Shown here: one piece after another, positions 1-64,000 of the stretch
Layout: every line of letters starts with the position of its first letter
Numbering within the stretch: position 1 is the stretch's first letter
Notes under the pieces: model-generated
Told to the model about the DNA's origin: nothing
The model's input: the letters and a program-made list of their open reading frames with translations, nothing else
Databases searched by the model: none
Assembly (NCBI RefSeq): GCF_002894645.1
Contig: NZ_NCQY01000030.1
Coordinates: forward strand, 1 to 64,000
From: Salinibacter altiplanensis
GTDB taxonomy: Bacteria > Bacteroidota > Rhodothermia > Rhodothermales > Salinibacteraceae
DNA length: 64,000 bases
Direction of reading: 5' to 3'
Made by a program: the position numbers and the translations under genes

Positions 1-1
1 C

Positions 2-982
2 CAACGTCAGTTAGTCGACCCACCAGTCCAACTTTTCGGGCGCACCTCACCCGGAAAGTATCGAATTGAACGGGTTGAATTTGAACTTGCGAATCACAAA
101 GCGAATGGAGAAGATTGGGATCCGCTTCCTCCATCTCCCGACCCCATGGTTCAACTGTACCGAAATGGAGAGTTTGTAGCGACAGTGGGTGGGCGGGACA
201 ACCGTACCAGCGTCACGTTCGAGTCGGGGCGATCCATTGTGATCAACCCAAATACGGAGCTGTCCTTCCGGGTCGTTGATGAGGATGTGAGTCAGCACGA
301 CTTTGCAGGGACGGCATCCACTCGATACGAACAGCTCACACAGAAGAAACCGGGAGAGCGAATTCCGTTGTCTACGGATGATCAGGTACAGTTGGCGTGG
401 GTAACGCTCACTCCGATCAAGCAATTTGGCCCCGACCCTTCTTCGAATGAAGAGCAGACGCCGGCAGAGATTACCGAATTGTATGAGAGTCCGAATGGGG
501 TTTTCCAGATTGGTCAGCCCGAAGGATGGAGGAAACGTTACCGGGCCGACTGGACGGAGGAGGGACGGTATCACGTCCAGTTTATGATGAACCCAGAATC
601 TGCTGAGAAGGCAGAGCTTGATGGATACCTCTCCGAGGGCGTGCGACTCAATCTGTGGATGATGCCTGAAGGGCGGCGCACGAATGTCCAAGTACAGAAG
701 TGGGCTCCCGTCTCAATCCGGGGGTTACTCGATGCGAACAAAGGGTTTACCATGGTGGACTCCTCAACCGTCGAGGTTGGGGAGGGACAGGGCATCGTCT
801 ACACGATGACCGGGAATAGTCCTGTGGTTTCAGAACCGGAGAAGACGCAGATCCTCTATCTGGCAACGCCTCGGTATACGGGCAGGATCAGTTTTGTGAG
901 TCCGGAACGGACGTGGGAGGTGAAGAAGCCCCTGTTCGAGGAATTACTGGGGAGCTTCCAGATTGATAGCTTACCTCAATAA
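2..982 (+). CDS. Unknown protein, 5' end outside the window
   Basis: The reading frame is open from base 2, so the first in-frame ATG at 146 is probably internal and the true start lies upstream of the window. The part before that ATG reads as the same domain as what follows: a stretch ending in a WDP...PDP pattern continues into 'MVQLYRNGEF', as in small beta-sandwich (C2-like) modules. The second half (from about 485) carries Trp-rich strands and could be a separate beta domain. I see no membrane segment or catalytic motif in the visible part. It ends 105 bases before the ATG of the giant NTPase and shares its AT-richer composition, so both may belong to the same acquired segment. Function unknown. 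Confidence 0.7.
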   Translation, partial: QRQLVDPPVQLFGRTSPGKYRIERVEFELANHKANGEDWDPLPPSPDPMVQLYRNGEFVATVGGRDNRTSVTFESGRSIVINPNTELSFRVVDEDVSQHDFAGTASTRYEQLTQKKPGERIPLSTDDQVQLAWVTLTPIKQFGPDPSSNEEQTPAEITELYESPNGVFQIGQPEGWRKRYRADWTEEGRYHVQFMMNPESAEKAELDGYLSEGVRLNLWMMPEGRRTNVQVQKWAPVSIRGLLDANKGFTMVDSSTVEVGEGQGIVYTMTGNSPVVSEPEKTQILYLATPRYTGRISFVSPERTWEVKKPLFEELLGSFQIDSLPQ

Positions 983-1087
983 TAAGTACTACAAGTAGTC
1001 TCGTTTTAATTGTAAAAAGTTTAACATATAAGCGAGCATTTTGTGACATTAAAAGCACATATCAATAGTTTAACAAAACATTTTCAT

Positions 1088-4000
1088 ATGGTGAGTAAAA
1101 ATGCAACTCCTAAACAATCGGGAGGGGGCGGATACATCTTTGAGAATGAGGTTGTTGCGTACTTTCTCATTCATCTATTAGCGGGTCGCTCTCCGGTAGA
1201 GCACCTTCCTGGTCTTATTGAGCGAGTTGAAGCTCAGAAACCAGCCGAAATATGGCACCTTGACGATCTACTTTTGAAGCTGAAGTCTCGGGGTAGGGCT
1301 TACCATGTAGCCTTCTCGATCAAAAGTAATCAGCAATTTAACAGTCAGGGGTTTCCTTCCGACTTTATTCAGAAAGCCTGGAAGCAATTTCTTAGGCACA
1401 GTTCCTCGGCGTTTAATCCGCATGACGATTTCCTTGGTCTTATTACATCCCCCCTCGATGCAGACTACAGGGAGGACGTATACGATCTGCTCCGGCGATC
1501 TCGCGAGCAATCTCCCCAGCAACTGGCTATGGAGCTTGATCTTGAGGGACGTGCGAATGATCGACTGCGTACACTATTCGAAAGTGCTTCTTGTCCACCC
1601 GATTTGGCAGACGAGTACGACATTACTGAAAGCGACATCGGGCGTCTTCTTGCTCGAATCGTTTGGATGCCATTCGACTTCGAGGCAGAACCTTCTAACC
1701 GTCGCAAAGAAGGAAAGCAACTGAGCCAAGACGCTATCGAAAGTGGATCACCTGAGGACGGTACGGACCTTTGGAGCGCACTCTGCAGCATTGGGAATGA
1801 TCTTCGTGCGGCCGCTGGTGTAATTGACCGTGAGGAACTTGTCGGGAGAGTACGGCCCTCGTTCCACTTAACAGATTTCCCTGACCATCAAGCTGACTGG
1901 AAGAAACTGGATCGCTTTACAGCCGAAGCGCTCGACCAAATCCCACATACGATTGGTTCGGAGGCGATTGGGGAGGTAAAGCTTCCACGTAAAGAAGAAC
2001 GAGACGCCATAGCAGAAGGCTTTGAAGAGACATCAATACTTGGACTTGTAGGTGCCTCAGGAACAGGAAAGACCGTAATCGCCCGAGCGGAAGCCGAGGC
2101 CACCCTGGAAGACGGGCGGGTACTCTGGTTCAATTCTGAGCACCTCCAAACTGCTGGCATTATTGAATGGGAGTCAAGACTTGACTTGTCACACTCCCTC
2201 GGAGAATTGATTCGAGCAAATCCTAACCGTAATGGTCTGCTAGTTCTGGACGGACTTGACCAGTTGTATGGTGACGGTGGATTTGCGCGGGCCGCGCAAC
2301 TGATCTCCATGACTGCCCCCTCTGATCCAAGCTCCCCATGGAGGGTTTTAATTACTTGCCAGCCCGAGGACTGGAAGCGAGTCTTAGAAAGACTACTGGA
2401 GTTCGAAGTACCAGTCCGATCTGTGGAACGCGTGCCGATTCAAAAACCCAGCCTAGAAGAACTCGATTCTGTTTGGGAGACATTCCCATCACTTCGTCCC
2501 CTGCGATCCCGACGCCATCTTACTCCAGTATTGCTTCGACCGAAAATTCTCGATTGGCTCACCCGTCGTTCACAGATCGAGGTTGATTTATCGCAGGTTG
2601 GAGAGTCTGATCTCGTGCATTGGTTCTGGAAGAAGGAAATTACGAATCCGGAAGGGGGATACGTTCGATCTGCTACGGCCATTCAGTTGGCCATCCTGCA
2701 GGCTGACAGACTCAAATCATCAATTGCAGAAGCGACTCTCTCAGAAGAGTTATCAGGCACCCACCTGTCCGCTCTCGAAGATTTGGAATCCGACAGCATC
2801 GTTGTAAGAAGAGGTAAAAATATTGCGTTCGAACATGACCTCTACGGGGATTGGGCACGATTTAAAGCTCTGTCCAGCAGAGTTGAGGGAGGAAATCTGG
2901 CTTCCTTCCTCGATGGGCGTATAGGACCAATGTGGTATCGGCCGCTCCGGCTCCTGGGACTCTCTCTTCTCGAACAGAACGATGATACTGGACGCTGGAA
3001 GGCTGTTTTCGATAGTGTAGGCGAAGAAATACAAGACGGAGGAAGTGCAATCGCCCAGGATTTACTCCTGGAGTCAGTGGCGTTCGTAACGAAGCCCGAT
3101 AGCTCACTTGATGAGCTCTGGACACTTTTGACTGAGAATGACGGAGAGCTATTGGATCGTCTTATAAAACAGCTGCTGTTCTCAGCTACTATCCCTGATC
3201 CAAGATTGATATCCGCCGTTGTTGAGTCGGAAGAAGACCTAGAGATCTTTGCTGCTGTAACCAACCGGATACCATACGCGCCCTATTGGATTCGCATACT
3301 CGCACTGTTACATGAACACCGTTTTGAGATTCCAGACGGGGCTCAAGGTTCTGTTGCTCAAGCAATTGGGAAGTGGTTGCAGTACACTCCTGAAGACTTT
3401 CCGCTTCGTGACGAAGCCGCTGAGATTGCAGTCATCCTGGGAGAGAAACTACTCCAGGATAAAGAGAAAAAGAAAATCCTATACCAAAGCAGCGAGATGG
3501 GGAAATCAATTTATCGAGCTGTTCTGGCGTCGGGTAAAGAGCAACCCGATAAGGTCTGTCAAATTCTCCTTGAAGCAGCAGGTCGACGAGCACAGAGATT
3601 TCGTCCTGATCCCCCTTCAGAGGAAGAACTTGAACAACGACGTGAACAGGTATCCAGCTTCCCGGCCACACTCGTTGGGGCTCGCGGACCTCGTCTTCCA
3701 CCTTGGCCGGACGGTCCCGCATTCCGACCAGATGGAGCCCTGCAGGATGTGGTTTTAGAGACAGACGCCCTTCACTCATTCATCCAGACTCATCCAAAGT
3801 ACGCCCAAGAGCTTCTACTCGCTCTCTTGATTAAAGAGCCAGAGAAGCAATCTCCGCTATCAGGTAGCACCTCCCCTGTAACAGCTCACAAACTGAAAAA
3901 TCCCAATAACTGGCACCCAGCCTTCTATCACCATGGTCCCTTTCGATCGTTTCTATACTTATCTGAGAGAAGTGCTGTAGATACAATTCTGCGTCTCGTT

Positions 4001-6385
4001 GGTCACGCTACGGAAAGGCACGTTGAGTGGCGCACTCGGGACATGGCAGAGCAGTTTGGAGAATCTCAGAAAGAAATTTCTACGCCACGGCTTCCGATTT
4101 TAACGGAAGGAGAAGTGCAAGAGTGTCTGGGAAGCACACAGATCGCAAGATGGAATCGTGGAATGGGAATGGGTAGCACTGTCGTCCAGTGTGCTTTGAT
4201 GGCACTAGAAAAGTACCTTTACGAGCGGATCGAGGCCGGTGAAGATCCCACTCCTCTCATCGAGAAAATTCTGAGCGAGTCAAGATCAGTTCCAGTTCTG
4301 GGCTTACTTATCTCGATTGGTCGAAAAAAGCCGGAGTTATTTCGTAACTTGCTACTTCCTCTTCTGACTAATCCAAGCTTGCTTGTAAACTACAGCACTC
4401 CCACTCAATCAGCCTGGCAGATTTCGCGATTGAGTCTTTCCGAACACCTACAGCAGGAATTCGAAGAGTGGCATCAGCACGAGCATCGGAACTTCAGTCT
4501 TCTTGCTATCGCCCGATACTTGTTTATTTCAGATACGGATGTTCGGACGATGCTCGAAGAGGTGCGTGAGAGATGGGAGAACAGTGATGAGGACTGGAGT
4601 GCTTCTGAAGGCCTAGCGGCTCAGTTTGATTGGGACAACTATAGTCGAGTGACTGACGACGAAGGGAACGAAGGATACATGTACGAACCGCCTCAACATC
4701 TGGAGGAACGAGCTAAGGAATCAAGAGAAGAGAGTGAGGTCGAAGCTCGGGCAATTTCGATTCCAATGGAATGTAGGTCCTTGCTTGATGGAGAGGAGGC
4801 CACTGATGGCGAGACATTAGATGACCTCTGGACGCGACTCCAAGAATTAGAGGAGAAGCAACTCCCGAACGAACACGACCCCATAATCAGTCTCGAAGAT
4901 AGTCAATGTGGCGTTGCTGCTGTCATGATATGCAGGGGGGAAGAGTGGCTTGAGGATTATCCAGAACGAGAGGAGTGGGCAAAAAGCACTATCCTCTCCA
5001 CTGGCGAGAGTGTCGAGTTAGAGGACCGTCTATATGGAGGGCCCACTGAAATGGAGTACCAATCTTTCATAGCGGGGACTCTACCAGTGCTTTGGAGTAG
5101 AAATCCGTCTGATTCAAGGGTGCGGAATGTCGTTGCCCGTTTCTTAGTTCAGGGTCATTCGCAGATAGTCAAGAAAATGGTCACTTCAGCCAAGTCCCTT
5201 CGGGGGCAACTTGGAGAAGATTTTGTTCGGCTCATTCGGGTAATCCAGAGACGTGCTCGATGGATAGAAAAGATGCGCCAGGTCGAAAGGAAGGCTCGTG
5301 GTTCCTCCATTACCGGCCAGATCGACGAGGAAACTCAAGCGGAGGTGAAAATGCGTCGGGAGGAGCTGTCGGCAGAGATGGAGACTCTCAAACAAGAGTT
5401 CATTGATCAAGAGTTGGAGCCAGATCTCCCTCGCATTCGAGATTTGCTTCTGCCTGTCGAGTCGCGGGAGCAGAAATCTAGTCACTCTGGAAGAGACTAT
5501 CCGGTCCTCAACCTTGACGATGGCCTACTTACCGCAGCCTATTCTGGTTTACCAATCGACCCACGCAATATAGCTCCAGACGAACGAGACTGGACTGAGG
5601 ATTGGCTTTACGCAATACAAGACACCGTACGTCCCCTTACACTTCCAGAAGACGAGTCACCTAAGGATATCGGAGATGCCACCCCTGCATGGGATCGACT
5701 CGTGATGGAAAGTGCTGCTCTCCTAGTTCTAAAGGCTGATTCCTCATCACAAGCAAAAGAGTTTTGGGAACCAATTCTGAATCTTGGTCCAACTGCCTCA
5801 AACCGAGTTTCGTGGTTTCTAAGGGATTGGACTAATTACGGCTTAGCCCAGACAGATCAGACGGACGTCGTTGAGACGTGGCGTGACATGATCTTGTACG
5901 CCCTTGACCATCCTCGCTGGTCTTTCAAAATGGACCGCGTAAGATTCAGCCGAGGAGAGGTTTGGCGTGCACTATTCGGTTTTCAACATCTAAGTGCAGA
6001 TGTCTGGTCTTCCGATCTCCGCTCATTTGTACGAACTCTGAAACCATTCCTTCAATCTTGGTCTGAGTCGCACCTCCGTCTCCCACGCAATGCCCGAAAG
6101 CTTGCGGCTTTTCTTAAAATGCCTGCTGCGAAACCGATCATATTGAACGGTATCATTTGGATTGCGGATGTAGACGAAAGCGAAGACGAATGGTTTTGGG
6201 AAGACGATACCGACGATCGCATCGCCAGTCTTCTCGTCCATGCTTGGCAAGAAGCTGAGGATCGCCTTCGCTCGCAAGAGGAGGCCTTTTCGGCCTTTAA
6301 TGATCTTCTGGGCAAACTAACAGCGCGACAACTGCCAGTTGCATTAGAACTCGCGGAACGGGTAGGAGGACATTCAGAATCATGA
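1088..6385 (+). CDS. Giant STAND-type NTPase with N-terminal nuclease-like domain; candidate anti-phage protein
   Basis: About 1765 residues from the ATG at 1088; a GTG at 1043 would add 15 residues and neither start has a Shine-Dalgarno sequence. The N-terminus begins 'SGGGGYIFENEVVAYFL', followed by Asp59-Asp60 and 'FSIKSN' with Lys79. This spacing resembles PD-(D/E)XK-type effector domains (Cap4/DUF4297-like) fused to sensor ATPases, although the acidic residue before Lys is replaced by Ser. A P-loop 'GASGTGKT' lies at 322-329 and a Walker B 'LLVLDGLDQ' at 384-392. A later 'FEHDLYGDWARF' matches the HD-containing motif common after STAND ATPase modules. The remaining 1100 residues look mainly helical and repeat-like, as in sensor regions. 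Base composition differs from the downstream core. Nuclease-effector and sensor roles are inferred from architecture. Confidence 0.82.
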   Translation: MVSKNATPKQSGGGGYIFENEVVAYFLIHLLAGRSPVEHLPGLIERVEAQKPAEIWHLDDLLLKLKSRGRAYHVAFSIKSNQQFNSQGFPSDFIQKAWKQFLRHSSSAFNPHDDFLGLITSPLDADYREDVYDLLRRSREQSPQQLAMELDLEGRANDRLRTLFESASCPPDLADEYDITESDIGRLLARIVWMPFDFEAEPSNRRKEGKQLSQDAIESGSPEDGTDLWSALCSIGNDLRAAAGVIDREELVGRVRPSFHLTDFPDHQADWKKLDRFTAEALDQIPHTIGSEAIGEVKLPRKEERDAIAEGFEETSILGLVGASGTGKTVIARAEAEATLEDGRVLWFNSEHLQTAGIIEWESRLDLSHSLGELIRANPNRNGLLVLDGLDQLYGDGGFARAAQLISMTAPSDPSSPWRVLITCQPEDWKRVLERLLEFEVPVRSVERVPIQKPSLEELDSVWETFPSLRPLRSRRHLTPVLLRPKILDWLTRRSQIEVDLSQVGESDLVHWFWKKEITNPEGGYVRSATAIQLAILQADRLKSSIAEATLSEELSGTHLSALEDLESDSIVVRRGKNIAFEHDLYGDWARFKALSSRVEGGNLASFLDGRIGPMWYRPLRLLGLSLLEQNDDTGRWKAVFDSVGEEIQDGGSAIAQDLLLESVAFVTKPDSSLDELWTLLTENDGELLDRLIKQLLFSATIPDPRLISAVVESEEDLEIFAAVTNRIPYAPYWIRILALLHEHRFEIPDGAQGSVAQAIGKWLQYTPEDFPLRDEAAEIAVILGEKLLQDKEKKKILYQSSEMGKSIYRAVLASGKEQPDKVCQILLEAAGRRAQRFRPDPPSEEELEQRREQVSSFPATLVGARGPRLPPWPDGPAFRPDGALQDVVLETDALHSFIQTHPKYAQELLLALLIKEPEKQSPLSGSTSPVTAHKLKNPNNWHPAFYHHGPFRSFLYLSERSAVDTILRLVGHATERHVEWRTRDMAEQFGESQKEISTPRLPILTEGEVQECLGSTQIARWNRGMGMGSTVVQCALMALEKYLYERIEAGEDPTPLIEKILSESRSVPVLGLLISIGRKKPELFRNLLLPLLTNPSLLVNYSTPTQSAWQISRLSLSEHLQQEFEEWHQHEHRNFSLLAIARYLFISDTDVRTMLEEVRERWENSDEDWSASEGLAAQFDWDNYSRVTDDEGNEGYMYEPPQHLEERAKESREESEVEARAISIPMECRSLLDGEEATDGETLDDLWTRLQELEEKQLPNEHDPIISLEDSQCGVAAVMICRGEEWLEDYPEREEWAKSTILSTGESVELEDRLYGGPTEMEYQSFIAGTLPVLWSRNPSDSRVRNVVARFLVQGHSQIVKKMVTSAKSLRGQLGEDFVRLIRVIQRRARWIEKMRQVERKARGSSITGQIDEETQAEVKMRREELSAEMETLKQEFIDQELEPDLPRIRDLLLPVESREQKSSHSGRDYPVLNLDDGLLTAAYSGLPIDPRNIAPDERDWTEDWLYAIQDTVRPLTLPEDESPKDIGDATPAWDRLVMESAALLVLKADSSSQAKEFWEPILNLGPTASNRVSWFLRDWTNYGLAQTDQTDVVETWRDMILYALDHPRWSFKMDRVRFSRGEVWRALFGFQHLSADVWSSDLRSFVRTLKPFLQSWSESHLRLPRNARKLAAFLKMPAAKPIILNGIIWIADVDESEDEWFWEDDTDDRIASLLVHAWQEAEDRLRSQEEAFSAFNDLLGKLTARQLPVALELAERVGGHSES

Positions 6386-6422
6386 GGTGCTCAACCTTCT
6401 GATCAGTAGCATCAGCTATCGG

Positions 6423-6938
6423 TTACAGCTCTCTGGAAAGCCTTGTGGGTTTTTCGGAGACGCTAGACAGAGAGTCCGCGAGTAGCTGAACCTCTTTTTG
6501 AAGAGGAGGGTCGTTAGGGATAGAATCTCCGGAGTTTGAGGACGATATATTTGAGGAATAATTTTCCTCCTGGGATTGAGGGTTTTGGTGCCACTCGCAG
6601 GTATAGGTGTCTATTGACCGGGATTTGCGCACTTCTTTCCGCGCGGTGAACTCCTTCGGCTCTCCGCAAACTTCGCATTCATGAACTGTCGAAAGCGCAA
6701 CGCAGGAAGCCCGCACGACTGAAAGAATCTGTTTCCACGTGAGTCGATAGTCGGACGCGATGTCGAAGACCGATTCTAGAAAGTGGCCTTGGTCGTCGAC
6801 AGCGTAGTATCGCTTGCAGAGTTTGCGTAGGTTAACGTTTTCGGTCAGAAATATGAGATTGATCATAACACTCGGTGCGTGCGGGTTGGTGGGAGTAGAC
6901 CACCAAGATACGCAATAAGCGGCAAAAGTATAACTCAT
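6423..6938 (-). CDS. Unknown small protein with a CxxC...CxxxH putative zinc site
   Basis: The frame encodes 171 residues; an internal Met at residue 25 ('MINLIFLTENVNLRKL') is an alternative start. Around residues 88-117 a 'CEVCGE' pair is followed by 'YTCEWHQ', which would give four zinc ligands. The C-terminal third is Ser/Asn/Glu-rich and probably disordered. It lies convergent to the giant NTPase and divergent from the XRE regulator, with 41 bases between the two start codons, an arrangement typical of a regulator and its target. I recognise no family. Composition matches the AT-richer island. Moderate confidence that it is a real gene. Confidence 0.55.
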   Translation of the reverse strand: MSYTFAAYCVSWWSTPTNPHAPSVMINLIFLTENVNLRKLCKRYYAVDDQGHFLESVFDIASDYRLTWKQILSVVRASCVALSTVHECEVCGEPKEFTARKEVRKSRSIDTYTCEWHQNPQSQEENYSSNISSSNSGDSIPNDPPLQKEVQLLADSLSSVSEKPTRLSREL

Positions 6939-6979
6939 AGTTCGTAGACCCTGACCGGAGGTGTAGGAGATATTGGGGC

Positions 6980-7240
6980 ATGCCCATGTCCCAAAAACAC
7001 ATTGATGGTTCGGGGCAGCCGATAGAGGCCTTTGGAACGGTCCTCCGTCGGCACCGACGTGCCCGTGACCTTTCTCAGCAGAAGCTGGGGGAACGATGCG
7101 GGTTGACGCAGGAATATATCAGCGGCATCGAGTGTGGGAAGCGTAATCCCACACTCCAAACCATCTGGCGTCTCGCAGAAGGAATGGAGGAGTCCCCAGG
7201 AGTCCTTTTGCTTGAGGCCGAGAAAGAATTGAACGCTTAG
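6980..7240 (+). CDS. XRE-family helix-turn-helix transcriptional regulator
   Basis: An 86-residue protein that is essentially one Cro/CI-type DNA-binding domain. 'FGTVLRRHRRARDLSQQKL' is helix 1 to helix 2, and 'CGLTQEYISGIECGKRNPT' is the recognition helix with the usual I-E-x-G-x-R-x-P signature. 'LQTIWRLAEGMEESPGVLL' closes the domain. There is no extra sensor or peptidase domain, so it probably acts as a small repressor. It sits at the end of the AT-richer segment, head-to-head with the Cys-rich small protein and behind the STAND NTPase. Regulation of these neighbours is plausible but inferred. Confidence 0.9.
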   Translation: MPMSQKHIDGSGQPIEAFGTVLRRHRRARDLSQQKLGERCGLTQEYISGIECGKRNPTLQTIWRLAEGMEESPGVLLLEAEKELNA

Positions 7241-7744
7241 TGAGCCCCGAAGACCGATTCCTGCAGATCTGGTGAAAAGCCCCCCTCCCCAAGGCCTCAG
7301 TTGTAGACTTTATTGTCTGGCGGATCTGGCGTCCGAACCGGATGCCGTATTCTCAGTTGTGAACTTTGAGAGGTAGGCACCCCTCTGGATCGGCTGGAAT
7401 CGTTGGTGTGAGTTGTAAGCTTTGTTGTCCGCCCACACCTCGTGTTTCCACCCAACAAAGCCGGCCCGCAGACACAGAGTTTGCACCCGCGATCTCGGAT
7501 TGGCAATACGGCATCGCGGAAAAGAGACCACAAAAACACTCTCCGGACACAGCCACCGGAGTAGATGTGCACCGGCGATCGGGGTGAGAACAGGCAGAAT
7601 GAACCACTGCTGCGGTGTACACCGGGGCATTCTTGATGCCTCCGTCGATGAGGACGATGCGCCGCTGGGGACTGCGTCGGACGAACTCGACGCCTGTGCC
7701 TCCGTACGGGTCACCGGAATAGCCCAGTCAAATTTCTCTCCTCC
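7241..7744. other. Intergenic region between the XRE regulator and prfA
   Basis: About 500 bases without a convincing gene; the open frames on either strand lack recognisable motifs. The first part holds the 56-bp-spaced repeats listed separately. The prfA start at 7745 has no clear Shine-Dalgarno sequence. This is the transition from the AT-richer island to the GC-rich core. Confidence 0.5.
7298..7433. repeat. Three copies of a ~20-nt motif at exact 56-bp intervals
   Basis: Copies start at 7298 (CAGTTGTAGACTTTATTGTC), 7354 (CAGTTGTGAACTTTGAGAGG) and 7410 (GAGTTGTAAGCTTTGTTGTC). The first ~15 bases are conserved as AGTTGTnnnCTTT. Copies 1 and 3 also share TTGTC. The intervening ~34-36 bases are unrelated. 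No fourth copy is visible one period up- or downstream. It could be an operator array or a decayed CRISPR-like repeat; there are no cas genes in the window. Confidence 0.55.
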
Positions 7745-8818
7745 ATGATCGAACGCGAGAAGCTCGACAAGGTCAAGCATCGTTTTAAAGAGGTCGAGAG
7801 CCTCATGGCAGACCCGGAGGTGGCGAACGATCCGGACCGGATGCGCGAGCTGGGGCAGGAGCACAGTCGGCTCGAAGAGGTCGTGGAGGCGATCGACCGG
7901 TACGAGCGGCTTCTGGACGAGCGGGGCGAGCTCGAAGAAATGATCCGGGACGAGAGCGGAGACATGGAAGCCCTGGCCAAAGAGGAGCTCGAACAACTCG
8001 AAGAGAAGCTGCCAGCGGTGGAGGAGGACCTGAAGCAAAAGCTCATTCCGAAGGACCCGGAGGAAGAAAAGAATGCCATTGTGGAGATCCGCGCCGGGGC
8101 TGGGGGGGACGAGGCGTCCCTCTTCGCCGGGGACCTGTTCCGGCTCTACACGCAGTATGCGAAGCAGCAGGGCTGGGCCTACGAGCTCATCGACGCGTCG
8201 CCGGGCACCCAAGGGGGATTTCGGGAGGTCATTTTTGCCGTCAAGGGCGAGGACGTGTACGGAACGCTCAAATATGAGGCGGGGGTGCACCGGGTGCAGC
8301 GTGTGCCCGAGACCGAGTCGAGTGGCCGCATTCACACGTCCGCGGCTACGGTGGCGGTATTGCCGGAGGCCGAAGAGGTGGACGTGGACATCAACCCGAG
8401 CAACCTTACCATCGAGACGTTCAAGGCCACCGGGCCCGGCGGGCAGTCCGTGAACACGACCGACTCGGCGGTGCGCATCAAACATGCACCGTCGGGCGTG
8501 GAGGTATCGTGTCAGGACGAAAAGAGCCAGCACAAGAACCGCGCAAAGGCCATGCGGGTCCTGCGCTCCCGGGTCTACGAAAAGAAGCGGGAGGAACAGC
8601 GGGCCGAGCGGGAAGAGGCGCGCCGGTCCATGGTGGGCAGTGGGGATCGGTCGGCCAAGATCCGGACCTACAACTTTCCCCAGGACCGCGTGACCGATCA
8701 TCGACTGGAGGGGGACCAGAAGAACCACTCCCTTCAGCCCATCATCGAAGGAGGAATCGACCCCATCATTGGTGCCCTTCGCGCCGAAGAACACGCAGAG
8801 AAGCTGGCAAACCTGTAG
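7745..8818 (+). CDS. prfA: Peptide chain release factor 1
   Basis: RF1 reads UAA and UAG stop codons in the ribosomal A site and triggers peptide release. The 357-residue length is normal. The catalytic GGQ is at 232-234 in '[15 protein letters not shown]'. The stop-codon-reading tripeptide is at 188-190 in '[18 protein letters not shown]' and reads P-E-T; the PxT pattern marks RF1 rather than RF2 (SPF). The N-terminal third is acidic coiled coil. It stands alone, with no prmC or hemA neighbour, about 200 bases before the ribosomal protein genes. The ATG at 7745 begins the conserved first helix. Confidence 0.97.
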
Positions 8819-9025
8819 GCAGCCGCCGCGTCGAGGCCGCGTGCACGCCTCGTCGAGGCCCGTGCGGAATCCTCACCCTGTTTTCAAGGCGTCTGTGCGA
8901 CCTCCTCGGGATGCGGTCGTACATACATACTGCGATTTTCCCTGCTCCTCTGCACACCGAAGCTCATGGGGTGTTCTACGAGGGGCATGTTTTAACTCCA
9001 TCCCAAAGGGACCCAAGCACACGAC

Positions 9026-9406
9026 ATGGCACAAAAGTATCAGTACGAGCTTACGTACGTCATCAGTGGGGTCGTCAAGCAAAACCAGGTGGACGACATT
9101 GTCCGCAAGGTGAACCACCTCATCGAGAGCAACGACGGAGACGTACTCGAGGTCGATGAGTGGGGCAACCAACGCCTCGCCTATGAGATCGACCGCAAGC
9201 GTAGCGGCTACTACGTGAACATGTATTTCCAGGCTCCGGGCGAGCTCATTTCGCGCCTCGAACGGGAGCTGGACATCAACGACGACGTGCTACGCTACCT
9301 CACCCTGCGCATGGACGCGAAGATGCAGCGTCACTACGAGCAGCGCAAGAAGCGCCGCGCGCAGGAGGCCGCCGAAGAAGAAGCGGCAGACGAGTCCGAC
9401 GAGTAA
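9026..9406 (+). CDS. rpsF: 30S ribosomal protein S6
   Basis: S6 binds 16S rRNA with S18 in the platform of the small subunit. The 126-residue protein shows the family's ferredoxin-like fold: 'YELTYVISGVVKQNQVDDIV' starts strand 1 and helix 1, and 'WGNQRLAYEIDRKRSGYYV' is the conserved central segment. The tail after about residue 105 is a basic patch followed by Glu/Asp-rich residues, as expected for a halophile. It is the first gene of rpsF-rpsR-rplI; ssb is not between rpsF and rpsR here. There is no Shine-Dalgarno sequence before the ATG. Confidence 0.97.
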   Translation: MAQKYQYELTYVISGVVKQNQVDDIVRKVNHLIESNDGDVLEVDEWGNQRLAYEIDRKRSGYYVNMYFQAPGELISRLERELDINDDVLRYLTLRMDAKMQRHYEQRKKRRAQEAAEEEAADESDE

Positions 9407-9460
9407 CGTCTTCTCCCCCTTGCCTTCCCGAGTTTCTCGAATTTGAGCTTTCGATGACCC

Positions 9461-9673
9461 ATGGCTGATCAAAACGACGTCGACTACGAGCACCTCGAAT
9501 ACGTGGACTACAAGGACACCGAGTTCCTGGAGCAGTTCATCAACAACCAGGGCAAGATTTTGCCACGCCGCGTGACGGGAGTGCCCGCTCGTGTGCAGCG
9601 CCAGATCACGAAGGCGGTCAAGCGTGCCCGACACCTCTCCCTCATGCCGTACGTGTCCGAGTCGGTTCGGTAA
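9461..9673 (+). CDS. rpsR: 30S ribosomal protein S18
   Basis: A 70-residue partner of S6 on the small-subunit platform. '[20 protein letters not shown]' contains the S18 signature (YKD...L..F....GKI.P), and '[20 protein letters not shown]' with '[10 protein letters not shown]' matches the basic C-terminal core. It lies 54 bases after rpsF and 54 bases before rplI on the same strand, which supports one transcript. Confidence 0.97.
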
Positions 9674-9727
9674 CTGACCCGGACGAACTGTCTCCACCAT
9701 TTCCGACCGACTTGACCCGATTGCATC

Positions 9728-10177
9728 ATGCAGATTATTCTCCTCAACGATGTGGACCACCTTGGCGAAAAAGGAGAGGTCCACGACGTCGCCGACGGAT
9801 ACGGCCGAAACTATTTGATTCCACAAGGGCTCGCCCGGGTCGCCACCGACGGGGCCATTCGCCAGTTGCGCGACGAGCAGCAGCAACAGGCCCGGAAAGA
9901 GGCCGCTAAGCAGGAGCAGGTCGAAGAGCTCAAGGACGAGCTCGAAGACATGCAGGTGGTCTTTACCGCGAAAGTGGGCGAGGACAACCGCATCTTTGGG
10001 ACCGTCACGACTCAGCAGATTGCGGTGGAGCTCTCCAACCGAGGCTTTGACATCGACCGCCGCGACATCGAACTCGACGAAGACATCCGATTCGTCGGGG
10101 CCTACACGGCCTCCATCGATCTGGGCCACGGGGTTGAAGCAACTCTGGACATCCAGGTCATTCCGGAGTCCGGATGA
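9728..10177 (+). CDS. rplI: 50S ribosomal protein L9
   Basis: L9 links the L1 stalk base to the outside of the 50S subunit. The 149-residue protein has the canonical N-terminal domain ('QIILLNDVDHLGEKGEV', 'DGYGRNYLIPQGLA'), a long connecting helix rich in Gln, Lys and Glu (about 45-75), and a C-terminal RNA-binding domain ('VGEDNRIFGTVTTQQIAVEL'). It is the last gene of the rpsF-rpsR-rplI cluster and is followed within 40 bases by a strong hairpin. Confidence 0.97.
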   Translation: MQIILLNDVDHLGEKGEVHDVADGYGRNYLIPQGLARVATDGAIRQLRDEQQQQARKEAAKQEQVEELKDELEDMQVVFTAKVGEDNRIFGTVTTQQIAVELSNRGFDIDRRDIELDEDIRFVGAYTASIDLGHGVEATLDIQVIPESG

Positions 10178-10210
10178 CTGAATTCGAGACAGGGCCTTGC
10201 AGGGAGGGAC

Positions 10211-10236
10211 GCCCCCACTGGCATGAGCGTGGGGGC
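10211..10236 (+). terminator. Hairpin after rplI, probable terminator
   Basis: GCCCCCAC (10211-10218) pairs perfectly with GTGGGGGC (10229-10236) around a 10-base loop, 33 bases after the rplI stop codon. The tail is only weakly T-rich (TTCCTTCC), so it may be an imperfect intrinsic terminator. It fits the end of the ribosomal protein operon. Confidence 0.65.
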
Positions 10237-10239
10237 TTC

Positions 10240-11132
10240 CTTCCACTGCCCTCGTAGACGCTTCGTTGCCCTGGTCCCTGGGGCAATTCCTGCATTTGGC
10301 GTGGTGAGGCGCCCCTCGCGCCGAAACGCCTCGTCCAACAGCTCTCTGCCGCGACTGCTCATCCGTCGCTCAAATCCATCACCAGGGGAGTCCTGCGTCT
10401 GCATTTAGGAACATGGGCGAATTGCACTTGGTCATGCACACCGTCTGCTCCACGCCTTGAGAGTGCCGTTCGGCGTCGAGCACGAGGCTCTCGTTGGTCC
10501 AGTGCGTTGGTCCAGTGCGTTGGTCAAGTGGGTGATCCCGATGGCTTGGGAGGCCCTCACCAGGCGGCGCAAATGATCCTCATCAGTTGTCCCCCGCCTC
10601 TTGTAGTCGCTACGGTTCCCGGACGCCCCCAAAGTCGCAGAGCCAGAAGTAATGGCGGGGAGCGTAGTTCTCAACATTGGGGAAAACGCCTTACTGGGAG
10701 GCACGCAGGTGCTAAGCCTTTCTGCCCGATGGTCGCGCTACACTCTCGGTGACAAGGGGTGTTTATTCCGTTATTGCACTTTCTAAACCATCGACACGTC
10801 GTGGGTCGTCCAAAAGACATCCTCGGTCGGAGAACTAGGGAGGGCGAGACACGCGTGTCGGTCCACGAAGTCAACCTGGACACGCATCCTGGTGCAGTTC
10901 GTCATCGCCCACCGTGGGCCGTGTCTCATTGGAAAATGAGCCCGTCGGGAGCGTCGACAATCGGATGAGAGGGATCATCGGGGCCTTCTCGCTCAGGATG
11001 TCGACCGAGCCATGGGCAGAACATCGCCGGACTGACTGAGTGCGGCGCCGCTGAGCCCGGGTGTGAGAACAGCGAAAGCACGCCCGTGACGCCTCGTGGC
11101 ACGAGAGATCGGGAAAGTGACGGAAGGATAAT
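10240..11132. other. Gene-poor 0.9-kb stretch between rplI and the trans-sulfuration gene
   Basis: Frames on both strands are short and give Arg/Ser/Pro-rich translations without family motifs, so I call no gene here. It contains a 13-base tandem repeat (unit GTTGGTCCAGTGC at 10493, 10506 and, degenerate, 10519). It also has an AT-rich patch near 10761-10795 whose 12-mer TCCGTTATTGCA recurs upstream of the hydroxyacyl-CoA dehydrogenase gene. It may be a decayed gene or mobile element that is no longer recognisable by eye. Confidence 0.45.
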
Positions 11133-12281
11133 CTACCCGCTCAGACTGGCATCGAGGGCCGCGACGAAGTCCGCCACGAGGTCGTCGGTGCCTTCAAGCC
11201 CCACGGACACCCGCACAAACTGCTCAGTGATGCCCATGGCCCGCCGATCCGCCGGGTCTACGTCCTTGTGGGACGTGTGTATGGGCTGAGTCACGAGCGT
11301 TTCGACGCCGCCGAGGCTCGGGGCACGAAGGGGAAGAGAGAGCGTGTCGAAGAACTGGTTGACATCAGCCTGTGGGGCAAGCACGAGGCTGACCATGCCC
11401 CCATAGCCATCAAGCAGGGCCTGGGCCCGACCGTGATTGGTGTGAGAGGCAAGACTGGGATGGTGCACCTGCCCGACGCCGTTGTGATCCGCCAACGCCG
11501 ACGCGAGGGCCTGGGCCGTCGCATTTTGCTTGCGTACTCGCACCCCCAGTGTCTTGAGACTCCGGTGCAGAAGAGCACAGGCATGGGGATCGAGCATTCC
11601 CCCAAGCAACTTCGTTGTCTGACGCACGTCCTGCAGGTGCTCCGACGACCCAGCCACCACGCCCGCGGCCAAGTCCGAGTGCCCCCCAAGGTATTTGGTG
11701 GCCGAGTGGACGACCACATCGAAGCCCAAAGAAGCCGGACGAAGGTTTACCGGAGAGGCGAACGTGTTGTCGAGAATCGTCGTGAGCTCGTGCTTCTCCG
11801 CGAGGTCGACCATTCCCCTCAAGTCCGGAATCCCAAGACAGGGATTGGTGATGGATTCTCCGTAGAGCACCTTCGTGTTTGGCTGCACGGCCGCCCTCCA
11901 CGCATCGGGGGAGTCCGTGGAGACGAGTGTGTGGGTGATCCCGAATTGGGGAAGCAGGTCGCTAAAAAGAGCGAGCGTGCCACCGTAGAGACTGTGCGGG
12001 GCAACGAGGTGATCGCCTGCCTCCAGCACACTCAAGAGAGCAGACGAAATGGCGGCCATCCCGCTTGCTGTTACGAGGGCCTTCTCCGTCTGGGTGAGGG
12101 CCGCAAGCTTGCCGTGAAGGGCCTCGTGGTTCGGCGAGTTGTTGTACCGGACGTATCGGGGCGGGGCGTCCGGATCGGGGTGGGTGTACGTGGCCGTCTG
12201 GAAGACCGGCATTGACACCGCCCCCTCAATTCGCGGGGTCGGCTCGCCGGCGTGAATGGACTGAGTGTCAAGCGTAGACAT
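11133..12281 (-). CDS. PLP-dependent trans-sulfuration enzyme (cystathionine gamma-synthase/lyase family)
   Basis: A fold-type I PLP enzyme of the Cys/Met metabolism family; members make or cleave cystathionine or related sulfur amino acids. The PLP lysine is Lys196 in 'VVHSATKYLGGHSDLAAG'. 'ASGMAAISSALLSVLEAGDH' and 'GESITNPCLGIPDL' are the usual cofactor and substrate segments. At 382 residues the length is typical. The exact reaction (synthase, beta-lyase, gamma-lyase) cannot be told from sequence alone. The gene follows dnaA on the same strand after 21 bases, so the two are probably cotranscribed, which is not a conserved functional pairing. Confidence 0.93.
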   Translation of the reverse strand: MSTLDTQSIHAGEPTPRIEGAVSMPVFQTATYTHPDPDAPPRYVRYNNSPNHEALHGKLAALTQTEKALVTASGMAAISSALLSVLEAGDHLVAPHSLYGGTLALFSDLLPQFGITHTLVSTDSPDAWRAAVQPNTKVLYGESITNPCLGIPDLRGMVDLAEKHELTTILDNTFASPVNLRPASLGFDVVVHSATKYLGGHSDLAAGVVAGSSEHLQDVRQTTKLLGGMLDPHACALLHRSLKTLGVRVRKQNATAQALASALADHNGVGQVHHPSLASHTNHGRAQALLDGYGGMVSLVLAPQADVNQFFDTLSLPLRAPSLGGVETLVTQPIHTSHKDVDPADRRAMGITEQFVRVSVGLEGTDDLVADFVAALDASLSG

Positions 12282-12302
12282 GGCCGGGAGAACACGACGC
12301 CG

Positions 12303-13988
12303 TTAGAGACTCGAAGACAGCGACCGATTCTGAAGGCTGGACTGCAACGCCGAAATGTCGTCCTGCAACTCGGGATCGGATTCCAGGGCCTCTTCAATCT
12401 TTCGGTAGGCGTGGATCACGGTGGAGTGATCGCGTCCGCCGAAGCGGGAGCCGATGTGGTCGTACGACTCGTCGGTCAGTTCGCGGCAAAGATACATGGC
12501 AATCTGACGGGCCTGCGCCACGGTCTGCTTGCGGGATCGGGAGAGCAGATCGCCCTTCTCGAGACGAAAGTGCTCGGCTACTTGCTCGAGAATGTCATCT
12601 GCGTTCAACGAGTCCGCGCCCTCGTCGGTGTGCTCGCGCAGGAAGCGACGGGCCGTATCGAGGTCGAGCTTCTGATCGTCGAGCTGAACGAGGGCCGTGA
12701 GGCGGGTAAGGGCCCCTTCCAGTTGACGCACGTTCGAGTCGATGCGCTGGGCGATCAGCTCCAGCACGTCGGGGGACACGGCGATGTCTTGTCGGGCAGC
12801 CTTCCGCTGGAGGATGGCAATCCGGGTCTCAAGGTCGGGGCGCTGGATGTCGGCACTCAGGCCCCACTGGAAGCGGGACAGCAGCCGCTCCTCAATGCCC
12901 GGAATTTCTGCGGGGGGACGGTCGGCACAGAGAAAGATCTGCTTGCCGTTCTGGTGAAGATCGTTGAAGATGTGAAAGAACTCCTCCTGGGTCTTTTCCT
13001 TCTCGCCGAAGAATTGAACGTCGTCGACGATGAGCAGGTCGGCCTGCCGGTAGTAGCTCGAAAACGCGGCGATTCGATTCTCGCGGACCGACTGCACGAA
13101 TTGGCTCGTGAAGCGGTCGCTGGACACGTAGAGCACCCGCTTGGCGGTATTGTGCTCCAGGGCGTAATTGGCGACGGCCTGGGCCAGGTGTGTTTTGCCG
13201 AGGCCCACACCGCCGTACACCAAGAGCGGGTTGTAGTTGGTACTGCCGGGCTCCTGGGCGACGGCGAAGGCGGCGCTCCGGGCAAGGCGGTTCCCATCGC
13301 CCTCCACAAACTCGTCGAACGTGTACTCGGGACGAAGGTGCTGCTTCGCCTGCTCGTAAAGGGCCGACCGCTCGTCTGGAGACCCTGCGTCGGCCTGAGG
13401 CGGAGGGGCGGACGGGGCCTCCGTGGCGGAGCCCTCCGAGGCGCCTGTGATGTTTGAAGACGACGAGCGGGACGTGGCCGAGTCGGGAGGGGACGAAGTC
13501 GTGCCCGACGTTGGGGCGTCCGGAGACGCGGACGGATTGGCCGATTCTCTTCCCGCGGGCTCAGAGGTCGAGACCGGCTCCGACGGAGGGGGAGAAGGCC
13601 GGGTGCTTTGATCGTCGGGTGGTGCGGAGGAGGGCCGGTCCTCCAGGGACGAACGCGCGTTCGGATCGTCATCAGAAGGTGCAGAAGAGTCGGCCCCGGT
13701 GGAGATCTCGTCGGGACGCTCCTCCTTCGGAACCACCTGATAGGCCACGTCCGTCGGCTCCCCAACGGCCTCGCTCACCGCCTGTCGGATGGAGCGCTGA
13801 AACCGACTGCGGAGGTACTGAATCCCAAACGGCGTGGGGACCTGCAAGGTCAAGGTGGGAGAACCTTCATCCGTGGCCAGGTCGAGCGGCTGGATCGGGT
13901 CCAGCCAGTTCTGAACCGTCCGCTCCGGAAGCGTTTCGCGGAGATCGCGAAGCGCAGTGCGCCAGGCATCGGAGGCGGACGGGACCAT
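12303..13988 (-). CDS. dnaA: Chromosomal replication initiator protein DnaA
   Basis: The AAA+ initiator that binds DnaA boxes and melts oriC. Of 561 residues, domain I is about 1-85 and domain II about 90-210. Domain II is an unusually long Ser/Pro/Asp-rich linker. Domain III has Walker A 'GGVGLGKTH' at 259-267 and Walker B 'LLIVDD' at 318-323. Domain IV holds the DNA-binding signature, with 'HIGSRFGGRDHSTVIHAYRK' at about 511-530. The upstream 279-base gap shows no TTATCCACA-type box cluster and no dnaN follows, so this locus is probably not the origin. An inverted pair, GTTAGCGGCG near 14011 and CGCCGCTAAC near 14129, lies upstream and could bear on its control. Confidence 0.97.
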   Translation of the reverse strand: MVPSASDAWRTALRDLRETLPERTVQNWLDPIQPLDLATDEGSPTLTLQVPTPFGIQYLRSRFQRSIRQAVSEAVGEPTDVAYQVVPKEERPDEISTGADSSAPSDDDPNARSSLEDRPSSAPPDDQSTRPSPPPSEPVSTSEPAGRESANPSASPDAPTSGTTSSPPDSATSRSSSSNITGASEGSATEAPSAPPPQADAGSPDERSALYEQAKQHLRPEYTFDEFVEGDGNRLARSAAFAVAQEPGSTNYNPLLVYGGVGLGKTHLAQAVANYALEHNTAKRVLYVSSDRFTSQFVQSVRENRIAAFSSYYRQADLLIVDDVQFFGEKEKTQEEFFHIFNDLHQNGKQIFLCADRPPAEIPGIEERLLSRFQWGLSADIQRPDLETRIAILQRKAARQDIAVSPDVLELIAQRIDSNVRQLEGALTRLTALVQLDDQKLDLDTARRFLREHTDEGADSLNADDILEQVAEHFRLEKGDLLSRSRKQTVAQARQIAMYLCRELTDESYDHIGSRFGGRDHSTVIHAYRKIEEALESDPELQDDISALQSSLQNRSLSSSL

Positions 13989-14267
13989 AGGGTGAGAAGA
14001 GGACCGTGCGTTAGCGGCGACAGAGAAGCGGCGCCGGAGGAGGCTTAAATCGGCACTTGCACAACGTAGACCTCAGCTGCTCAGAACGCAAACGGGTGCT
14101 GAGAAAATTTAAAGAGCTGCGGTCTCGCGCCGCTAACGGTCCCTCCGAAAAATTTGCCCCGAATGGTCTTCGATCGGGCCCCCCTGATGGGAGATGGGCC
14201 AGCCTGCACGACCATGAACGTGAGGAAGGCAGGCAAAGAATTCTGGGGCCAGGAGCCCCTGACGAAA

Positions 14268-15413
14268 CTACAGATTGCCCCGACGCTCCTGCTCCCGCTC
14301 CATCGCCTTGAACAAGGCCTTGAAGTTGCCGGCCCCGAACGAACGGGCCCCCTCCCGCTGAATAATCTCGAAGAACACGGTGGGACGGTCCTGGACCGGC
14401 TTGGTAAAGATCTGGAGCAGGTAGCCGTCCGGGTCGCGGTCCACGAGGATGCCGAGTTCTTCGAGGTCGTCGATGGACTCGTCGATGGCCCCCACGCGCT
14501 CGGTGAGCACCTCCCGGTCGTAGTACGTATCTGGGACGTGCAGAAACTCAACGCCGCGGCGACGAAGCTCGTGCACGGACGCGATGATGTCGTCGGCCGC
14601 GAGGGCAATGTGCTGCACGCCGGCCCCCCGATAGAACTCGAGGTACTCTTCGATCTGGCTCTTCTTTTTGCCCTCCGCGGGTTCGTTGATTGGAAATTTG
14701 ATCTTTTCGTCTCCGTTGGCCATCACCTTTGACATCAGGGCCGAGTACTCGGTCGAGATGTCTTGGTCGGTGAAGTGGAGCATGTTGTAAAAGCCCATCG
14801 TCTCGGCGTAGTAGTCCACGTACGTGTCCATATCTCCCTCGTGGACGTTGCCCACGCAGTGGTCTACGTACTGCAATCCCGCCGGGGCCGGCGAAGTCCA
14901 GAACGCGTTCTCCCAACGTTCGAAGCCAGGGAGGAAGAGGCCGTCGTAGTCCGACCGCTCGACGAAAGTATGCACCGTGTCCCCGTACGTGGCAATCGTG
15001 GCGGTAATGACACGCCCGTGTTCGCTCTCGTGGACCGTAGGCTCCTGGACGGGTGGGGCCCCCCGCTTCGTCGTTTCTTCGAATGAGGAGGCCGCGTCGT
15101 CGACCCCGAGTGCGATGTTTTTCACGCCGTCCCCGTGCCGGCGGACGTGCTCGCTGATGTGCGAGTCCGGCCCGAGGGGGGACGTCATGACGAACCGAAT
15201 GTCGTTCTGAGTCAGCAGGTAGCTGACCCGGTCCTCGTGCCCTGTCTCGGGGCCCAGGTAGCCCTGAATCTGAAACCCGAACAGATGCGCATAGTAGTGA
15301 GCCGCCTGTTTGGCGTTGCCGACGTAGAACTCAATGTGGTCGGTGCCATTGATCGGGAGAAAATCCTCGGGGGTTTCAACGTCGGGGCGAGGAGCAGCGG
15401 TCGAGTCGGCCAT
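14268..15413 (-). CDS. hpd: 4-hydroxyphenylpyruvate dioxygenase
   Basis: A non-haem Fe(II) enzyme that converts 4-hydroxyphenylpyruvate to homogentisate in tyrosine breakdown. The ATG at 15413 ('MADSTAAPRPDVETPEDF') gives 381 residues, the usual size; the frame stays open upstream but that part is Pro/Arg-rich and unlike the family. Two VOC half-domains are visible. The three metal ligands fall in 'VDHCVGNVHEGDMD' (His), 'GAGVQHIALAADDI' (His) and 'TVFFEIIQREG' (Glu). The C-terminal 'FGAGNFKALFKAMEREQ' is typical. No other homogentisate gene lies nearby; it sits between dnaA and a TonB-like gene. Confidence 0.96.
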   Translation of the reverse strand: MADSTAAPRPDVETPEDFLPINGTDHIEFYVGNAKQAAHYYAHLFGFQIQGYLGPETGHEDRVSYLLTQNDIRFVMTSPLGPDSHISEHVRRHGDGVKNIALGVDDAASSFEETTKRGAPPVQEPTVHESEHGRVITATIATYGDTVHTFVERSDYDGLFLPGFERWENAFWTSPAPAGLQYVDHCVGNVHEGDMDTYVDYYAETMGFYNMLHFTDQDISTEYSALMSKVMANGDEKIKFPINEPAEGKKKSQIEEYLEFYRGAGVQHIALAADDIIASVHELRRRGVEFLHVPDTYYDREVLTERVGAIDESIDDLEELGILVDRDPDGYLLQIFTKPVQDRPTVFFEIIQREGARSFGAGNFKALFKAMEREQERRGNL

Positions 15414-15516
15414 GGTACACGGGAAAGTTGTAGAGGGGTAGGTCCGGAAGCGCTTTCGAGCAGGGAGGATTGTCGTTACTTTTTCGTAGAACAAACGTTT
15501 CGAGGGATCGCATGGA

Positions 15517-16218
15517 TTAAGGGGAGGTCGAAGAGGTCTGGGCCGTAGTGGTGGGGGCGGAAATTCTAAAACGAACGGGAAGACGCAGTCGAATCGGAAC
15601 GGGGTCCCCGTCGACCTTCGCCGGAATGAATTCAACCGATCGAACTCCGTCCACAGCGGCAGAGTCGCACAGCGGATGGAGGGACTTTGCCACCTCAATG
15701 TCCGTCACACTCCCACTGGGCTCAACGAGAAACTCGAGTTCCAATCGCCCCTCAATGCCCTGTGTCCGGGCCTTCTTCGGGTACGTGATGTTGAGATACA
15801 AGCTGCCCTTCCCCCCGACGATCTGTGGGGGACGATCCGTAGCGCCGAGCGTGGTCGCATACCGTGCCTCTCTCCGATCCGCTTTCGGGGCCGACGTGTC
15901 GGGTCCGGCATTATCGTCGTCCGGGGAGGTCTTCGGGCTAGATTGAGCGCCCGGCGTCGCGCTGGTGGATGGAGCGGTGCCGGTGGGTGGGGGAGGATGC
16001 TCAAGAGACTCCTCTATGTCCGTGTCGGAAGAGGTCTCCGAGGCCACGTCACCAAGCACAATTCGGTCGGCGGATGCGTTGGTCGTCCATCCAACCTGCG
16101 AAGCGGGATGCTGGAGCGGAAGGTGAACCAGGGCAATCAAGAGGGAGAGGCTGGCCACCAGCCCAAGCATACACCGGATCGGATAAGCAATGCCCCCAAC
16201 GTCCGTGGTCGTGTCCAT
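15517..16218 (-). CDS. TonB-like energy transducer, C-terminal domain protein
   Basis: 233 residues. One N-terminal membrane helix at about 13-36 ('MLGLVASLSLLIALVHLPL') is followed by a long Ser/Thr/Pro/Asp-rich periplasmic linker (about 50-125). A TonB C-terminal domain follows: 'ITYPKKARTQGIEGRLELEF' and 'AVDGVRSVEFIPAKVDGDPV'. This is the standard TonB layout, in which the protein passes proton-motive force from ExbBD to outer-membrane receptors. No exbB, exbD or receptor gene is adjacent, so its partner is unknown. It might instead be a structural TonB-domain protein. Confidence 0.85.
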   Translation of the reverse strand: MDTTTDVGGIAYPIRCMLGLVASLSLLIALVHLPLQHPASQVGWTTNASADRIVLGDVASETSSDTDIEESLEHPPPPTGTAPSTSATPGAQSSPKTSPDDDNAGPDTSAPKADRREARYATTLGATDRPPQIVGGKGSLYLNITYPKKARTQGIEGRLELEFLVEPSGSVTDIEVAKSLHPLCDSAAVDGVRSVEFIPAKVDGDPVPIRLRLPVRFRISAPTTTAQTSSTSP

Positions 16219-16564
16219 GGCGGGCGCGGCGACTACACGAAAGCGTACACTGTATATTCATACGAACAAAAAGAAAATTGATTCCTTCTGGTCGATGAAT
16301 TGGTTCTGTGGAAGACGTAGAATTTGCTTCGGTCTTGCGTCGAATAGGGGAGGCAAACATCAAGGAGCTCAATACTCGCGTGAAGGTGGGGGCTCTGGGG
16401 AGGCGTCCGTGGAACCCAACCGTCGATTTGCCGCCCGTCGCGGCTGGTCGTGGGCGCCGTGAGCCCCCACTCGGAACAGGTTCGGGGGGCGGCGGGACCA
16501 AATCAGAGCGTTCGGTGTGGCATGAGGGGCGTCGATCTCTCATCTGACCACGTATTTTGTTCTT
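16219..16564. promoter_or_regulatory. Divergent intergenic region, TonB-like gene / MDR reductase gene
   Basis: 346 bases separate two divergent start codons, so promoters for both must lie here. The TonB-side half is AT-rich around 16245-16290 (GTATATTCATAC then AAAAAGAAAATTG), and the other side has TATTTTGTTCTT directly before the ATG at 16565. I cannot fix promoter boxes with confidence and see no gene in the gap. Confidence 0.4.
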
Positions 16565-17572
16565 ATGTTTTCGGCCCTCGTGCTCGACGACACACCGGGA
16601 GAAGTTCAGGCCCAGGTCCGGCGGCTCCATCCCGATGACCTTCCGGAGGCTGAATCCGAGGAGGTGCACCTCGAAGTCCTGTACTCAAGCCTGAATTACA
16701 AGGACGGGCTGGCGGTGACGGGCAGCGGGCAGGTGATCCGTGGAGACTATCCCATCGTGCCGGGCATCGACCTCGTCGGGCGTGTTCTCGACACGGCCCA
16801 CGATGAATTCGAAGAAGGGGATTGCGTCATTGGAACCGGGTGGCAGTTGGGCGAGGTGGACTGGGGGGGATACAGTCAGGAAGCCAGGGTATCGGGGCGC
16901 AAGCTCGTCCCGCTTCCCGATGGGCTGTCCCCGCCCCAGGCCATGATTGCCGGCACGGCCGGCTTCACCGCGATGCTCTCGGTCATGGCGCTTGAGGAGC
17001 ACGGCGTATCCCCAGGGGGGGGAGAGGTGCTCGTAACGGGGGCGTCGGGCGGGGCGGGCAGCATTGCCGTTGCGCTGCTGGGGGCCCTTGGGCACGAGGT
17101 CGTCGCTTCTACGGGAAGTGAGGGGGCGCACGCCTACCTCCGCTCGCTCGGGGCGACCCGAATTGTGCACCGTCGTGCGTTCGAGGAGGGCCCGAGCCGT
17201 CCCGTGGAGTCGGGGGAGTGGGCGGGGGCGATCGACGCGGTGGGCGGGGACACGCTCGCGACCCTCATCGCTCAGTTGAAGCGGCATGGCAGTGTGGCGT
17301 CGTTCGGAAATGCGGGGGGGCACGAACTGCGGACAACGGTCCTCCCGTTTATCCTCCGGGGGGTCAACCTCCTGGGGATTGATTCGAATACGTGTCCCAA
17401 CGACCGTCGTCGGACGGCCTGGAACCGGCTCACAGATCTGCTTTCCGACGCACACTTTGACCGCATCCACGCCCGCACGATTGCGCTCGACGACATCCCG
17501 GCGGCCAGTCGATCCCTTCTTGCCGGGGAGGTGCAGGGACGAATTCTCGTGGATGTGCAGAGGGACGAATAG
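16565..17572 (+). CDS. MDR-family NADPH oxidoreductase, YhdH/AcuI (acrylyl-CoA reductase) type
   Basis: 335 residues. 'SSLNYKDGLAVTGSG' and 'IVPGIDLVGRVLDTAHDEF' are the YhdH/YhfP-type catalytic-domain signatures. 'LVTGASGGAGSIAVALLGAL' is the NADPH-binding Rossmann turn at about 157-176. The late segment 'GVNLLGIDSNTCPNDRR' matches the 'R..NLLGIDS' pattern of acrylyl-CoA reductases. There are no zinc ligands, as expected for this branch. The substrate is uncertain. It lies upstream of the FAD oxidoreductase on the same strand after 123 bases, possibly one transcript. Confidence 0.9.
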   Translation: MFSALVLDDTPGEVQAQVRRLHPDDLPEAESEEVHLEVLYSSLNYKDGLAVTGSGQVIRGDYPIVPGIDLVGRVLDTAHDEFEEGDCVIGTGWQLGEVDWGGYSQEARVSGRKLVPLPDGLSPPQAMIAGTAGFTAMLSVMALEEHGVSPGGGEVLVTGASGGAGSIAVALLGALGHEVVASTGSEGAHAYLRSLGATRIVHRRAFEEGPSRPVESGEWAGAIDAVGGDTLATLIAQLKRHGSVASFGNAGGHELRTTVLPFILRGVNLLGIDSNTCPNDRRRTAWNRLTDLLSDAHFDRIHARTIALDDIPAASRSLLAGEVQGRILVDVQRDE

Positions 17573-17695
17573 ACGAGAGCCCATCGCAATCCATCGCCGT
17601 CTAAATCGAGTGGGTGTTGTCTCCGTACCAACCCACCCGGTAGGCGCCAACTCAATGTCGCAACGTCTTTCTCGGCAGCAGCCCGAACCGATTGC

Positions 17696-18901
17696 ATGAC
17701 GGTCTCCATCTGGCAACAGGCCCACCAAGAGCAGGAAACGGCCTACGATGTTGTCGTGGTCGGGGGAGGCATCGTCGGGTGCTCCACGGCCTACTGGCTG
17801 GGGCAGCGGGCCCCGTCGCTCGACGTTGCCCTGCTGGAGGCCCGGACGTTGGGGGCGGAGGCGAGCGGACGAAATGCTGGGTTCGTGTTGCAGGGGACAC
17901 ACGCCGACTACCGCACGGACATGGAACAGTACGGAGAACAAACGGCCCGCCGACTGTGGCAGTTCACACGGAAAAACCGGGACCTTCTCGCAGCGGAGCT
18001 GCACAGAACCGCGTTTTCGTGGCGGGCCGACGGCAGTCTCGTGGCGGCCGGGACCGAAACGGAAGACAAACGGCTGCGGGCCAGCCTCCCGCCCCTCCGT
18101 ACGGCCGGGGCGCCGGCCGTTCACCTTGACGCGGAGGAGACCAATGCCCGAATCGGGGCCGCGGGGTTTCACGGCGGCCTGTTCGTAACCACAGGGGCCG
18201 CTGTCAATCCACTCCACCTCGTCCAGCATGTGGCCGCGGAGAGTGGCGCCGACGTGCACACGCAGCACCCGGTCGACCACGTGCGCTGGCGCGGCACAGG
18301 AGCGGTTCTGGAGACGCCCGATCGGCACTTCCGGGCGCCCCGTGTGGTGTTCGCCCTCGGGCCGGCGTTGCCGGCGCTCGTCCCCGAAGCGTCCCCCTAT
18401 GTCCGATCGGTGCGGGCGCAGATGCTGGCGACGACCCCGGCCAATTCGGTGCGCATCCCGGTGCCGGTGTACTCGCACCGCGGCGGGTTTTACGTGCGGC
18501 AACGAGACGACCGGCGTTTGCTTGTTGGGGGCGGGCGCCACTCGCACCGCGAGGCCGAGGAGACGAGCACCGATGCCACGACCCCGGCGGTGCAGGCGAC
18601 CATCGAACGGTACCTGCATACTCACTTTCCGTGGAGCCAGTCGCTCGCCGTTGAACACCGCTGGAGTGGAACCATGGGCTTTTCGCCGGACGGCCGGCCC
18701 GTCGTGGGGCGGGTCCCCGGGCACCCGGACGGTGTTTTCGCCACCGGGTTTACGGGCCACGGCATGGGCTACGGCTTTCGGATGGGGCGCCTGTTGGCGG
18801 ACATGACGTGTGGAGACGACGCGCCGGAGGCCCTCGACTTGTTTGCTGCTGCCCGCTTCAACGACTCCGTCGACAAACGGTCAGGGACCGCCTCGAACTG
18901 A
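17696..18901 (+). CDS. FAD-dependent oxidoreductase, DAO/DadA family
   Basis: 401 residues. 'YDVVVVGGGIVGCSTAYWLG' at about 17-36 is the FAD dinucleotide-binding fold. 'EARTLGAEASGRNAGFVLQG' is the DAO-family second motif. The C-terminal 'GFSPDGRPVVGRVPGHPDGV' with 'GFTGHGMGYGFRMGRLLADM' closes the FAD site. Family members oxidise amino or imino acids, glycine or sarcosine-like compounds; the substrate cannot be assigned. The ATG at 17696 directly precedes the conserved N-terminus. Confidence 0.92.
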   Translation: MTVSIWQQAHQEQETAYDVVVVGGGIVGCSTAYWLGQRAPSLDVALLEARTLGAEASGRNAGFVLQGTHADYRTDMEQYGEQTARRLWQFTRKNRDLLAAELHRTAFSWRADGSLVAAGTETEDKRLRASLPPLRTAGAPAVHLDAEETNARIGAAGFHGGLFVTTGAAVNPLHLVQHVAAESGADVHTQHPVDHVRWRGTGAVLETPDRHFRAPRVVFALGPALPALVPEASPYVRSVRAQMLATTPANSVRIPVPVYSHRGGFYVRQRDDRRLLVGGGRHSHREAEETSTDATTPAVQATIERYLHTHFPWSQSLAVEHRWSGTMGFSPDGRPVVGRVPGHPDGVFATGFTGHGMGYGFRMGRLLADMTCGDDAPEALDLFAAARFNDSVDKRSGTASN

Positions 18902-19015
18902 TTTCGGACCCCAGGGGTCTGCCTGGCGGGGCCGCACGCCCGGCCTCACTGCCGGAGATGAACCTCGTAGACCAGGGGAGGATGTCCCCGCATCCAACGA
19001 CAACGCCTTCGTTCG

Positions 19016-19495
19016 ATGCGACAGCTGATCCTTGCCTGCGTCTTTTTGTTGCTGCCTACCGTGGTCGTGACCACCCCCGCCGACACGATTGACTTCCGCC
19101 TCGAGGATCATCGGTGGGAGCACCGACTGCTGTTCGTGTTTGCACCGTCCGACACCAATGAAGCGCTGGCCCAGCAGGAGGACGTCGCTGAGGGCCACGA
19201 CCCGGGATTTCGGGAGCGCGACCTTCTGGTGCTGACTGTGGTGGGCCAGAGCCAAGGCACGCAGCGAGCGGCCCCTGGAGCCGAGCCGCAGCCCCTCATG
19301 GCGGCAGCGGCCCGGGGGCTGCGCGAGCGATTCGATGTGCTCAGGGGGGCGTTTCGGGTCGTCCTCGCGGGCAAAGACGGTACCGAGAAGTGCCGCGGCG
19401 CAGAGCCGTTCCCCGTGCGCTCCCTTTTCGACACCATCGACGCCATGCCCATGCGGCAGCGCGAGATGCGGGAGCAGGACGGCGGGGGCGAGTAG
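19016..19495 (+). CDS. DUF4174 family secreted protein
   Basis: 159 residues with an N-terminal signal peptide ('LILACVFLLLPTVVVTTPAD'). The segment 'LEDHRWEHRLLFVFAPSDTN' then matches the start of DUF4174, a thioredoxin-like fold of unknown function. 'GAFRVVLAGKDGTEKCRGAE' and 'VRSLFDTIDAMPMRQREM' match its C-terminal part. It is convergent with the M1 peptidase, with only three bases between the two stop codons. Confidence 0.82.
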   Translation: MRQLILACVFLLLPTVVVTTPADTIDFRLEDHRWEHRLLFVFAPSDTNEALAQQEDVAEGHDPGFRERDLLVLTVVGQSQGTQRAAPGAEPQPLMAAAARGLRERFDVLRGAFRVVLAGKDGTEKCRGAEPFPVRSLFDTIDAMPMRQREMREQDGGGE

Positions 19496-19498
19496 CAC

Positions 19499-22400
19499 CT
19501 ACAGCTCCACCCCAATCCGCCAGCGGAAGTCGAACTCGTCGGTGCTGTCCTCAATGAAACCCGGATCGCTGGCCCAGAGGGGGAACTTGGCCACCACGTC
19601 GAGCCCCTGCAGGAAATCCGACTGGGCCGTCCACCGGTCGAGGTGGGGAATCTCGGAGATGCTGTAGCGGGCCCCAATTCCGGCATCGGCCTTCAGGTTG
19701 TCCGCGGCAAATCCAGAGAGGAATGCGCCCTCATTCCACGTCGTGCCGATCCCCGAGAAGGCAGAGAGGCGCAGCGGCGAGAGGGCGTTCACGGACGGGA
19801 ACGGGGAGCCGCCGAGTGAGAGCCGACCGGCCGTGATGTTTTCGCCACTGAGGCCGAGGCGGCCATTAGTGGCCCGAAGATACGCGACCGGGCCCGCTGG
19901 CCCGAAGCCGACGAGGTGGCCGTCCGACACGGGCTGCTCAAAGGCCGCACTCGCCTGCCGATACGTGTCGCTTCGCCACTGTGCCTCCAGCGATCGTCCG
20001 CCCAGGACGAAGCGCTTGTGGGGGAGCAGACCGTCGGCCCCGAGGCCGAACTGAAGGTTTGCTTGGCCCGTCAGAGCGCCTAAGTCCGCCGTCTTCTGGG
20101 CAGTCAGCGACACGCGGGAGGCCTGGTCGAAGGGGCCCGAACGCACGTCGCTGTCGAACGAGCGGAGCGTGCCCCCGAGCTCTGCAACGGCCGACACCCG
20201 ATCCCCCCCACGCGCTCTTGTGTAGTTGAGCCGGGCGGAGACGGCGTGCGATTGGCCCCACGGATTGAGAATCTGATCCCGAGTGCCAAGTGCATTTCCC
20301 TGGGCGTCCCGGAGTTCGACGTACGGAGTTCGTGAGAGCCCGAAGGCCCGGTCGCTCGGATTCAGTTGATGCACTGCCGAGAGTCGGAGCCGCTCCGACC
20401 GGTCGGCAAGGGGGGAGGATAGAGGGAGTTGGAGGGCCAGTTGATTTTCAAGCACGCCGAGGCGCTTGGCAGCGGAAAGCCTTACTGTCGATCGAGGACT
20501 GAAAGCCGGGACTGGGTGTTCGTAGCTGAATTCGTAATCGATCCCCTCAAACCAGGATCCTCCGTCGTTGTCGGAGGGCAGCCTTGGGTTAGGAGCGGGG
20601 AGGTCTGGATCTTGTAACACAGGGTCGTCCCCCCCGGAAAACAGCACCTCAGGCCAGAGGGTGACCGTGCCGCGGAGTTGTCGCTCGCCCCGAAAGTACT
20701 GCCCGCGCACCTGCACGCCGCCCCCCAATCCGAAGTCGTAGGCGTAGCCGGCCAGCGGGCGCACGCCCACTTCGTAGTGCGACCAGCGCGACTGCGGGGC
20801 ACGGAGGAACCGCGTGTTGAGCGGCAGGGACGTGGAGTTGTTGAGGCGATTCACGTCCGGCGTCTCGCCGTTGGGGTCAATCACGGCCTTCTCCACGCGG
20901 CTGTCCACCGTTACCGACACGGTGTTTTTCGGCGCGACCCAGGGCCACGGCTCGGTCACGATCCAGTCGTCGGGGACCGGCTTGTGCCCATGCATCGACG
21001 CCAGGGGCACGTTGAGCCACTGTGTGGAGCCGTCGGCCAGGGTGAGCTTCACGTCCTGCGGCAGGCGAAGGGAGCCCTCTCGCTCAAGGGTAAGGTCGAC
21101 CTCTACGCCCTCGCCGGTTCGCTGCTGATCGAGGTCCGCGATTGCGTCGTCGACCGTCCGGGTCGATTCGGTCACCTGCTGGAAATACCAGTCGAGCATC
21201 AGGCCGCTCTCCTGCTCGGCGAACAGCTCCAGATCGAACGGGTCGGGGTGCATCCCCTCGCGCTCCCGGAAGTAGCGCTTCAGCCACCGGTCGCGCTGCG
21301 CGTCGCCGATGACGTAGCCCAGCATGTCCACCATCATCTGTCCGCCGGGGTACGAGGTGATGCCGTACGCGGTGTTGGTCGAGAACCAGTCGGCCGGGGT
21401 GCTGAACGGCTCGGCCAGTCCCAGCTTCTGCATCGTGACGACGCTCTGGCGGGCGCCGGTGTGGTTGGCCGGCTGTCCGGCGAGGTGGGCCATGCCCTCC
21501 GTGGTCGCGTAGCTGGTAAAGCCCTCGTCCATCCAGGCGTAGTCAGCCTCGTTGCTGCCGAGGGCCGAGTAGTACCACATGTGGGCAAACTCGTGGACCG
21601 TGGTGCCGAGGATGGACCGGTAGCTGCTCTTTTCCTCAAACGCGGGCCCGTCGTGGCTGCTGACAGCCGTAAACATCGGGTACTCCATGCCGCCATCGCC
21701 CCCCTGTGCGACGGTCATCTGTGGGTACGCGTAGTCGCCATACTCTTGGCTAAAGAATGCCGTGAGGTCGGGCATGTTGTCACGCAGTGGGCGCCACTGC
21801 TCGGCCACCTCGGGTTTGTAAAGAATGTGGTGCGTGGTGCCGTCCGCCGTGACCTTGTCGTGGATGTAGTCCGGATCGGCCGCCCAGGCGAAGTTGTGGA
21901 CGTCCTCGGCCCGGAAGTGCCACGTGAGCGTGTCCGCGTCCGGGCGGCCGTCCGACGGGCGCCACGTGCCGGTGCCCTCGATGTCATAGCCGTGCCCGAC
22001 CTCCTCCGGATTCTGGAGGACGCCCGTCGCGCCGAGCGTGTACTCGGCGGGAAGGGTGATCTCAACGTCGAATTCGCCGTACGGCGCGTAGTATTCGCGG
22101 TTGATGTAGTAGTTGGCGTGCCAGCCCCGCTCGTCGTACTCCGCCACCTTGGGGTACCACTGCGTCATGGTATAGTCGATCTCGTCCCCGCGGCTGTCGC
22201 GGCCGCTCCGGCGCGTCTGGAGGGGCACCTGGGAGCGGTAGTCCATGACGAACGTGGTGGACGCGCCGGGCGGGATCGGGGCGGCGAGATCCACCCGCAG
22301 AACCGTATCGTTGACCTCGTAGGAAACCGGCGTGCCGTCCTGCGTCAGCGACTCCACCGTGTGCCGTCCCTGCTCGTCCGGGGTCAGGTTGAAGATGCGG

Positions 22401-22690
22401 GGCACCGTGCGGCCGTCCGGATCGGGCAGGTGTCGGTTCCGCTCCGCCATCATCGACTGCGGCTGGAAGGCGTTGAAGTAGAGGTGGTAGTAGACCGTGC
22501 GGAGGGTATCCGGCGAATTGTTGGTGTAGGTCAGCCGCTGATGACCGTCGACCTGATGCGTCTCCGGATTCAGGCGAATGTCCATCTCGTAGTCGACATG
22601 CTGCTGCCACTGGCTCGGCGACTGGCCGAGGGCCAGGGAGGGGCTGCACAGGAGAAGAGCGAAGAGCAGAGTGGAGAGGCGAGCGTGCAT
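19499..22690 (-). CDS. M1-family zinc metallopeptidase with C-terminal outer-membrane-barrel-like region
   Basis: Start taken at the ATG of 'MHARLSTLLFALLLC', which gives a clean signal peptide; an ATG seven codons upstream (22711) is also possible. The zinc site HEFAH followed by 18 residues and Glu ('SNEADYAWMDEG') lies about one third of the way in. 'GGDGGMEYPMF' is the exopeptidase (GAMEN-like) loop. From about residue 640 the sequence changes to alternating aromatic beta-strands ('VGVRPLAGYAYDFGLGGGV'), ending in 'FDFRWRIGVEL', which looks like an outer-membrane barrel end. The enzyme would then be displayed at the outer membrane. The peptidase is certain; the barrel is inference. Confidence 0.92.
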   Translation of the reverse strand: MHARLSTLLFALLLCSPSLALGQSPSQWQQHVDYEMDIRLNPETHQVDGHQRLTYTNNSPDTLRTVYYHLYFNAFQPQSMMAERNRHLPDPDGRTVPRIFNLTPDEQGRHTVESLTQDGTPVSYEVNDTVLRVDLAAPIPPGASTTFVMDYRSQVPLQTRRSGRDSRGDEIDYTMTQWYPKVAEYDERGWHANYYINREYYAPYGEFDVEITLPAEYTLGATGVLQNPEEVGHGYDIEGTGTWRPSDGRPDADTLTWHFRAEDVHNFAWAADPDYIHDKVTADGTTHHILYKPEVAEQWRPLRDNMPDLTAFFSQEYGDYAYPQMTVAQGGDGGMEYPMFTAVSSHDGPAFEEKSSYRSILGTTVHEFAHMWYYSALGSNEADYAWMDEGFTSYATTEGMAHLAGQPANHTGARQSVVTMQKLGLAEPFSTPADWFSTNTAYGITSYPGGQMMVDMLGYVIGDAQRDRWLKRYFREREGMHPDPFDLELFAEQESGLMLDWYFQQVTESTRTVDDAIADLDQQRTGEGVEVDLTLEREGSLRLPQDVKLTLADGSTQWLNVPLASMHGHKPVPDDWIVTEPWPWVAPKNTVSVTVDSRVEKAVIDPNGETPDVNRLNNSTSLPLNTRFLRAPQSRWSHYEVGVRPLAGYAYDFGLGGGVQVRGQYFRGERQLRGTVTLWPEVLFSGGDDPVLQDPDLPAPNPRLPSDNDGGSWFEGIDYEFSYEHPVPAFSPRSTVRLSAAKRLGVLENQLALQLPLSSPLADRSERLRLSAVHQLNPSDRAFGLSRTPYVELRDAQGNALGTRDQILNPWGQSHAVSARLNYTRARGGDRVSAVAELGGTLRSFDSDVRSGPFDQASRVSLTAQKTADLGALTGQANLQFGLGADGLLPHKRFVLGGRSLEAQWRSDTYRQASAAFEQPVSDGHLVGFGPAGPVAYLRATNGRLGLSGENITAGRLSLGGSPFPSVNALSPLRLSAFSGIGTTWNEGAFLSGFAADNLKADAGIGARYSISEIPHLDRWTAQSDFLQGLDVVAKFPLWASDPGFIEDSTDEFDFRWRIGVEL

Positions 22691-22888
22691 CGAGAAGAAT
22701 CGTCGGTCCAAAGAAGGAAGACTCTAGGCTTCGGCGTCGGCACTATCGTTCGCCCCAGCCCCCTGAATGTTTCTCGACGAGAGAACGAACAGCGCGAAGA
22801 TTCTCGGGGCTTTCCGAATCACGAATTCGGCGGCGGCGTTCGGGATCCCCACACACTCGACCTCCACGGATCCGTTTCCGGGTTTCTC

Positions 22889-23191
22889 ATGTCCATGACC
22901 AAAGCAGACCTCATCGATCAGATTGCTGAGGGGACCGGCCTCACGAAAATCGAGACGCGGGCGGTCGTAGAGGGCTTCATGACGGCGGTGCGCGGGGCGA
23001 TGAAGGAGGGCCGGCGCATCGAGCTCCGCGAGTTTGGGGTGTTTGAGGTCCAGCACCGAGCGCCCCGAACCGGGCGCAATCCACAGACCAACGAGCCGGT
23101 CGAGATTGAGGATCGGTACAAGCCGGTGTTTCGCCCCTCGGATAAGCTGAGCGACGCCGTGGATGCGGCTCACAAATCTGACGAAGAGTAG
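22889..23191 (+). CDS. HU/IHF-family DNA-binding protein
   Basis: 100 residues starting 'MSMTKADLIDQIAEGTGLTK'; a second ATG two codons later is equally possible. 'RRIELREFGVFEVQHR' and 'RTGRNPQTNEPVEIEDR' are the dimer core and DNA-bending arm signature (GRNP) of the HU/IHF family. The acidic tail 'AAHKSDEE' fits the halophilic bias. It is divergent from the M1 peptidase gene and directly upstream of the zinc-ribbon/TPR gene. It organises the nucleoid or assists promoters; which paralogue is not clear. Confidence 0.95.
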   Translation: MSMTKADLIDQIAEGTGLTKIETRAVVEGFMTAVRGAMKEGRRIELREFGVFEVQHRAPRTGRNPQTNEPVEIEDRYKPVFRPSDKLSDAVDAAHKSDEE

Positions 23192-23238
23192 TCACGGCGG
23201 TTCTCTTCCTGTTGGGTCGCACTGTTTTTCTGCCGATT

Positions 23239-24546
23239 ATGTCCGATTCCACTCGCCCCTGTCCCTCGTGCGGTGCCCGCGTGCCGGCCTCGTCCAATCG
23301 CTGTGATCTGTGCGGAACCGCTGTCGACGAATCGGGCGCGGAGGCCGAAGCAGATGGAGCGGAGGCAGAAGCGACCGAGACCGAAACCGACCGAGCCCAG
23401 GAGACGTCGTCGGATTTTGACAGCACCGATGCCGAGCCGGACGAACAGCCCTCCGTCTTCTGCAACCAGTGTGGGTGGGAAAACCCGCCGGGCGCGCGGT
23501 TCTGCAGCCAGTGCGGCGAAGAGCTTCAGGATCTCTCCGGGGCGAATGCCCCGGACGGAACGCGACCGATCACGGCGGACCTCCCCACCAATGCTTCCGA
23601 AGGAACGAGCAACGAGAGCCCTGCCCCCAACGGGCCTTCATCCCCGGAGGAGGCGGAACGGGCGATGGGGCGGCAAATCGCGATGCTCGTGGGAGGAGCC
23701 CTTGCGCTCGTGGTTGGGCTTTTCTTCGCGACGCAGTGGAGCGCGCAATACGAATGGGGCGGAGAGGCGTCCGAGGGCGCGTCGTCCGCCCCGGCCGGGA
23801 ATGAGGCGTCTCCCTCCGGTGCAGCCGGCGGATCGCCGCCCATGCAGTCCGGGGAGAGGAGGACAGGAGAAGAGCTGACAGACCTTCAAACCCTTCTCGA
23901 GGAGACGGGCACGTCGTCGGTCGGGGGGGCGATGGCGGGACAGATCGACTCATTGGAGACTGCGATCGAACAAGCCTCCGGCTCGGGCAAGCGAGCGGCC
24001 CAGTCGGAGCTGGTCAATCTTCTGATTGGGGTGGGACAGCCGGGCCGGGCGGCAGTGGTGCAGAACGACATTGCGGACGCCACCGGGGCCGCGGACGCCC
24101 AGCGTCGCGCCGCCGATCTCCTGTACCGCTGGATGCAACAGCTGCAGAGAGAGGAACAGCGGCAACAAGTTCTCGAAGTGGCCCGGCACGCGGCACAGGC
24201 CTACCGGACGGTCGTGGACCAGCGTCCCGATGACCTCGACGCTCGAACACGAATGGGGGAGGCCTACCTCCTGACGAATCGCCCGATGCGCGGCATCAAG
24301 GCCATCAACGCGGTGCTCGACGACGACTCGACGTTCGTCCCGGCGCGGTTTCAGAAGGGCCTCGCGCTCCTGCAGATCAACCGCCTGGATCAGGCCACGG
24401 CGGCGTTTGAGCAGGTGAAGGAATTCGCCGGGGAGGGATCGCCCTTCACGCGTCAGGCCGACCAGGCTCTCAAGATCATCGAGAAACAGCGGCGGCAGTC
24501 GTCCTCCGGCACGTCGTCCGAATCGGGCGGCGCTGGTGCCCCGTAG
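23239..24546 (+). CDS. Membrane-anchored zinc-ribbon and TPR-like protein
   Basis: 435 residues from the ATG at 23239. Two zinc ribbons lie at the N-terminus, 'CPSCGARVPASSNRCDLCG' and, about 60 residues later, 'CNQCGWENPPGARFCSQCG', separated by an acidic Glu/Ala/Asp linker. A single membrane helix follows ('IAMLVGGALALVVGLFFA'). The C-terminal half is helical and TPR-like ('ARTRMGEAYLLTNRPMRGIK', 'ARFQKGLALLQINRLDQATA'). The ribbons would face the cytoplasm and the TPR the outside. A scaffold role is likely; no enzymatic motif is visible. Confidence 0.85.
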   Translation: MSDSTRPCPSCGARVPASSNRCDLCGTAVDESGAEAEADGAEAEATETETDRAQETSSDFDSTDAEPDEQPSVFCNQCGWENPPGARFCSQCGEELQDLSGANAPDGTRPITADLPTNASEGTSNESPAPNGPSSPEEAERAMGRQIAMLVGGALALVVGLFFATQWSAQYEWGGEASEGASSAPAGNEASPSGAAGGSPPMQSGERRTGEELTDLQTLLEETGTSSVGGAMAGQIDSLETAIEQASGSGKRAAQSELVNLLIGVGQPGRAAVVQNDIADATGAADAQRRAADLLYRWMQQLQREEQRQQVLEVARHAAQAYRTVVDQRPDDLDARTRMGEAYLLTNRPMRGIKAINAVLDDDSTFVPARFQKGLALLQINRLDQATAAFEQVKEFAGEGSPFTRQADQALKIIEKQRRQSSSGTSSESGGAGAP

Positions 24547-24653
24547 AGGAGAGCGGTTCGTCCTGGGACCGACCGTGGGGATATGCTTCTGGGGACGGCC
24601 CTCGTTCTGTGCCCTCACTCACGCCTATCCAGTTCTAGATTTTGTGGTGGACC

Positions 24654-25328
24654 ATGGACACGATGATTGACCGTCTCGATCAAGATCGCATTCGGGACGC
24701 CGTGGGCCGCGCGGAGGAGCGGACGGCCGGCGAGATTGTGCCGGTGGTCGTGCCACGCAGTGACGACTACGAAGTAGCGGTGTGGCGGGGCATTGGGGCG
24801 GCGATGCTTTTTGTCCTAACGGGGGTGTTGCTCACACTCCAGTTTTACGATGGGTGGGGCCTCGGGTGGCTCTTCGCCCCGTGGGGCGTGGCCCTGTCGG
24901 TCCTCGTGGCCGGAACGACGGGAGGCCTTCTCGCGCGATATGTCTACCCCTTGCAGCGAGTGTTGGCCGGGAGTGATCGTCTCGACGAGACGGTGCACCG
25001 GCGGGCCCTGCAGGCCTTCATCGAAGAAGAGGTGTTTGACACCCGAGACCGAACCGGAATCCTGGTCTTCGTGTCTCTTCGAGAGCACCGGATCGAGGTG
25101 CTTGGGGATACCGGCATCAATCAACAGGTGGAGCCCGGTGACTGGGCCGAGGTCGTTGCTCGCATCCAACGCGGAATCCAAAACGACAACCTGACGAATG
25201 GCCTCGTGGAGGCCGTTGAGATGTGTGGCGACCTCCTGGAACGAAGGGGGGTGGACATCCGCCCGGACGACGAGAATGAGCTCACGGACAGTGTCCGAAC
25301 GCCCAGGCAAGAGTCGAACGACGACTGA
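24654..25328 (+). CDS. TPM-domain membrane protein
   Basis: 224 residues from the ATG at 24654. 'IRDAVGRAEERTAGEIVPVV' is the start of a TPM (DUF477) domain. Two membrane helices are inserted in it (about 42-62 and 74-97), and the domain then resumes with 'TGILVFVSLREHRIEVLGDT' and 'GIQNDNLTNGLVEAVEMCGD'. TPM proteins are linked in other organisms to photosystem II repair or membrane protein turnover; the role here is unknown. The C-terminus is acidic. It follows the zinc-ribbon/TPR gene after 107 bases on the same strand. Confidence 0.85.
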   Translation: MDTMIDRLDQDRIRDAVGRAEERTAGEIVPVVVPRSDDYEVAVWRGIGAAMLFVLTGVLLTLQFYDGWGLGWLFAPWGVALSVLVAGTTGGLLARYVYPLQRVLAGSDRLDETVHRRALQAFIEEEVFDTRDRTGILVFVSLREHRIEVLGDTGINQQVEPGDWAEVVARIQRGIQNDNLTNGLVEAVEMCGDLLERRGVDIRPDDENELTDSVRTPRQESNDD

Positions 25329-25507
25329 GGCAAGCCTTCGGCGTCTGTTTCAATTCGCCTTCCGGGGCATCCCAGAGAAAATTTCCTCGTGGGGACGCTA
25401 CAAGTGGTCTTGGCCGGCCGCCACTCTCTCCTTCCCCGATGGGCGCGGAGGGCACTTCTTCGACGGCCCTCAGCTCATCGGTGCTCGCTTCCCCCATCCG
25501 GGACAGA

Positions 25508-25924
25508 CTATCCTTTCTCAATTTCGAGCACCAGCCCGTCGGCGTCCCGGGCAAAAAGCCGTCCCTCTACTTCTTCGTAGGGATGGTCGGCCGCGTCGAG
25601 GCGAGAGCGGAGCGAGTGCCATTCGCGGGACGGCAGAGAAAACCCGAGGTGATGAATGCCGCCTCGTCCCGGCACGGACGGGTGTTTCATCTCCTCCATC
25701 TCGATCAGCTCCACGACATCCCCCCCGCGGTCGTCGGCAAGCAGAGCGCGCTGCCGGCCGGCACGCACGGGGTCGTCTTCCACGGTTCGCAGCGAGAGCC
25801 CGATGAGGTCGACGTAGAAGGAGACGGCCGCGTCGAGGTCCGTAGTCATGACCGATGCATGGTCGAGCTGGACATCCACTGCGGGTGTCGCATCCGTACT
25901 GGGGGAGGAAGGGTCGGCAGGCAT
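25508..25924 (-). CDS. VOC-superfamily (glyoxalase/dioxygenase-like) protein
   Basis: 138 residues forming one VOC domain. 'VQLDHASVMTTDLDAAVSFY' is the first beta-alpha unit with a metal-ligand His, 'VVELIEM' supplies the Glu, and 'RGGIHHLGFSLP' supplies the second His. 'RLFARDADGLVLEIEKG' supplies the final Glu strand. Such proteins are lyases, dioxygenases or resistance enzymes; the substrate is unknown. The gene follows the AAA+ regulator on the same strand after 29 bases. Confidence 0.88.
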   Translation of the reverse strand: MPADPSSPSTDATPAVDVQLDHASVMTTDLDAAVSFYVDLIGLSLRTVEDDPVRAGRQRALLADDRGGDVVELIEMEEMKHPSVPGRGGIHHLGFSLPSREWHSLRSRLDAADHPYEEVEGRLFARDADGLVLEIEKG

Positions 25925-25953
25925 GGGGGGGAGAATGCAAGGAAGAGTGTCGG

Positions 25954-27567
25954 TCAGGACGCAGGAGTCGGCTCCGAGGTTGTCTGGAAGGCGGACGCAT
26001 CGACGCCGAGCCGCTTCATCTTCTTGTAGAGCCCCTGCCGGGTTAGGCCCAGCACGTCCGCCGAGGCGGTCACCTGTCCGTCACAGGCCTGAAGCACCCG
26101 TTCGATAATGGCCTTTTCAGTGCGGGAAAGCACGTCGCTGAGGGTCCGGTCGGGCTCTAGGATGGCGTCAGGGGGATCCGGAGAGGGCTGAGTCGTGGCA
26201 TGGTCTCGTGCGTGTTCGACGATGGTATCGAGGAGCATGTCGAGCGTGATCGTTGGGGCCGGTTCGCTCTGCACGTGCACTAGGGCCCGTTCGATCTCGT
26301 TGCGGAGCTGCCGCACGTTGCCCGGCCAGTTGTAGCGGAGCAGGGCCTCCATCGCCGGTTGTGTAATGGAGACGAGGGACGAGCCCTCCGGGCGCATCTG
26401 GTTCAGGAAGTGACGGGCGAGCAGTGGAATGTCGGGGCGTCGCTCGCGGAGGGGCGGAACGTGGAGAGTGATCACGCGCAGACGGTTGCGCAGTGCCGAG
26501 CGGAAGCGGCCTTCGTCTACACGGGCGCCGAGGTCGGCAGTTGTCGTGGCGACAACGCGGACGTCCGCCGGCTCCCCATCAGCCTCGCCCGCCGTCGGAG
26601 CGGCCTCCGCATCGAGGAGATCGAGCAATGAGGACTGCAGGGAAGGGGGGAGGGCGTCGACGTCTTCGATGACGAGTGTTCCGCCGTCGGCGGCCTGCAC
26701 AGCGCCAGGGCGAGACGAACCCTCGGCCCCGAACAGTTGCGCTTCCAACGACTCACCGGCCTGCGTCGGGTCGCACGAGATGTGTTTGATGGGGCCGTCG
26801 GCCCGGGGGCTCGTCGCGTGAACCGTGCGCGCCACGAGACGCTTTCCGGCACCGCCCTCCCCGGTGATGAGCACAGGACTTTGGCTCGGCTGAATCTGCT
26901 GGATCGTCTCGGCCACGGCCTGCATCTCACGGCTCTCCGCCACAAACCCGTCAACGACTGTTGACGGATCCGTTCCCGCAGCGGGCGGCGTCTCTTCGTC
27001 GGGGCCCGCTGCGGGGGACCGGCGCCGAAGCTCGTGGAGCCACTGCTCTGCCTGCGTGTCCTGAAGGCGGTCGAGGAGCCCGGATGCGTCATCAAGCACA
27101 CGGTGCAGAAGGCCGTACTCCCCGAGGGCGTCGTAGGCCTCGGCCTGCCCCAACAGGGCCCAGCTGCGACCCACCGGGTCACAGATCGAGGCGAAGAGCT
27201 CCTGGCTCTCTTTCAGCAGGCGCAGTCCCTGGGTTGCCTCGTCCACCGCCTCGGAGCGACGCACATGGGCCCAGCCGCGCCAGAGTGCCACGTCGGCCCG
27301 GACGCACGTGCACAGGTCCGATACCTCGTCGGCCGCTGGGAGCAGGTCGAGCGCCCGATCCGGATGGTTGCGATGGGTCGCCTCAACACGGGCCAGCACT
27401 CCCCGGAGCAGAATCTGCCCTGTGCTGGCGGCCGGGGCCGTCACTGGAGTGAGCAACGGCTCCACCATGTCGGCCACGTCCTCTGCCCGCCCGTCGGCCA
27501 GAAGGGTGGTGGCCATCGCAATGGTGCGTGCGTGATCCATCGGCGGGAGACAATCTGTGAGCATCAA
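25954..27567 (-). CDS. Fis-type AAA+ transcriptional regulator lacking the GAFTGA loop
   Basis: 537 residues. The N-terminal half (about 10-180) is helical and TPR-like. An NtrC-type AAA+ domain follows: Walker A 'GEGGAGKR' at 236-243, 'AADGGTLVIEDVDALP' at about 292-307, and 'RYNWPGNVRQLRNEIERAL' at about 411-429. A Fis-type helix-turn-helix ends the protein ('VTASADVLGLTRQGLYKKMK'). The sigma-54 contact loop, normally GAFTGA, is replaced by 'GAEGSSRPGAV' at 280-290. It therefore probably does not activate sigma-54 polymerase and may work like TyrR-type members. It lies upstream of the VOC gene on the same strand. Confidence 0.9.
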   Translation of the reverse strand: MMLTDCLPPMDHARTIAMATTLLADGRAEDVADMVEPLLTPVTAPAASTGQILLRGVLARVEATHRNHPDRALDLLPAADEVSDLCTCVRADVALWRGWAHVRRSEAVDEATQGLRLLKESQELFASICDPVGRSWALLGQAEAYDALGEYGLLHRVLDDASGLLDRLQDTQAEQWLHELRRRSPAAGPDEETPPAAGTDPSTVVDGFVAESREMQAVAETIQQIQPSQSPVLITGEGGAGKRLVARTVHATSPRADGPIKHISCDPTQAGESLEAQLFGAEGSSRPGAVQAADGGTLVIEDVDALPPSLQSSLLDLLDAEAAPTAGEADGEPADVRVVATTTADLGARVDEGRFRSALRNRLRVITLHVPPLRERRPDIPLLARHFLNQMRPEGSSLVSITQPAMEALLRYNWPGNVRQLRNEIERALVHVQSEPAPTITLDMLLDTIVEHARDHATTQPSPDPPDAILEPDRTLSDVLSRTEKAIIERVLQACDGQVTASADVLGLTRQGLYKKMKRLGVDASAFQTTSEPTPAS

Positions 27568-27616
27568 CGTGCGACCCGAAGCAAATCCGAGCCTCGGCCC
27601 GGACGCTCGACGCTGA

Positions 27617-28084
27617 CTACATAAAGCCGAGTTCGAGGCGGGCCTCCTCCGACATCATCTGGGGAGCGAAGGGCGGCTCGAAGGTCATCTCCAGGTTTAC
27701 ACTCTCGACGCCCTCCGTGTCGCGCACGGCGTCTTCCGCCTGGCCGGGCAGAACGCCCGCGGCGGGGCAGTTCGGCGCCGTGAGGGTCATCAGCACGTCC
27801 ACGTGGCCGTCCTCGCCCATTTCCAAGTGGTAGATCAGCCCGAGGTCGTAAATGTTGACCGGAATCTCTGGGTCATAGATCTCGCGGAGCGACTCTACGA
27901 CTCGCTGATACAGCTCGTCGTCCGGCGTATCCTGGATGTGATCCGGAACGGTTTCCGGAAGCTCAATCTCGGACTGTTCTTTGTCGTCGGGGATGTCGGT
28001 GGCACCTCCGCCACCGCCACCGGGCATGCCGCCCATGCCACCCATACCGCCCATTCCGCCGGGCATTGCACCTGAAGGACTCAT
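27617..28084 (-). CDS. sufT: SufT-like iron-sulfur assembly protein (MIP18/DUF59 family)
   Basis: 155 residues from the ATG at 28084; an upstream in-frame start (28186) adds an Arg/Ser-rich stretch unlike the family. After a Met/Gly-rich low-complexity N-terminus, the DUF59 domain is clear: 'REIYDPEIPVNIYDLGLIYH' and 'LMTLTAPNCPAAGVLPGQ' with its conserved Cys. The end 'VNLEMTFEPPFAPQMMSEEA' matches the SufT family, which helps mature Fe-S proteins. It is the most downstream gene of the suf cluster, after sufE. Confidence 0.92.
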   Translation of the reverse strand: MSPSGAMPGGMGGMGGMGGMPGGGGGGATDIPDDKEQSEIELPETVPDHIQDTPDDELYQRVVESLREIYDPEIPVNIYDLGLIYHLEMGEDGHVDVLMTLTAPNCPAAGVLPGQAEDAVRDTEGVESVNLEMTFEPPFAPQMMSEEARLELGFM

Positions 28085-28216
28085 GTCGTAGTTGGAGGGT
28101 TGGGAACGTTTTTTGAGTGAAGCGGGTCGCCGTCGGGGGGGGGATGCGATGAGGGACTCGTGAGCCGTGAGGGTCTGCTGCGTCACGCTTCCACGGTCAC
28201 TCCTCAGGCATCACGT

Positions 28217-28642
28217 TTACGTCTCACGAGCACGCTCCTGCACAGTCTCAATCATGGCCTTGAGCCCATTATTTCGTTGTGAGCTCAGGTGCTCGTGGAG
28301 GCCGATGTCGTCGAGGAAGTCGAAGTCCGCGTCCGCGACGGCCTCAGGGGGCTGCTCGTTGATCACGCGAATGATGAGCGCGGCCAACCCCTTCGTAATT
28401 TTCGCGTTGCTGTCCCCCTGCACGCACAGGGCCGTGTCGGTCTCGTCGAGTTCTGTCTCAATCCAGACATCCGACTGGCAGCCATGAACGTAGTTTTCGT
28501 CGGTCTTCTTTTCCTCCTCAAGCAGCGGGATGTCGTCGCCAAGCTCGATGAGGTACTCGTATCGGCTCATCCAGTCGTCAAAGAGCGAAAACTCATCGAC
28601 GATCTGCTGCGCACGATCCGAAACAGTGTCCGTGGCGGGCAT
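28217..28642 (-). CDS. sufE: SufE sulfur acceptor protein
   Basis: 141 residues. SufE takes the persulfide sulfur from SufS and passes it to SufBCD. The active cysteine is in 'NYVHGCQSDVWIETELDE', the family signature. 'DEFSLFDDWMSRYEYLIELG' is the conserved first helix pair. It lies 97 bases downstream of sufS and upstream of sufT on the same strand. Confidence 0.95.
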   Translation of the reverse strand: MPATDTVSDRAQQIVDEFSLFDDWMSRYEYLIELGDDIPLLEEEKKTDENYVHGCQSDVWIETELDETDTALCVQGDSNAKITKGLAALIIRVINEQPPEAVADADFDFLDDIGLHEHLSSQRNNGLKAMIETVQERARET

Positions 28643-28739
28643 GAGGGCAAGCAGAAATGATGGAAAAAACGCGTCTTAACTCGTTCGTGTGTGGGGGCTC
28701 CCGCGTGCGGTGGTTTCGACGGGACCGTGGCCGGGAGGA

Positions 28740-29996
28740 TCAGCCGAACATCCGTCGCACTTTCTGGAGGCCCTCCACCAGCCGGTCTACGTCTTCATGA
28801 GTGTTGTAGGCCGCAAATGAGGCACGGATGGTGCCGGGGAGGCCGTATCGCTCCAGGAGCGGCTGCGTGCAGTGATGTCCGGTTCGCACGGCGACGCCCT
28901 CACGGTCGAGCACCGTTCCGGCGTCGTACGGGTGAATGTCATCGAAGACGAACGAGAGAACGCTCGTCTTGTCGGGCGCGGTGCCCACGATCTGGGTGCC
29001 CTCGACATTCTGCACGCGCTCGGTGGCGCAGCGGAGCACGTCGTCCTCGTGGGTCTGCACGGCCTCCCAATCCAGGTCCTCAAGGTACTCGACAGCGGTG
29101 CCAAGGCCAATTGCATCGGCGATGTTCGGCGTGCCGGCCTCAAACTTGTGGGGCACCCCGTCGTAGGTCGACCCGTCGAACGAGACCTGATCGATCATGT
29201 CCCCGCCGCCCTGGTAGGGCGGCATTGCCTCAAGGTGCTCGCGCTTCCCGTACAAAACCCCGATGCCGGTGGGTCCGAAGACCTTGTGCCCCGAGAACAC
29301 AAAAAAGTCGGCGTCGAGTGCCTGCACGTCGACGGGCATGTGCGGGGCCGACTGCGCCCCATCTACGACGACGGGCACCCCTTCGGCGTGGGCCACGTCG
29401 ATGACGTCTGCCATCGGGTTGATGGTGCCCAGCGTGTTGGAGACGTGGCTGATGGCGACGAGTGCGGTGTCGTCGGTGAGCATCTCCGGAAGCAGGTCCA
29501 TCCGGAGTTCGCCGCGGTCCGTGACGGGCAGCACCTCGATCGACGCTCCCACCTGCTCGGCCAGCATCTGCCAGGGCACGATGTTGGAGTGGTGCTCCAT
29601 CTCCGTAAGAAGGATCTCGTCGCCCGCCTCCACCACCATGCGGCCGAAGGTGGAAGACACGAGATTGAGGCCCTCCGTTGTGCCCCGCGTAAAGATGATC
29701 TGGTCGGGGTCCGGCGCATTGAGGAAGTGCGCCAGCGATTCCCGAGCGGATTCGTACGCTTCCGTGGCGTCCTGGCTGAGCCGGTGGACGCCCCGGTGCA
29801 CGTTGCTGTTCTCCTCGCGGTAGAACCCATCCAGCCGCTCGATTACGGGGGTCGGCTTCTGCGAGGTGGCCGCGTTGTCGAGGTAGGCGAGGGGTGTGTC
29901 CTCGTACACGTCCTGCCTGAGTGCGGGAAAGTCCGCACGGAGCGCCTCCACGTCGAACGAGGCCGTTTCGGATGTTGGATGCGTCGTCGCGGGCAT
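28740..29996 (-). CDS. sufS: SufS cysteine desulfurase
   Basis: 418 residues, a PLP enzyme that removes sulfur from cysteine for Fe-S assembly. 'YLDNAATSQKPTPVIERLDG' is the N-terminal signature. The PLP lysine is in 'FFVFSGHKVFGPTGIGVLYG'. The catalytic cysteine is in 'VAVRTGHHCTQPLLERYG', the short-loop (group II, SufS) form that works with SufE. It lies between sufD and sufE on the same strand. Confidence 0.96.
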   Translation of the reverse strand: MPATTHPTSETASFDVEALRADFPALRQDVYEDTPLAYLDNAATSQKPTPVIERLDGFYREENSNVHRGVHRLSQDATEAYESARESLAHFLNAPDPDQIIFTRGTTEGLNLVSSTFGRMVVEAGDEILLTEMEHHSNIVPWQMLAEQVGASIEVLPVTDRGELRMDLLPEMLTDDTALVAISHVSNTLGTINPMADVIDVAHAEGVPVVVDGAQSAPHMPVDVQALDADFFVFSGHKVFGPTGIGVLYGKREHLEAMPPYQGGGDMIDQVSFDGSTYDGVPHKFEAGTPNIADAIGLGTAVEYLEDLDWEAVQTHEDDVLRCATERVQNVEGTQIVGTAPDKTSVLSFVFDDIHPYDAGTVLDREGVAVRTGHHCTQPLLERYGLPGTIRASFAAYNTHEDVDRLVEGLQKVRRMFG

Positions 29997-30075
29997 GACG
30001 AATTGGGGGAAGGTGTAGGAGTAATGGGGGGCGTGTGATCGATGGTGCCCTCACACGGCCGCTCCCTCCGCGGGA

Positions 30076-31416
30076 TCACTCGAAGTAGCTGCCGAAGCGC
30101 CGCCGAATCTTGTCCGTGATGTAGCTGCGGAGGGGGGCGATCTTGTATTCGCTCAACACCTCGTCGGTAAAGGCCTGCAGCATGAGGATGTGGGCCCGGC
30201 GTTCGGAAAGGCCCCGCGAGCGGAGGTAGAAGACGCCCTCCTCGTCCACCTGGCCGGTGGTCGCGCCGTGGCTGCAGACCACGTCGTCGGCGTAGATTTC
30301 AAGCTCCGGCTTCGTGTAGATGTTCGCGTCGGTGGTCAGCACGATCGTATCGTTCTGCTGGTAGGCGTCGATCCGCTGAGAGCCGCGCGTCACCAGCACT
30401 TTGCCGTTGAAGACGGCGGTCGACTCGTCGTTGAGAACGTGCTTGTACAGCTCATTGCTGTTGCAGTCCGGCTGCACGTGGTTCATCTGCGTGTGATTGT
30501 CCACGTGCATCTCGCCCTTGCCGATGCAGAGGCCGTAGAGGTTCGACTCGCAAAAGGAGCCGTTCACCTCAACCGTGGCGTTGTTGCGCACCACGTCTCC
30601 ACTAAAGGTAATCGTGTTGGTCGAGTACACGCTGTCGTCCTTCTGCTGGCCGGCGCGCGTGTGGACCTGTGAGGCGTGCGGCCCTTCGTCCTGCACCAGA
30701 TAGTGCTTCAGGTTGGCCCGCTCGCCGACGAAGGCTTCACTCACCGTGTTCGTGAACGTCTGAGCGTCGGTCAGGGAATGCTGGGTCTCGACGATCTTGG
30801 CGATGGCCCCATCCTCGACCACGAACAGGTGACGCGGCTGCAGAAACAGGGACTCTGGGCCGGCTGTGACGTGGAGGAAGAAGATGGGCTTTTCGACGAC
30901 CGTGCCGGAGGGGACGTACACGAAGGCACCGTCCTGCACGAACGCGGTGTTGAGGGCCGTGAGCGCCTCGTTCTCAAAGTCGGCGTACTGGCCGTAGTGT
31001 TCTTCGACGAGGCTGGGGTGCTCCTCGCCGGCCTGGGCGAGGCTGCTGAGCACAACGCCCGACGGCAGGTCGCCGATGTCGGAGAGCGACGCGTCGACGC
31101 GACCGTTGACGAGCACGACCCGGTGGGCATCCATCTCGTCGATCGTGAACGGCGCGACGTCGCTCGGGTCGAGCGAAGGCCCCTCCGGGGCCAGCGGGAG
31201 GGTGTAAGGCCGGTCGATGGTCTTTGCGATGTTCGTGTACTTCCAGGCCTCCAGATCGTTGGTCGGGATGCCGAGCTGGGCGAAGCGCTCGATGGCGTCC
31301 TCACGCTGCTGGGCAATCGAGGCATTCGTTCCGTTGAGGGCCTGGCCGTGATTCACCTCGAAGGCCGAGATAAACCGGTCCTCGGGGCGAACGTCGGTGT
31401 CAAGGGTGGTGGTCAT
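30076..31416 (-). CDS. sufD: SufD, Fe-S cluster assembly scaffold subunit
   Basis: 446 residues. SufD pairs with SufB in the SufBC2D scaffold. 'GIPTNDLEAWKYTNIAKTID' is the usual SufD N-terminus. The beta-helix core includes 'QMNHVQPDCNSNELYKHVLN' and 'STAVFNGKVLVTRGSQRIDA'. The C-terminal 'CSHGATTGQVDEEGVFYLRS' and 'SERRAHILMLQAFTDEVL' are diagnostic. It lies downstream of sufC and upstream of sufS, all on the minus strand. Confidence 0.96.
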   Translation of the reverse strand: MTTTLDTDVRPEDRFISAFEVNHGQALNGTNASIAQQREDAIERFAQLGIPTNDLEAWKYTNIAKTIDRPYTLPLAPEGPSLDPSDVAPFTIDEMDAHRVVLVNGRVDASLSDIGDLPSGVVLSSLAQAGEEHPSLVEEHYGQYADFENEALTALNTAFVQDGAFVYVPSGTVVEKPIFFLHVTAGPESLFLQPRHLFVVEDGAIAKIVETQHSLTDAQTFTNTVSEAFVGERANLKHYLVQDEGPHASQVHTRAGQQKDDSVYSTNTITFSGDVVRNNATVEVNGSFCESNLYGLCIGKGEMHVDNHTQMNHVQPDCNSNELYKHVLNDESTAVFNGKVLVTRGSQRIDAYQQNDTIVLTTDANIYTKPELEIYADDVVCSHGATTGQVDEEGVFYLRSRGLSERRAHILMLQAFTDEVLSEYKIAPLRSYITDKIRRRFGSYFE

Positions 31417-31503
31417 GATGGAGGAGTAGTTGAGGAACGGAGACAGAGAGGAGGCTAGGGGGGGACCCCGAGCGCACCATTGCGCCCAGGGATCCCGGGG
31501 CCG

Positions 31504-32274
31504 CTACGCCGCGGCGGCGACCTCTTCGCGAATCCACTCGTAGCCGTGCTCCTCCAGCGTTTCGGCGAGGTCCTTGTCGCCGGAGCGTGCAATCTGACCG
31601 TCCATCATGACGTGTATGCGGTCGGGGACGATGTACTGCAGAATGCGCTCGTAGTGGGTAATGACCAGAAAGCCCCGGCTTCCATCGCGGAGCTTGTTGA
31701 CGCCGTTGGCCACGCTTTGCAGCGCGTCGATGTCAAGCCCCGAGTCGGTCTCGTCGAGAATGGCGAGGCGCGGCTCCAGCATCGCGAGCTGAAAGATCTC
31801 GTTCCGCTTCTTCTCTCCGCCGGAGAAGCCCTCGTTGACCGACCGCTTCGTGAGGTCGGCGTCGAGGCCCAGCATGTCGGCCCGCTCGCGCATCTGCTGG
31901 AGAAATTCGGTGGAGGAGAGCTCCTCCTGGCCGCGTGCCTCCCGGACGGAGTTGACGGCCTCTTTCAGAAAGTTGGTCATGCTTACGCCGGGAAGCTCCA
32001 CCGGGTACTGGAAGGCAAGGAAGACGCCCGCCTCCGCGCGCTCCTCGGGCTCCAGCTCCAAAAGGTCCTCACCGTCGTAGCGAATGCTGCCCTCCAGGAC
32101 CTCGTACTCCTCGCGCCCAGCGAGGACGGAGGCGAGGGTGCTCTTGCCGGAGCCGTTGGGGCCCATGATGGCGTGCAGGGCACCCGTGTCCAGGGTCAAA
32201 TCGACTCCATTGAGAATGCGAATGTCCTCGTCCTCGACGCCGACGTGTAGGTTTTCAATTTCCAGAAGTGCCAT
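31504..32274 (-). CDS. sufC: SufC, ATPase of the SUF complex
   Basis: 256 residues from the ATG at 32274 ('MALLEIENLHVGVEDEDIRI'). Walker A 'GPNGSGKST', the ABC signature 'NEGFSGGEKKRNEIFQ' and Walker B 'LAILDETDSGLDIDAL' are all present; the 'DETDSGLD' form is typical of SufC. It drives cluster assembly on SufB/SufD. A longer open frame exists upstream but overlaps the sufB-sufC gap and is unlike the family. Confidence 0.97.
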   Translation of the reverse strand: MALLEIENLHVGVEDEDIRILNGVDLTLDTGALHAIMGPNGSGKSTLASVLAGREEYEVLEGSIRYDGEDLLELEPEERAEAGVFLAFQYPVELPGVSMTNFLKEAVNSVREARGQEELSSTEFLQQMRERADMLGLDADLTKRSVNEGFSGGEKKRNEIFQLAMLEPRLAILDETDSGLDIDALQSVANGVNKLRDGSRGFLVITHYERILQYIVPDRIHVMMDGQIARSGDKDLAETLEEHGYEWIREEVAAAA

Positions 32275-32422
32275 ATCTTGACCGTGTATGAGTGGTGCAG
32301 TGGAAGAAGAATGTTGTCGTGCGCAGAAAAAGCCAGGGCCTGGGGCCCGGAGCAGAAGAGAACCGGGAGCGTGGACGGAACGGACCGTCGCACGCTTCCG
32401 GGCGGCTTCTGCTTTTGCGATG

Positions 32423-33886
32423 CTACCCGACACTGCCTTCGAGCTCGATGTCGAGGAGTTCCTTCGCCTCCACGGCAAACTCCATCGGAAGCTCTTGGAG
32501 GACCTCCTGGCAGAAGCCATTGACGATCAACTTGAGGGCTTCCTCCTCGCCGAGGCCGCGCTGGTGGCAGTAGAACATCTGGTCCTCGCCGACCTTCGAG
32601 GTGGTCGCCTCGTGCTCGATCTGCGCCGAGGGGTTGTTGCTTTCAATGTACGGGTAGGTGTGCGCCCCGCAGTCCGGCCCGAGCAGCATCGAGTCGCACT
32701 GGGAGAAGTTGCGGGCGTTGTCGGCGTTCTTGCTCACCTTCACCTGGCCGCGGTAGCTGTTGTCCGCGACATCGGCCGAGATGCCCTTCGAGATGATGGT
32801 GCTCTTCGTATTCTTGCCGATGTGCTGCATCTTCGTGCCTGTGTCGGCCTGCTGGTGCCCCTTGGTGAAGGCGACCGAGTAAAACTCGCCGACCGAGTCG
32901 TCCCCGGCGAGAATGACAGACGGGTACTTCTGCGTCACGGCCGAACCGGTCTCCAGCTGCGTCCAGCTGATCTTGGAGTTGTCGCCCTTGCAGAGGCCTC
33001 GCTTCGTGACCAGGTTGTAGACGCCGCCCTCCCCCGTGTCCGGGTCGCCCGGATACCAGTTCTGAATGGTGGAGTACTTGATCTCGGCGTCCTCGTGGGC
33101 GACCAACTCGACGACCGCCGCGTGCAGCTGGTTCTCCTTGCGCATCGGGGCGGTGCAGCCCTCCAGGTAGCTCACGTAGGCGCCGGGCTCGGCGACGATC
33201 AGCGTGCGCTCAAACTGGCCGGTGCCCGCCTCGTTGATGCGGAAGTAGGTGGACAGCTCCATCGGGCAGGTGACGCCCTCTGGCACGTACACGAACGATC
33301 CGTCGCTAAAGACCGCCGAGTTGATCGCGGCGTACAGGTTGTCGGTGTAGGGGACGACCGTGCCCATGTACTCGCGCACGATCTCGGGGTGCTCCTTCGC
33401 GGCCTCGCCGAAGGACTTGAAGATCACGCCCTTCTCCTTCAGCTTCTCCTTGAACGTAGTGGCCACGGAGACGCTGTCCATCACGGCGTCGACGGCCACG
33501 CCGGTCAGGGCCTTTTGCTCCTCCAGCGGAATGCCGAGCCGCTCGAACGTTTCCAGGATTTCGTCCGGCACCTCGTCGATGCTGTCGTAGCTGGCCGTCT
33601 CCTTCGGGGCGGAGAAGTAGCTGATCTCGTCGAACTTGGGCGCCTCGTAGTCCAGGTGGGCCCAGTCGATGGTTTCTCCCCCGTCGATTCGGTCGCGGGC
33701 GTGACGGAATGCCTTCAGCCGCCACTCCAGAAGCCACTCCGGCTCGTCCTTGCGGTGGGCGATGTAGCGGACGACATCCTCGGTCAGGCCGTCAGGCGCC
33801 GTTTCCGCGTCGATGTCAGTGTAGAAGCCGTGCTTGTAGTCCTCGCTGGCCTTTCCTTCTAGATACTGAGTCTCAGACGTGCTCAT
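32423..33886 (-). CDS. sufB: SufB, Fe-S cluster assembly scaffold subunit
   Basis: 487 residues from the ATG at 33886 ('MSTSETQYLEGKASEDYKHG'). 'EPEWLLEWRLKAFRHARD' is the N-terminal signature. 'PYTDNLYAAINSAVFSDGSF' and 'GCTAPMRKENQLHAAVVELV' lie in the beta-helix. 'ALKLIVNGFCQEVLQELPM' is at the C-terminus. It is the first gene of the minus-strand run sufB-C-D-S-E-T. The frame continues upstream of the ATG, but that part is Arg/Pro-rich and overlaps the regulatory palindrome. Confidence 0.97.
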   Translation of the reverse strand: MSTSETQYLEGKASEDYKHGFYTDIDAETAPDGLTEDVVRYIAHRKDEPEWLLEWRLKAFRHARDRIDGGETIDWAHLDYEAPKFDEISYFSAPKETASYDSIDEVPDEILETFERLGIPLEEQKALTGVAVDAVMDSVSVATTFKEKLKEKGVIFKSFGEAAKEHPEIVREYMGTVVPYTDNLYAAINSAVFSDGSFVYVPEGVTCPMELSTYFRINEAGTGQFERTLIVAEPGAYVSYLEGCTAPMRKENQLHAAVVELVAHEDAEIKYSTIQNWYPGDPDTGEGGVYNLVTKRGLCKGDNSKISWTQLETGSAVTQKYPSVILAGDDSVGEFYSVAFTKGHQQADTGTKMQHIGKNTKSTIISKGISADVADNSYRGQVKVSKNADNARNFSQCDSMLLGPDCGAHTYPYIESNNPSAQIEHEATTSKVGEDQMFYCHQRGLGEEEALKLIVNGFCQEVLQELPMEFAVEAKELLDIELEGSVG

Positions 33887-33962
33887 AAGCAGTCCCTTGG
33901 GGTGTCGTGCGTGATCCGGTGCGGGGGGCATCGGCGTCCCAGGCGAGGCGTCGGACCTGAGT

Positions 33963-34008
33963 GTAAACCGATGTTTACGCTGCTTTTTCTGTGTCAACGT
34001 GCGGTTAC
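33963..34008. promoter_or_regulatory. Two related palindromic sites 30 bp apart between sufB and sufA (candidate operator)
   Basis: Site 1, GTAAACCGATGTTTAC (33963-33978), is a perfect 6-4-6 palindrome. Site 2, GTCAACGTGCGGTTAC (33993-34008), matches it at both ends (GTnAAC....GnTTAC). The sites start exactly 30 bp apart, about three helical turns, so one protein could bind both on the same DNA face. They lie 77-122 bases upstream of sufB and 199-244 upstream of sufA, in a 320-base divergent region with no gene. Not identical to the SufR or IscR boxes I know. Confidence 0.5.
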
Positions 34009-34206
34009 AACAGGGGGGCCAGAGGGTCGTTCCCCCGGGTGCTGAGGCCGTTACATTTTTATAGGAAGTTGGCGGTCGACCACAGAGCACGGAAATGAGA
34101 TTGGTGCAACAGGGGGCGTTGGAAAGAAAAGAGGACGGAGAAACTTTCGATTTGGGCCTGTGGTACGGGACGACCCGTCATCTAGTGGACTCGTTTTGCT
34201 CTCGCT

Positions 34207-34539
34207 ATGACCCTTTCAATCACGGATCGGGCCCTCGATCAGATAGAGTCAGTCGCGTCGGACGAAGAGGTGGACCTGGGCGAGACCCTTCTTCGCGTGG
34301 CGGTGGTGCCGGGCGGCTGTTCCGGGCTGACGTACGACCTCGGGTGGGAGACGACCGTCAAAGAGGACGACGACGTGGAGGAGCACAACGGGGTGCCGGT
34401 GGTCTTCGACAAGAAGACCCGGCTCTACCTCGACGGCTCGGAGCTCGACTTCACGCACGGTCTTAATGGGGACGGCTTTCACTTCTCCAATCCCCAGGCC
34501 TCTCGGGAGTGTGCGTGCGGCGAGTCGTTCGGGGTGTAG
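34207..34539 (+). CDS. sufA: A-type iron-sulfur carrier (SufA/ErpA/HesB family)
   Basis: 110 residues. A-type carriers receive Fe-S clusters and deliver them to target proteins. The three cluster cysteines are visible: one in 'VVPGGCSGLTYDLGWE' and two in 'SRECACGESFGV'. It is divergent from sufB across a 320-base region carrying the paired palindromes, so it is probably coregulated with the SUF operon. Whether it is SufA or ErpA in function cannot be told. Confidence 0.94.
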   Translation: MTLSITDRALDQIESVASDEEVDLGETLLRVAVVPGGCSGLTYDLGWETTVKEDDDVEEHNGVPVVFDKKTRLYLDGSELDFTHGLNGDGFHFSNPQASRECACGESFGV

Positions 34540-34660
34540 AAGCGGTCAGGGGTCCGTCAGCAAGGCAGCGATCTTGAGTGGTCATCTGGCACGGAGATGC
34601 GTGTAGGACAGGTGAGTCTGAACCGTCCGTGTCCTTGAGTCGCCCACGCCCTCGTCTGCC

Positions 34661-35056
34661 ATGTCCCGCCCCTTCACCGCCGTGGCAATGATGTGCCTGC
34701 TCGCATGGGGCTGTTCGCTCGTCGGGTCCGACGACGCGGCCCAAAGCGTAGAGTGGGTGGATTTTGAACAGTTCGCGTCGGACACCACGGCGCTGCGTGG
34801 GGAATGGGAGTGGCGGCGCACCGTGTGTTGTTTCGGGGACCTCGGAGTGTCCACGCCGAGATCAATGGGGAGAACCGAGACGGTTCTGTTCACGGACCGT
34901 GACACCGTGGAGGTCTACCGCGACGGACGGCTCAAGCGCCAGGCAACCTACGGCGCGTACCTTGAGAACGCGCAGTGGGGCGTTCGGGCGGACACCTTCG
35001 CAATCAGTCGCGCGTTTCTGGACGGCCCCGAGTCGGTGTACGTCCGATTGGACTGA
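34661..35056 (+). CDS. Unknown small lipoprotein
   Basis: 131 residues with a lipoprotein signal: 'AVAMMCLLAWGCSLVGSDD' places Cys18 in a lipobox. The mature part is small and beta-rich ('ETVLFTDRDTVEVYRDGRLK', 'ADTFAISRAFLDGPESVYV'), with a 'CC' pair at about residues 56-57. It resembles small lipocalin-like Bacteroidota lipoproteins. I recognise no family and no partner; the next gene is convergent. Confidence 0.7.
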   Translation: MSRPFTAVAMMCLLAWGCSLVGSDDAAQSVEWVDFEQFASDTTALRGEWEWRRTVCCFGDLGVSTPRSMGRTETVLFTDRDTVEVYRDGRLKRQATYGAYLENAQWGVRADTFAISRAFLDGPESVYVRLD

Positions 35057-35112
35057 CGCGTCGTGCCAGAACTCGGCCCGGTCCCAACTCAAGAGGCGCA
35101 CCGCTGGCTGTC

Positions 35113-35616
35113 TTATTCCAGTCGTCGCCACCGAATGCGGTCGCCCTCCAGCAGCCCCTGCGAGTCGGCAAACCCGGCGGGCACCTCCACCACGAACCGG
35201 GCCGGCGCGTCGGACTCGTAGCGCTCGTTGGAGAAGGGGGTGGTGTACTTGGCGATGTTGACGATCTGCGAGTCTGCATCGACGAAGACAATGTCGAGTG
35301 CGACCGGTGTATTCGACATCCAGAAGCTCTGCGGCCGCTCCTCGTCGAAGGGGAAGAGCATCCCGCTCCGGTCGTTGGGGAAGCCCGTGCGCTGCATCAT
35401 GCCCCGCTCGCGTGCCGAGTCGGTGTCGGCGATTTCGAGGTCGATGGTAACCGTCGAGTCGCCGTCCTGGATGAACGCCAGGCGGCCTTCTGTGGTGAAG
35501 GGAATCGTCTCCGTGGTGTCGGCCTCGGTCGATTCGGACGAGTCGGGGGCACCGCAGGCGAGTCCGCTCAGAAGCAGGAGCCCGGCCGAGAGCGTGAGTC
35601 CAAAGAGGCGTCGCAT
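35113..35616 (-). CDS. DUF192 lipoprotein (copy 1)
   Basis: 167 residues from the ATG at 35616. A lipobox is visible in 'LLLLSGLACGAPDSSE', then an acidic linker and one DUF192 domain. Its signatures are 'ADTDSARERGMMQRTGFPND', 'SFWMSNTPVALDIVFVDADS' and 'VVEVPAGFADSQGLLEGDRI'. DUF192 is a small periplasmic beta-barrel domain of unknown function. It lies directly downstream of a second DUF192 lipoprotein on the same strand, a tandem duplication. Confidence 0.9.
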   Translation of the reverse strand: MRRLFGLTLSAGLLLLSGLACGAPDSSESTEADTTETIPFTTEGRLAFIQDGDSTVTIDLEIADTDSARERGMMQRTGFPNDRSGMLFPFDEERPQSFWMSNTPVALDIVFVDADSQIVNIAKYTTPFSNERYESDAPARFVVEVPAGFADSQGLLEGDRIRWRRLE

Positions 35617-35653
35617 GAGGAGAGGGGAGGGAAAATGAGGAAGAGTGGACGGG

Positions 35654-36133
35654 TCAGTCGGTGGGTGTCCACCGGACCCGGGTACTGTCCGTGAGGCCGA
35701 AGCGGTTGCCGAAGCCGGCACGGACCTCGACGACGAACTTTCGGGGGGCCGCTGGCTCTATGGATTCCTCTGAGAAGGGGGTCGTCCGGCGGGCAATGTT
35801 GATGACCTGCGAGTCGGGGGCCACGAACACGATGTCGAGGGGAAGCGGGGTGTTCTTCATCCACATGCCCCCTTCGTCCACCGAGTCGAAGACAAAGAGC
35901 ATGCCCCGATCGTATCCCAGCGAGCGCTGCCGCATCAGTCCCCGTTTGCGCTCGGCGTCCGTGTCGGCAATGTCTACGCCAATCGTCCGGAGCGTATCTG
36001 CGTCTGGAGTGAGGAAGGAAAGAGTGCCCTCGACTTCGAATCCATCCGTTGAGGGCTCTGCGCTCTCGTCCGCACAACCGGAGAAGGGAAGCGGGCCGAG
36101 GGCCAGGACCAGTAGGAGAGAGGCAAGACGCAT
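35654..36133 (-). CDS. DUF192 lipoprotein (copy 2)
   Basis: 159 residues. The lipobox is in 'ALGPLPFSGCADESAE'. The DUF192 signatures 'ADTDAERKRGLMRQRSLGYD', 'GMWMKNTPLPLDIVFVAPDS' and 'VVEVRAGFGNRFGLTDSTRV' align with copy 1 throughout, so the two genes are paralogues. A gap of 37 bases separates them, and they are probably cotranscribed from upstream of this gene. Function unknown. Confidence 0.9.
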   Translation of the reverse strand: MRLASLLLVLALGPLPFSGCADESAEPSTDGFEVEGTLSFLTPDADTLRTIGVDIADTDAERKRGLMRQRSLGYDRGMLFVFDSVDEGGMWMKNTPLPLDIVFVAPDSQVINIARRTTPFSEESIEPAAPRKFVVEVRAGFGNRFGLTDSTRVRWTPTD

Positions 36134-36151
36134 GCGAGTGCAAGGGGACGA

Positions 36152-36619
36152 TTAGAGAGCACGTTCCATATACACGGCCTCCGGAAGCGGGTTGTGATAG
36201 TACGCATCCCGTTCCTCAAACCCAAGAGACCGGTAGAGGCGCCGTGCAGCGGTCATGGAAGCCACCGTGTCGAGGCGCATCGTGTCGTAGCCCAGCGTTC
36301 GGGCATTCTCCATGATCGCCGACGCCAGTCTCCGGCCGAGTCCCTGCCCCCGATGCGCCGGCCGCACGTACAGGCGTTTCATCTCACAGACGCCCTCCTC
36401 GTCCAGCGGCTGGACGGCCACGACGCCTACGGGCCTCTCTGGCACGTCCGCCAGCAGGATGGCCCCGTCCGGCGGGGCGTACGGTCCGGGGAGAGCGTCC
36501 ATCTCTGCCTCAAACTCCTGAAAGTCGAGATCGAAGTCCAGGCCGTCGACGTACGCCCGAAACAGGCGACGGGCGGCGTCCAGATCGGCCTCGGTCTCGG
36601 CGCGGCGAAGTGTAGGCAT
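36152..36619 (-). CDS. GNAT-family N-acetyltransferase
   Basis: 155 residues from the ATG at 36619 ('MPTLRRAETEADLDAARRLF'); a start seven codons upstream is possible. The acetyl-CoA binding loop is 'RLYVRPAHRGQGLGRRLASA', the R/Q-x-x-G-x-G/A motif A. 'MRLDTVASMTAARRLYRSLG' is motif B, ending in 'GFEERDAYYHNPLPEAVYME'. The substrate is unknown. It lies 18 bases upstream of the DUF192 pair on the same strand. Confidence 0.92.
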   Translation of the reverse strand: MPTLRRAETEADLDAARRLFRAYVDGLDFDLDFQEFEAEMDALPGPYAPPDGAILLADVPERPVGVVAVQPLDEEGVCEMKRLYVRPAHRGQGLGRRLASAIMENARTLGYDTMRLDTVASMTAARRLYRSLGFEERDAYYHNPLPEAVYMERAL

Positions 36620-36723
36620 TGAGGCGACTGTGGAGGGCACCTTTGCGAAGGGACGGCGACTCTACGAGGCGGGGAGTGCGCGCCTTTCTTCTATGAAGCG
36701 AGCCCAAGCGGACCTGGCACACC

Positions 36724-37866
36724 TCAAATCCCACGAACCAGCCGGCGTGTGATGGCGTCGGTGAGAAGGCGGCCGCGGTCCGTCAGGCGCACGCAGTCCG
36801 GGTCGTCGTGGATCAAACCCTGTTCGCGGAGGCGCTCCAGCGTGTCGGGCTTGCGGGCTCGCAGGGCGAGGTCGTATCGGTCAGCCAGGGTGTTCAGGTT
36901 CAGTCCTTCCTGTGTGCGGAGACGAAGGAGAACGTATTCGCGGGCGAGGGCCGATGTCTCCAGCGTCTCGGTCCGGGCGACAGGGGAGACGCCGTTTTGA
37001 AGCCGCTCTACGTACGTCGACAGGTCCGCGACGTTCGCCCACCGCCGTGCCGTTGAGGGGGCGGCCCGGGGGGGCCACCAGAAGCTTTCCGCGCCGGGGC
37101 CGAGGCCCAGGACGGAGCCGTGAGCGTAGACGTGTTCTTGGTGGCCGGAGCGGTGGCCGGGCCGGGCGAAGTGGGTGAGCTCGTAGGGCTCGTAGCCCTT
37201 GGCCCGGAGGAAGGAGAGGGCGAAGGCCAACTGGTCGGCGCGCTTGTCTGGGGCGCCCGTCGTCATCTCGTGGAGCGTGAGGTGGGGAATGTCCAACATT
37301 ACGGCCCGGTGGAGGCTCGCTTTCCAGGCGGTCCGCGACTGGCCCTCATCGCCGAACAGCAGGTCCACCGAGACATCGTCGAACCCGGCCCCTCGGATTC
37401 GTTGAAGGGTCCGAGCGAGGTCGTTGGGGGAGTGCGCCGCCCCTGCCCCGGATGGGTCGGTCCCGGCGACCGAAAGGCCCTCAACGCTCAGACGCGGGAC
37501 GCCCCAGCGGCGAAGGGTTGCCAGGTACGCCGGGGACGCGTCGGCGGGATGCAGCTCGACGGTCACTTCCTCGAGGCCGGAAGGGTCAACGGTGCGGGCC
37601 AGGGCCTCCACGAGCGGCCGCAGTGCCGCCGGCGGACAGAGCGACGGCCGCCCCCCGCCCACGTAAAGCGTGCGGAGCTTTGCGTCCGCGAGAAGCGAAT
37701 CGGAATACTGGCTGATCTCCTGGGCCAGGGCGGTCGCGTAGGCAGACGCGCCGGGTGCCGGGTCACACGTGGTGTACGCGTCGTCGTAGGGGCGAGGTGC
37801 CTCCCGGAACGGTACGTGAATGTATAGGCCAGCCACGGCAGGGGGGTTATTCAGAAGAGGTGGCAA
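36724..37866 (-). CDS. HemW-like radical SAM family protein without cluster cysteines
   Basis: 380 residues with HemW/HemN-type layout: an N-terminal TIM-barrel half ('KLRTLYVGGGRPSLCPPAAL', 'VTVELHPADASPAYLATLRR') and the C-terminal HemN domain ('RLRTQEGLNLNTLADRYDLA', 'RLTDRGRLLTDAITRRLV'). In true members 'HIPF' is followed by CxxxCxxC. Here 'HVPFREAPRPYDDAY' puts Arg21, Arg25 and Asp28 exactly at the three cysteine positions, so the 4Fe-4S cluster cannot form. It is probably a non-catalytic haem-binding or regulatory homologue. Its start overlaps the end of the upstream channel-like gene by 20 bases. Confidence 0.85.
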   Translation of the reverse strand: MPPLLNNPPAVAGLYIHVPFREAPRPYDDAYTTCDPAPGASAYATALAQEISQYSDSLLADAKLRTLYVGGGRPSLCPPAALRPLVEALARTVDPSGLEEVTVELHPADASPAYLATLRRWGVPRLSVEGLSVAGTDPSGAGAAHSPNDLARTLQRIRGAGFDDVSVDLLFGDEGQSRTAWKASLHRAVMLDIPHLTLHEMTTGAPDKRADQLAFALSFLRAKGYEPYELTHFARPGHRSGHQEHVYAHGSVLGLGPGAESFWWPPRAAPSTARRWANVADLSTYVERLQNGVSPVARTETLETSALAREYVLLRLRTQEGLNLNTLADRYDLALRARKPDTLERLREQGLIHDDPDCVRLTDRGRLLTDAITRRLVRGI

Positions 37867-38857
37867 GGGGCGCCGATTCTTTCCAGCGCTGGATTTCGAC
37901 GTGGTCCTTGATCACGTCCAGCGATTGGAGCACGACCGACCGGGCGAGTTGGTTCAGGCGCTGGTCGTATTTCGGGCTCATCAGAGCGTCCGCCGAAACC
38001 GAAGTGACCTGTGTGATCGCCTGGTCGTTGTCGAAGGAGCAGACGTCGGTCACCATCTGGTTAACAACACTGAATACGATGTCGCTGATGGCGTTTTCCA
38101 GCAATGTAGCCACGGGGCGCCCCACGCCCGGCAGTGCGGCGATTGTGCTGATCTCGCGATTCCGATCCACGGCGTCCTCGATGACCGAATCGAGGTACTC
38201 GTGAAAGTCCTCCTGCTGCTGCTCATAGGCAACCGCCGTGGCCTCCTGCAAGCGGTGCGTCACCGCCTCGATCAGGGCCTCTCGCTGTGGCGCAATTACC
38301 TCGCGTCCGATCCGCCGGGTCACCGCCTGGCTCGAGCGAATCTCCGTCTGCAGGCCCTCGATGATGCGGACCGTCACGCGGTCGCTGATCTCCTCCAGCA
38401 CGATGTCGCGGTATTTCTCGAACGTCTTGTAGAAATACGTCTCCCGGAGATCGACCAGGCCCGTCCGCTGCAGCTTCGGAATCATGGCCACGAGCCGCAA
38501 GAGGCGGAGCGACCGCAGCGACCCGACCGGAATGCAGCCGAGCACGTCGTACCAGTGCACGAACGGGTAGAAGAACCAGCGGTGGTAGCGCTGCCGGTAG
38601 ATGGCCAGGCCCCAGCGCACGAGGATTTCGACGACGAAGATCGAGACGAACGCGAGGTCGTACAGCAGGAAATGCTGGTGGATCGTCTGGTCGTACCAGG
38701 TGTATAGCACCGGGGCGTAGTTCTGCATTTGCGTCTGGACGACCGGGCTGGCGAAGCCCCAGTCCACGATGAGGAGGGCGAGGTTGGCGACGATGAGGAC
38801 CATCATCGCCAGGTCCACGGTGAGGCCCAGGGTTTCGCGCGCTGATCGGTCGGCCAT
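37847..38857 (-). CDS. Voltage-sensor-like membrane protein without a pore domain
   Basis: 336 residues from the ATG at 38857 (an ATG seven codons upstream, 38878, is possible). Four membrane helices match an ion-channel voltage sensor: S1 about 11-34, and S2 about 62-86 with 'IFVVEILVRWG' (Glu77). S3 is about 96-111 with Asp104. S4 is 'SLRSLRLLRLVAMIPKLQR' with Arg115, Arg118 and Arg121. No S5, pore loop or S6 follows. The last 200 residues are amphipathic helices ('EEISDRVTVRIIEGLQTEIR', 'DVIKDHVEIQRWKESAPL'). It may be a sensor-only protein or part of a larger complex. The gene overlaps the HemW-like gene. Confidence 0.75.
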   Translation of the reverse strand: MADRSARETLGLTVDLAMMVLIVANLALLIVDWGFASPVVQTQMQNYAPVLYTWYDQTIHQHFLLYDLAFVSIFVVEILVRWGLAIYRQRYHRWFFYPFVHWYDVLGCIPVGSLRSLRLLRLVAMIPKLQRTGLVDLRETYFYKTFEKYRDIVLEEISDRVTVRIIEGLQTEIRSSQAVTRRIGREVIAPQREALIEAVTHRLQEATAVAYEQQQEDFHEYLDSVIEDAVDRNREISTIAALPGVGRPVATLLENAISDIVFSVVNQMVTDVCSFDNDQAITQVTSVSADALMSPKYDQRLNQLARSVVLQSLDVIKDHVEIQRWKESAPLATSSE

Positions 38858-38975
38858 GGGGAGAAGAAGGGAGTGCATCCAACGTTGAGGGTGAGCGCCC
38901 CGCACAAAGCGGCATCCCCAATATCCGGCATGCGCGGCAGAATCTCGAAGTGACTGTATCCAACCCCCTGAAGAG

Positions 38976-40154
38976 ATGCTCGACCTTCGACAGCTTCGAG
39001 ACCAGCTGGACACATTTACGGAGTTCCAGACCGACCGGACGAGCCGTCGAACCGCGCAGCGGGACCGGTGCGAGGCCCTGCTCCGCGTCGGCCACGAGAA
39101 CTGGAAGGCGGTGCGGGAGGCGGTCGCCACCGCGCAGCCCCGTCGGTTGGTCGCACAGATGCGCGAGCCGCCCGCCGCCGTGCACGCCCCCCCGGAGCGC
39201 CCGTCTCCCATCACGGTGGTGGCGACCGACGGCTCACAGATCTACCCGGCCCGCCACGTGGAGCCGCCCTTCTTTTTGCTGAACGTGAGTCAGGTTGCCT
39301 TCCAGTACGGCACCACAGAGGACGCGCGCCTCGACGCGGTGCCGAGGCTTCACTTCCGGGAGGAGGTCGATGATCGCTTCGACGCCCGGGTGGAGACGAT
39401 CACCACCGAGCTGGTCTCGGCCCTTCGGGACGAATTGGAACTGGAGCATCTTCTCGACGCGGCAGTGTCGGCTCAGGTGCAGGATCGCCCCCTCGTGGCC
39501 CTGGCCGACGGGACCCTTATTCGGTGGATGGTGCGGGGCATGGACCACGAGGCCCTCGAAGACGAACTGATTGCCCGATATACGGAGCACCTCGAAGACA
39601 TCCGGGACGCAGGCCTCGCGCTGGCGTCCTACGTGAGCATGCCGGCCAGCACCGAGGTCGTCAACCTGCTTCGGTTCGTGGGGGGCGACCTTGACCCTGA
39701 TCCTCCGGTCGACGCGTCTGAGGTTGCGCCTGAGCCGAAGCTCGACGGTGTGCTCGACCGCCACGTGCTGGACGCGGTGCTCGCTCCGGGGGAGCGATCG
39801 GCCGTCTTCGGGTCGGCCTCGCACATTCAGGGCGAATACCCGGCCGGTACGGACATCTCGTTTTTCTACGTGAAGGTGCCGGGGCCGGCCGGGGGCGAAA
39901 TCGGGCGTGTGGAAGTGCCCCGATGGGTGGCCGAGACCTCAGCGTTTATGGATCGCGTGCACGCTACAGTTCTCCAGGAGTGCCGAAAGGGCGACGGCTA
40001 TCCGCTCGCCTTGTCGGAGGCACATGAGCGGGCCGTGGTGCGGGCCTCAGAGCGGGAGGCATTCTTTCGCCTCATGGAGCGACGTCTTCGAACGGCTGGC
40101 CTGGGCCCGGTTGGATCGCGCAAGCGACGCTCGAAGCAACGGCCCCGCGTCTAG
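38976..40154 (+). CDS. nurA: NurA-domain nuclease
   Basis: 392 residues. The NurA domain is clear: 'ITVVATDGSQIYPARHVEPP' holds the first catalytic Asp, 'PLVALADGTLIRWMVRG' the second acidic motif, and 'FYVKVPGPAGGEIGRVEVPR' the late core strand. NurA is a 5'-3' nuclease that acts with the HerA translocase in DNA end resection. No herA gene lies in the window, so the partner must be elsewhere. It is divergent from the voltage-sensor-like gene. Confidence 0.9.
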   Translation: MLDLRQLRDQLDTFTEFQTDRTSRRTAQRDRCEALLRVGHENWKAVREAVATAQPRRLVAQMREPPAAVHAPPERPSPITVVATDGSQIYPARHVEPPFFLLNVSQVAFQYGTTEDARLDAVPRLHFREEVDDRFDARVETITTELVSALRDELELEHLLDAAVSAQVQDRPLVALADGTLIRWMVRGMDHEALEDELIARYTEHLEDIRDAGLALASYVSMPASTEVVNLLRFVGGDLDPDPPVDASEVAPEPKLDGVLDRHVLDAVLAPGERSAVFGSASHIQGEYPAGTDISFFYVKVPGPAGGEIGRVEVPRWVAETSAFMDRVHATVLQECRKGDGYPLALSEAHERAVVRASEREAFFRLMERRLRTAGLGPVGSRKRRSKQRPRV

Positions 40155-40211
40155 GTAGCACGCCGACGGTCGCCTCCACCCACCAGGGGGCCATGCCCCA
40201 GGCAAGACGGC

Positions 40212-41600
40212 TCATAACAGCCCCGCCTGCTCAAATTCGTCGCGGGCTGCGGGAAGCCGATGCAGTTCCTCGTCGTAGAGCGCCCCCAGTACATCCGACC
40301 AGCGGTCGGGGTCGGCCCGGTCGCACAGGACCTTCACGCGCTCTTTGTAGATGTCTAGGGCCGCCTCCGGATGGGAGGCCTCGACCGCCTCGGCATCGAG
40401 TGCCTTCTCCCTGCGGCCCCCTGACAACAGGCGCCCCACGAGGTCCTCAGTGCGTCCGGTGTCTCGGTAAATTTGAAGGGCCGTCTCCTCGTCGAGCGAG
40501 TCGGCGCGAAGGTCTAACAAAAAGCCGCCCAGCGCTTTGCGCTTCCAGGCCTGAGGTGAGGCATCAGATGACCCAAGGACAATCACGCGGCGGCCGTCTG
40601 TGGAACCGTCCATCCCGGGCAGACGAGCGCGCACCCATTTAGAAATCTGTCTTCGCTCCGGGGGGCGGGAGGCGTCCAGGAGAATCTGTTTGGCAGCGTC
40701 GCCGAGGCCGTCCCCGTCGGGGGCAAGGTCCGTCACGTACGCTTCGAAGAGGGTTCGGAGAATATCTTCGCGGAGATCGAGGGCATCCACGTCCGCGAGT
40801 GCGTCTCCGAGCCGCTCGGTGCAGGTCTGGACGAAACTGGCCAGATGCCCGGAGCTTTCCGGGAGGTTCGGGTAGTGCTCACATCCAACATCGGTCAACA
40901 GGCGATACACGGTTGCGGCGTCGTCTCGTCGCCCCTGTGCAGCCAAGTTATCCCCGAGGGAGAGGTATGGCTGAATGTCATCCACAGCCTTCGTCCTTGG
41001 ATCCGTGTCGTGCTCGTGGCTCGGGGCGGCGGCCTGGAATGCCGCCTTGATGTCCCCACGCAACGGGGCGGGATCGAGGGGGGCGTTGGCCTGAGCGGAC
41101 GCGGTAACGAGGCGTTCGAGGTCCGGGTGTCGATCGATCATCCGCAGGAGGAGATCCACGAGCTCCCCTTTTGGTCGCTGCCGGAGGGTTTTTCCCAGGG
41201 AGGCCTGCGTGGAGAACGCCTCTGCCGACTCCACCCACGTCGGCAGCAGGGCCACGACGTGCTTGCAGTACCCGCCCCCGCCCATCGGACAAGAGCACTC
41301 CGCGTCCGAAATCCCTGCTGTGTCCAGCGTGGCTTCGATGTGGTATGGCTGGGGCTGAGAGCCCCGACACTCGGCTTTGAGGATGTGTCCCACCCGCCGA
41401 GGATGCTGGATGCGATCGTGACGGAAGTAGGTGTCCCCCCGATCAAAAAAACGCTGCTCGGTCCAGTTGCGAACGTCGCCGCGGGAGAGAGCGGGAAGGT
41501 CGGGCACAAGGCGCAGTCGGTCTTCGGGGGGACAGGCTGGCAGGTTGGATGGTGGATAAACCAGTTGTGACGCGATAGTGCCAACTCCCACACGGGTCAC
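40212..41600 (-). CDS. SWIM zinc-finger protein
   Basis: 462 residues. The SWIM motif 'CSCPMGGGGYCKHVVALL' (CxCx7CxH) lies at about residues 99-112, preceded by the typical 'RFFDRGDTYFRHDRIQHPRR' leader. The rest is helical, with Ala/Glu/Asp-rich repeats. SWIM domains bind DNA or proteins; in bacteria they occur in helicase-associated proteins and in standalone proteins like this one. The start is uncertain, with several Met residues upstream of the motif. It is divergent from the type III polyketide synthase gene. Confidence 0.82.
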   Translation of the reverse strand: MTRVGVGTIASQLVYPPSNLPACPPEDRLRLVPDLPALSRGDVRNWTEQRFFDRGDTYFRHDRIQHPRRVGHILKAECRGSQPQPYHIEATLDTAGISDAECSCPMGGGGYCKHVVALLPTWVESAEAFSTQASLGKTLRQRPKGELVDLLLRMIDRHPDLERLVTASAQANAPLDPAPLRGDIKAAFQAAAPSHEHDTDPRTKAVDDIQPYLSLGDNLAAQGRRDDAATVYRLLTDVGCEHYPNLPESSGHLASFVQTCTERLGDALADVDALDLREDILRTLFEAYVTDLAPDGDGLGDAAKQILLDASRPPERRQISKWVRARLPGMDGSTDGRRVIVLGSSDASPQAWKRKALGGFLLDLRADSLDEETALQIYRDTGRTEDLVGRLLSGGRREKALDAEAVEASHPEAALDIYKERVKVLCDRADPDRWSDVLGALYDEELHRLPAARDEFEQAGLL

Positions 41601-41656
41601 GCGTTTGCCCGAAATGGTTTCCGCTTCTGCTCCTCCTTGATTGTCCAGCGCTTCTC

Positions 41657-42772
41657 ATGCACACCGTCATCGAGTCGATTGCCACCGGCAACCCATCCCT
41701 CCGTACCCCCCAGACGGAGGCGGCCGAGTTCATGCAGCAGATTGATCGTTTGCCCGAGCCGCTGCGGGCCCGGCTGCCGGCACTCTACGAGCAATCGGCC
41801 ATCGACTACCGGTACTCGTGTGTGGACGACTACGGCGAAGACAATCCGGGGGCTTTTACTTTTTTTCCAGAGAACTGGTCGCTCGACCCGGCCCCGTCCA
41901 CCAAGGAGCGCAACGAAAAGTACCGGGAGGCCGCCATTCCGCTCGCGGAAGACGTCGCGGGCCGGGCCCTCGACGCGGCCGATACAGAGGCGGACGACAT
42001 CACGCACGTGGTGGCCGTGAGTTGCACCGGCTTCTTCGCCCCGGGGCTCGACATTGAGCTCGTAAAGCGGCTGGGCCTGCCCGCAGACACCGAGCGCACG
42101 TTCATCGGCTTCATGGGATGCTACGCGGCGTTCAATGCCCTGCGGGTGGCCCACAGCTTTTGCCAGAGCCAGCCCGACGCCCGAGTGCTGGTCGCATGTA
42201 CGGAGCTGTGCACGCTCCACTTCCAGGTCGACGACACCCTGGAAAGCGTCGTCGTCAACTCCCTGTTCTCGGATGGCGCGGCGGCCACGGTGCTCTCTGC
42301 ACGGACGGACCGGGAGGCCCGCGGCCGGATGACCTACGTCGACGGTCAGAGCCGCCTGGACGACGACTCGATGGAGGACATGACCTGGGCGATTGGCAAC
42401 ACCGGCTTCCTGATGGGGCTCTCGTCGCGGGTGCCAGACGTGATCGCCGACCACCTGCCGGGCTACGTCGATGGGCTTCTGGGCGCCAACGACCGGGCCC
42501 CCGAAGACCTGGACTTCTGGGCCGTTCATCCGGGGGGGCGGGCCGTCGTGGAGCGGGCGCAGGACGTCCTTGGCCTCGCCCCAAGCGATGTGCAGCCGAG
42601 CCTGGAGGTCCTCCGGCGGTACGGCAACATGAGCTCGCCGACCATCCTGTTTGTCCTGAAGCGGATCTTTGAGCAGGCCGCCCAGAGAGACGGTGCGCCG
42701 CCCGATCGGGGGGTGGCCATGGCCTTTGGGCCGGGCCTCACGATCGAAGGGGCGCTTTTCGAGCGCGCATAG
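41657..42772 (+). CDS. Type III polyketide synthase (chalcone/stilbene synthase family)
   Basis: 371 residues. The three catalytic residues are visible: Cys155 in 'FIGFMGCYAAFNALRVAHSF', His291 in 'FWAVHPGGRAVVERAQDVLG' and Asn324 in 'RYGNMSSPTILFVLKRIFEQ'. Such enzymes condense malonyl-CoA onto a starter to make pyrones, resorcinols or naphthols. No methyltransferase, oxidase or acyl-CoA ligase is adjacent, so the product is unknown. It is divergent from the SWIM protein gene. Confidence 0.94.
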   Translation: MHTVIESIATGNPSLRTPQTEAAEFMQQIDRLPEPLRARLPALYEQSAIDYRYSCVDDYGEDNPGAFTFFPENWSLDPAPSTKERNEKYREAAIPLAEDVAGRALDAADTEADDITHVVAVSCTGFFAPGLDIELVKRLGLPADTERTFIGFMGCYAAFNALRVAHSFCQSQPDARVLVACTELCTLHFQVDDTLESVVVNSLFSDGAAATVLSARTDREARGRMTYVDGQSRLDDDSMEDMTWAIGNTGFLMGLSSRVPDVIADHLPGYVDGLLGANDRAPEDLDFWAVHPGGRAVVERAQDVLGLAPSDVQPSLEVLRRYGNMSSPTILFVLKRIFEQAAQRDGAPPDRGVAMAFGPGLTIEGALFERA

Positions 42773-42805
42773 CCCCGGTTGGGAATGGGAACGACCGGCT
42801 GCGAG

Positions 42806-45328
42806 TCAGTTCAGGGGGCGGCCCACCACGACCGTTTCCTTGAGCTCGGTGGTGGTGCCGTCGTCGGCCTGGACCGCCTCGAGCAGGACCACGTAGGGGC
42901 CGACGCGTACCCGATCGCCTGCATCGTCGCGCCCGTTCCACACCAGCTCGTCACTACGGCCAGAAAGCCGGGCCTGTTCAAGGGTGCGCACGCGGCGGCC
43001 TCGGGCGTCGAAGATCCGAGCCCGGACGAGGCTTGGGCGGGCGGACAGGGTGTATTGGATGCGGGTGGCTCCATCCCGCTCGATGGAGAAGGGGCTGGGG
43101 CGGATGTCAATCCCGGGGGCGGCGGGCGTGTCGTCTGGGGGAGCTAGGGACACGTCGTTTGGGGCCCCCGGCGTGCCGCCCGCAGACGCTGTACTGCTCG
43201 TCCAGTTGTCTCCCTTGCTGGCGTTGGCGGTCGGGCTGATGCGCTCCAGTGCGCTGCCTTTCGGATCTGCGAGACCGGCGGCGTGCCAGTCGGGGGTGTA
43301 CGAGAGATCTGCAACGACGGTGCTGTCGCGGCGGTGTACCCGAACGCGATCGCCGTCGTTGCGAAGGCCCAGTGTGGAGCCGCGCACAGGGAGGTAGCCC
43401 ACCGCGTCTGATGCCAGCGGCGCGTTGGGAAAGGCAGCGGCTAGCTGAGACGACTCGGGAGAGGCGGCGTCCTTCGGGGCGGCCGCCACGATGGCGAACC
43501 CCCCGGGTGCGAGGCGCCGTCGCCGTCCGACCCGCAGCGTATCCGCCGTGCCGTTTTCCGTGGGCCGGTCGGTCAGCGCCAGTCCGCTGAGCGTCAGGGG
43601 ATGGTCGGCGAGACTCCGAAGCTCCACGTATTCCACCTGATTGGGCCGATCGTCAAAGTCGTCGGCCAACGGATTGAACATGAGTTCATTGACGATCAAT
43701 GTGACGGGATGGGGACGCCGGGCGAAGGGCAGGGAGGCCCGGTCGCGCCGATTGCCCACCCGGTCGCGCACATCGGTGACGACGACGGCCTCGGCCGTTG
43801 GGGCCTCCGCAAGCGACAGACGCACGACGCTGTCGGCCTGGACGCGGGTTTCCACGACCGTGGATCCATCGAGCTGGAACGCCTCCGGTGGGGTGCTGGC
43901 CGAGCGAATCGGTTCATTGAAGGTGACCGCGGCGGCCAGAGAGTCCACCTGCTCGGCGAACGTGGGCTGTGGGGGGGCAGTGTCGGGCGCGTAGCGACTG
44001 TTCTGCGCGCCGGGCGTTGCCCCGTTCGGGGCGGTGGACGAGGCGAAATTCGACGCATCGTCCGAGGGGCCGCGCGGGTCGATGCGCTCCAGCGACCGGC
44101 CGTCGCGTCCCCCCCACGAGGGGACGAAGGACACGGCGTCAATCTCGGTGTCGGAGGGGGCGTGCCGCAGGACGATCGTGTCCCCGCCGTTGTTGAGGGC
44201 GTCCCATCCCTCCGGGAAAATAAATTCCACACCGGGATAGGCGTCGGCGAACGCGTCTGCATCCCGCACGAGCACGACATACTGGCCGGGGCGAAACAGC
44301 GTTTGCGGCGGGGCGGCCGGGGCAAAGTCTCGGGCCTCGTCGGCGTAGCGGAAGGCGCCCAGGTCGAAGGTCTTGTCCGAGCGGTTGTACAATTCGAAAA
44401 ACTCGTTCGACGCGGGCGAGGGGGCGTACAGAAGCTCGGAAACCACCACGTCGCCGGGGGCTGGCGTGTCGGGGACGACATAGGAGAACGAGACGGTGCC
44501 GTCGTCCTGCACGTTGCCTCGCAGATCGGCGATGCCGGTGACGACGAGAACGTACTCGCCGGTGGAGAGGGATCGCGACAACGTGCAGTGAACCTGCGTG
44601 GGAACGTCGTCGTCGACCTGGGTCCCGGTGACGGAGGGAGTCCCGGCCGAGTCGAACTGGAACGCCTCGGGGGCGACGGTAGCGGGATCCACGGGTTCGG
44701 AAAAGACCACCGTCAGCGAGTCTCCACGTTGGGGGGGAATGACACGGACGAGGGAAGGGGGCGTCTCGTCGGGGGCGTACACGCTGTTTTTCGTGCCGGG
44801 GGTGGCGCCGGATGCGGCCTCCGACGACGCAAAGTTTGTCCCCGTGTCCGACGGCCCGCCCGGGTCGATTCGTTCCAGGGATCGGCCACCGCTTCCCCCC
44901 CACGATGGGTCGTACGGCACGGAATCGAGGGAGGTGCCGGAAGGGGCATGGCGGAGGTAAACCGTGTCGCCACTGTTGTTGAGGGTCGGCCATCGTGCCG
45001 GTGCCAGAAAGGGCACGCTCGGGTACGCGGCCGTGAAGGCTCCGGGAGCACGGACCAGCACGATGTAGTCCCCGCCATCGAGTGTGGTGTCGGTGGTCGT
45101 CACCGGCTCGTATGACCGATTGGCGTCTGCGACGGCAAGCTCGTCGAGCGCAACAGGGTTCTCGGACCGGTTGTGGAGCTCTACAAACTCATTCGTCGGG
45201 GGCGACGGGGCGTACAGGATCTCGTTGATTACTACGTCGCCGAGGGACGGCTGTGCGGGGACGGCCTGAGGCCTGAGGGCAATCCCGAGCACGAAAAAGA
45301 CAATGGCGCTCCATAGAAGTGGACGCAT
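42806..45328 (-). CDS. Secreted multidomain protein with three lamin-tail domains
   Basis: 840 residues with an N-terminal signal ('LLWSAIVFFVLGIALRPQAV'). Lamin-tail (LTD) domains are visible in three places: 'GDVVINEILYAPSPPTNEFV' near the start, 'GDVVVSELLYAPSPASNEFF' in the middle, and 'LIVNELMFNPLADDFDDRPN' later. Ig-like 'VVFSEPVDPATVAPEAF' segments lie between them. The C-terminus has a FlgD-type fold, 'RIFDARGRRVRTLEQARLSG'. The domains are surface adhesion or matrix modules. It is convergent with the polyketide synthase and on the same strand as the amidohydrolase upstream. Confidence 0.85.
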   Translation of the reverse strand: MRPLLWSAIVFFVLGIALRPQAVPAQPSLGDVVINEILYAPSPPTNEFVELHNRSENPVALDELAVADANRSYEPVTTTDTTLDGGDYIVLVRAPGAFTAAYPSVPFLAPARWPTLNNSGDTVYLRHAPSGTSLDSVPYDPSWGGSGGRSLERIDPGGPSDTGTNFASSEAASGATPGTKNSVYAPDETPPSLVRVIPPQRGDSLTVVFSEPVDPATVAPEAFQFDSAGTPSVTGTQVDDDVPTQVHCTLSRSLSTGEYVLVVTGIADLRGNVQDDGTVSFSYVVPDTPAPGDVVVSELLYAPSPASNEFFELYNRSDKTFDLGAFRYADEARDFAPAAPPQTLFRPGQYVVLVRDADAFADAYPGVEFIFPEGWDALNNGGDTIVLRHAPSDTEIDAVSFVPSWGGRDGRSLERIDPRGPSDDASNFASSTAPNGATPGAQNSRYAPDTAPPQPTFAEQVDSLAAAVTFNEPIRSASTPPEAFQLDGSTVVETRVQADSVVRLSLAEAPTAEAVVVTDVRDRVGNRRDRASLPFARRPHPVTLIVNELMFNPLADDFDDRPNQVEYVELRSLADHPLTLSGLALTDRPTENGTADTLRVGRRRRLAPGGFAIVAAAPKDAASPESSQLAAAFPNAPLASDAVGYLPVRGSTLGLRNDGDRVRVHRRDSTVVADLSYTPDWHAAGLADPKGSALERISPTANASKGDNWTSSTASAGGTPGAPNDVSLAPPDDTPAAPGIDIRPSPFSIERDGATRIQYTLSARPSLVRARIFDARGRRVRTLEQARLSGRSDELVWNGRDDAGDRVRVGPYVVLLEAVQADDGTTTELKETVVVGRPLN

Positions 45329-45427
45329 GGGCCCATGGTGGTCCAGACCAGAAGGAGCAGAGCACTTGTTGGAAGATTTGAATAGAACATAATGATAGGG
45401 CGGGCTCTGATCAAGCCCGGGCGGAAC

Positions 45428-46735
45428 TCAGTGGGCCACCTCGGAGGAGCCGTTGTCCGTTGATGTGAGATGGGAGGCGGGGTGGGCACCCTTTAGCCCC
45501 TCCCGGTTGAGGTGGTTCAGTAGCACCCGAGCCATCAGGCGCGACGTGGGGGCGAGGGGGGTCTCATCGAGATCGAACCGGTGGTGATGGAGGGGATAGC
45601 TGGTCTCCGGTCCAGACGCCGTGCCGACCCGAACGAAGCCCCCGGAGACGTGCTTCAGGTAGTGGGCAAAGTCTTCGCCCCCCATGCTCGACTCTGGAAT
45701 CTGGTAGACTGCCTCCTCCCCAAACGCATCCCGAATGGTCGCCTCCACGTTTGCAATGGCCGCCTCGTCGTTGATGACGGGTGGGGACCCGTCGTCAAAG
45801 TCCAGCTCCACGTGTGCACCGTGGAGCGTTTCCATCCGTTCGGCGATCTGGTGCATGCGGTTGCGGATCGTCTCGCGGTCGTTCGGCGATACGGTGCGCA
45901 GGGTGCCGCCGAGGGAGGCCTGTTCCGGAATGACGTTGTGGGCCTCGCTGCCGTCGAGCATGGTGACGGTCAAGACGCTCGGGGTGCGGGCGTCGGTGAT
46001 GCGTCCCGCCAGTTGGTAAAACTGATTCATCAGCTGCGAGGCGATCCAGACGGTGTCGACGCCCTTGTGGGGCCGGGCCGAGTGGCCCGTCCCTTCCTGG
46101 CGGATTCGAACTTCGAATCGGTCGGAGGAGGCCGTGGCGGGGCCGGTGATGAGGCCGTAGCGTCCCACCTCCAAGGTGGGGTCGACGTGCACCGCGTACA
46201 CGGCGTCGAGGTCTTCGAGGATGCCTCCACGGATCATGAGGGGGGCGCCACTGGGAAGGCCCTCCTCGTTGGGTTGAAAGAAGACGCGCGCCCGTCCCTG
46301 CAGTTGCTCGCGGTTGTTGTGAAGCACCAGGGCGACCCCGATGGCGATGGCTGTGTGGGCGTCGTGACCACACAGGTGGGCGACGTTGGGCGTTTGCGAG
46401 CGATAAGGCACCTGCTTCTGGTCCTGCGTGGGAAGGGCGTCGATGTCGGCCCGGTAGCCCACGGCCCCACCGGAGCCCTCGCCTTCAATGTCGACGTACA
46501 GTCCCGTGCCGGCGATGGGGCCGTGCACGTCGAGCCCATACCCCTCGAGCGTCTCCCGGATAAAGCGGGACGTGTTGTGTTCCTCCATCCCTACCTCCGG
46601 ATGCTGGTGGAGGTAGCGGCGTACTCCCACGAGCACCTGCGCCAAAGACTGGGTCTCGTCGGTGACGTTGGCGATGGGGGCAGGGAGGTGGGAGCGATCA
46701 ACGGGGGAGATGGAGGAGAGCATTCGGGGCCGCAA
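45428..46735 (-). CDS. M20-family amidohydrolase (N-acyl amino acid / indole-3-acetyl type)
   Basis: 435 residues. The dinuclear metal site is visible: 'VAHLCGHDAHTAIAIGVALV' (Cys/His/Asp), 'VFFQPNEEGLPSGAPLMIRG' (Glu-Glu) and 'GVDTVWIASQLMNQFYQLAG' in the lid domain. 'SSMGGEDFAHYLKHVSGGFV' gives the final His ligand. Members remove acyl groups from amino acids or hydrolyse peptides; the substrate is unknown. It is followed 99 bases later by the lamin-tail gene. Confidence 0.93.
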   Translation of the reverse strand: MRPRMLSSISPVDRSHLPAPIANVTDETQSLAQVLVGVRRYLHQHPEVGMEEHNTSRFIRETLEGYGLDVHGPIAGTGLYVDIEGEGSGGAVGYRADIDALPTQDQKQVPYRSQTPNVAHLCGHDAHTAIAIGVALVLHNNREQLQGRARVFFQPNEEGLPSGAPLMIRGGILEDLDAVYAVHVDPTLEVGRYGLITGPATASSDRFEVRIRQEGTGHSARPHKGVDTVWIASQLMNQFYQLAGRITDARTPSVLTVTMLDGSEAHNVIPEQASLGGTLRTVSPNDRETIRNRMHQIAERMETLHGAHVELDFDDGSPPVINDEAAIANVEATIRDAFGEEAVYQIPESSMGGEDFAHYLKHVSGGFVRVGTASGPETSYPLHHHRFDLDETPLAPTSRLMARVLLNHLNREGLKGAHPASHLTSTDNGSSEVAH

Positions 46736-46856
46736 GATTCATGTGTAACGTCAGCGATTAGGCTTGTCTCGGTGGTGCAAGAGAAGCCAATGGTATAAGA
46801 AAAGCTAGGGTTGATCAACGAAATGGGCCCCGAAGAGATTCGGGAGAAATGGTCTT

Positions 46857-49013
46857 TCAGGTGAGTCCGAGAAATTTTCGCAGCGTCCATTCGCTGGCCA
46901 GGAGGGTGAGAATGGCGATCAGGAAGAGTGAGGTGCGCCAGAGCTCGGTCTCCGAGGACTGTTGGACCACCTCGCTGGAAAAAGAATCCTGCCTGGACAA
47001 GTCGGCCGGCAGCTGGTCGGCCGTCCGGGACGTATAGGCTGCTCCGCCCGCGCGGGTGGCCAGCTGGCGCATGAAGACGGGATCGGCGCGCGGTGCCTGG
47101 TACTCGATCCGAAGGGGAGCCACGGAGAATTCGCCTTGGTCCGTGCCCAGAGGGGCCCCGTCGAGCTGGGCTTGGGCCTCGTACCGGTACGTCCCCTCCG
47201 GCAGCGTCCCAATCTCAAGTGTGTATCGACCCTGCCCCGTCGGATCCATGGTGTAGGGAGACTCGGTACCGGTGGAGTCGGTGACCACTATGTCCACCGC
47301 CGCCTCCGACACCGGCTGCATGCTCTCGTCGTACACCTGTCCGGTGAAAGAAACGGCCTCGGTTCCGCCAAAGGTAGAGGCGGTGGGGCGGACGCGCACT
47401 GGCGAGTCGTTGTCCTCGGTACGTGCCCACCGGAGCAGGTTGGAGGCCAGGCCGGGCCAGAGCGGATCGGCTGCCCGGAGCGCCGAGGGCAGAAGGGCCC
47501 ATCGCCACACCCCACTTCCCAAAAACGCGGCGGTTCGCAGGCCTGCACGGCGACGGAGGACCAGCAGGGGAGCGGATGTCGTGGCGGCGGTCCCAAGCAC
47601 CTGGGCGTCCGGAGAGGGGGACCATGCGGACGTGGGGATTTGAAGGGGCGGGAGGCGCTCAAACAACTCCTGCTCGGCGCCTTCGATGCGATAGACGGGA
47701 TGCTGTCGGGCGCTTTCCACGACGTCGAAGGAGGCCTCCGTCCCCCCCGAGCCCGTGGTCGTGGGACGGGCCGGCAGAACCGAATCGAAGTGTTCGTTCC
47801 AGGCAGTGAGATCGGTCTGGCGGTCAAGAAAGAAGAGGGCCGGGGTGCCGTCCTCCACGAGCGCAGCGACACGCTGCACTGTGTCGTCGGGCACGGAGGG
47901 GCTCGGAAAGCCGGCGAGTACCACCACGTCGAAGCCCGATAGGTCGTCCGGCAGCGGGCCTTCGAGGAATGTCCCGTCAGGGGTCGAGACGCGGGCTGTA
48001 ACCTCTGTGTCGGCGGTCTGCTCGTAGACGCGGCGAAGGGCACTCACGTTGGGGGAGGGAGCTGCGCCGAGCACGAGCACCCGTCGCTTCCGTTCTAGAA
48101 CCCGGAGCGATGCCGACTGTGCGTTGTTACGGGTCGTCACTTCGCCGGACTGTTCGGGGACCCGCACGGTCAGTTGCTGGAGGCCGGCCCGCTCGGGCGC
48201 GAAGGTGAGGTTCACCGAGGCCTCGCCGGTGCCGCTTGGCAGGCGTACCTGGCGCTGATCGAGCGTGCGGCCGGACTGCTCAAGGGTCACGGGAATCGGC
48301 CCGCCGGGGCCTCCCGTGACACTGAGGGTAACGCGGACGGGCACCGACGAATCGAGGTAGGCCCGCTCGTTGGTCGTGACGCTCTGTACCCGGAGGTCGC
48401 GCGGCCGGGTGGTGTCGCCGACGGTGACGGTGTGGACGGGAACGGGCGATCGATCGGCTGCCCGCAGGGGATTTTGTCCAGTGTTGTGCTGCCCGTCAGA
48501 GACGAGCACGATTCCGTCCAGGTTTTCGTCCCGCAGCGCTTGGGGAACCCTTTGGAGGCTGCTCGTGAGGTCGGTACGAGCGCCGTCGAAGCGCAACGAG
48601 TCGGCGATCGACCCGGAGAGGGGCCGTGACGCCTCCCCGAGGGAAAAAAAGCGCGTCGTTCCTGGCGTTTCCTTGTCCCGGAGAGCGTCTACGACGGGGC
48701 GGACGGCCGTTCGAGCCGTCGTGGGGCGGGCAGTGGAGGTGTCTCCGGCCGTGACCACCTGCATGCTCTGGGTGTCGTCTACGAGGACGGCCAGAACCGG
48801 TGGGCGCTCGCGCGACTGAAATTGCTGCAGAACCGGCTCGAACAGAAGAAAGCAGATGAGGGCGAGGGCGAGGAAGCGAAGTCCCCCTAGCAGCACGCGC
48901 CACGTCGCAGTGAGCGAAGGGACGGTCGACCGGTAGGTCCAGTACGTGAGGCCTCCCGCCACCGCCACGCACAAGAGAAGGAGCCAGGGCGAGTACCCGA
49001 AGGAGAACGCCAT
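46857..49013 (-). CDS. Membrane-anchored VWA-type / Ig-like protein
   Basis: 718 residues. Two N-terminal membrane helices ('WLLLLCVAVAGGLTYWTY', 'LLGGLRFLALALICFLLFE') and one near the C-terminus ('TSLFLIAILTLLASEWTL') anchor it. A VWA-like domain starts after the second helix: 'RPPVLAVLVDDTQSMQVV' holds the D-x-S-x-S-type MIDAS pattern (DDTQS), with 'DGIVLVSDGQHNTGQNPLRA' further on. Ig-like segments follow ('VTLSVTGGPGGPIPVTLEQS'). The layout is that of BatA/BatB-type aerotolerance and stress proteins, but it has its own long middle. It is upstream of the amidohydrolase gene on the same strand. Confidence 0.8.
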   Translation of the reverse strand: MAFSFGYSPWLLLLCVAVAGGLTYWTYRSTVPSLTATWRVLLGGLRFLALALICFLLFEPVLQQFQSRERPPVLAVLVDDTQSMQVVTAGDTSTARPTTARTAVRPVVDALRDKETPGTTRFFSLGEASRPLSGSIADSLRFDGARTDLTSSLQRVPQALRDENLDGIVLVSDGQHNTGQNPLRAADRSPVPVHTVTVGDTTRPRDLRVQSVTTNERAYLDSSVPVRVTLSVTGGPGGPIPVTLEQSGRTLDQRQVRLPSGTGEASVNLTFAPERAGLQQLTVRVPEQSGEVTTRNNAQSASLRVLERKRRVLVLGAAPSPNVSALRRVYEQTADTEVTARVSTPDGTFLEGPLPDDLSGFDVVVLAGFPSPSVPDDTVQRVAALVEDGTPALFFLDRQTDLTAWNEHFDSVLPARPTTTGSGGTEASFDVVESARQHPVYRIEGAEQELFERLPPLQIPTSAWSPSPDAQVLGTAATTSAPLLVLRRRAGLRTAAFLGSGVWRWALLPSALRAADPLWPGLASNLLRWARTEDNDSPVRVRPTASTFGGTEAVSFTGQVYDESMQPVSEAAVDIVVTDSTGTESPYTMDPTGQGRYTLEIGTLPEGTYRYEAQAQLDGAPLGTDQGEFSVAPLRIEYQAPRADPVFMRQLATRAGGAAYTSRTADQLPADLSRQDSFSSEVVQQSSETELWRTSLFLIAILTLLASEWTLRKFLGLT

Positions 49014-49026
49014 GCCGACGAAGAAC

Positions 49027-50691
49027 TTACTTGGAGATCGTGACGCGGCCCACGGCCCGGCGGCCCTGGTCTGATGTCACTACGTATCGGTACAGGCCGG
49101 GCGGGAGGCCATCGACATCAACGGCAAGGCGGTTGGGGCCCGGGTGCCCCGCCCGTTCAACATGGCGCACCCGTCGTCCGAGTGGGGTGTGTAGGGCAAG
49201 CCGGAAGGTCGTCGTGTGGACAGGGGCGGAAACCGGGATGATGAGGGAAGAGTCATCGGTGGCCCGGTACGGCGTTGAGGCCTCCAGAGTGGGCGGTGCC
49301 GTGCGGCGTGCCTGCCACTCGGCGTGTCGGACGGCGGCCTCGGCGTTTACGATGCCCCAGCCACGCGTAGTATCGGGGGCGTGGGCCTGAGAGGCGGTCG
49401 TTCGAAGAAGCGTCCGAACCTGGATCGGGCCCAGCGTGGGGTTGATCTGCAGCATTTGGGCGACGATTCCGGTGACCTGGGGACTGGCGAAGGAGGTGCC
49501 GCTGACCCGAGCGTACTGATCGTTCTCCCACGCGGCCGGCACCTTCTCCCCCTGTACCACCACGTCCGGCTTGCGGCGGCCGTCCGCTGTGGGGCCGCGG
49601 GCACTGAAGGTGGCAACCGACGAGTCGGGGGCGATGGCGCCCACCGCGATGGCCGAGTCGGCGTCGGCGGGCGTGTTGACGTAGAACCAACAGCCCTTGG
49701 GAGCGTCGCAGCCGCTGTTGCCGGCACTGACCACTACCGTTACGCCCCGCCGGGCGGCTTCGTCCACCGCCCGCGTGGTGAGGGCCGTATCCCCGTCCAG
49801 GTCATCAGGGGAGTAGCTGCGCTGGCCGTCGTCAAAGCGAGTGTAGCCGATCGAGGCGTTTACCACGTCCACCCCCTGGCGCGTGAGCCATTCGAGGCCC
49901 GCCACGAAGTTGTCCTCCTCCACGTTGCGCTCGTACTGGGTAAATTCTGTCGTCGCCCCCCACACGGTGGCCCCGTGGGCCGGCCCCACGAGCGAGCCTG
50001 GATCGTAGCCGGCGGCCACGGACACGACGCTAGCCCCGTGGGTCCCCCCCTGTTGTCCAGCCGTCACGTCCCGGAGCCCCCCGAGCCGATCATTCGCTCG
50101 CAGGTGCGAAAACACCGGGTGGCGAAGACCGGCGTAGTTCGCGTCCAGAAAGCCGACGTCCACGCCGCGCCCGTTCAGCCCTCGGGCCAGTGGAGAGAGG
50201 GCGTTGATGCGGGACAAGGGCCCGGCCGCAGCCCCTGGGGCCGGCGGCGACGGGTCGGGGGCCCCGAAGGAGTGGCCGAGGGGGCGAAGCGAGGCCACCG
50301 GGCGCGTCTTCTGGACAAAGGGAAGTCCCGCCACCGCGGCACGGGTGTCGGGGGAGAGCCACGCGGAGACGGCGTGAAGCCAGCGGCTCCGCACGAGGGG
50401 CCGGACTCCGAGGGCCCGAAGGCGGTCGAGAAATGCCGGCGCTACCGGACGTGCGGAAGAGGAGGCACGAGCGGGTGCGGCTTCTGAGGGACGGTTCGTC
50501 AGAAGGATCCAGTATTTGTCCGCGGACGTGCTATCGACGGAAAGGGCCTTGGCTGGCTGTACGGTACACAGTGCCCCCACCGAGACCGCAATGGCCAAGA
50601 GGCAGAGCGTCTGGGCGGACCAAGCCGAGACCTGAGACAAGAGCCCCGCGGGCAGAATGTCCCCGCGAGTGGGCGAGCGTGACTCACACAT
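49027..50691 (-). CDS. Secreted subtilase (S8) with sorting-type C-terminal tail
   Basis: 554 residues from the ATG at 50691 ('MCESRSPTRGDILPAGLLSQ'); an upstream in-frame ATG at 50721 lies inside the antiporter gene. A signal sequence is followed by a propeptide-like region. The catalytic triad falls in 'GVDVGFLDANYAGLRHP' (Asp), 'GGTHGASVVSVAAG' (His) and 'VSGTSFASPQVTGIVAQML' (Ser). The C-terminal 'VDGLPPGLYRYVVTSDQGRR' resembles type IX secretion sorting tails. The start codon overlaps the last codons of the antiporter gene by 8 bases, suggesting translational coupling. Confidence 0.9.
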   Translation of the reverse strand: MCESRSPTRGDILPAGLLSQVSAWSAQTLCLLAIAVSVGALCTVQPAKALSVDSTSADKYWILLTNRPSEAAPARASSSARPVAPAFLDRLRALGVRPLVRSRWLHAVSAWLSPDTRAAVAGLPFVQKTRPVASLRPLGHSFGAPDPSPPAPGAAAGPLSRINALSPLARGLNGRGVDVGFLDANYAGLRHPVFSHLRANDRLGGLRDVTAGQQGGTHGASVVSVAAGYDPGSLVGPAHGATVWGATTEFTQYERNVEEDNFVAGLEWLTRQGVDVVNASIGYTRFDDGQRSYSPDDLDGDTALTTRAVDEAARRGVTVVVSAGNSGCDAPKGCWFYVNTPADADSAIAVGAIAPDSSVATFSARGPTADGRRKPDVVVQGEKVPAAWENDQYARVSGTSFASPQVTGIVAQMLQINPTLGPIQVRTLLRTTASQAHAPDTTRGWGIVNAEAAVRHAEWQARRTAPPTLEASTPYRATDDSSLIIPVSAPVHTTTFRLALHTPLGRRVRHVERAGHPGPNRLAVDVDGLPPGLYRYVVTSDQGRRAVGRVTISK

Positions 50692-51637
50692 ACAAGAACA
50701 CCATAAACCCCAGAAAGGCAACCACCATGAATGCCCCTTTCATCCGAGTAATTCTTTGATCCCACCAGGTCAATGGCACCACCAGGGCACAGAACCCAAT
50801 CATGACAGGAAAGTGCAGGCGGATCGTTTCCGGATCGACCGTAATGGGCTCGGCGATGGCCAGCGTGCCCACGACGAACAGCACATTCAGAAGATTGCTC
50901 CCGATGACGTTGCCCACGGTCATGTCGACCTCCTGCTTTAGGGTGCCCACCATGGAGGCCGCCAGCTCGGGGAGGCTTGTGCCAATCGCCACCACCGTCA
51001 GGCCAATCACGACATGGTCGATGTTCAGGACATCCGAGATCGCAAGGGCGTTGTCGACCATTAGATGCGCCCCGAGCGTGAGCCCCCCCATGCCGCCCAT
51101 CACGTAAACCGTCTTGGCCAGGGCGGAGAGCTCAGGGTCGGCGGCGTCAAGTTCGCCCTCCATGCTTTCGAGAACGGTGCCCCTCGTGGTCTGGTGGGCG
51201 TCGTAGAACACGTAGGCCGCGAGCCCTGAGAGCAGGATCACCATCACGATGCCGTCCCTGGCGCCGATCACGCCGTCGAGGGCGCAGAGATAAAAGAGGA
51301 CCATTACGCCGAGCATCACGGGGTACTCGCGCCGCAGCACTTCGGGCGTGACGGCGAGGGGCAACACCACGGCACACGCCCCAAGGATGAGGGCCACGTT
51401 GCTAATGTTGGAGCCGATGATGTTGCCGATGGCAAGTGGGGACTCCCCCGAGATCAACGCAAACACGTTGACCAGATACTCCGGCATTGACGTTCCGAGG
51501 GCGACCACCGTCAGTCCCAGGATGACGGGGCGAATTCCGTACTGTAGGGCAATGCTGGAGGCGCCCTGAATGAGGCCCTCGGCGCCCAGGTAGAGCAGCA
51601 GCAGGCCGACGAAGAAGAGAAAAACGTATAGGATCAT
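50684..51637 (-). CDS. Calcium/sodium antiporter, YrbG-type CaCA family
   Basis: 317 residues and about ten membrane helices. Two inverted CaCA repeats are visible: 'VVALGTSMPEYLVNVFAL' with 'GNIIGSNISNVALILGA' in the first, and 'VVAIGTSLPELAASMVG' with 'GNVIGSNLLNVLFVVGT' in the second. It exchanges Ca2+ for Na+ across the inner membrane. An acidic loop joins the halves. Its last codons overlap the start of the downstream subtilase. Confidence 0.95.
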   Translation of the reverse strand: MILYVFLFFVGLLLLYLGAEGLIQGASSIALQYGIRPVILGLTVVALGTSMPEYLVNVFALISGESPLAIGNIIGSNISNVALILGACAVVLPLAVTPEVLRREYPVMLGVMVLFYLCALDGVIGARDGIVMVILLSGLAAYVFYDAHQTTRGTVLESMEGELDAADPELSALAKTVYVMGGMGGLTLGAHLMVDNALAISDVLNIDHVVIGLTVVAIGTSLPELAASMVGTLKQEVDMTVGNVIGSNLLNVLFVVGTLAIAEPITVDPETIRLHFPVMIGFCALVVPLTWWDQRITRMKGAFMVVAFLGFMVFLYV

Positions 51638-51856
51638 GCAGGGCTGCTCGGGTGAATCGCCGGCCGCAGCGAAGAGTCCGCCGACGGATTGGTGGTTGGT
51701 TCGGCGGTCAGGTCGTGTGGGGCCAACGGGGCGTCGGGCCCCGTCCGTCGAGGAGACTCATCCGCCGGCCCGGCCGGTCGTAGTGCAGACATGCCACAGG
51801 CATAGCTCCGTCGCGGCGTCGAGCTCAGTCGAGGGAAGTGGGTCCCTTCTAAGGCC
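51638..51856. other. Gap between the antiporter and cytidine deaminase genes
   Basis: 219 bases upstream of the antiporter. I see no gene, hairpin or clear promoter; it presumably carries the antiporter promoter. Confidence 0.35.
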
Positions 51857-52660
51857 CTACGAGACGTCGAGCAGGGCTTGTCCCCGGAACGACCCTGGCA
51901 GTAAGGCCGAGACACTGGAGCGCTCATGGGGCGCGCTGTGTCGATCCATCCAAAGCGTCGCTTCCGGGGCGAGTTCCGCGAGAAGCTGGCGGCAGGCCCC
52001 GCACGGTGTAGCGTCGGGGTCGTCGCGGCACGTGAGGTAGAGACGGTGCGGCGTCGGGAGTGCGTACGACTGCACGGTGCCAAGGGCGTTGCGCTCCGCG
52101 CAGAGGATGCGAGCCCAGTCCGGGTGCTCCACGTTGACGCCCGGTACGCAGAGGGTGTCCTGAATGTCGAAAAGGGCACCCACTGGGTACCCGGATGCGG
52201 GCACGTGGGCCCGCTGAGCCACACGGCGAACGGCTTGAATGCCCTCTTCCGCCTCGCCGATGGAAGCGTTGAGACTGGGAGGGTGGCGAGCCTTCATGGA
52301 GGGCAGCGATCCGCCCCCCCCTGCACCTTGAACCCAGGCGTCGTCGGCGCACGGCTCGAAGGGGCCCTGGGGCAGATCTTCGACGTACAGGGCTTCTTCC
52401 CGACGGAAGGAGCGCGAGAGCACGAAGGCCGCAATCGATGCGCTGCGTTCGAGGGCGACGGCTGTGGTGTAGGCGTTGAGCAGGGCCGGGATCGTGAGTG
52501 AGTACGAGGCACTCTCCACGCGCACCCCAGGGATCCATCGACCGTCGTCCAAGAGGAGCACCGCTGCCGTAGGGGTTTCGGAGAACGGCACGTAGGCACG
52601 GGACAGCAGATCCTCCGCCCGGCTGCGGAGGGAATCGAGGGTGGAAGCGCGTGGGGACAT
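51857..52660 (-). CDS. Cytidine deaminase with two CDA domains, the first degenerate
   Basis: 267 residues from the ATG at 52660. The C-terminal domain (about 138-260) is active-type: 'ILCAERNALGTVQSY' (zinc-ligand Cys187 and catalytic Glu189) and 'DATPCGACRQLLAELAP' (Cys220, Cys223). The N-terminal domain (about 8-100) has the same fold pattern ('RAYVPFSETPTAAVLLLDDG') but neither a CAE nor a PCxxC motif. This is like the dimeric E. coli Cdd, in which one half is catalytic and the other degenerate, but here the catalytic copy is C-terminal. It converts cytidine or deoxycytidine to uridine. Confidence 0.88.
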   Translation of the reverse strand: MSPRASTLDSLRSRAEDLLSRAYVPFSETPTAAVLLLDDGRWIPGVRVESASYSLTIPALLNAYTTAVALERSASIAAFVLSRSFRREEALYVEDLPQGPFEPCADDAWVQGAGGGGSLPSMKARHPPSLNASIGEAEEGIQAVRRVAQRAHVPASGYPVGALFDIQDTLCVPGVNVEHPDWARILCAERNALGTVQSYALPTPHRLYLTCRDDPDATPCGACRQLLAELAPEATLWMDRHSAPHERSSVSALLPGSFRGQALLDVS

Positions 52661-52988
52661 GGGCGGAGAGGTTGTCCGGAATTGGCAAATCGGGCCGGGG
52701 CGAATCGGTGGGAACAGAGGGAGGTTCCCTCCTGAGAATCTGTTTCGGTTTTGGATTGAATGGGGAAAAGCATCGATGAGCCGAAGATCGGCGCAGGGTC
52801 GAGGGCTGTGGGGGAACGACCGCCCGAGAGCGGGGGCGATTTGCCGGCCCTCGCTGCTGGTCGGTGCCCCGAGACGCAAATTGAAACAGGCTCCGAAGGA
52901 GGAAGCGGTCCGAGGTGACCTTTCGGTCGAACCGGCTGGTGCTTACACTTGGTAAAACCGCTCCTGTTGTAACACGCTGCCGTCCCAC
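52661..52988. promoter_or_regulatory. Divergent gap between cytidine deaminase and an unknown acidic gene
   Basis: 328 bases between two divergent starts. It ends with CCTGTTGTAACACGCTGCC just before the ATG at 52989. The 11-mer CCTGTTGTAAC also occurs on the minus strand upstream of sufB. I see no gene here. Promoters for both neighbours must lie inside, but I cannot place them. Confidence 0.4.
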
Positions 52989-53333
52989 ATGCCCGACGAG
53001 CCAACCGAGCTAGCCGTAGGTGAGAGCTTCGTGACCTCCGAAACGGGAGATGCCCTTCGGGTGGAAACGACCCGTAGCGAAGAACACCTCTTTACCACCA
53101 CGTACCGGGACGCCGAGACCGGCACCCTCCGGCTGGCCCTGCAGGTAGACATCACGACTGGCGCCGCAGCCATCGACCCCCGGAGCTACGACGCCGACTT
53201 TTGGACGCTCGTGGTGGAGGGGCTTCCCCGGCCCGACCTGGATCTGCAATCGGCTCTTGCGTCGGTCGACGATCCCGGCATTGAGGTGGATACAGAACGG
53301 CGCGAGCTTCACGTCCAGGCTGAGAAAGACTGA
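52989..53333 (+). CDS. Unknown small acidic protein
   Basis: 114 residues, strongly acidic, with no signal or membrane helix. 'VGESFVTSETGDALRVETTR' and 'YDADFWTLVVEGLPRPDLDL' look like a compact beta protein. I recognise no family. The start is the first ATG after the divergent intergenic region. It is probably real given its codon pattern and length, but no function can be inferred. Confidence 0.6.
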   Translation: MPDEPTELAVGESFVTSETGDALRVETTRSEEHLFTTTYRDAETGTLRLALQVDITTGAAAIDPRSYDADFWTLVVEGLPRPDLDLQSALASVDDPGIEVDTERRELHVQAEKD

Positions 53334-53552
53334 CCGCTGGTGTGGCGGAGCAATTTTGCTGGTGTAACGTACGCCCTGTTCCCGTACAGACAACAGCCCC
53401 GATCCTTCACTCCCTTTTCCGGTCCGGCAAACATCTTCTGGGGCAGCATCGGTCGGGAGGCTCCGACACAGACGGATTGCCTGCCAGGGCGCCCCGAGGG
53501 CGTGTTGATGAGGGCGTGTTGATTCAAACACCCCGACAGATACCTCTTCGCC

Positions 53553-53933
53553 GTGAATCGACTCCCGCGCAGTATCCTCCTCGCGGTTCTGCTTGTCTTG
53601 ATCGCGGTGCCGACCGCCGAGGCACAAACGCTGAAGCACGACTTTCAGGAAGAAGGGCAGGAGTACACAGTATATCTCCGCATCGAAGACCAATGGATCG
53701 AAACGTGGCGTGTCGGCGAAGAGGGAAATTGCATGATGTATCCGTCGTCGGTCCGGTACGACAGTGATAAGATTCGTTTCCGTGAAGGAACCGAGTGGGT
53801 GGTGGAGCGGGTCGACGCACAGACGATGGACATTACGTTTCCGGAGGGACGGACCATCACCTACGAGGAAACCCAACGTGATCCTGCCGTTGTCTGCGAC
53901 GCCCTCGAGGAGACCCCCGACGACGAGACGTGA
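53553..53933 (+). CDS. Unknown small secreted protein
   Basis: 126 residues with a GTG start at 53553 ('GTGAATCGACTCCCG'). The signal peptide 'RSILLAVLLVLIAVPTAEAQ' is followed by a small beta-rich domain with 'EEGQEYTVYLRIEDQWIETW' and two cysteines ('EEGNCMMYPS', 'DPAVVCDALEET'), which may form a disulfide. It resembles small Salinibacter-type periplasmic proteins, but no family is certain. Confidence 0.6.
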   Translation: MNRLPRSILLAVLLVLIAVPTAEAQTLKHDFQEEGQEYTVYLRIEDQWIETWRVGEEGNCMMYPSSVRYDSDKIRFREGTEWVVERVDAQTMDITFPEGRTITYEETQRDPAVVCDALEETPDDET

Positions 53934-54003
53934 AGTGAGGAAAATCTCATTCAACCTCGTGTGCGGAGAGCCACGACTGACGATCAGGGCTGCGTCCCCT
54001 CCA

Positions 54004-54156
54004 CTATGAGCTCCGCACTTCCCCTTCGTCGGAGTCCTCTGGCGTTTCAGGGGGTTGGAGCAGCGTCCAGAGGATGTACATGGCGCCGAAGCCGAGGCCG
54101 AAGACGAGAACGATTCCGAGTGTGATGGCTACGAGGCTAATGAAGGCCAGTGTCAT
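54004..54156 (-). CDS. Small single-helix membrane protein
   Basis: 50 residues from the ATG at 54156 ('MTLAFISLVAITLGIVLVFG'). One hydrophobic helix spans about residues 4-31 and is followed by an acidic tail ('ETPEDSDEGEVRSS'). The composition (helix then Glu/Asp/Ser tail) suits a real small membrane protein. It has no family match that I know, and the frame could be by chance; moderate confidence. Confidence 0.5.
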   Translation of the reverse strand: MTLAFISLVAITLGIVLVFGLGFGAMYILWTLLQPPETPEDSDEGEVRSS

Positions 54157-54284
54157 GGCATCTGTGGTATGGGAAGAGAATTCTTCGCGGTGTGCAGGTA
54201 CGGCGGGCCTTCGGAGAGCCAACGTTTCCTGAAGGAGCAGCGGAGAGCATCATTTGTCCGTGGCATGTTCCGCTCCATTTTAGG

Positions 54285-54640
54285 AGGTACCGTCAATGTA
54301 GGAGTCTCCGATGGTGCCGGTGCCCACTCGTACGTCGCGTGAGCCTTCTGGGCACTGATCTTGGCGGCGATGAACTGCTTTCAGGCCTTCGCCAAGGACT
54401 GCTCCCGCTTGTTGAGTACGAAAAGCGTCCCCTTCCCCTGCACGAAGCGGCGCTGCTCCGCCCGCCGAAGCCTCTGGGCAAGGCGCACGTAGCGCCGGGC
54501 CGATTCTGCCCGACGCTGGGCTTGAGAGAAAGAGACCAGGGCGGATTCGACATCCGCCCCCGCATGGCCCGCCGAGCAACATCCCGTTTGAGTTTCAGGC
54601 TGCGAATTCGCTGAGACATAACCTTCACAAGCAATCTCCA
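54285..54640 (-). pseudogene. Decayed TolC-type outer-membrane efflux gene fragment
   Basis: Read on the minus strand, the fragment gives 'SQRIRSLKLKRDVARRAM', then, after a frame change, 'DVESALVSFSQAQRRAESAR' and 'LRRAEQRRFVQGKGTLFVLN', then 'KREQSLAKA', a stop codon, and 'KQFIAAKISAQKAHATYEWA'. This matches the C-terminal helices of a TolC-family outer-membrane factor (the R-F-x-x-G-x-G-T-L pattern and later 'Y..A....A'). At least one frameshift and one stop codon interrupt it. No intact homologue or inner-membrane pump is nearby. It is a gene remnant beside the tRNA gene. Confidence 0.72.
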
Positions 54641-54710
54641 AATTCATGCCCTCTCAAATTGATCTGAGCCGACGATGTGGGAGCCGGGACGTGACGGCAT
54701 CGTAAGGAAC

Positions 54711-54728
54711 GGGGCCTTCAATGGCCCC
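54711..54728. terminator. Hairpin between the efflux remnant and the tRNA gene
   Basis: GGGGCC (54711-54716) pairs with GGCCCC (54723-54728) around the loop TTCAAT, followed by CGATTCTTTGG. It could be a weak terminator, or part of the leader before the tRNA promoter. TTATACAT near 54875 is a plausible -10 element for the tRNA gene at 54896. Confidence 0.35.
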
Positions 54729-54895
54729 CGATTCTTTGGTTGCAGCATTTGTCCTGCCGGTCATCCACTCGTGCGCTTCGGAAGGGGAGGCGACGAACCG
54801 GGGGGCACACGTGTTGGGCCGGTGTTCGACGGGGCTGCTGTGATGGGGGCTCCGAACCACATCCCGTCGCGTGCTTATACATGAATCTCCAATTT

Positions 54896-55175
54896 GCCGG
54901 GGTGGCGGAATTGGTAGACGCAACGGACTTATTGAATGAGTGCCAGGGCGGAAACGCCCCGCGTAGAACTGCTCAACGTCAGGGAAGCCTTTCACCTGGT
55001 AATCCTGAGCCAAGCCCGACCCTGGGAAGGTGCAGAGACTTGACGGGCAGCACCTACGTCCAGCCGGATATGGTGAAGAGAAAGTCCAGGCCACGCACCC
55101 ACCAATGAAAATTGGAGTGGTACGAAAATCCGTTGGGCCCTGTGGCCCGTGTGGGTTCAAGTCCCACCCCCGGTA
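54896..55175 (+). tRNA. trnL-UAA: tRNA-Leu(UAA) interrupted by a group I intron
   Basis: Exon 1 is 54896-54930 and exon 2 is 55125-55175 (86 nt spliced). The acceptor GCCGGGG (54896-54902) pairs with CCCCGGT (55168-55174). The D arm is 'GGCGGAATTGGTAGACGC'. The anticodon stem ACGGA (54923-54927) pairs with TCCGT (55129-55133), enclosing the loop CTTAAAA with anticodon UAA at 54930/55125-55126. A long variable arm (GGGCC...GGCCC) fits a class II tRNA-Leu. The T arm is 'GTGGGTTCAAGTCCCAC'. The 3' CCA is not encoded. The gap after the first anticodon base is the intron. Confidence 0.95.
54931..55124 (+). ncRNA. Group I intron (subgroup IC3-like) in the tRNA-Leu(UAA) anticodon loop
   Basis: 194 nt inserted after U34. 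The guide GAGT (54938-54941) pairs with the exon end ACTT, giving the U.G pair at the 5' splice site. The intron ends with G at 55124. Core elements read as follows: P 'TCAGGGAAGCCT' 54979-54990, Q 'AATCCTGAGCCAAGCC' 55001-55016, R 'GTGCAGAGACTTGACGGGC' from 55030, S 'AAGAGAAAGTCC' 55076-55087. P2 is a GGGCG-GAAA-CGCCC hairpin (54946-54959). These match the cyanobacterial trnL-UAA intron closely. No open frame fits inside, so it has no homing endonuclease. Confidence 0.95.
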
Positions 55176-55938
55176 CCGTTTTGTGCACCGCAGAGTGCCC
55201 ATGACCGGGCCCGTGCGGGAGAGGAGCGCGAGGGAGGCAGAAGCTGCTGGGCCCCTCATCGGCTCGGCCTCCGAGTTGGCCGAGCACACCGTTCTACGGC
55301 ATATTCTCATCGATTCGGGGCCAAGCTGGCTCAATCACGACTCCGCTGATCTCATTGCTACGGTCGAAGTCGGTCTCCAGACCGGAAAGAAACTCTTCGG
55401 TGGCGGCCTGACCGGCGGCGATGTCGAGGGGAAAGAGTGATGAAGGAGCACGCCACGCAGAAGATGACGAAGGACAAGGGGAGGGCCCCGTGTCGCGGCC
55501 TCGAACGTGCGGGCGCAGGCCCCAAGCGACTCGTTCCCTGAATTGGGTGCCTCGGTGGCATGGAGGCAGGGGCGGGCAAAACGAGCGTCCAGCTCGGGGC
55601 CCACCGTCAAAGTGCTCCGCTTCGATTGTGGCCGTCACGTGGGCCGGTACGCCCCGACGGAGGGCCGTGAAGTAGCTGGCATGGCTCTGCTAGGGGCGTG
55701 CCTCTCCGAAGGTCTGATTGAGCTTTCCGAGAACAGCGACAATCGATCGGGACACGGGTGGGCACTGGCTCCTGGGCAATGGACTGTTCGACAGGAGGTT
55801 CATTTCCGAAACACCTGTTCTGTAACGGGACGACCGGTCGTTGTGGGCGCGACACGAGGGCACGAACCAGATGGGCGTGGTTCCGTAGTCCCGTGCGGCA
55901 TTCGCTTGGAGTCTCGTAGATTGATTTGACGCACCCCG
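55176..55938. other. Gene-poor 0.76-kb region between the tRNA and panC
   Basis: No frame on either strand has recognisable motifs or a plausible composition over more than about 90 residues. One minus-strand segment near 55294-55440 reads 'AAGQAATEEFLSGLETDFDR', protein-like, but breaks into low-complexity Arg/Ser/Pro upstream. Together with the efflux remnant on the other side, this suggests old decayed insertions around the tRNA gene. No attachment-site repeat is visible. Confidence 0.4.
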
Positions 55939-56826
<888 letters not shown>

Positions 56827-56865
56827 GACCGGGCGCCATGCTTCTTGTGCAACCCCTCCCCACCC

Positions 56866-57306
56866 ATGAACCTTTCGATGCTCAGGGCAAAGCTCCACCG
56901 GCTTCGTGTCACGGAGGCCGATCTGTACTACGAGGGGTCAATTACCGTCGATGAGGAGCTGCTGGACGCCGCCGGCATGCTGCCTTATGAAAAGGTGCAG
57001 GTGGTCAACGTGAACAACGGCAGCCGGCTTGAGACCTACACGATTCCGGGAGAGGCGGGCGAGCGCACGGTGTGCCTGAACGGCCCGGCGGCCCGGCTCG
57101 CGGCTCCGGGGGACGAGGTCATTGTGATCGCGTACGCCGAGCTCACACCGTCGGAGGCCCGTGAGCATCACCCGCGCGTGGTGCACGTCGACGAGAGCAA
57201 CGACGTGACGAAAACCCGAACCCTCGACGTCGGGACAGGACTGGACGGAGACCTTGCGCCGGAAGGAATGGAAGATGTTCTCATCGCCGGTGGGTCCCAG
57301 CCGTGA
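56866..57306 (+). CDS. panD: Aspartate 1-decarboxylase
   Basis: 146 residues from the ATG at 56866. The proenzyme self-cleaves between Gly24 and Ser25 in 'DLYYEGSITVDEELLDAA' to make its pyruvoyl group, and yields beta-alanine for panC. Lys9 and 'NVNNGSRLETYTIPGEAG' are conserved. The C-terminal 25 residues are an acidic extension beyond the typical ~120-residue enzyme. Confidence 0.97.
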   Translation: MNLSMLRAKLHRLRVTEADLYYEGSITVDEELLDAAGMLPYEKVQVVNVNNGSRLETYTIPGEAGERTVCLNGPAARLAAPGDEVIVIAYAELTPSEAREHHPRVVHVDESNDVTKTRTLDVGTGLDGDLAPEGMEDVLIAGGSQP

Positions 57307-57590
57307 CGATTCGTTGCTGAATCCCCCGAAAGAAGGGCGATCTTCGGTCGTCGTGTGGTCCTTTCCGCCGTCCTCTTGAGACTGTCCACCCCACTCGACG
57401 GGCATCTTATATATCCGTTATTGCAATAAAAATTTTGGGGCCATGTTTTGCTGGAGGCCTCAAGGGTACGGTGTGTGCGCAGTGCAGCGTCGAATTCCTA
57501 CCCGAAATTCGTCCCGGGGCCTCGACAAGGCGACGGCGCGGGCCTAAATTCTGTTTGCACACCGTATCCCTCATAGATTTTTGTCCCAGC
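57307..57590. promoter_or_regulatory. Upstream region of the 3-hydroxyacyl-CoA dehydrogenase gene
   Basis: 284 bases with an AT-rich tract at 57407-57436 (CTTATATATCCGTTATTGCA, then ATAAAAATTTT). A TTG at 57421 and ATGTTTTG at 57442-57449 are spaced as in the Bacteroidota -33/-7 promoter pattern (TTG...TAnnTTTG), imperfectly. No gene is visible. The 12-mer TCCGTTATTGCA also occurs at 10767-10778. Confidence 0.4.
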
Positions 57591-58445
57591 ATGTCCGTGC
57601 ACACCACTGCGGTCGTGGGGGCCGGCACGATGGGCAACGGCATCGCCCATGCCTTCGCCCTTCACGGCTACGATGCGACCCTCATCGACCTCGACGAATC
57701 GCTCCTCAATGACGCTCGGTCAACGATTGAGGGGAATCTATCACGCCAGGTCCAAAACGATGTGATCGCGCCGGCAGAGAAGGCCGATGCCCTTGACCGG
57801 CTTTCATTTACCCCCGACACACCGGAGGGCATTGCTTCCGCCGACCTCGTCGTGGAGGCGGTGCCGGAGGCACAGGAGGTGAAGTCGGAGGTCTTCGGCA
57901 CGCTCGACGAGCACGCGCCTGCCGAGGCAATCCTTGCCTCCAACACGTCGTCGATCTCGATCACCTGGATTGCCGACCAGACCACCCGACCGGATCGGGT
58001 CATCGGGATGCACTTTTTCAACCCGGTGCCGATGATGACCCTCATCGAGGTAGTGCGGGGGCAGCGCACCAGCGACGCCACCTTCGATACGGTGGCCGGC
58101 GTCGCGGACGAGCTCGACAAGAACCCCGTGGAAGTAGAAGACTACCCGGGCTTCGTGTCGAATCGCGTCCTCATGCCCATGATCAACGAGGCGGTGTTCT
58201 GCGTCATGGAGGGCGTGGCCGACCCTGAAGACATCGACACGGTCATGGAGCTGGGGATGAATCACCCGATGGGCCCTCTCACACTGGCGGACTTCATTGG
58301 GCTGGACGTGTGTCTACACATCCTGGAGGTGCTTCACGAGGAGCTGGGCGACGACAAGTACCGCCCGTGCCCGCTCCTCCGCCGGAAGGTGACGGCCGGC
58401 CAGCTGGGGCGCAAGACAGGAGAGGGGTTCTTCGAGTACGACTGA
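57591..58445 (+). CDS. hbd: 3-hydroxybutyryl-CoA (3-hydroxyacyl-CoA) dehydrogenase
   Basis: 284 residues from the ATG at 57591; an upstream in-frame start would add a segment unlike the family. 'TAVVGAGTMGNGIAHAFALH' is the NAD(P)-binding turn at the N-terminus. 'DRVIGMHFFNPVPMMTLIEV' carries the catalytic His. 'VEDYPGFVSNRVLMPMINEA' and 'LGMNHPMGPLTLADFIGLDV' are the C-terminal signatures. It reduces acetoacetyl-CoA or oxidises 3-hydroxyacyl-CoA in short-chain fatty or butanoate metabolism. No partner genes are nearby. Confidence 0.94.
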   Translation: MSVHTTAVVGAGTMGNGIAHAFALHGYDATLIDLDESLLNDARSTIEGNLSRQVQNDVIAPAEKADALDRLSFTPDTPEGIASADLVVEAVPEAQEVKSEVFGTLDEHAPAEAILASNTSSISITWIADQTTRPDRVIGMHFFNPVPMMTLIEVVRGQRTSDATFDTVAGVADELDKNPVEVEDYPGFVSNRVLMPMINEAVFCVMEGVADPEDIDTVMELGMNHPMGPLTLADFIGLDVCLHILEVLHEELGDDKYRPCPLLRRKVTAGQLGRKTGEGFFEYD

Positions 58446-58479
58446 CGACGCCCTGGCCTTCATGGAAGCGAGGCTGTTT

Positions 58480-58520
58480 GGGCCCGGGGGGGAGCAGAAG
58501 GGGGCTTTCGATCCGGGCCC
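58480..58520. terminator. Long-stem hairpin between hbd and phoH, probable shared terminator
   Basis: GGGCCCGG (58480-58487) pairs perfectly with CCGGGCCC (58513-58520) around a 25-base loop. It lies between two convergent genes (hbd ends at 58445, phoH at 58533), so it could stop transcription from both sides. There is no T-tract. Confidence 0.45.
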
Positions 58521-58532
58521 CCTGTTTCCGAA

Positions 58533-59495
58533 TCACTCGTCGTGCTCCTCGTAAGCGGCGATGATGTCGCGCACCAGGCGGTGCCGAGCTACGTCTTCGC
58601 GTTCCAGGTAAACAAATTCGATTCCGTCGATGCCCTTGAGGATATGCTGGACCTGGATCAGGCCGCTCGCGTCTCGGTCCTGAAGGTCCGTCTGGGTAAT
58701 GTCGCCCGTCACGACGGCTCGGCTGTGGGGCCCAAGCCGAGTCAGAAACATCTTCATCTGGCTCGTGGTGGCGTTCTGCGCCTCGTCGAGAATGACGAAT
58801 GAGGACTTGAGGGTCCGGCCTCGCATGTAGGCGAGGGGGACCACCTCCACCCGGTCCTGTTCCAGCGACTCGGCCAGCTCGTCGCGGGGCATCATCTCCC
58901 CGAGGGCGTCGTAGAGAGGACGGAGGTACGGCGCGACCTTCTCGTAGAAGTCGCCCGGGAGAAACCCGAGCTCTTCGCCGGCCTCCACGGCGGGGCGAGA
59001 GAGGACGATTTTGTCCACCTCGTGGTTGTTGAGGGCGGCGACGGCCAGCGCTACGGCCACGTATGTCTTTCCAGTGCCAGCGGGCCCAATTGCAAACACC
59101 ACGTCGTTGGTCGTGGCGGACTGGACCAGGTGCTCCTGGTTGGCGGAGCGAGGCTTGATGATCTCACCATCAGGGGTGGTGAGGATCAGATCGCGCTGGC
59201 CGGGGGCCTCGTGTGGGGGGGCGCCTCCTGGGTCGTCCGAGTCGAACAGGGCAAGAACCGTGTCCACGTCCTCCTCGGTAAGGTGCTCGTTGCGCTCCAG
59301 AAGTGTCATCATCTCACTGAAGACCCGTTCGACCTTTTCCAGCGCCTCCGGCTCGCCCCTGAGGTGAATTTCCGAGCCCCGGGCGGCAATCTGGGTCTCC
59401 GGGAAGGCATCTTCGATCTTTCGAAGGTACGTGTCGTTGAAGCCGAACAGCAAGAGCGGATCGGCACCGTCAATGCTCAGTTGTTTTTCGGGCAA
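58533..59495 (-). CDS. PhoH-family ATPase (PhoL/YbeZ type)
   Basis: 320 residues. A KH-like N-terminal region precedes the P-loop 'VVFAIGPAGTGKTYVAVALA' and Walker B 'SSFVILDEAQNATTSQMKMF'. 'LSRPAVEAGEELGFLPGDFY' is the PhoL-type motif. Members act in RNA handling together with YbeY; no ybeY is nearby here. It is convergent with hbd and divergent from dapF. Confidence 0.95.
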   Translation of the reverse strand: MPEKQLSIDGADPLLLFGFNDTYLRKIEDAFPETQIAARGSEIHLRGEPEALEKVERVFSEMMTLLERNEHLTEEDVDTVLALFDSDDPGGAPPHEAPGQRDLILTTPDGEIIKPRSANQEHLVQSATTNDVVFAIGPAGTGKTYVAVALAVAALNNHEVDKIVLSRPAVEAGEELGFLPGDFYEKVAPYLRPLYDALGEMMPRDELAESLEQDRVEVVPLAYMRGRTLKSSFVILDEAQNATTSQMKMFLTRLGPHSRAVVTGDITQTDLQDRDASGLIQVQHILKGIDGIEFVYLEREDVARHRLVRDIIAAYEEHDE

Positions 59496-59622
59496 CGGGG
59501 TTCAGGGGGGTGATGAGCGTAGAGTGTGAGGGAAATTGGATGGGACTTACGGGGGGCGGCGCCAATCGTGCCGAGGACGGATCGGGGATCACGAGCTGCA
59601 CATGATCGAGACGAGGGACTGA

Positions 59623-60459
59623 ATGGTTTCGTTTACCAAGATGCACGGGACGGGGAACGATTTCATTGTCTTTGACAACCGGTCGCTCCGGCTTGACCCA
59701 GACGAACTATCGACCTGTGCGGCTACGTGGTGCCCTCGTCGCCGTGGGGTAGGGGCGGACGGGCTTCTCGCTCTTGATGTCCCCGAAACGTCGGCAGCCG
59801 ACTACCGGATGCACTACGTGAATGCCGATGGGTCGCGTGCAACCATGTGTGGAAACGGCGCACGTTGTCTCTTTCGGTTTGCGCGACGCGCCGGATTTCA
59901 GAATGACACGCTGGCGTTTGAGACCGATGCGGGCCTGTACCGGGCCGCCACGGTGCCGGAGGGCGATCCCGTGGACGTGCGTCTGTTCGTGCCGGACGTT
60001 ACCGATCTGCAGGCGGACGTGGCGCTCGACCGGTCGGTGCCGGAGGGCGTCCGGGAACTTTATTTTGCCCATACGGGCACCGAGCACCTGGTGGCCGTGG
60101 TCGACGATCTCGACGCCGTGCCGGTCCGGAAGTGGGGCCGTCGACTTCGACACGATCCCAGCCTGGCTCCATCTGGGGCCAACGTGAATTTCGTGGAGCC
60201 GAAGGAGGGGCACGACCTTGAGCTCCGTACCTACGAGAAAGGAGTGGAGGCCGAAACGCCGTCCTGCGGCACCGGGGTTCTCGCCGGGGGGGCCATCGCC
60301 GAGCGGTTCTTCCCCCCCAAATCCGACTCGGCCTTCCGGGTCCACACGCCGGGCGGCATGCTCTCTGTAGGGCGGACTGTGGACGAGACCTTGTATCTGC
60401 AAGGCCCGGCGGTGTCGGTGTTCGAGGGACGTGTCGAACGCCCGGAGGCCGGACCATAG
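59623..60459 (+). CDS. dapF: Diaminopimelate epimerase
   Basis: 278 residues. The enzyme interconverts LL- and meso-diaminopimelate in lysine and peptidoglycan synthesis. The two catalytic cysteines are in 'SRATMCGNGARCLFRFA' and 'AETPSCGTGVLAGGAIA'. 'VSFTKMHGTGNDFIVFDN' is the N-terminal signature. Its last codons form one arm of the hairpin that lies between it and the convergent ppiD gene. No other lysine gene lies nearby. Confidence 0.97.
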   Translation: MVSFTKMHGTGNDFIVFDNRSLRLDPDELSTCAATWCPRRRGVGADGLLALDVPETSAADYRMHYVNADGSRATMCGNGARCLFRFARRAGFQNDTLAFETDAGLYRAATVPEGDPVDVRLFVPDVTDLQADVALDRSVPEGVRELYFAHTGTEHLVAVVDDLDAVPVRKWGRRLRHDPSLAPSGANVNFVEPKEGHDLELRTYEKGVEAETPSCGTGVLAGGAIAERFFPPKSDSAFRVHTPGGMLSVGRTVDETLYLQGPAVSVFEGRVERPEAGP

Positions 60460-60475
60460 CTGGTCCAGCCTCCGG
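60442..60475. terminator. Hairpin spanning the dapF stop codon, probable bidirectional terminator
   Basis: CCGGAGGC (60442-60449), one unpaired C, and GGACCA (60451-60456) pair with TGGTCC (60461-60466), one unpaired A, and GCCTCCGG (60468-60475): 14 pairs with one mismatch. The loop TAGC contains the dapF stop codon. It lies between the ends of two convergent genes. There is no T-tract on either side. Confidence 0.6.
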
Positions 60476-60490
60476 CGCTGCCCGGGCAGA

Positions 60491-62566
60491 CTACCGCAGC
60501 TGGGTGCGGTTGTCTTCGATTGAGGCGTCTTCTTTGAGGGCCGCGATCCAGTCGGACGACACTTGCTGGCGGCGTTGCTTGAGCAGTTGCTGGCGCAGTT
60601 GCTGGCGCTTCTGGTCCGTCAGTGGGGGCGGAGAGGTCTTCTGCGTGGTTTGTACGACGAAGGCCGCGTTGGCGCCCGCCACCACGCCAGAGGTTTCGCC
60701 CTCGTCGAGTCCAAAGACAGTGCCGACGAACTGCGGCTCTTGGCCGAGCCCGGGCACGGTGCTGGTGGAGTAGGTGATGTCCGACTGCGTGCGACGCTCC
60801 GTGTTGAGGACCTCCGGCAGGGCGTCAAATGAGTTCTGGGCGAGGGCCCGTTCCATGCGCCGGGTCTGGACCGCGCGCTTCTTCTGAAGCTCCACCTGCG
60901 GACGGATTTGTGCCTTGACCTCGCTGAACGAGCGGTAGCCCTCAGGGGTGACGTTCGTCACCTCCGCCACCACGAACTTGTTACTCAACTCGATGACGTC
61001 GCTGATCGCGCCGTTGGAGGCGGACTCCAAGAACTGAGACAGGGCGGCGCTTTGGCCGATGCCGGGGACGGAGGACTGGTCGGTCTCTACCTGCACCTCC
61101 TCCACGGACAGACCTAGGCGCTGCGCCTCTTCTGCGAACCCGCCTTCCTCCTCGGCGAAGTAGGCGAGATCGCCCAACTGGCTCTCCTTGTCGGAGAGGG
61201 TCGCCTGGCTCGGGCTCAGGTTGTAGGCCAGGTCGGTCACCCGAACGGCCTGCTCGGCACGGGCTTCGACTCGAATGAGGTGGTAGCCAAATTCGGACCG
61301 AATGGGGCCGACGAGGCTCCCGGGCTCGGCCCCGAAGGCCGCCTCCTCAAACGCGTCCACCATGCTGCCACGGGCAAACCAGCCCAAATCGCCGCCGTCG
61401 GAGGCGGACCCATCGTCTGAGTACCGCCGGGCCAGCTCGGCGAATGAAGCCGCACCGGACTCGACGCTGTCCCGTATTGCCTGCAGCCGACCAGCCTGTT
61501 CGGGGTCCGCCTGGTTGGTCTCCAAGAGAATGTGACGGGCGTGGAGGAAGTCGTTCTCGGCGGGGCGGGTGCCGCGAATCTTGAGGAGATGCGCCTGACC
61601 GCCACCAAAGACCGGGCCGACAATCCGTCCGGGCTCGGGAGCGGCGTACACCGAGTCGGCGATGCGGGCGCTCATCTGGTCCGGGGTGCGATATGCCCTG
61701 GAGAAGTCTTGATCCGAGGCGTTGTTGAGCAGGAAAAGGGAGTCATTCTCGGTGGCCCTGAAGTCTGTGCGCAGGTCGTTCAGGTCGCCCGCGATCCCGG
61801 ACGAGTCCTCCGCCGTGGCTTCTTTCGAGGTCGTCGCGTACTGTAGCGTGACCGTCTTTTCGCGCTTGTAGTCCTCGCGGTTGTTGTCGTAGTAGTCGCG
61901 GAGGTCGGACTCCGTGACCGTGATGGAGTCGTCGGGGACGCGGGCGTACCGAAGGCCGACGTACTGGGCGGAGGCGGAAGCATTCTGGCGGCGGTAGTGG
62001 TCTTCGATGTCTGCCTCCGACACCTGAATTGTAGACTGGACGAGGGAGCTCATTTTTTGCTGTCGCCGCTGTCGCCGCAGAAACTCCTCCAGCTTGATCC
62101 ACTGGGTGCGGGCCTCAGGGTTGGAGGCCATGTTCTGCAGCAGCTGATAGTTAATCTGCCCGGTCGAGTCGGCAAACTGCCGACGGATAACGGGATGCGG
62201 ATTCTCGCCGAACACCATTTCTTCGACCTCGGAGTCGGTGACCGAGATGCCCAGCCGCTCCATCTCCTGCTGGAGAAGCTCCTGGTTGATGACCTGGTTG
62301 TAGGCCTGCTCCCGCACCCGGCTTTCCATCTGAGGATTCATGTCCCCACCCAGCTGCTGTTGAAACCGCTGGCGCTGACGCTTGAGAATGCGCTGGTAGT
62401 CCTCATTCTGAACCGGAGTGCCATTGACGGTGGCCACATTCCGGGTTGTCTGGTTCATGGCCGAAAAGACATCGGAATCCTGGAGGGTCCAGATGATCCC
62501 AAACGAAAGGACAAGAATCCAAAGAATCACTCCGGTGTTCTGCCGGAGCTTGTTCATCGCGCCCAT
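60491..62566 (-). CDS. ppiD: PpiD-type periplasmic chaperone with parvulin domain
   Basis: 691 residues with an N-terminal membrane anchor ('GVILWILVLSFGIIWTLQDS') and a SurA-type chaperone domain ('RVREQAYNQVINQELLQQEM'). A parvulin prolyl-isomerase domain lies near the middle: 'FLHARHILLETNQADPEQAG', 'YSDDGSASDGGDLGWFARG' and 'FGYHLIRVEARAEQ'. A second, degenerate parvulin-like region follows ('VVAEVTNVTPEGYRSFSEVK'). It helps fold outer-membrane proteins. A Met three codons after the start is an alternative N-terminus. Confidence 0.93.
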   Translation of the reverse strand: MGAMNKLRQNTGVILWILVLSFGIIWTLQDSDVFSAMNQTTRNVATVNGTPVQNEDYQRILKRQRQRFQQQLGGDMNPQMESRVREQAYNQVINQELLQQEMERLGISVTDSEVEEMVFGENPHPVIRRQFADSTGQINYQLLQNMASNPEARTQWIKLEEFLRRQRRQQKMSSLVQSTIQVSEADIEDHYRRQNASASAQYVGLRYARVPDDSITVTESDLRDYYDNNREDYKREKTVTLQYATTSKEATAEDSSGIAGDLNDLRTDFRATENDSLFLLNNASDQDFSRAYRTPDQMSARIADSVYAAPEPGRIVGPVFGGGQAHLLKIRGTRPAENDFLHARHILLETNQADPEQAGRLQAIRDSVESGAASFAELARRYSDDGSASDGGDLGWFARGSMVDAFEEAAFGAEPGSLVGPIRSEFGYHLIRVEARAEQAVRVTDLAYNLSPSQATLSDKESQLGDLAYFAEEEGGFAEEAQRLGLSVEEVQVETDQSSVPGIGQSAALSQFLESASNGAISDVIELSNKFVVAEVTNVTPEGYRSFSEVKAQIRPQVELQKKRAVQTRRMERALAQNSFDALPEVLNTERRTQSDITYSTSTVPGLGQEPQFVGTVFGLDEGETSGVVAGANAAFVVQTTQKTSPPPLTDQKRQQLRQQLLKQRRQQVSSDWIAALKEDASIEDNRTQLR

Positions 62567-62814
62567 GGAGACGTGAGGGTGTTGGTGAGGAAGACGTGTT
62601 CCGTGAATCGGTCCTGATCAGAAGCCCAAAGACTCCTGCACTGTACCTTATTCCGTAACAGATTGTTCGCGCTGGAGACGGAATCGGCACGGGGGAGCCA
62701 CCGGAACGACCCGATGGCCCCTAGGCACATCGACTGGGGGGACGCGTTATTGCCATTCCCCGTGCCCCCCGAAGTCTCGAAGGGGGGCCAGTGCCCGCAG
62801 GTCCTTCCGTCCCC

Positions 62815-63726
62815 ATGCGCATCGTCCGACGTTCCTCCATGTTCACGACGGGGCTTCTGGCCCTGATCTTCGGCGGTGGGGGCGCGGTGGTCGGGCACGA
62901 AGTGACTTCGGTGGGGCCGGCGCTGGGGCTCGCCCCGGCAGCGGTGGTGCTCGTGGTGGGGCTTTGGCGCCCGTGGCGGCGCTGGCGAGTGGCACAGACG
63001 GATCTCTTGCCTGCGCACAGGCAGTGGATCCAAGAACGGGTGCCCCTCTACCAAAAACTAGATTCGGCGGGCCGGGCCCGGTTTGAGCGCGATGTACAAT
63101 TCGCCCTGGACGAGTATTCCTTCGAGGGCGTTCAAGGGGTTACGGGGACCGACCCGCTGCGACTCAGTGTCGCCGCGGGGATCGCGGTGCTGCTGCACGG
63201 ACGGCCCTCCTGGGAGCTTCCGGGGAGTCGGTCGGTGCTGTTCTACCCGGAGCGGTTCGACGAGACCTATCACGGAAACATCACGGCCCGCTACGACGGG
63301 ATGGCCCATCAGCAGGGGCCCCTCATCCTCACGGTCGCCGCGGTGCGGCGCAGCTGGGAGGAGCCGGGCGACGGAAACAACGTGGTCCTTCACGAGCTGG
63401 CCCATCTCTTCGATTTTGACAACGAAGGGGCGGACGGCGTGCCCTCCCTCGTTGATCCGGGGTCGGCCCCCGACTGGCAGGCGTTGGTGCGGGAAGAGAT
63501 GCGTCGGATTCGAGAGGGGCGGTCGCTGTTGCGGCCGTACGGGGCGGAGGCGCCGTCGGAGTTCTTCGCCGTGGCGGTGGAGCACTTCTTTGAGCAGCCG
63601 GTCCCCATGGCCCGTCGGCACGACGAGTTGTTCCGGGCCCTGGTCTCGTTTTTCCGGGTGGACCCCCGCACCGGAGCGGTGGGCGCCGCGGCCGTGGAGG
63701 CCGTGGTGGAAGCGGGGGCTACGTAA
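62815..63726 (+). CDS. MtfA-like zinc peptidase (M90 family)
   Basis: 303 residues from the ATG at 62815 ('MRIVRRSSMFTTGLLALIFG'). Two N-terminal membrane helices precede an MtfA-type domain. Its zinc site HELAH lies in 'NNVVLHELAHLFDFDNEGAD', with downstream 'GAEAPSEFFAVAVEHFFEQP' supplying the further ligand region. MtfA interacts with the Mlc repressor in E. coli and is a peptidase; here only the fold and zinc site can be claimed. Its end overlaps the convergent aminotransferase gene by 8 bases. Confidence 0.88.
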   Translation: MRIVRRSSMFTTGLLALIFGGGGAVVGHEVTSVGPALGLAPAAVVLVVGLWRPWRRWRVAQTDLLPAHRQWIQERVPLYQKLDSAGRARFERDVQFALDEYSFEGVQGVTGTDPLRLSVAAGIAVLLHGRPSWELPGSRSVLFYPERFDETYHGNITARYDGMAHQQGPLILTVAAVRRSWEEPGDGNNVVLHELAHLFDFDNEGADGVPSLVDPGSAPDWQALVREEMRRIREGRSLLRPYGAEAPSEFFAVAVEHFFEQPVPMARRHDELFRALVSFFRVDPRTGAVGAAAVEAVVEAGAT

Positions 63727-64000
63727 CCGGGCCGGTCGCATCGACGGCACAGGAGCGGTAGGCGCCCGATGTGAGGGCGTTGCCGATCAGATCGAAGGCC
63801 CGGTCGATCTCGTCCCTGGTGTTCCAGACGAACGGGGCCATGCGGAGAACTTCGTTGCGACGACTGTCGGTGTAGACGTGCTGCTGCTTGAGGTGGGCCG
63901 CAAGGTGTTCGGCCTCCGGCACCTCCAAAAGCACCATCGCACTGCGTTCGTCGGGGGCGCGAGGGGAGCGCAGGGGCACGTCGAGGGCATCGGCCCGTTC
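63719..64000 (-). CDS. Class V aminotransferase family, C-terminal part; start outside the window
   Basis: The frame is open to the window edge, so only the last ~93 residues are present. 'SAMVLLEVPEAEHLAAHL' and 'TDSRRNEVLRMAPFVWNTRD' match the C-terminal small domain of class V PLP enzymes such as kynureninase or cysteine-desulfurase relatives. The PLP lysine region is not in the window, so the specific enzyme cannot be named. Its end overlaps the MtfA-like gene by 8 bases, convergent. Confidence 0.75.
   Translation of the reverse strand, partial: ERADALDVPLRSPRAPDERSAMVLLEVPEAEHLAAHLKQQHVYTDSRRNEVLRMAPFVWNTRDEIDRAFDLIGNALTSGAYRSCAVDATGPVT

Follow-up and report, generated by a model that had tools for sequence, protein, structure and literature searches.

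The group I intron of tRNA-Leu(UAA) is the textbook ancient intron of cyanobacteria and plastids, and the introns of Azoarcus tRNA-Ile(CAU) and of proteobacterial tRNA-Arg(CCU) belong to subgroup IC3. A trnL intron is also said to have been reported in a gammaproteobacterium by Vepritskiy in 2002. PMC4853749 names proteobacterial tRNA-Leu-TAA introns in BOGUAY and Thiomargarita, and a 2014 review (PMC3984707) states that evidence for horizontal movement of bacterial introns between species is scant and that every phage intron known by then lay in a protein-coding gene. Here we analysed a stretch of 64,000 nucleotides from Salinibacter altiplanensis (the window), in which a tRNA-Leu(UAA) gene is interrupted by a group I intron. 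With the cyanobacterial/plastid intron it shares the host gene, the site between U34 and A35 and, as judged against cyanobacterial introns, the P1-P9 architecture, but its core is only 60-62% identical to cyanobacterial ones, P3 and P9 have another sequence and it falls in a separate clade. With proteobacterial trnL-UAA introns it has the host gene in common and, for the alpha- and gammaproteobacterial loci analysed here (the comparison concerns these loci and not the BOGUAY, Thiomargarita or Vepritskiy sequences), also the site, their cores being the nearest to it beyond the class; host phylum and exons differ. The Azoarcus and tRNA-Arg(CCU) introns are similar in their anticodon-loop location and core motifs but interrupt other tRNAs at 36/37, where our splice scan also found introns in tRNA-Ile(CAU) and tRNA-Arg(CCU). 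The window intron may resemble subgroup IC3. Judged by titles and abstract openings, the literature found in our searches reports no trnL intron in Rhodothermota or Salinibacter, and the window intron newly adds trnL-UAA group I introns to a host group for which our literature search found no report.

In its normal mode ARAGORN called no tRNA in the window. When introns were allowed, or when it was given the spliced exons, it returned tRNA-Leu(taa) with a 194-nt intron in the anticodon loop, a placement shared by our splice scan (Table 1), and the exons so joined have an intact class II tRNA fold. Default annotation can therefore overlook genes of this kind. A cmscan search matched Intron_gpI (RF00028) at 54921-55117 on the plus strand with 55 bits, above the gathering score of 50 (E 3.2e-11), and this was the sole Rfam match at gathering threshold in the 64 kb. 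A first-pass annotation, made from the letters of the sequence, had proposed a group I intron in tRNA-Leu(UAA) at the site of the cyanobacterial/plastid intron, a tRNA fold appearing only after removal of 54931-55124, a guide/exon U.G pair, a P2 hairpin with a GNRA loop and a terminal G. The scans above bear out the intron, its site and the dependence of the fold on its removal, and the smaller details also hold: the splice-site U.G pair is invariant in 12 of 12 aligned trnL introns, the last base is G in all 12 (position 55124 in the window) and the P2 loop is GAAA. The intron boundaries also stand. A small correction concerns the 3' end, where position 55174 closes the acceptor stem, 55175 is A73 and CCA is not completely encoded.

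Table 1. Features of the interrupted tRNA-Leu(UAA) gene and its neighbours, in window coordinates.
Feature	Position	Strand	Evidence
Na/Ca exchanger gene, in the same upstream block as the cytidine deaminase-like gene	50684..51634	-	Pfam, synteny
Cytidine deaminase-like gene, upstream, in block shared with intronless relatives	51857..52876	-	Pfam, synteny
tRNA-Leu(UAA) gene, whole	54896-55177	+	ARAGORN, introns allowed or exons pre-spliced
tRNA-Leu(UAA) 5' exon, last base U34	54896..54930	+	ARAGORN (intron mode, spliced exons); geometric splice scan
Group I intron, 194 nt, last base G	54931..55124	+	RF00028, 55 bits; covariation; ARAGORN and splice-scan boundaries
P2 hairpin GGGCG-GAAA-CGCCC	54946..54959	+	All five pairs with two-sided changes
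Core P3-P8 and P9 terminal hairpin	54969..55115	+	Hand-drawn structure, pairing counts
tRNA-Leu(UAA) 3' exon, first base A35	55125..55177	+	ARAGORN; splice scan
panC (pantoate-beta-alanine ligase), downstream	55939..56826	+	Pfam, flank comparison

The structure was examined in an alignment of 12 trnL introns, 7 of the same bacterial class and 5 cyanobacterial, on which a hand-drawn P1-P9 model of 52 pairs was compared with 500 shuffles. Paired cells amounted to 90.3% (shuffled mean 78.7), 26 pairs showed two-sided changes (16.5 in shuffles) and the covariation score was 0.390 (0.175 in shuffles), with 0 of 500 shuffles as high for any of these three measures; the number of further pair types (45 against 44.7) showed no excess in the 12 introns. 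Versions of the structure slid along the alignment scored just 0.06-0.11 for covariation. Pairing across the 12 rows was complete in P3, P4, P6, P7 and inner P8 and reached 97.2% in P6a, so that the covarying core helices P3, P4, P6, P7 and P8 are 97-100% paired save for outer P8 (55.9%); P5 (77.8%) and the P9 base (79.2%) are also weaker. P3 switches from CUG/CAG to GCU/AGC with its pairing preserved. Folded by itself, the intron has an unremarkable minimum energy (z -1.28), a value that carries no information because the structure is a pseudoknot. The RF00028 match, a tRNA called only when the intron is allowed or spliced out, and covariation above all shuffles therefore identify 54931-55124 as a group I intron well beyond chance.

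The genome to which the window belongs (30 contigs, 99.75% complete) gave 46 tRNA-model matches, corresponding to 45 distinct genes by ARAGORN, which finds no tRNA in the 46th. The other leucine tRNAs are CAA, CAG, GAG and UAG only, and RF00028 has a single match in the whole genome. The first-pass annotation had considered that a second intact tRNA-Leu(UAA) might make this one a dead copy; neither the tRNA model nor ARAGORN found one in the genome, and the intron-bearing gene is the sole dedicated UUA reader found there. UUA accounts for 2 of 305 leucine codons in seven genes (an eighth, hbd, was left out because it had been read in the wrong frame), and because the codon is so rare the essentiality of this tRNA is assumed.

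The first-pass annotation had also called the intron nearly the cyanobacterial one, which our comparisons do not support. Its core is on average 0.600 identical to 15 cyanobacterial trnL introns (best 0.622) and 0.727 to 13 alphaproteobacterial ones (best 0.767), and no Leu(UAA) group is farther from it than the cyanobacteria. Leaving aside the window's own clade, the nearest cores are those of alphaproteobacteria, of two other genomes of the phylum (G1247 and G1338) and of G020, a member of the same family; further comparisons gave the same order, and phage introns (mean 0.651, best 0.681) are not the nearest relatives. P3 is CUGCUC/GGGCAG in the window and in most of the alphaproteobacteria shown, and GCUCUC/GGGAGC in cyanobacteria. 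In a 44-row tree the 15 cyanobacterial rows form a clade of their own (support 100/99), and the window intron is thus not nested among them; its clade lies in a 27-row non-cyanobacterial set (98/97), with a second clade of the family, B, between that set and the cyanobacteria. A 55-row tree places the window's clade, A, in a 38-row set with proteobacterial, plasmid and phage rows (99/97). The tree alignments kept 186-202 columns. Trees restricted to Leu(UAA) are preferred because a 70-row tree over all tRNA sites drew warnings about long branches, and a slightly better arrangement with A+B escaped its free search; the restricted trees carry warnings of their own for long rows (C_G020, megaphage, F_G054 and others), and the bootstrap was unsettled in the 55-row tree and one further tree. 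When the window's clade was forced to be sister to the cyanobacteria, AU tests did not reject the arrangement (p 0.427, 0.241, 0.206 and 0.283), and the best trees place it elsewhere. Given these tests, the comparison of sequences amounts to a strong lean, rather than an exclusion, towards kinship with proteobacterial, plasmid and phage trnL introns and away from cyanobacterial ones. The lateral movement suggested by the first-pass annotation stays plausible, with identities and trees speaking against the cyanobacterial source it had in mind. The argument from rarity of the intron outside cyanobacteria proved weaker than claimed, with same-site introns in alpha- and gammaproteobacteria, in two more genomes of the phylum, on plasmids and on viral contigs.

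Among 27 genomes of the family, seven carry the trnL intron (G000, G003, G004 and G010; G007 and G009; G020) and 15 an uninterrupted tRNA-Leu(UAA), the remaining 5 being incomplete and assigned no state. RF00028 missed the G020 intron even at E 0.001, and it was accepted on DNA similarity, site and alignment; class-wide counts with this model, at least 31 of 244 genomes, are therefore lower bounds. In a phylum sample of 394 genomes 15 had any match, and G1247 and G1338 carry the intron at 34/35 (site by eye). On an rpoB tree of 26 rows, eight carriers, including G219 from another family, occupy four places, which requires at least four changes, and the trnL intron is patchily gained or lost among close relatives. 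Such relatives, with and without an intron at one site, make gain, loss and transfer directly testable; in one case, G020, unlike tRNA exons occupy a shared locus. As side observations made by eye, the tRNA-Leu(UAA) intron of L328 (G054) lies one base earlier, at 33/34, with a matching guide, and the spliced anticodon stems of L327 and L335 (G1247 and G1338) would carry a C28-U42 mismatch.

The exons point to two different histories. Those of the window are of family type, 0.918 identical to the intronless G011 and at most 0.753 to four cyanobacteria; because they are resident-type, either the intron came alone into a gene that was already there, or it has long been present and most relatives have lost it. 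The G219 exons are 0.89 identical to gammaproteobacterial and 0.88 to alphaproteobacterial rows, up to 0.835 to cyanobacteria and at most 0.812 to their own class, and the G219 intron falls inside an alphaproteobacterial/plasmid clade (95/91); by these similarities the tRNA gene seems to have been imported whole, intron included. The G020 exons encode CCA and are unlike those of its siblings (0.80 identical to G026), at a locus where the G026 gene is ordinary and intronless, and the whole gene was probably replaced.

The surroundings of the gene vary as well. Among 24 trnL loci, mostly compared over 1.5 kb flanks, panC lies beside trnL only in clade A. Ten loci were compared further: the upstream block is common to six of them, two with the intron (G000, G020) and four without (G001, G005, G012, G026); G007 and G009 show synteny with each other only; the intronless G008 has a stretch further downstream in common with G005; and the G219 locus has nothing in common with the other nine. 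A tblastn search with the G020 HNH protein revealed no HNH gene or remnant near the window trnL, and Pfam scans of the six adjoining ORFs revealed no other endonuclease type; within this scope, no homing endonuclease gene, the mark of a mobile intron, was found in the intron or next to it, in line with the first-pass annotation.

That the gene is a dead or unspliced copy, with UUA read some other way, would agree with the rarity of UUA in the genes counted. We consider this highly improbable, since the class II fold and the core are intact, compensatory changes are present, the intron is retained in four related genomes and no other UAA gene was found in the genome. Acquisition from a cyanobacterial donor, perhaps one met in hypersaline mats, would account for the same site and the same overall fold, and the AU tests tolerate it (p 0.21-0.43); it is nevertheless improbable, and was disfavoured as a candidate, in view of core identities of 0.60 against 0.73 to alphaproteobacteria, the cyanobacterial clade (100/99) that excludes the window, a P3 sequence unlike that of cyanobacteria and like that of most alphaproteobacteria shown, and host-type exons.

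A single acquisition before the radiation of the family, followed by vertical descent and about ten losses, is possible, though we doubt it. The resident-type exons of clade A fit such a history, general considerations allow for loss through recombination with a spliced copy, and AU tests do not reject A+B or A+B+C as single clades, A+B even scoring slightly above the free tree in the 70-row analysis of all tRNA sites. Against these points, some ten losses would stand in place of three gains within the family (counted by eye on the rpoB tree; the minimum is four changes when G219 is included), the introns of clades A and B are only 0.65 alike, and A+B+C+D as a single clade is disfavoured, though not rejected, with AU p 0.097 in the 70-row tree and 0.080 or, without C, 0.116 in Leu(UAA)-only trees.

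The reading that we prefer, and hold with good confidence, is that the sole tRNA-Leu(UAA) gene found carries a group I intron which should self-splice, that this intron is of a lineage present also in proteobacteria, plasmids and phages rather than of the cyanobacterial one, and that endonuclease homing may be one route of its spread; we infer the splicing, the essentiality and the route of arrival of the window intron. Judging from the anatomy and the family, the end of the 5' exon would pair with the internal guide in the transcript, a guanosine bound in P7 would attack after U34, the freed U34 would then attack behind the terminal G, and the ligated exons would form a tRNA that reads UUA codons. 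In the window's clade either of the two histories compatible with resident exons may apply, and elsewhere in the class the whole intron-bearing gene would have been replaced (G219 and probably G020). Homing driven by an endonuclease is suggested because an HNH gene is linked to trnL in viral contigs and in G020.

With the window gene, blastn matched 1,264 plasmid records, 922 of them typed conjugative. In an intron-only search, 38 of 40 rows spread over the ranking had the same match (query 8-168, 70.2%), so that most plasmid matches are probably one segment. The three plasmid regions analysed have an aac(3)-II resistance gene nearby, with trnL and its intron complete in two and truncated in one. 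These loci of enterobacterial plasmids (L222, L223 and L227) have exons that equal those of the alphaproteobacterial L284 at 79 of 82 bases (by eye), a hint at the origin of the segment. Bradyrhizobium plasmids have their own intron-bearing trnL, one complete and one without the 5' exon. Genes adjoining intron-bearing tRNA-Leu(UAA) at L141:13524-15728, L225:2841-5253 and L222:776-1909 have matches among candidate defence families (PDC-S46; TrlF/Ppl-like, this one under the cut-off; and PDC-S36), consistent with a tRNA gene at or in mobile islands.

Among viruses, two records that seem to belong to a single uncultured phage of 735 kb matched over 98% of the query, and 77 stretches of viral contigs fit the intron-core pattern; the splice scan put 2 of them in tRNA-Leu(UAA) and 21 in other tRNA-like contexts, 50 having a low score and 4 no tRNA. 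In G020 the remnant of an HNH endonuclease gene (L136:9432-9914) immediately precedes trnL; it contains a stop and what appears to be a frame change, and it matches a homing-endonuclease model (E 6.7e-21) and phrog_14736 and no Pfam model. On a viral contig, an intron-bearing tRNA-Leu(UAA) is directly preceded by a relative that is intact (47% over 90 aa, E 1e-22). A viral scan with this intact HNH confirmed 10 loci, nine with tRNA-Leu(UAA) and its intron directly downstream (about five distinct sequences), and RF00028 matched all nine introns at E 0.001, one of them below gathering score.

A further viral scan with an HNH alignment gave 204 loci, of which we considered the best 80, the nine contigs included, with 56 distinct HNH stretches. 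Among these best 80, the HNH gene overlaps or adjoins an interrupted or uninterrupted tRNA-Leu(UAA) in 36: the abutting tRNA gene bears an intron in 15 (L360 assigned by eye) and is uninterrupted, starting at most 20 nt from the end of the HNH match, in 21. One more has another intron-bearing tRNA (L382, Lys by eye), and 43 have different tRNAs nearby, Leu(UAA) further away, or none. The HNH reading frame extends 10-57 nt into the tRNA in all 11 loci checked. The loci with HNH and tRNA-Leu(UAA) (L352-L424 and L344-L350) are viral contigs with tRNA arrays. This arrangement points to an HNH endonuclease tied to tRNA-Leu(UAA), with the intron riding along in some loci. The viral HNH resembles in sequence HNH endonucleases of Escherichia phages annotated as F-TflIV or homing endonuclease (about 40% over 112 residues); here its gene overlaps tRNA-Leu(UAA), sometimes with a group I intron, and nothing of it was found in the window. 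For the window intron the link to phages is indirect, because no trace of HNH was found there and its closest relatives are not phage introns. Both statements of the 2014 review (PMC3984707) are touched by the trnL introns that viral tRNA arrays carry next to an HNH gene. Of wider interest than the intron itself are the repeated gain or loss inside a single family and the HNH-trnL cassette.

More speculatively, and as a scheme we think unlikely, tRNA-Leu(UAA) might be a homing locus of phages and bacteria, at which an HNH endonuclease, its gene overlapping the 5' end of the tRNA, would cut genes lacking the intron close to the anticodon, whereupon repair would copy endonuclease, exons and intron as a cassette; bacteria would then lose the endonuclease and be left with bare intron-bearing genes, that of the window included. 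If true, this would explain the scattered bacterial trnL introns and possibly the cyanobacterial/plastid one too.

Other group I introns of the class were also seen. In two families of the same order, f15 and f12, tRNA-Arg(UCU) is interrupted at 36/37 (L033, L034, L036, L041, L043, L102, L103, L105, L106, L108 and L111-L114), and in family f15 the initiator tRNA (fMet) carries them at 33/34, directly after U33 (L044-L046, L107, L109, L115 and L116). The splice scan, which gave these sites with ties settled by eye, also placed introns of the class in tRNA-Ile(CAU) at 36/37; L048-L050, from family f15, hold group I introns in a tRNA gene that ARAGORN calls inconsistently as Ala or Asn, and L042 and L047 are introns in 23S rRNA (by eye).
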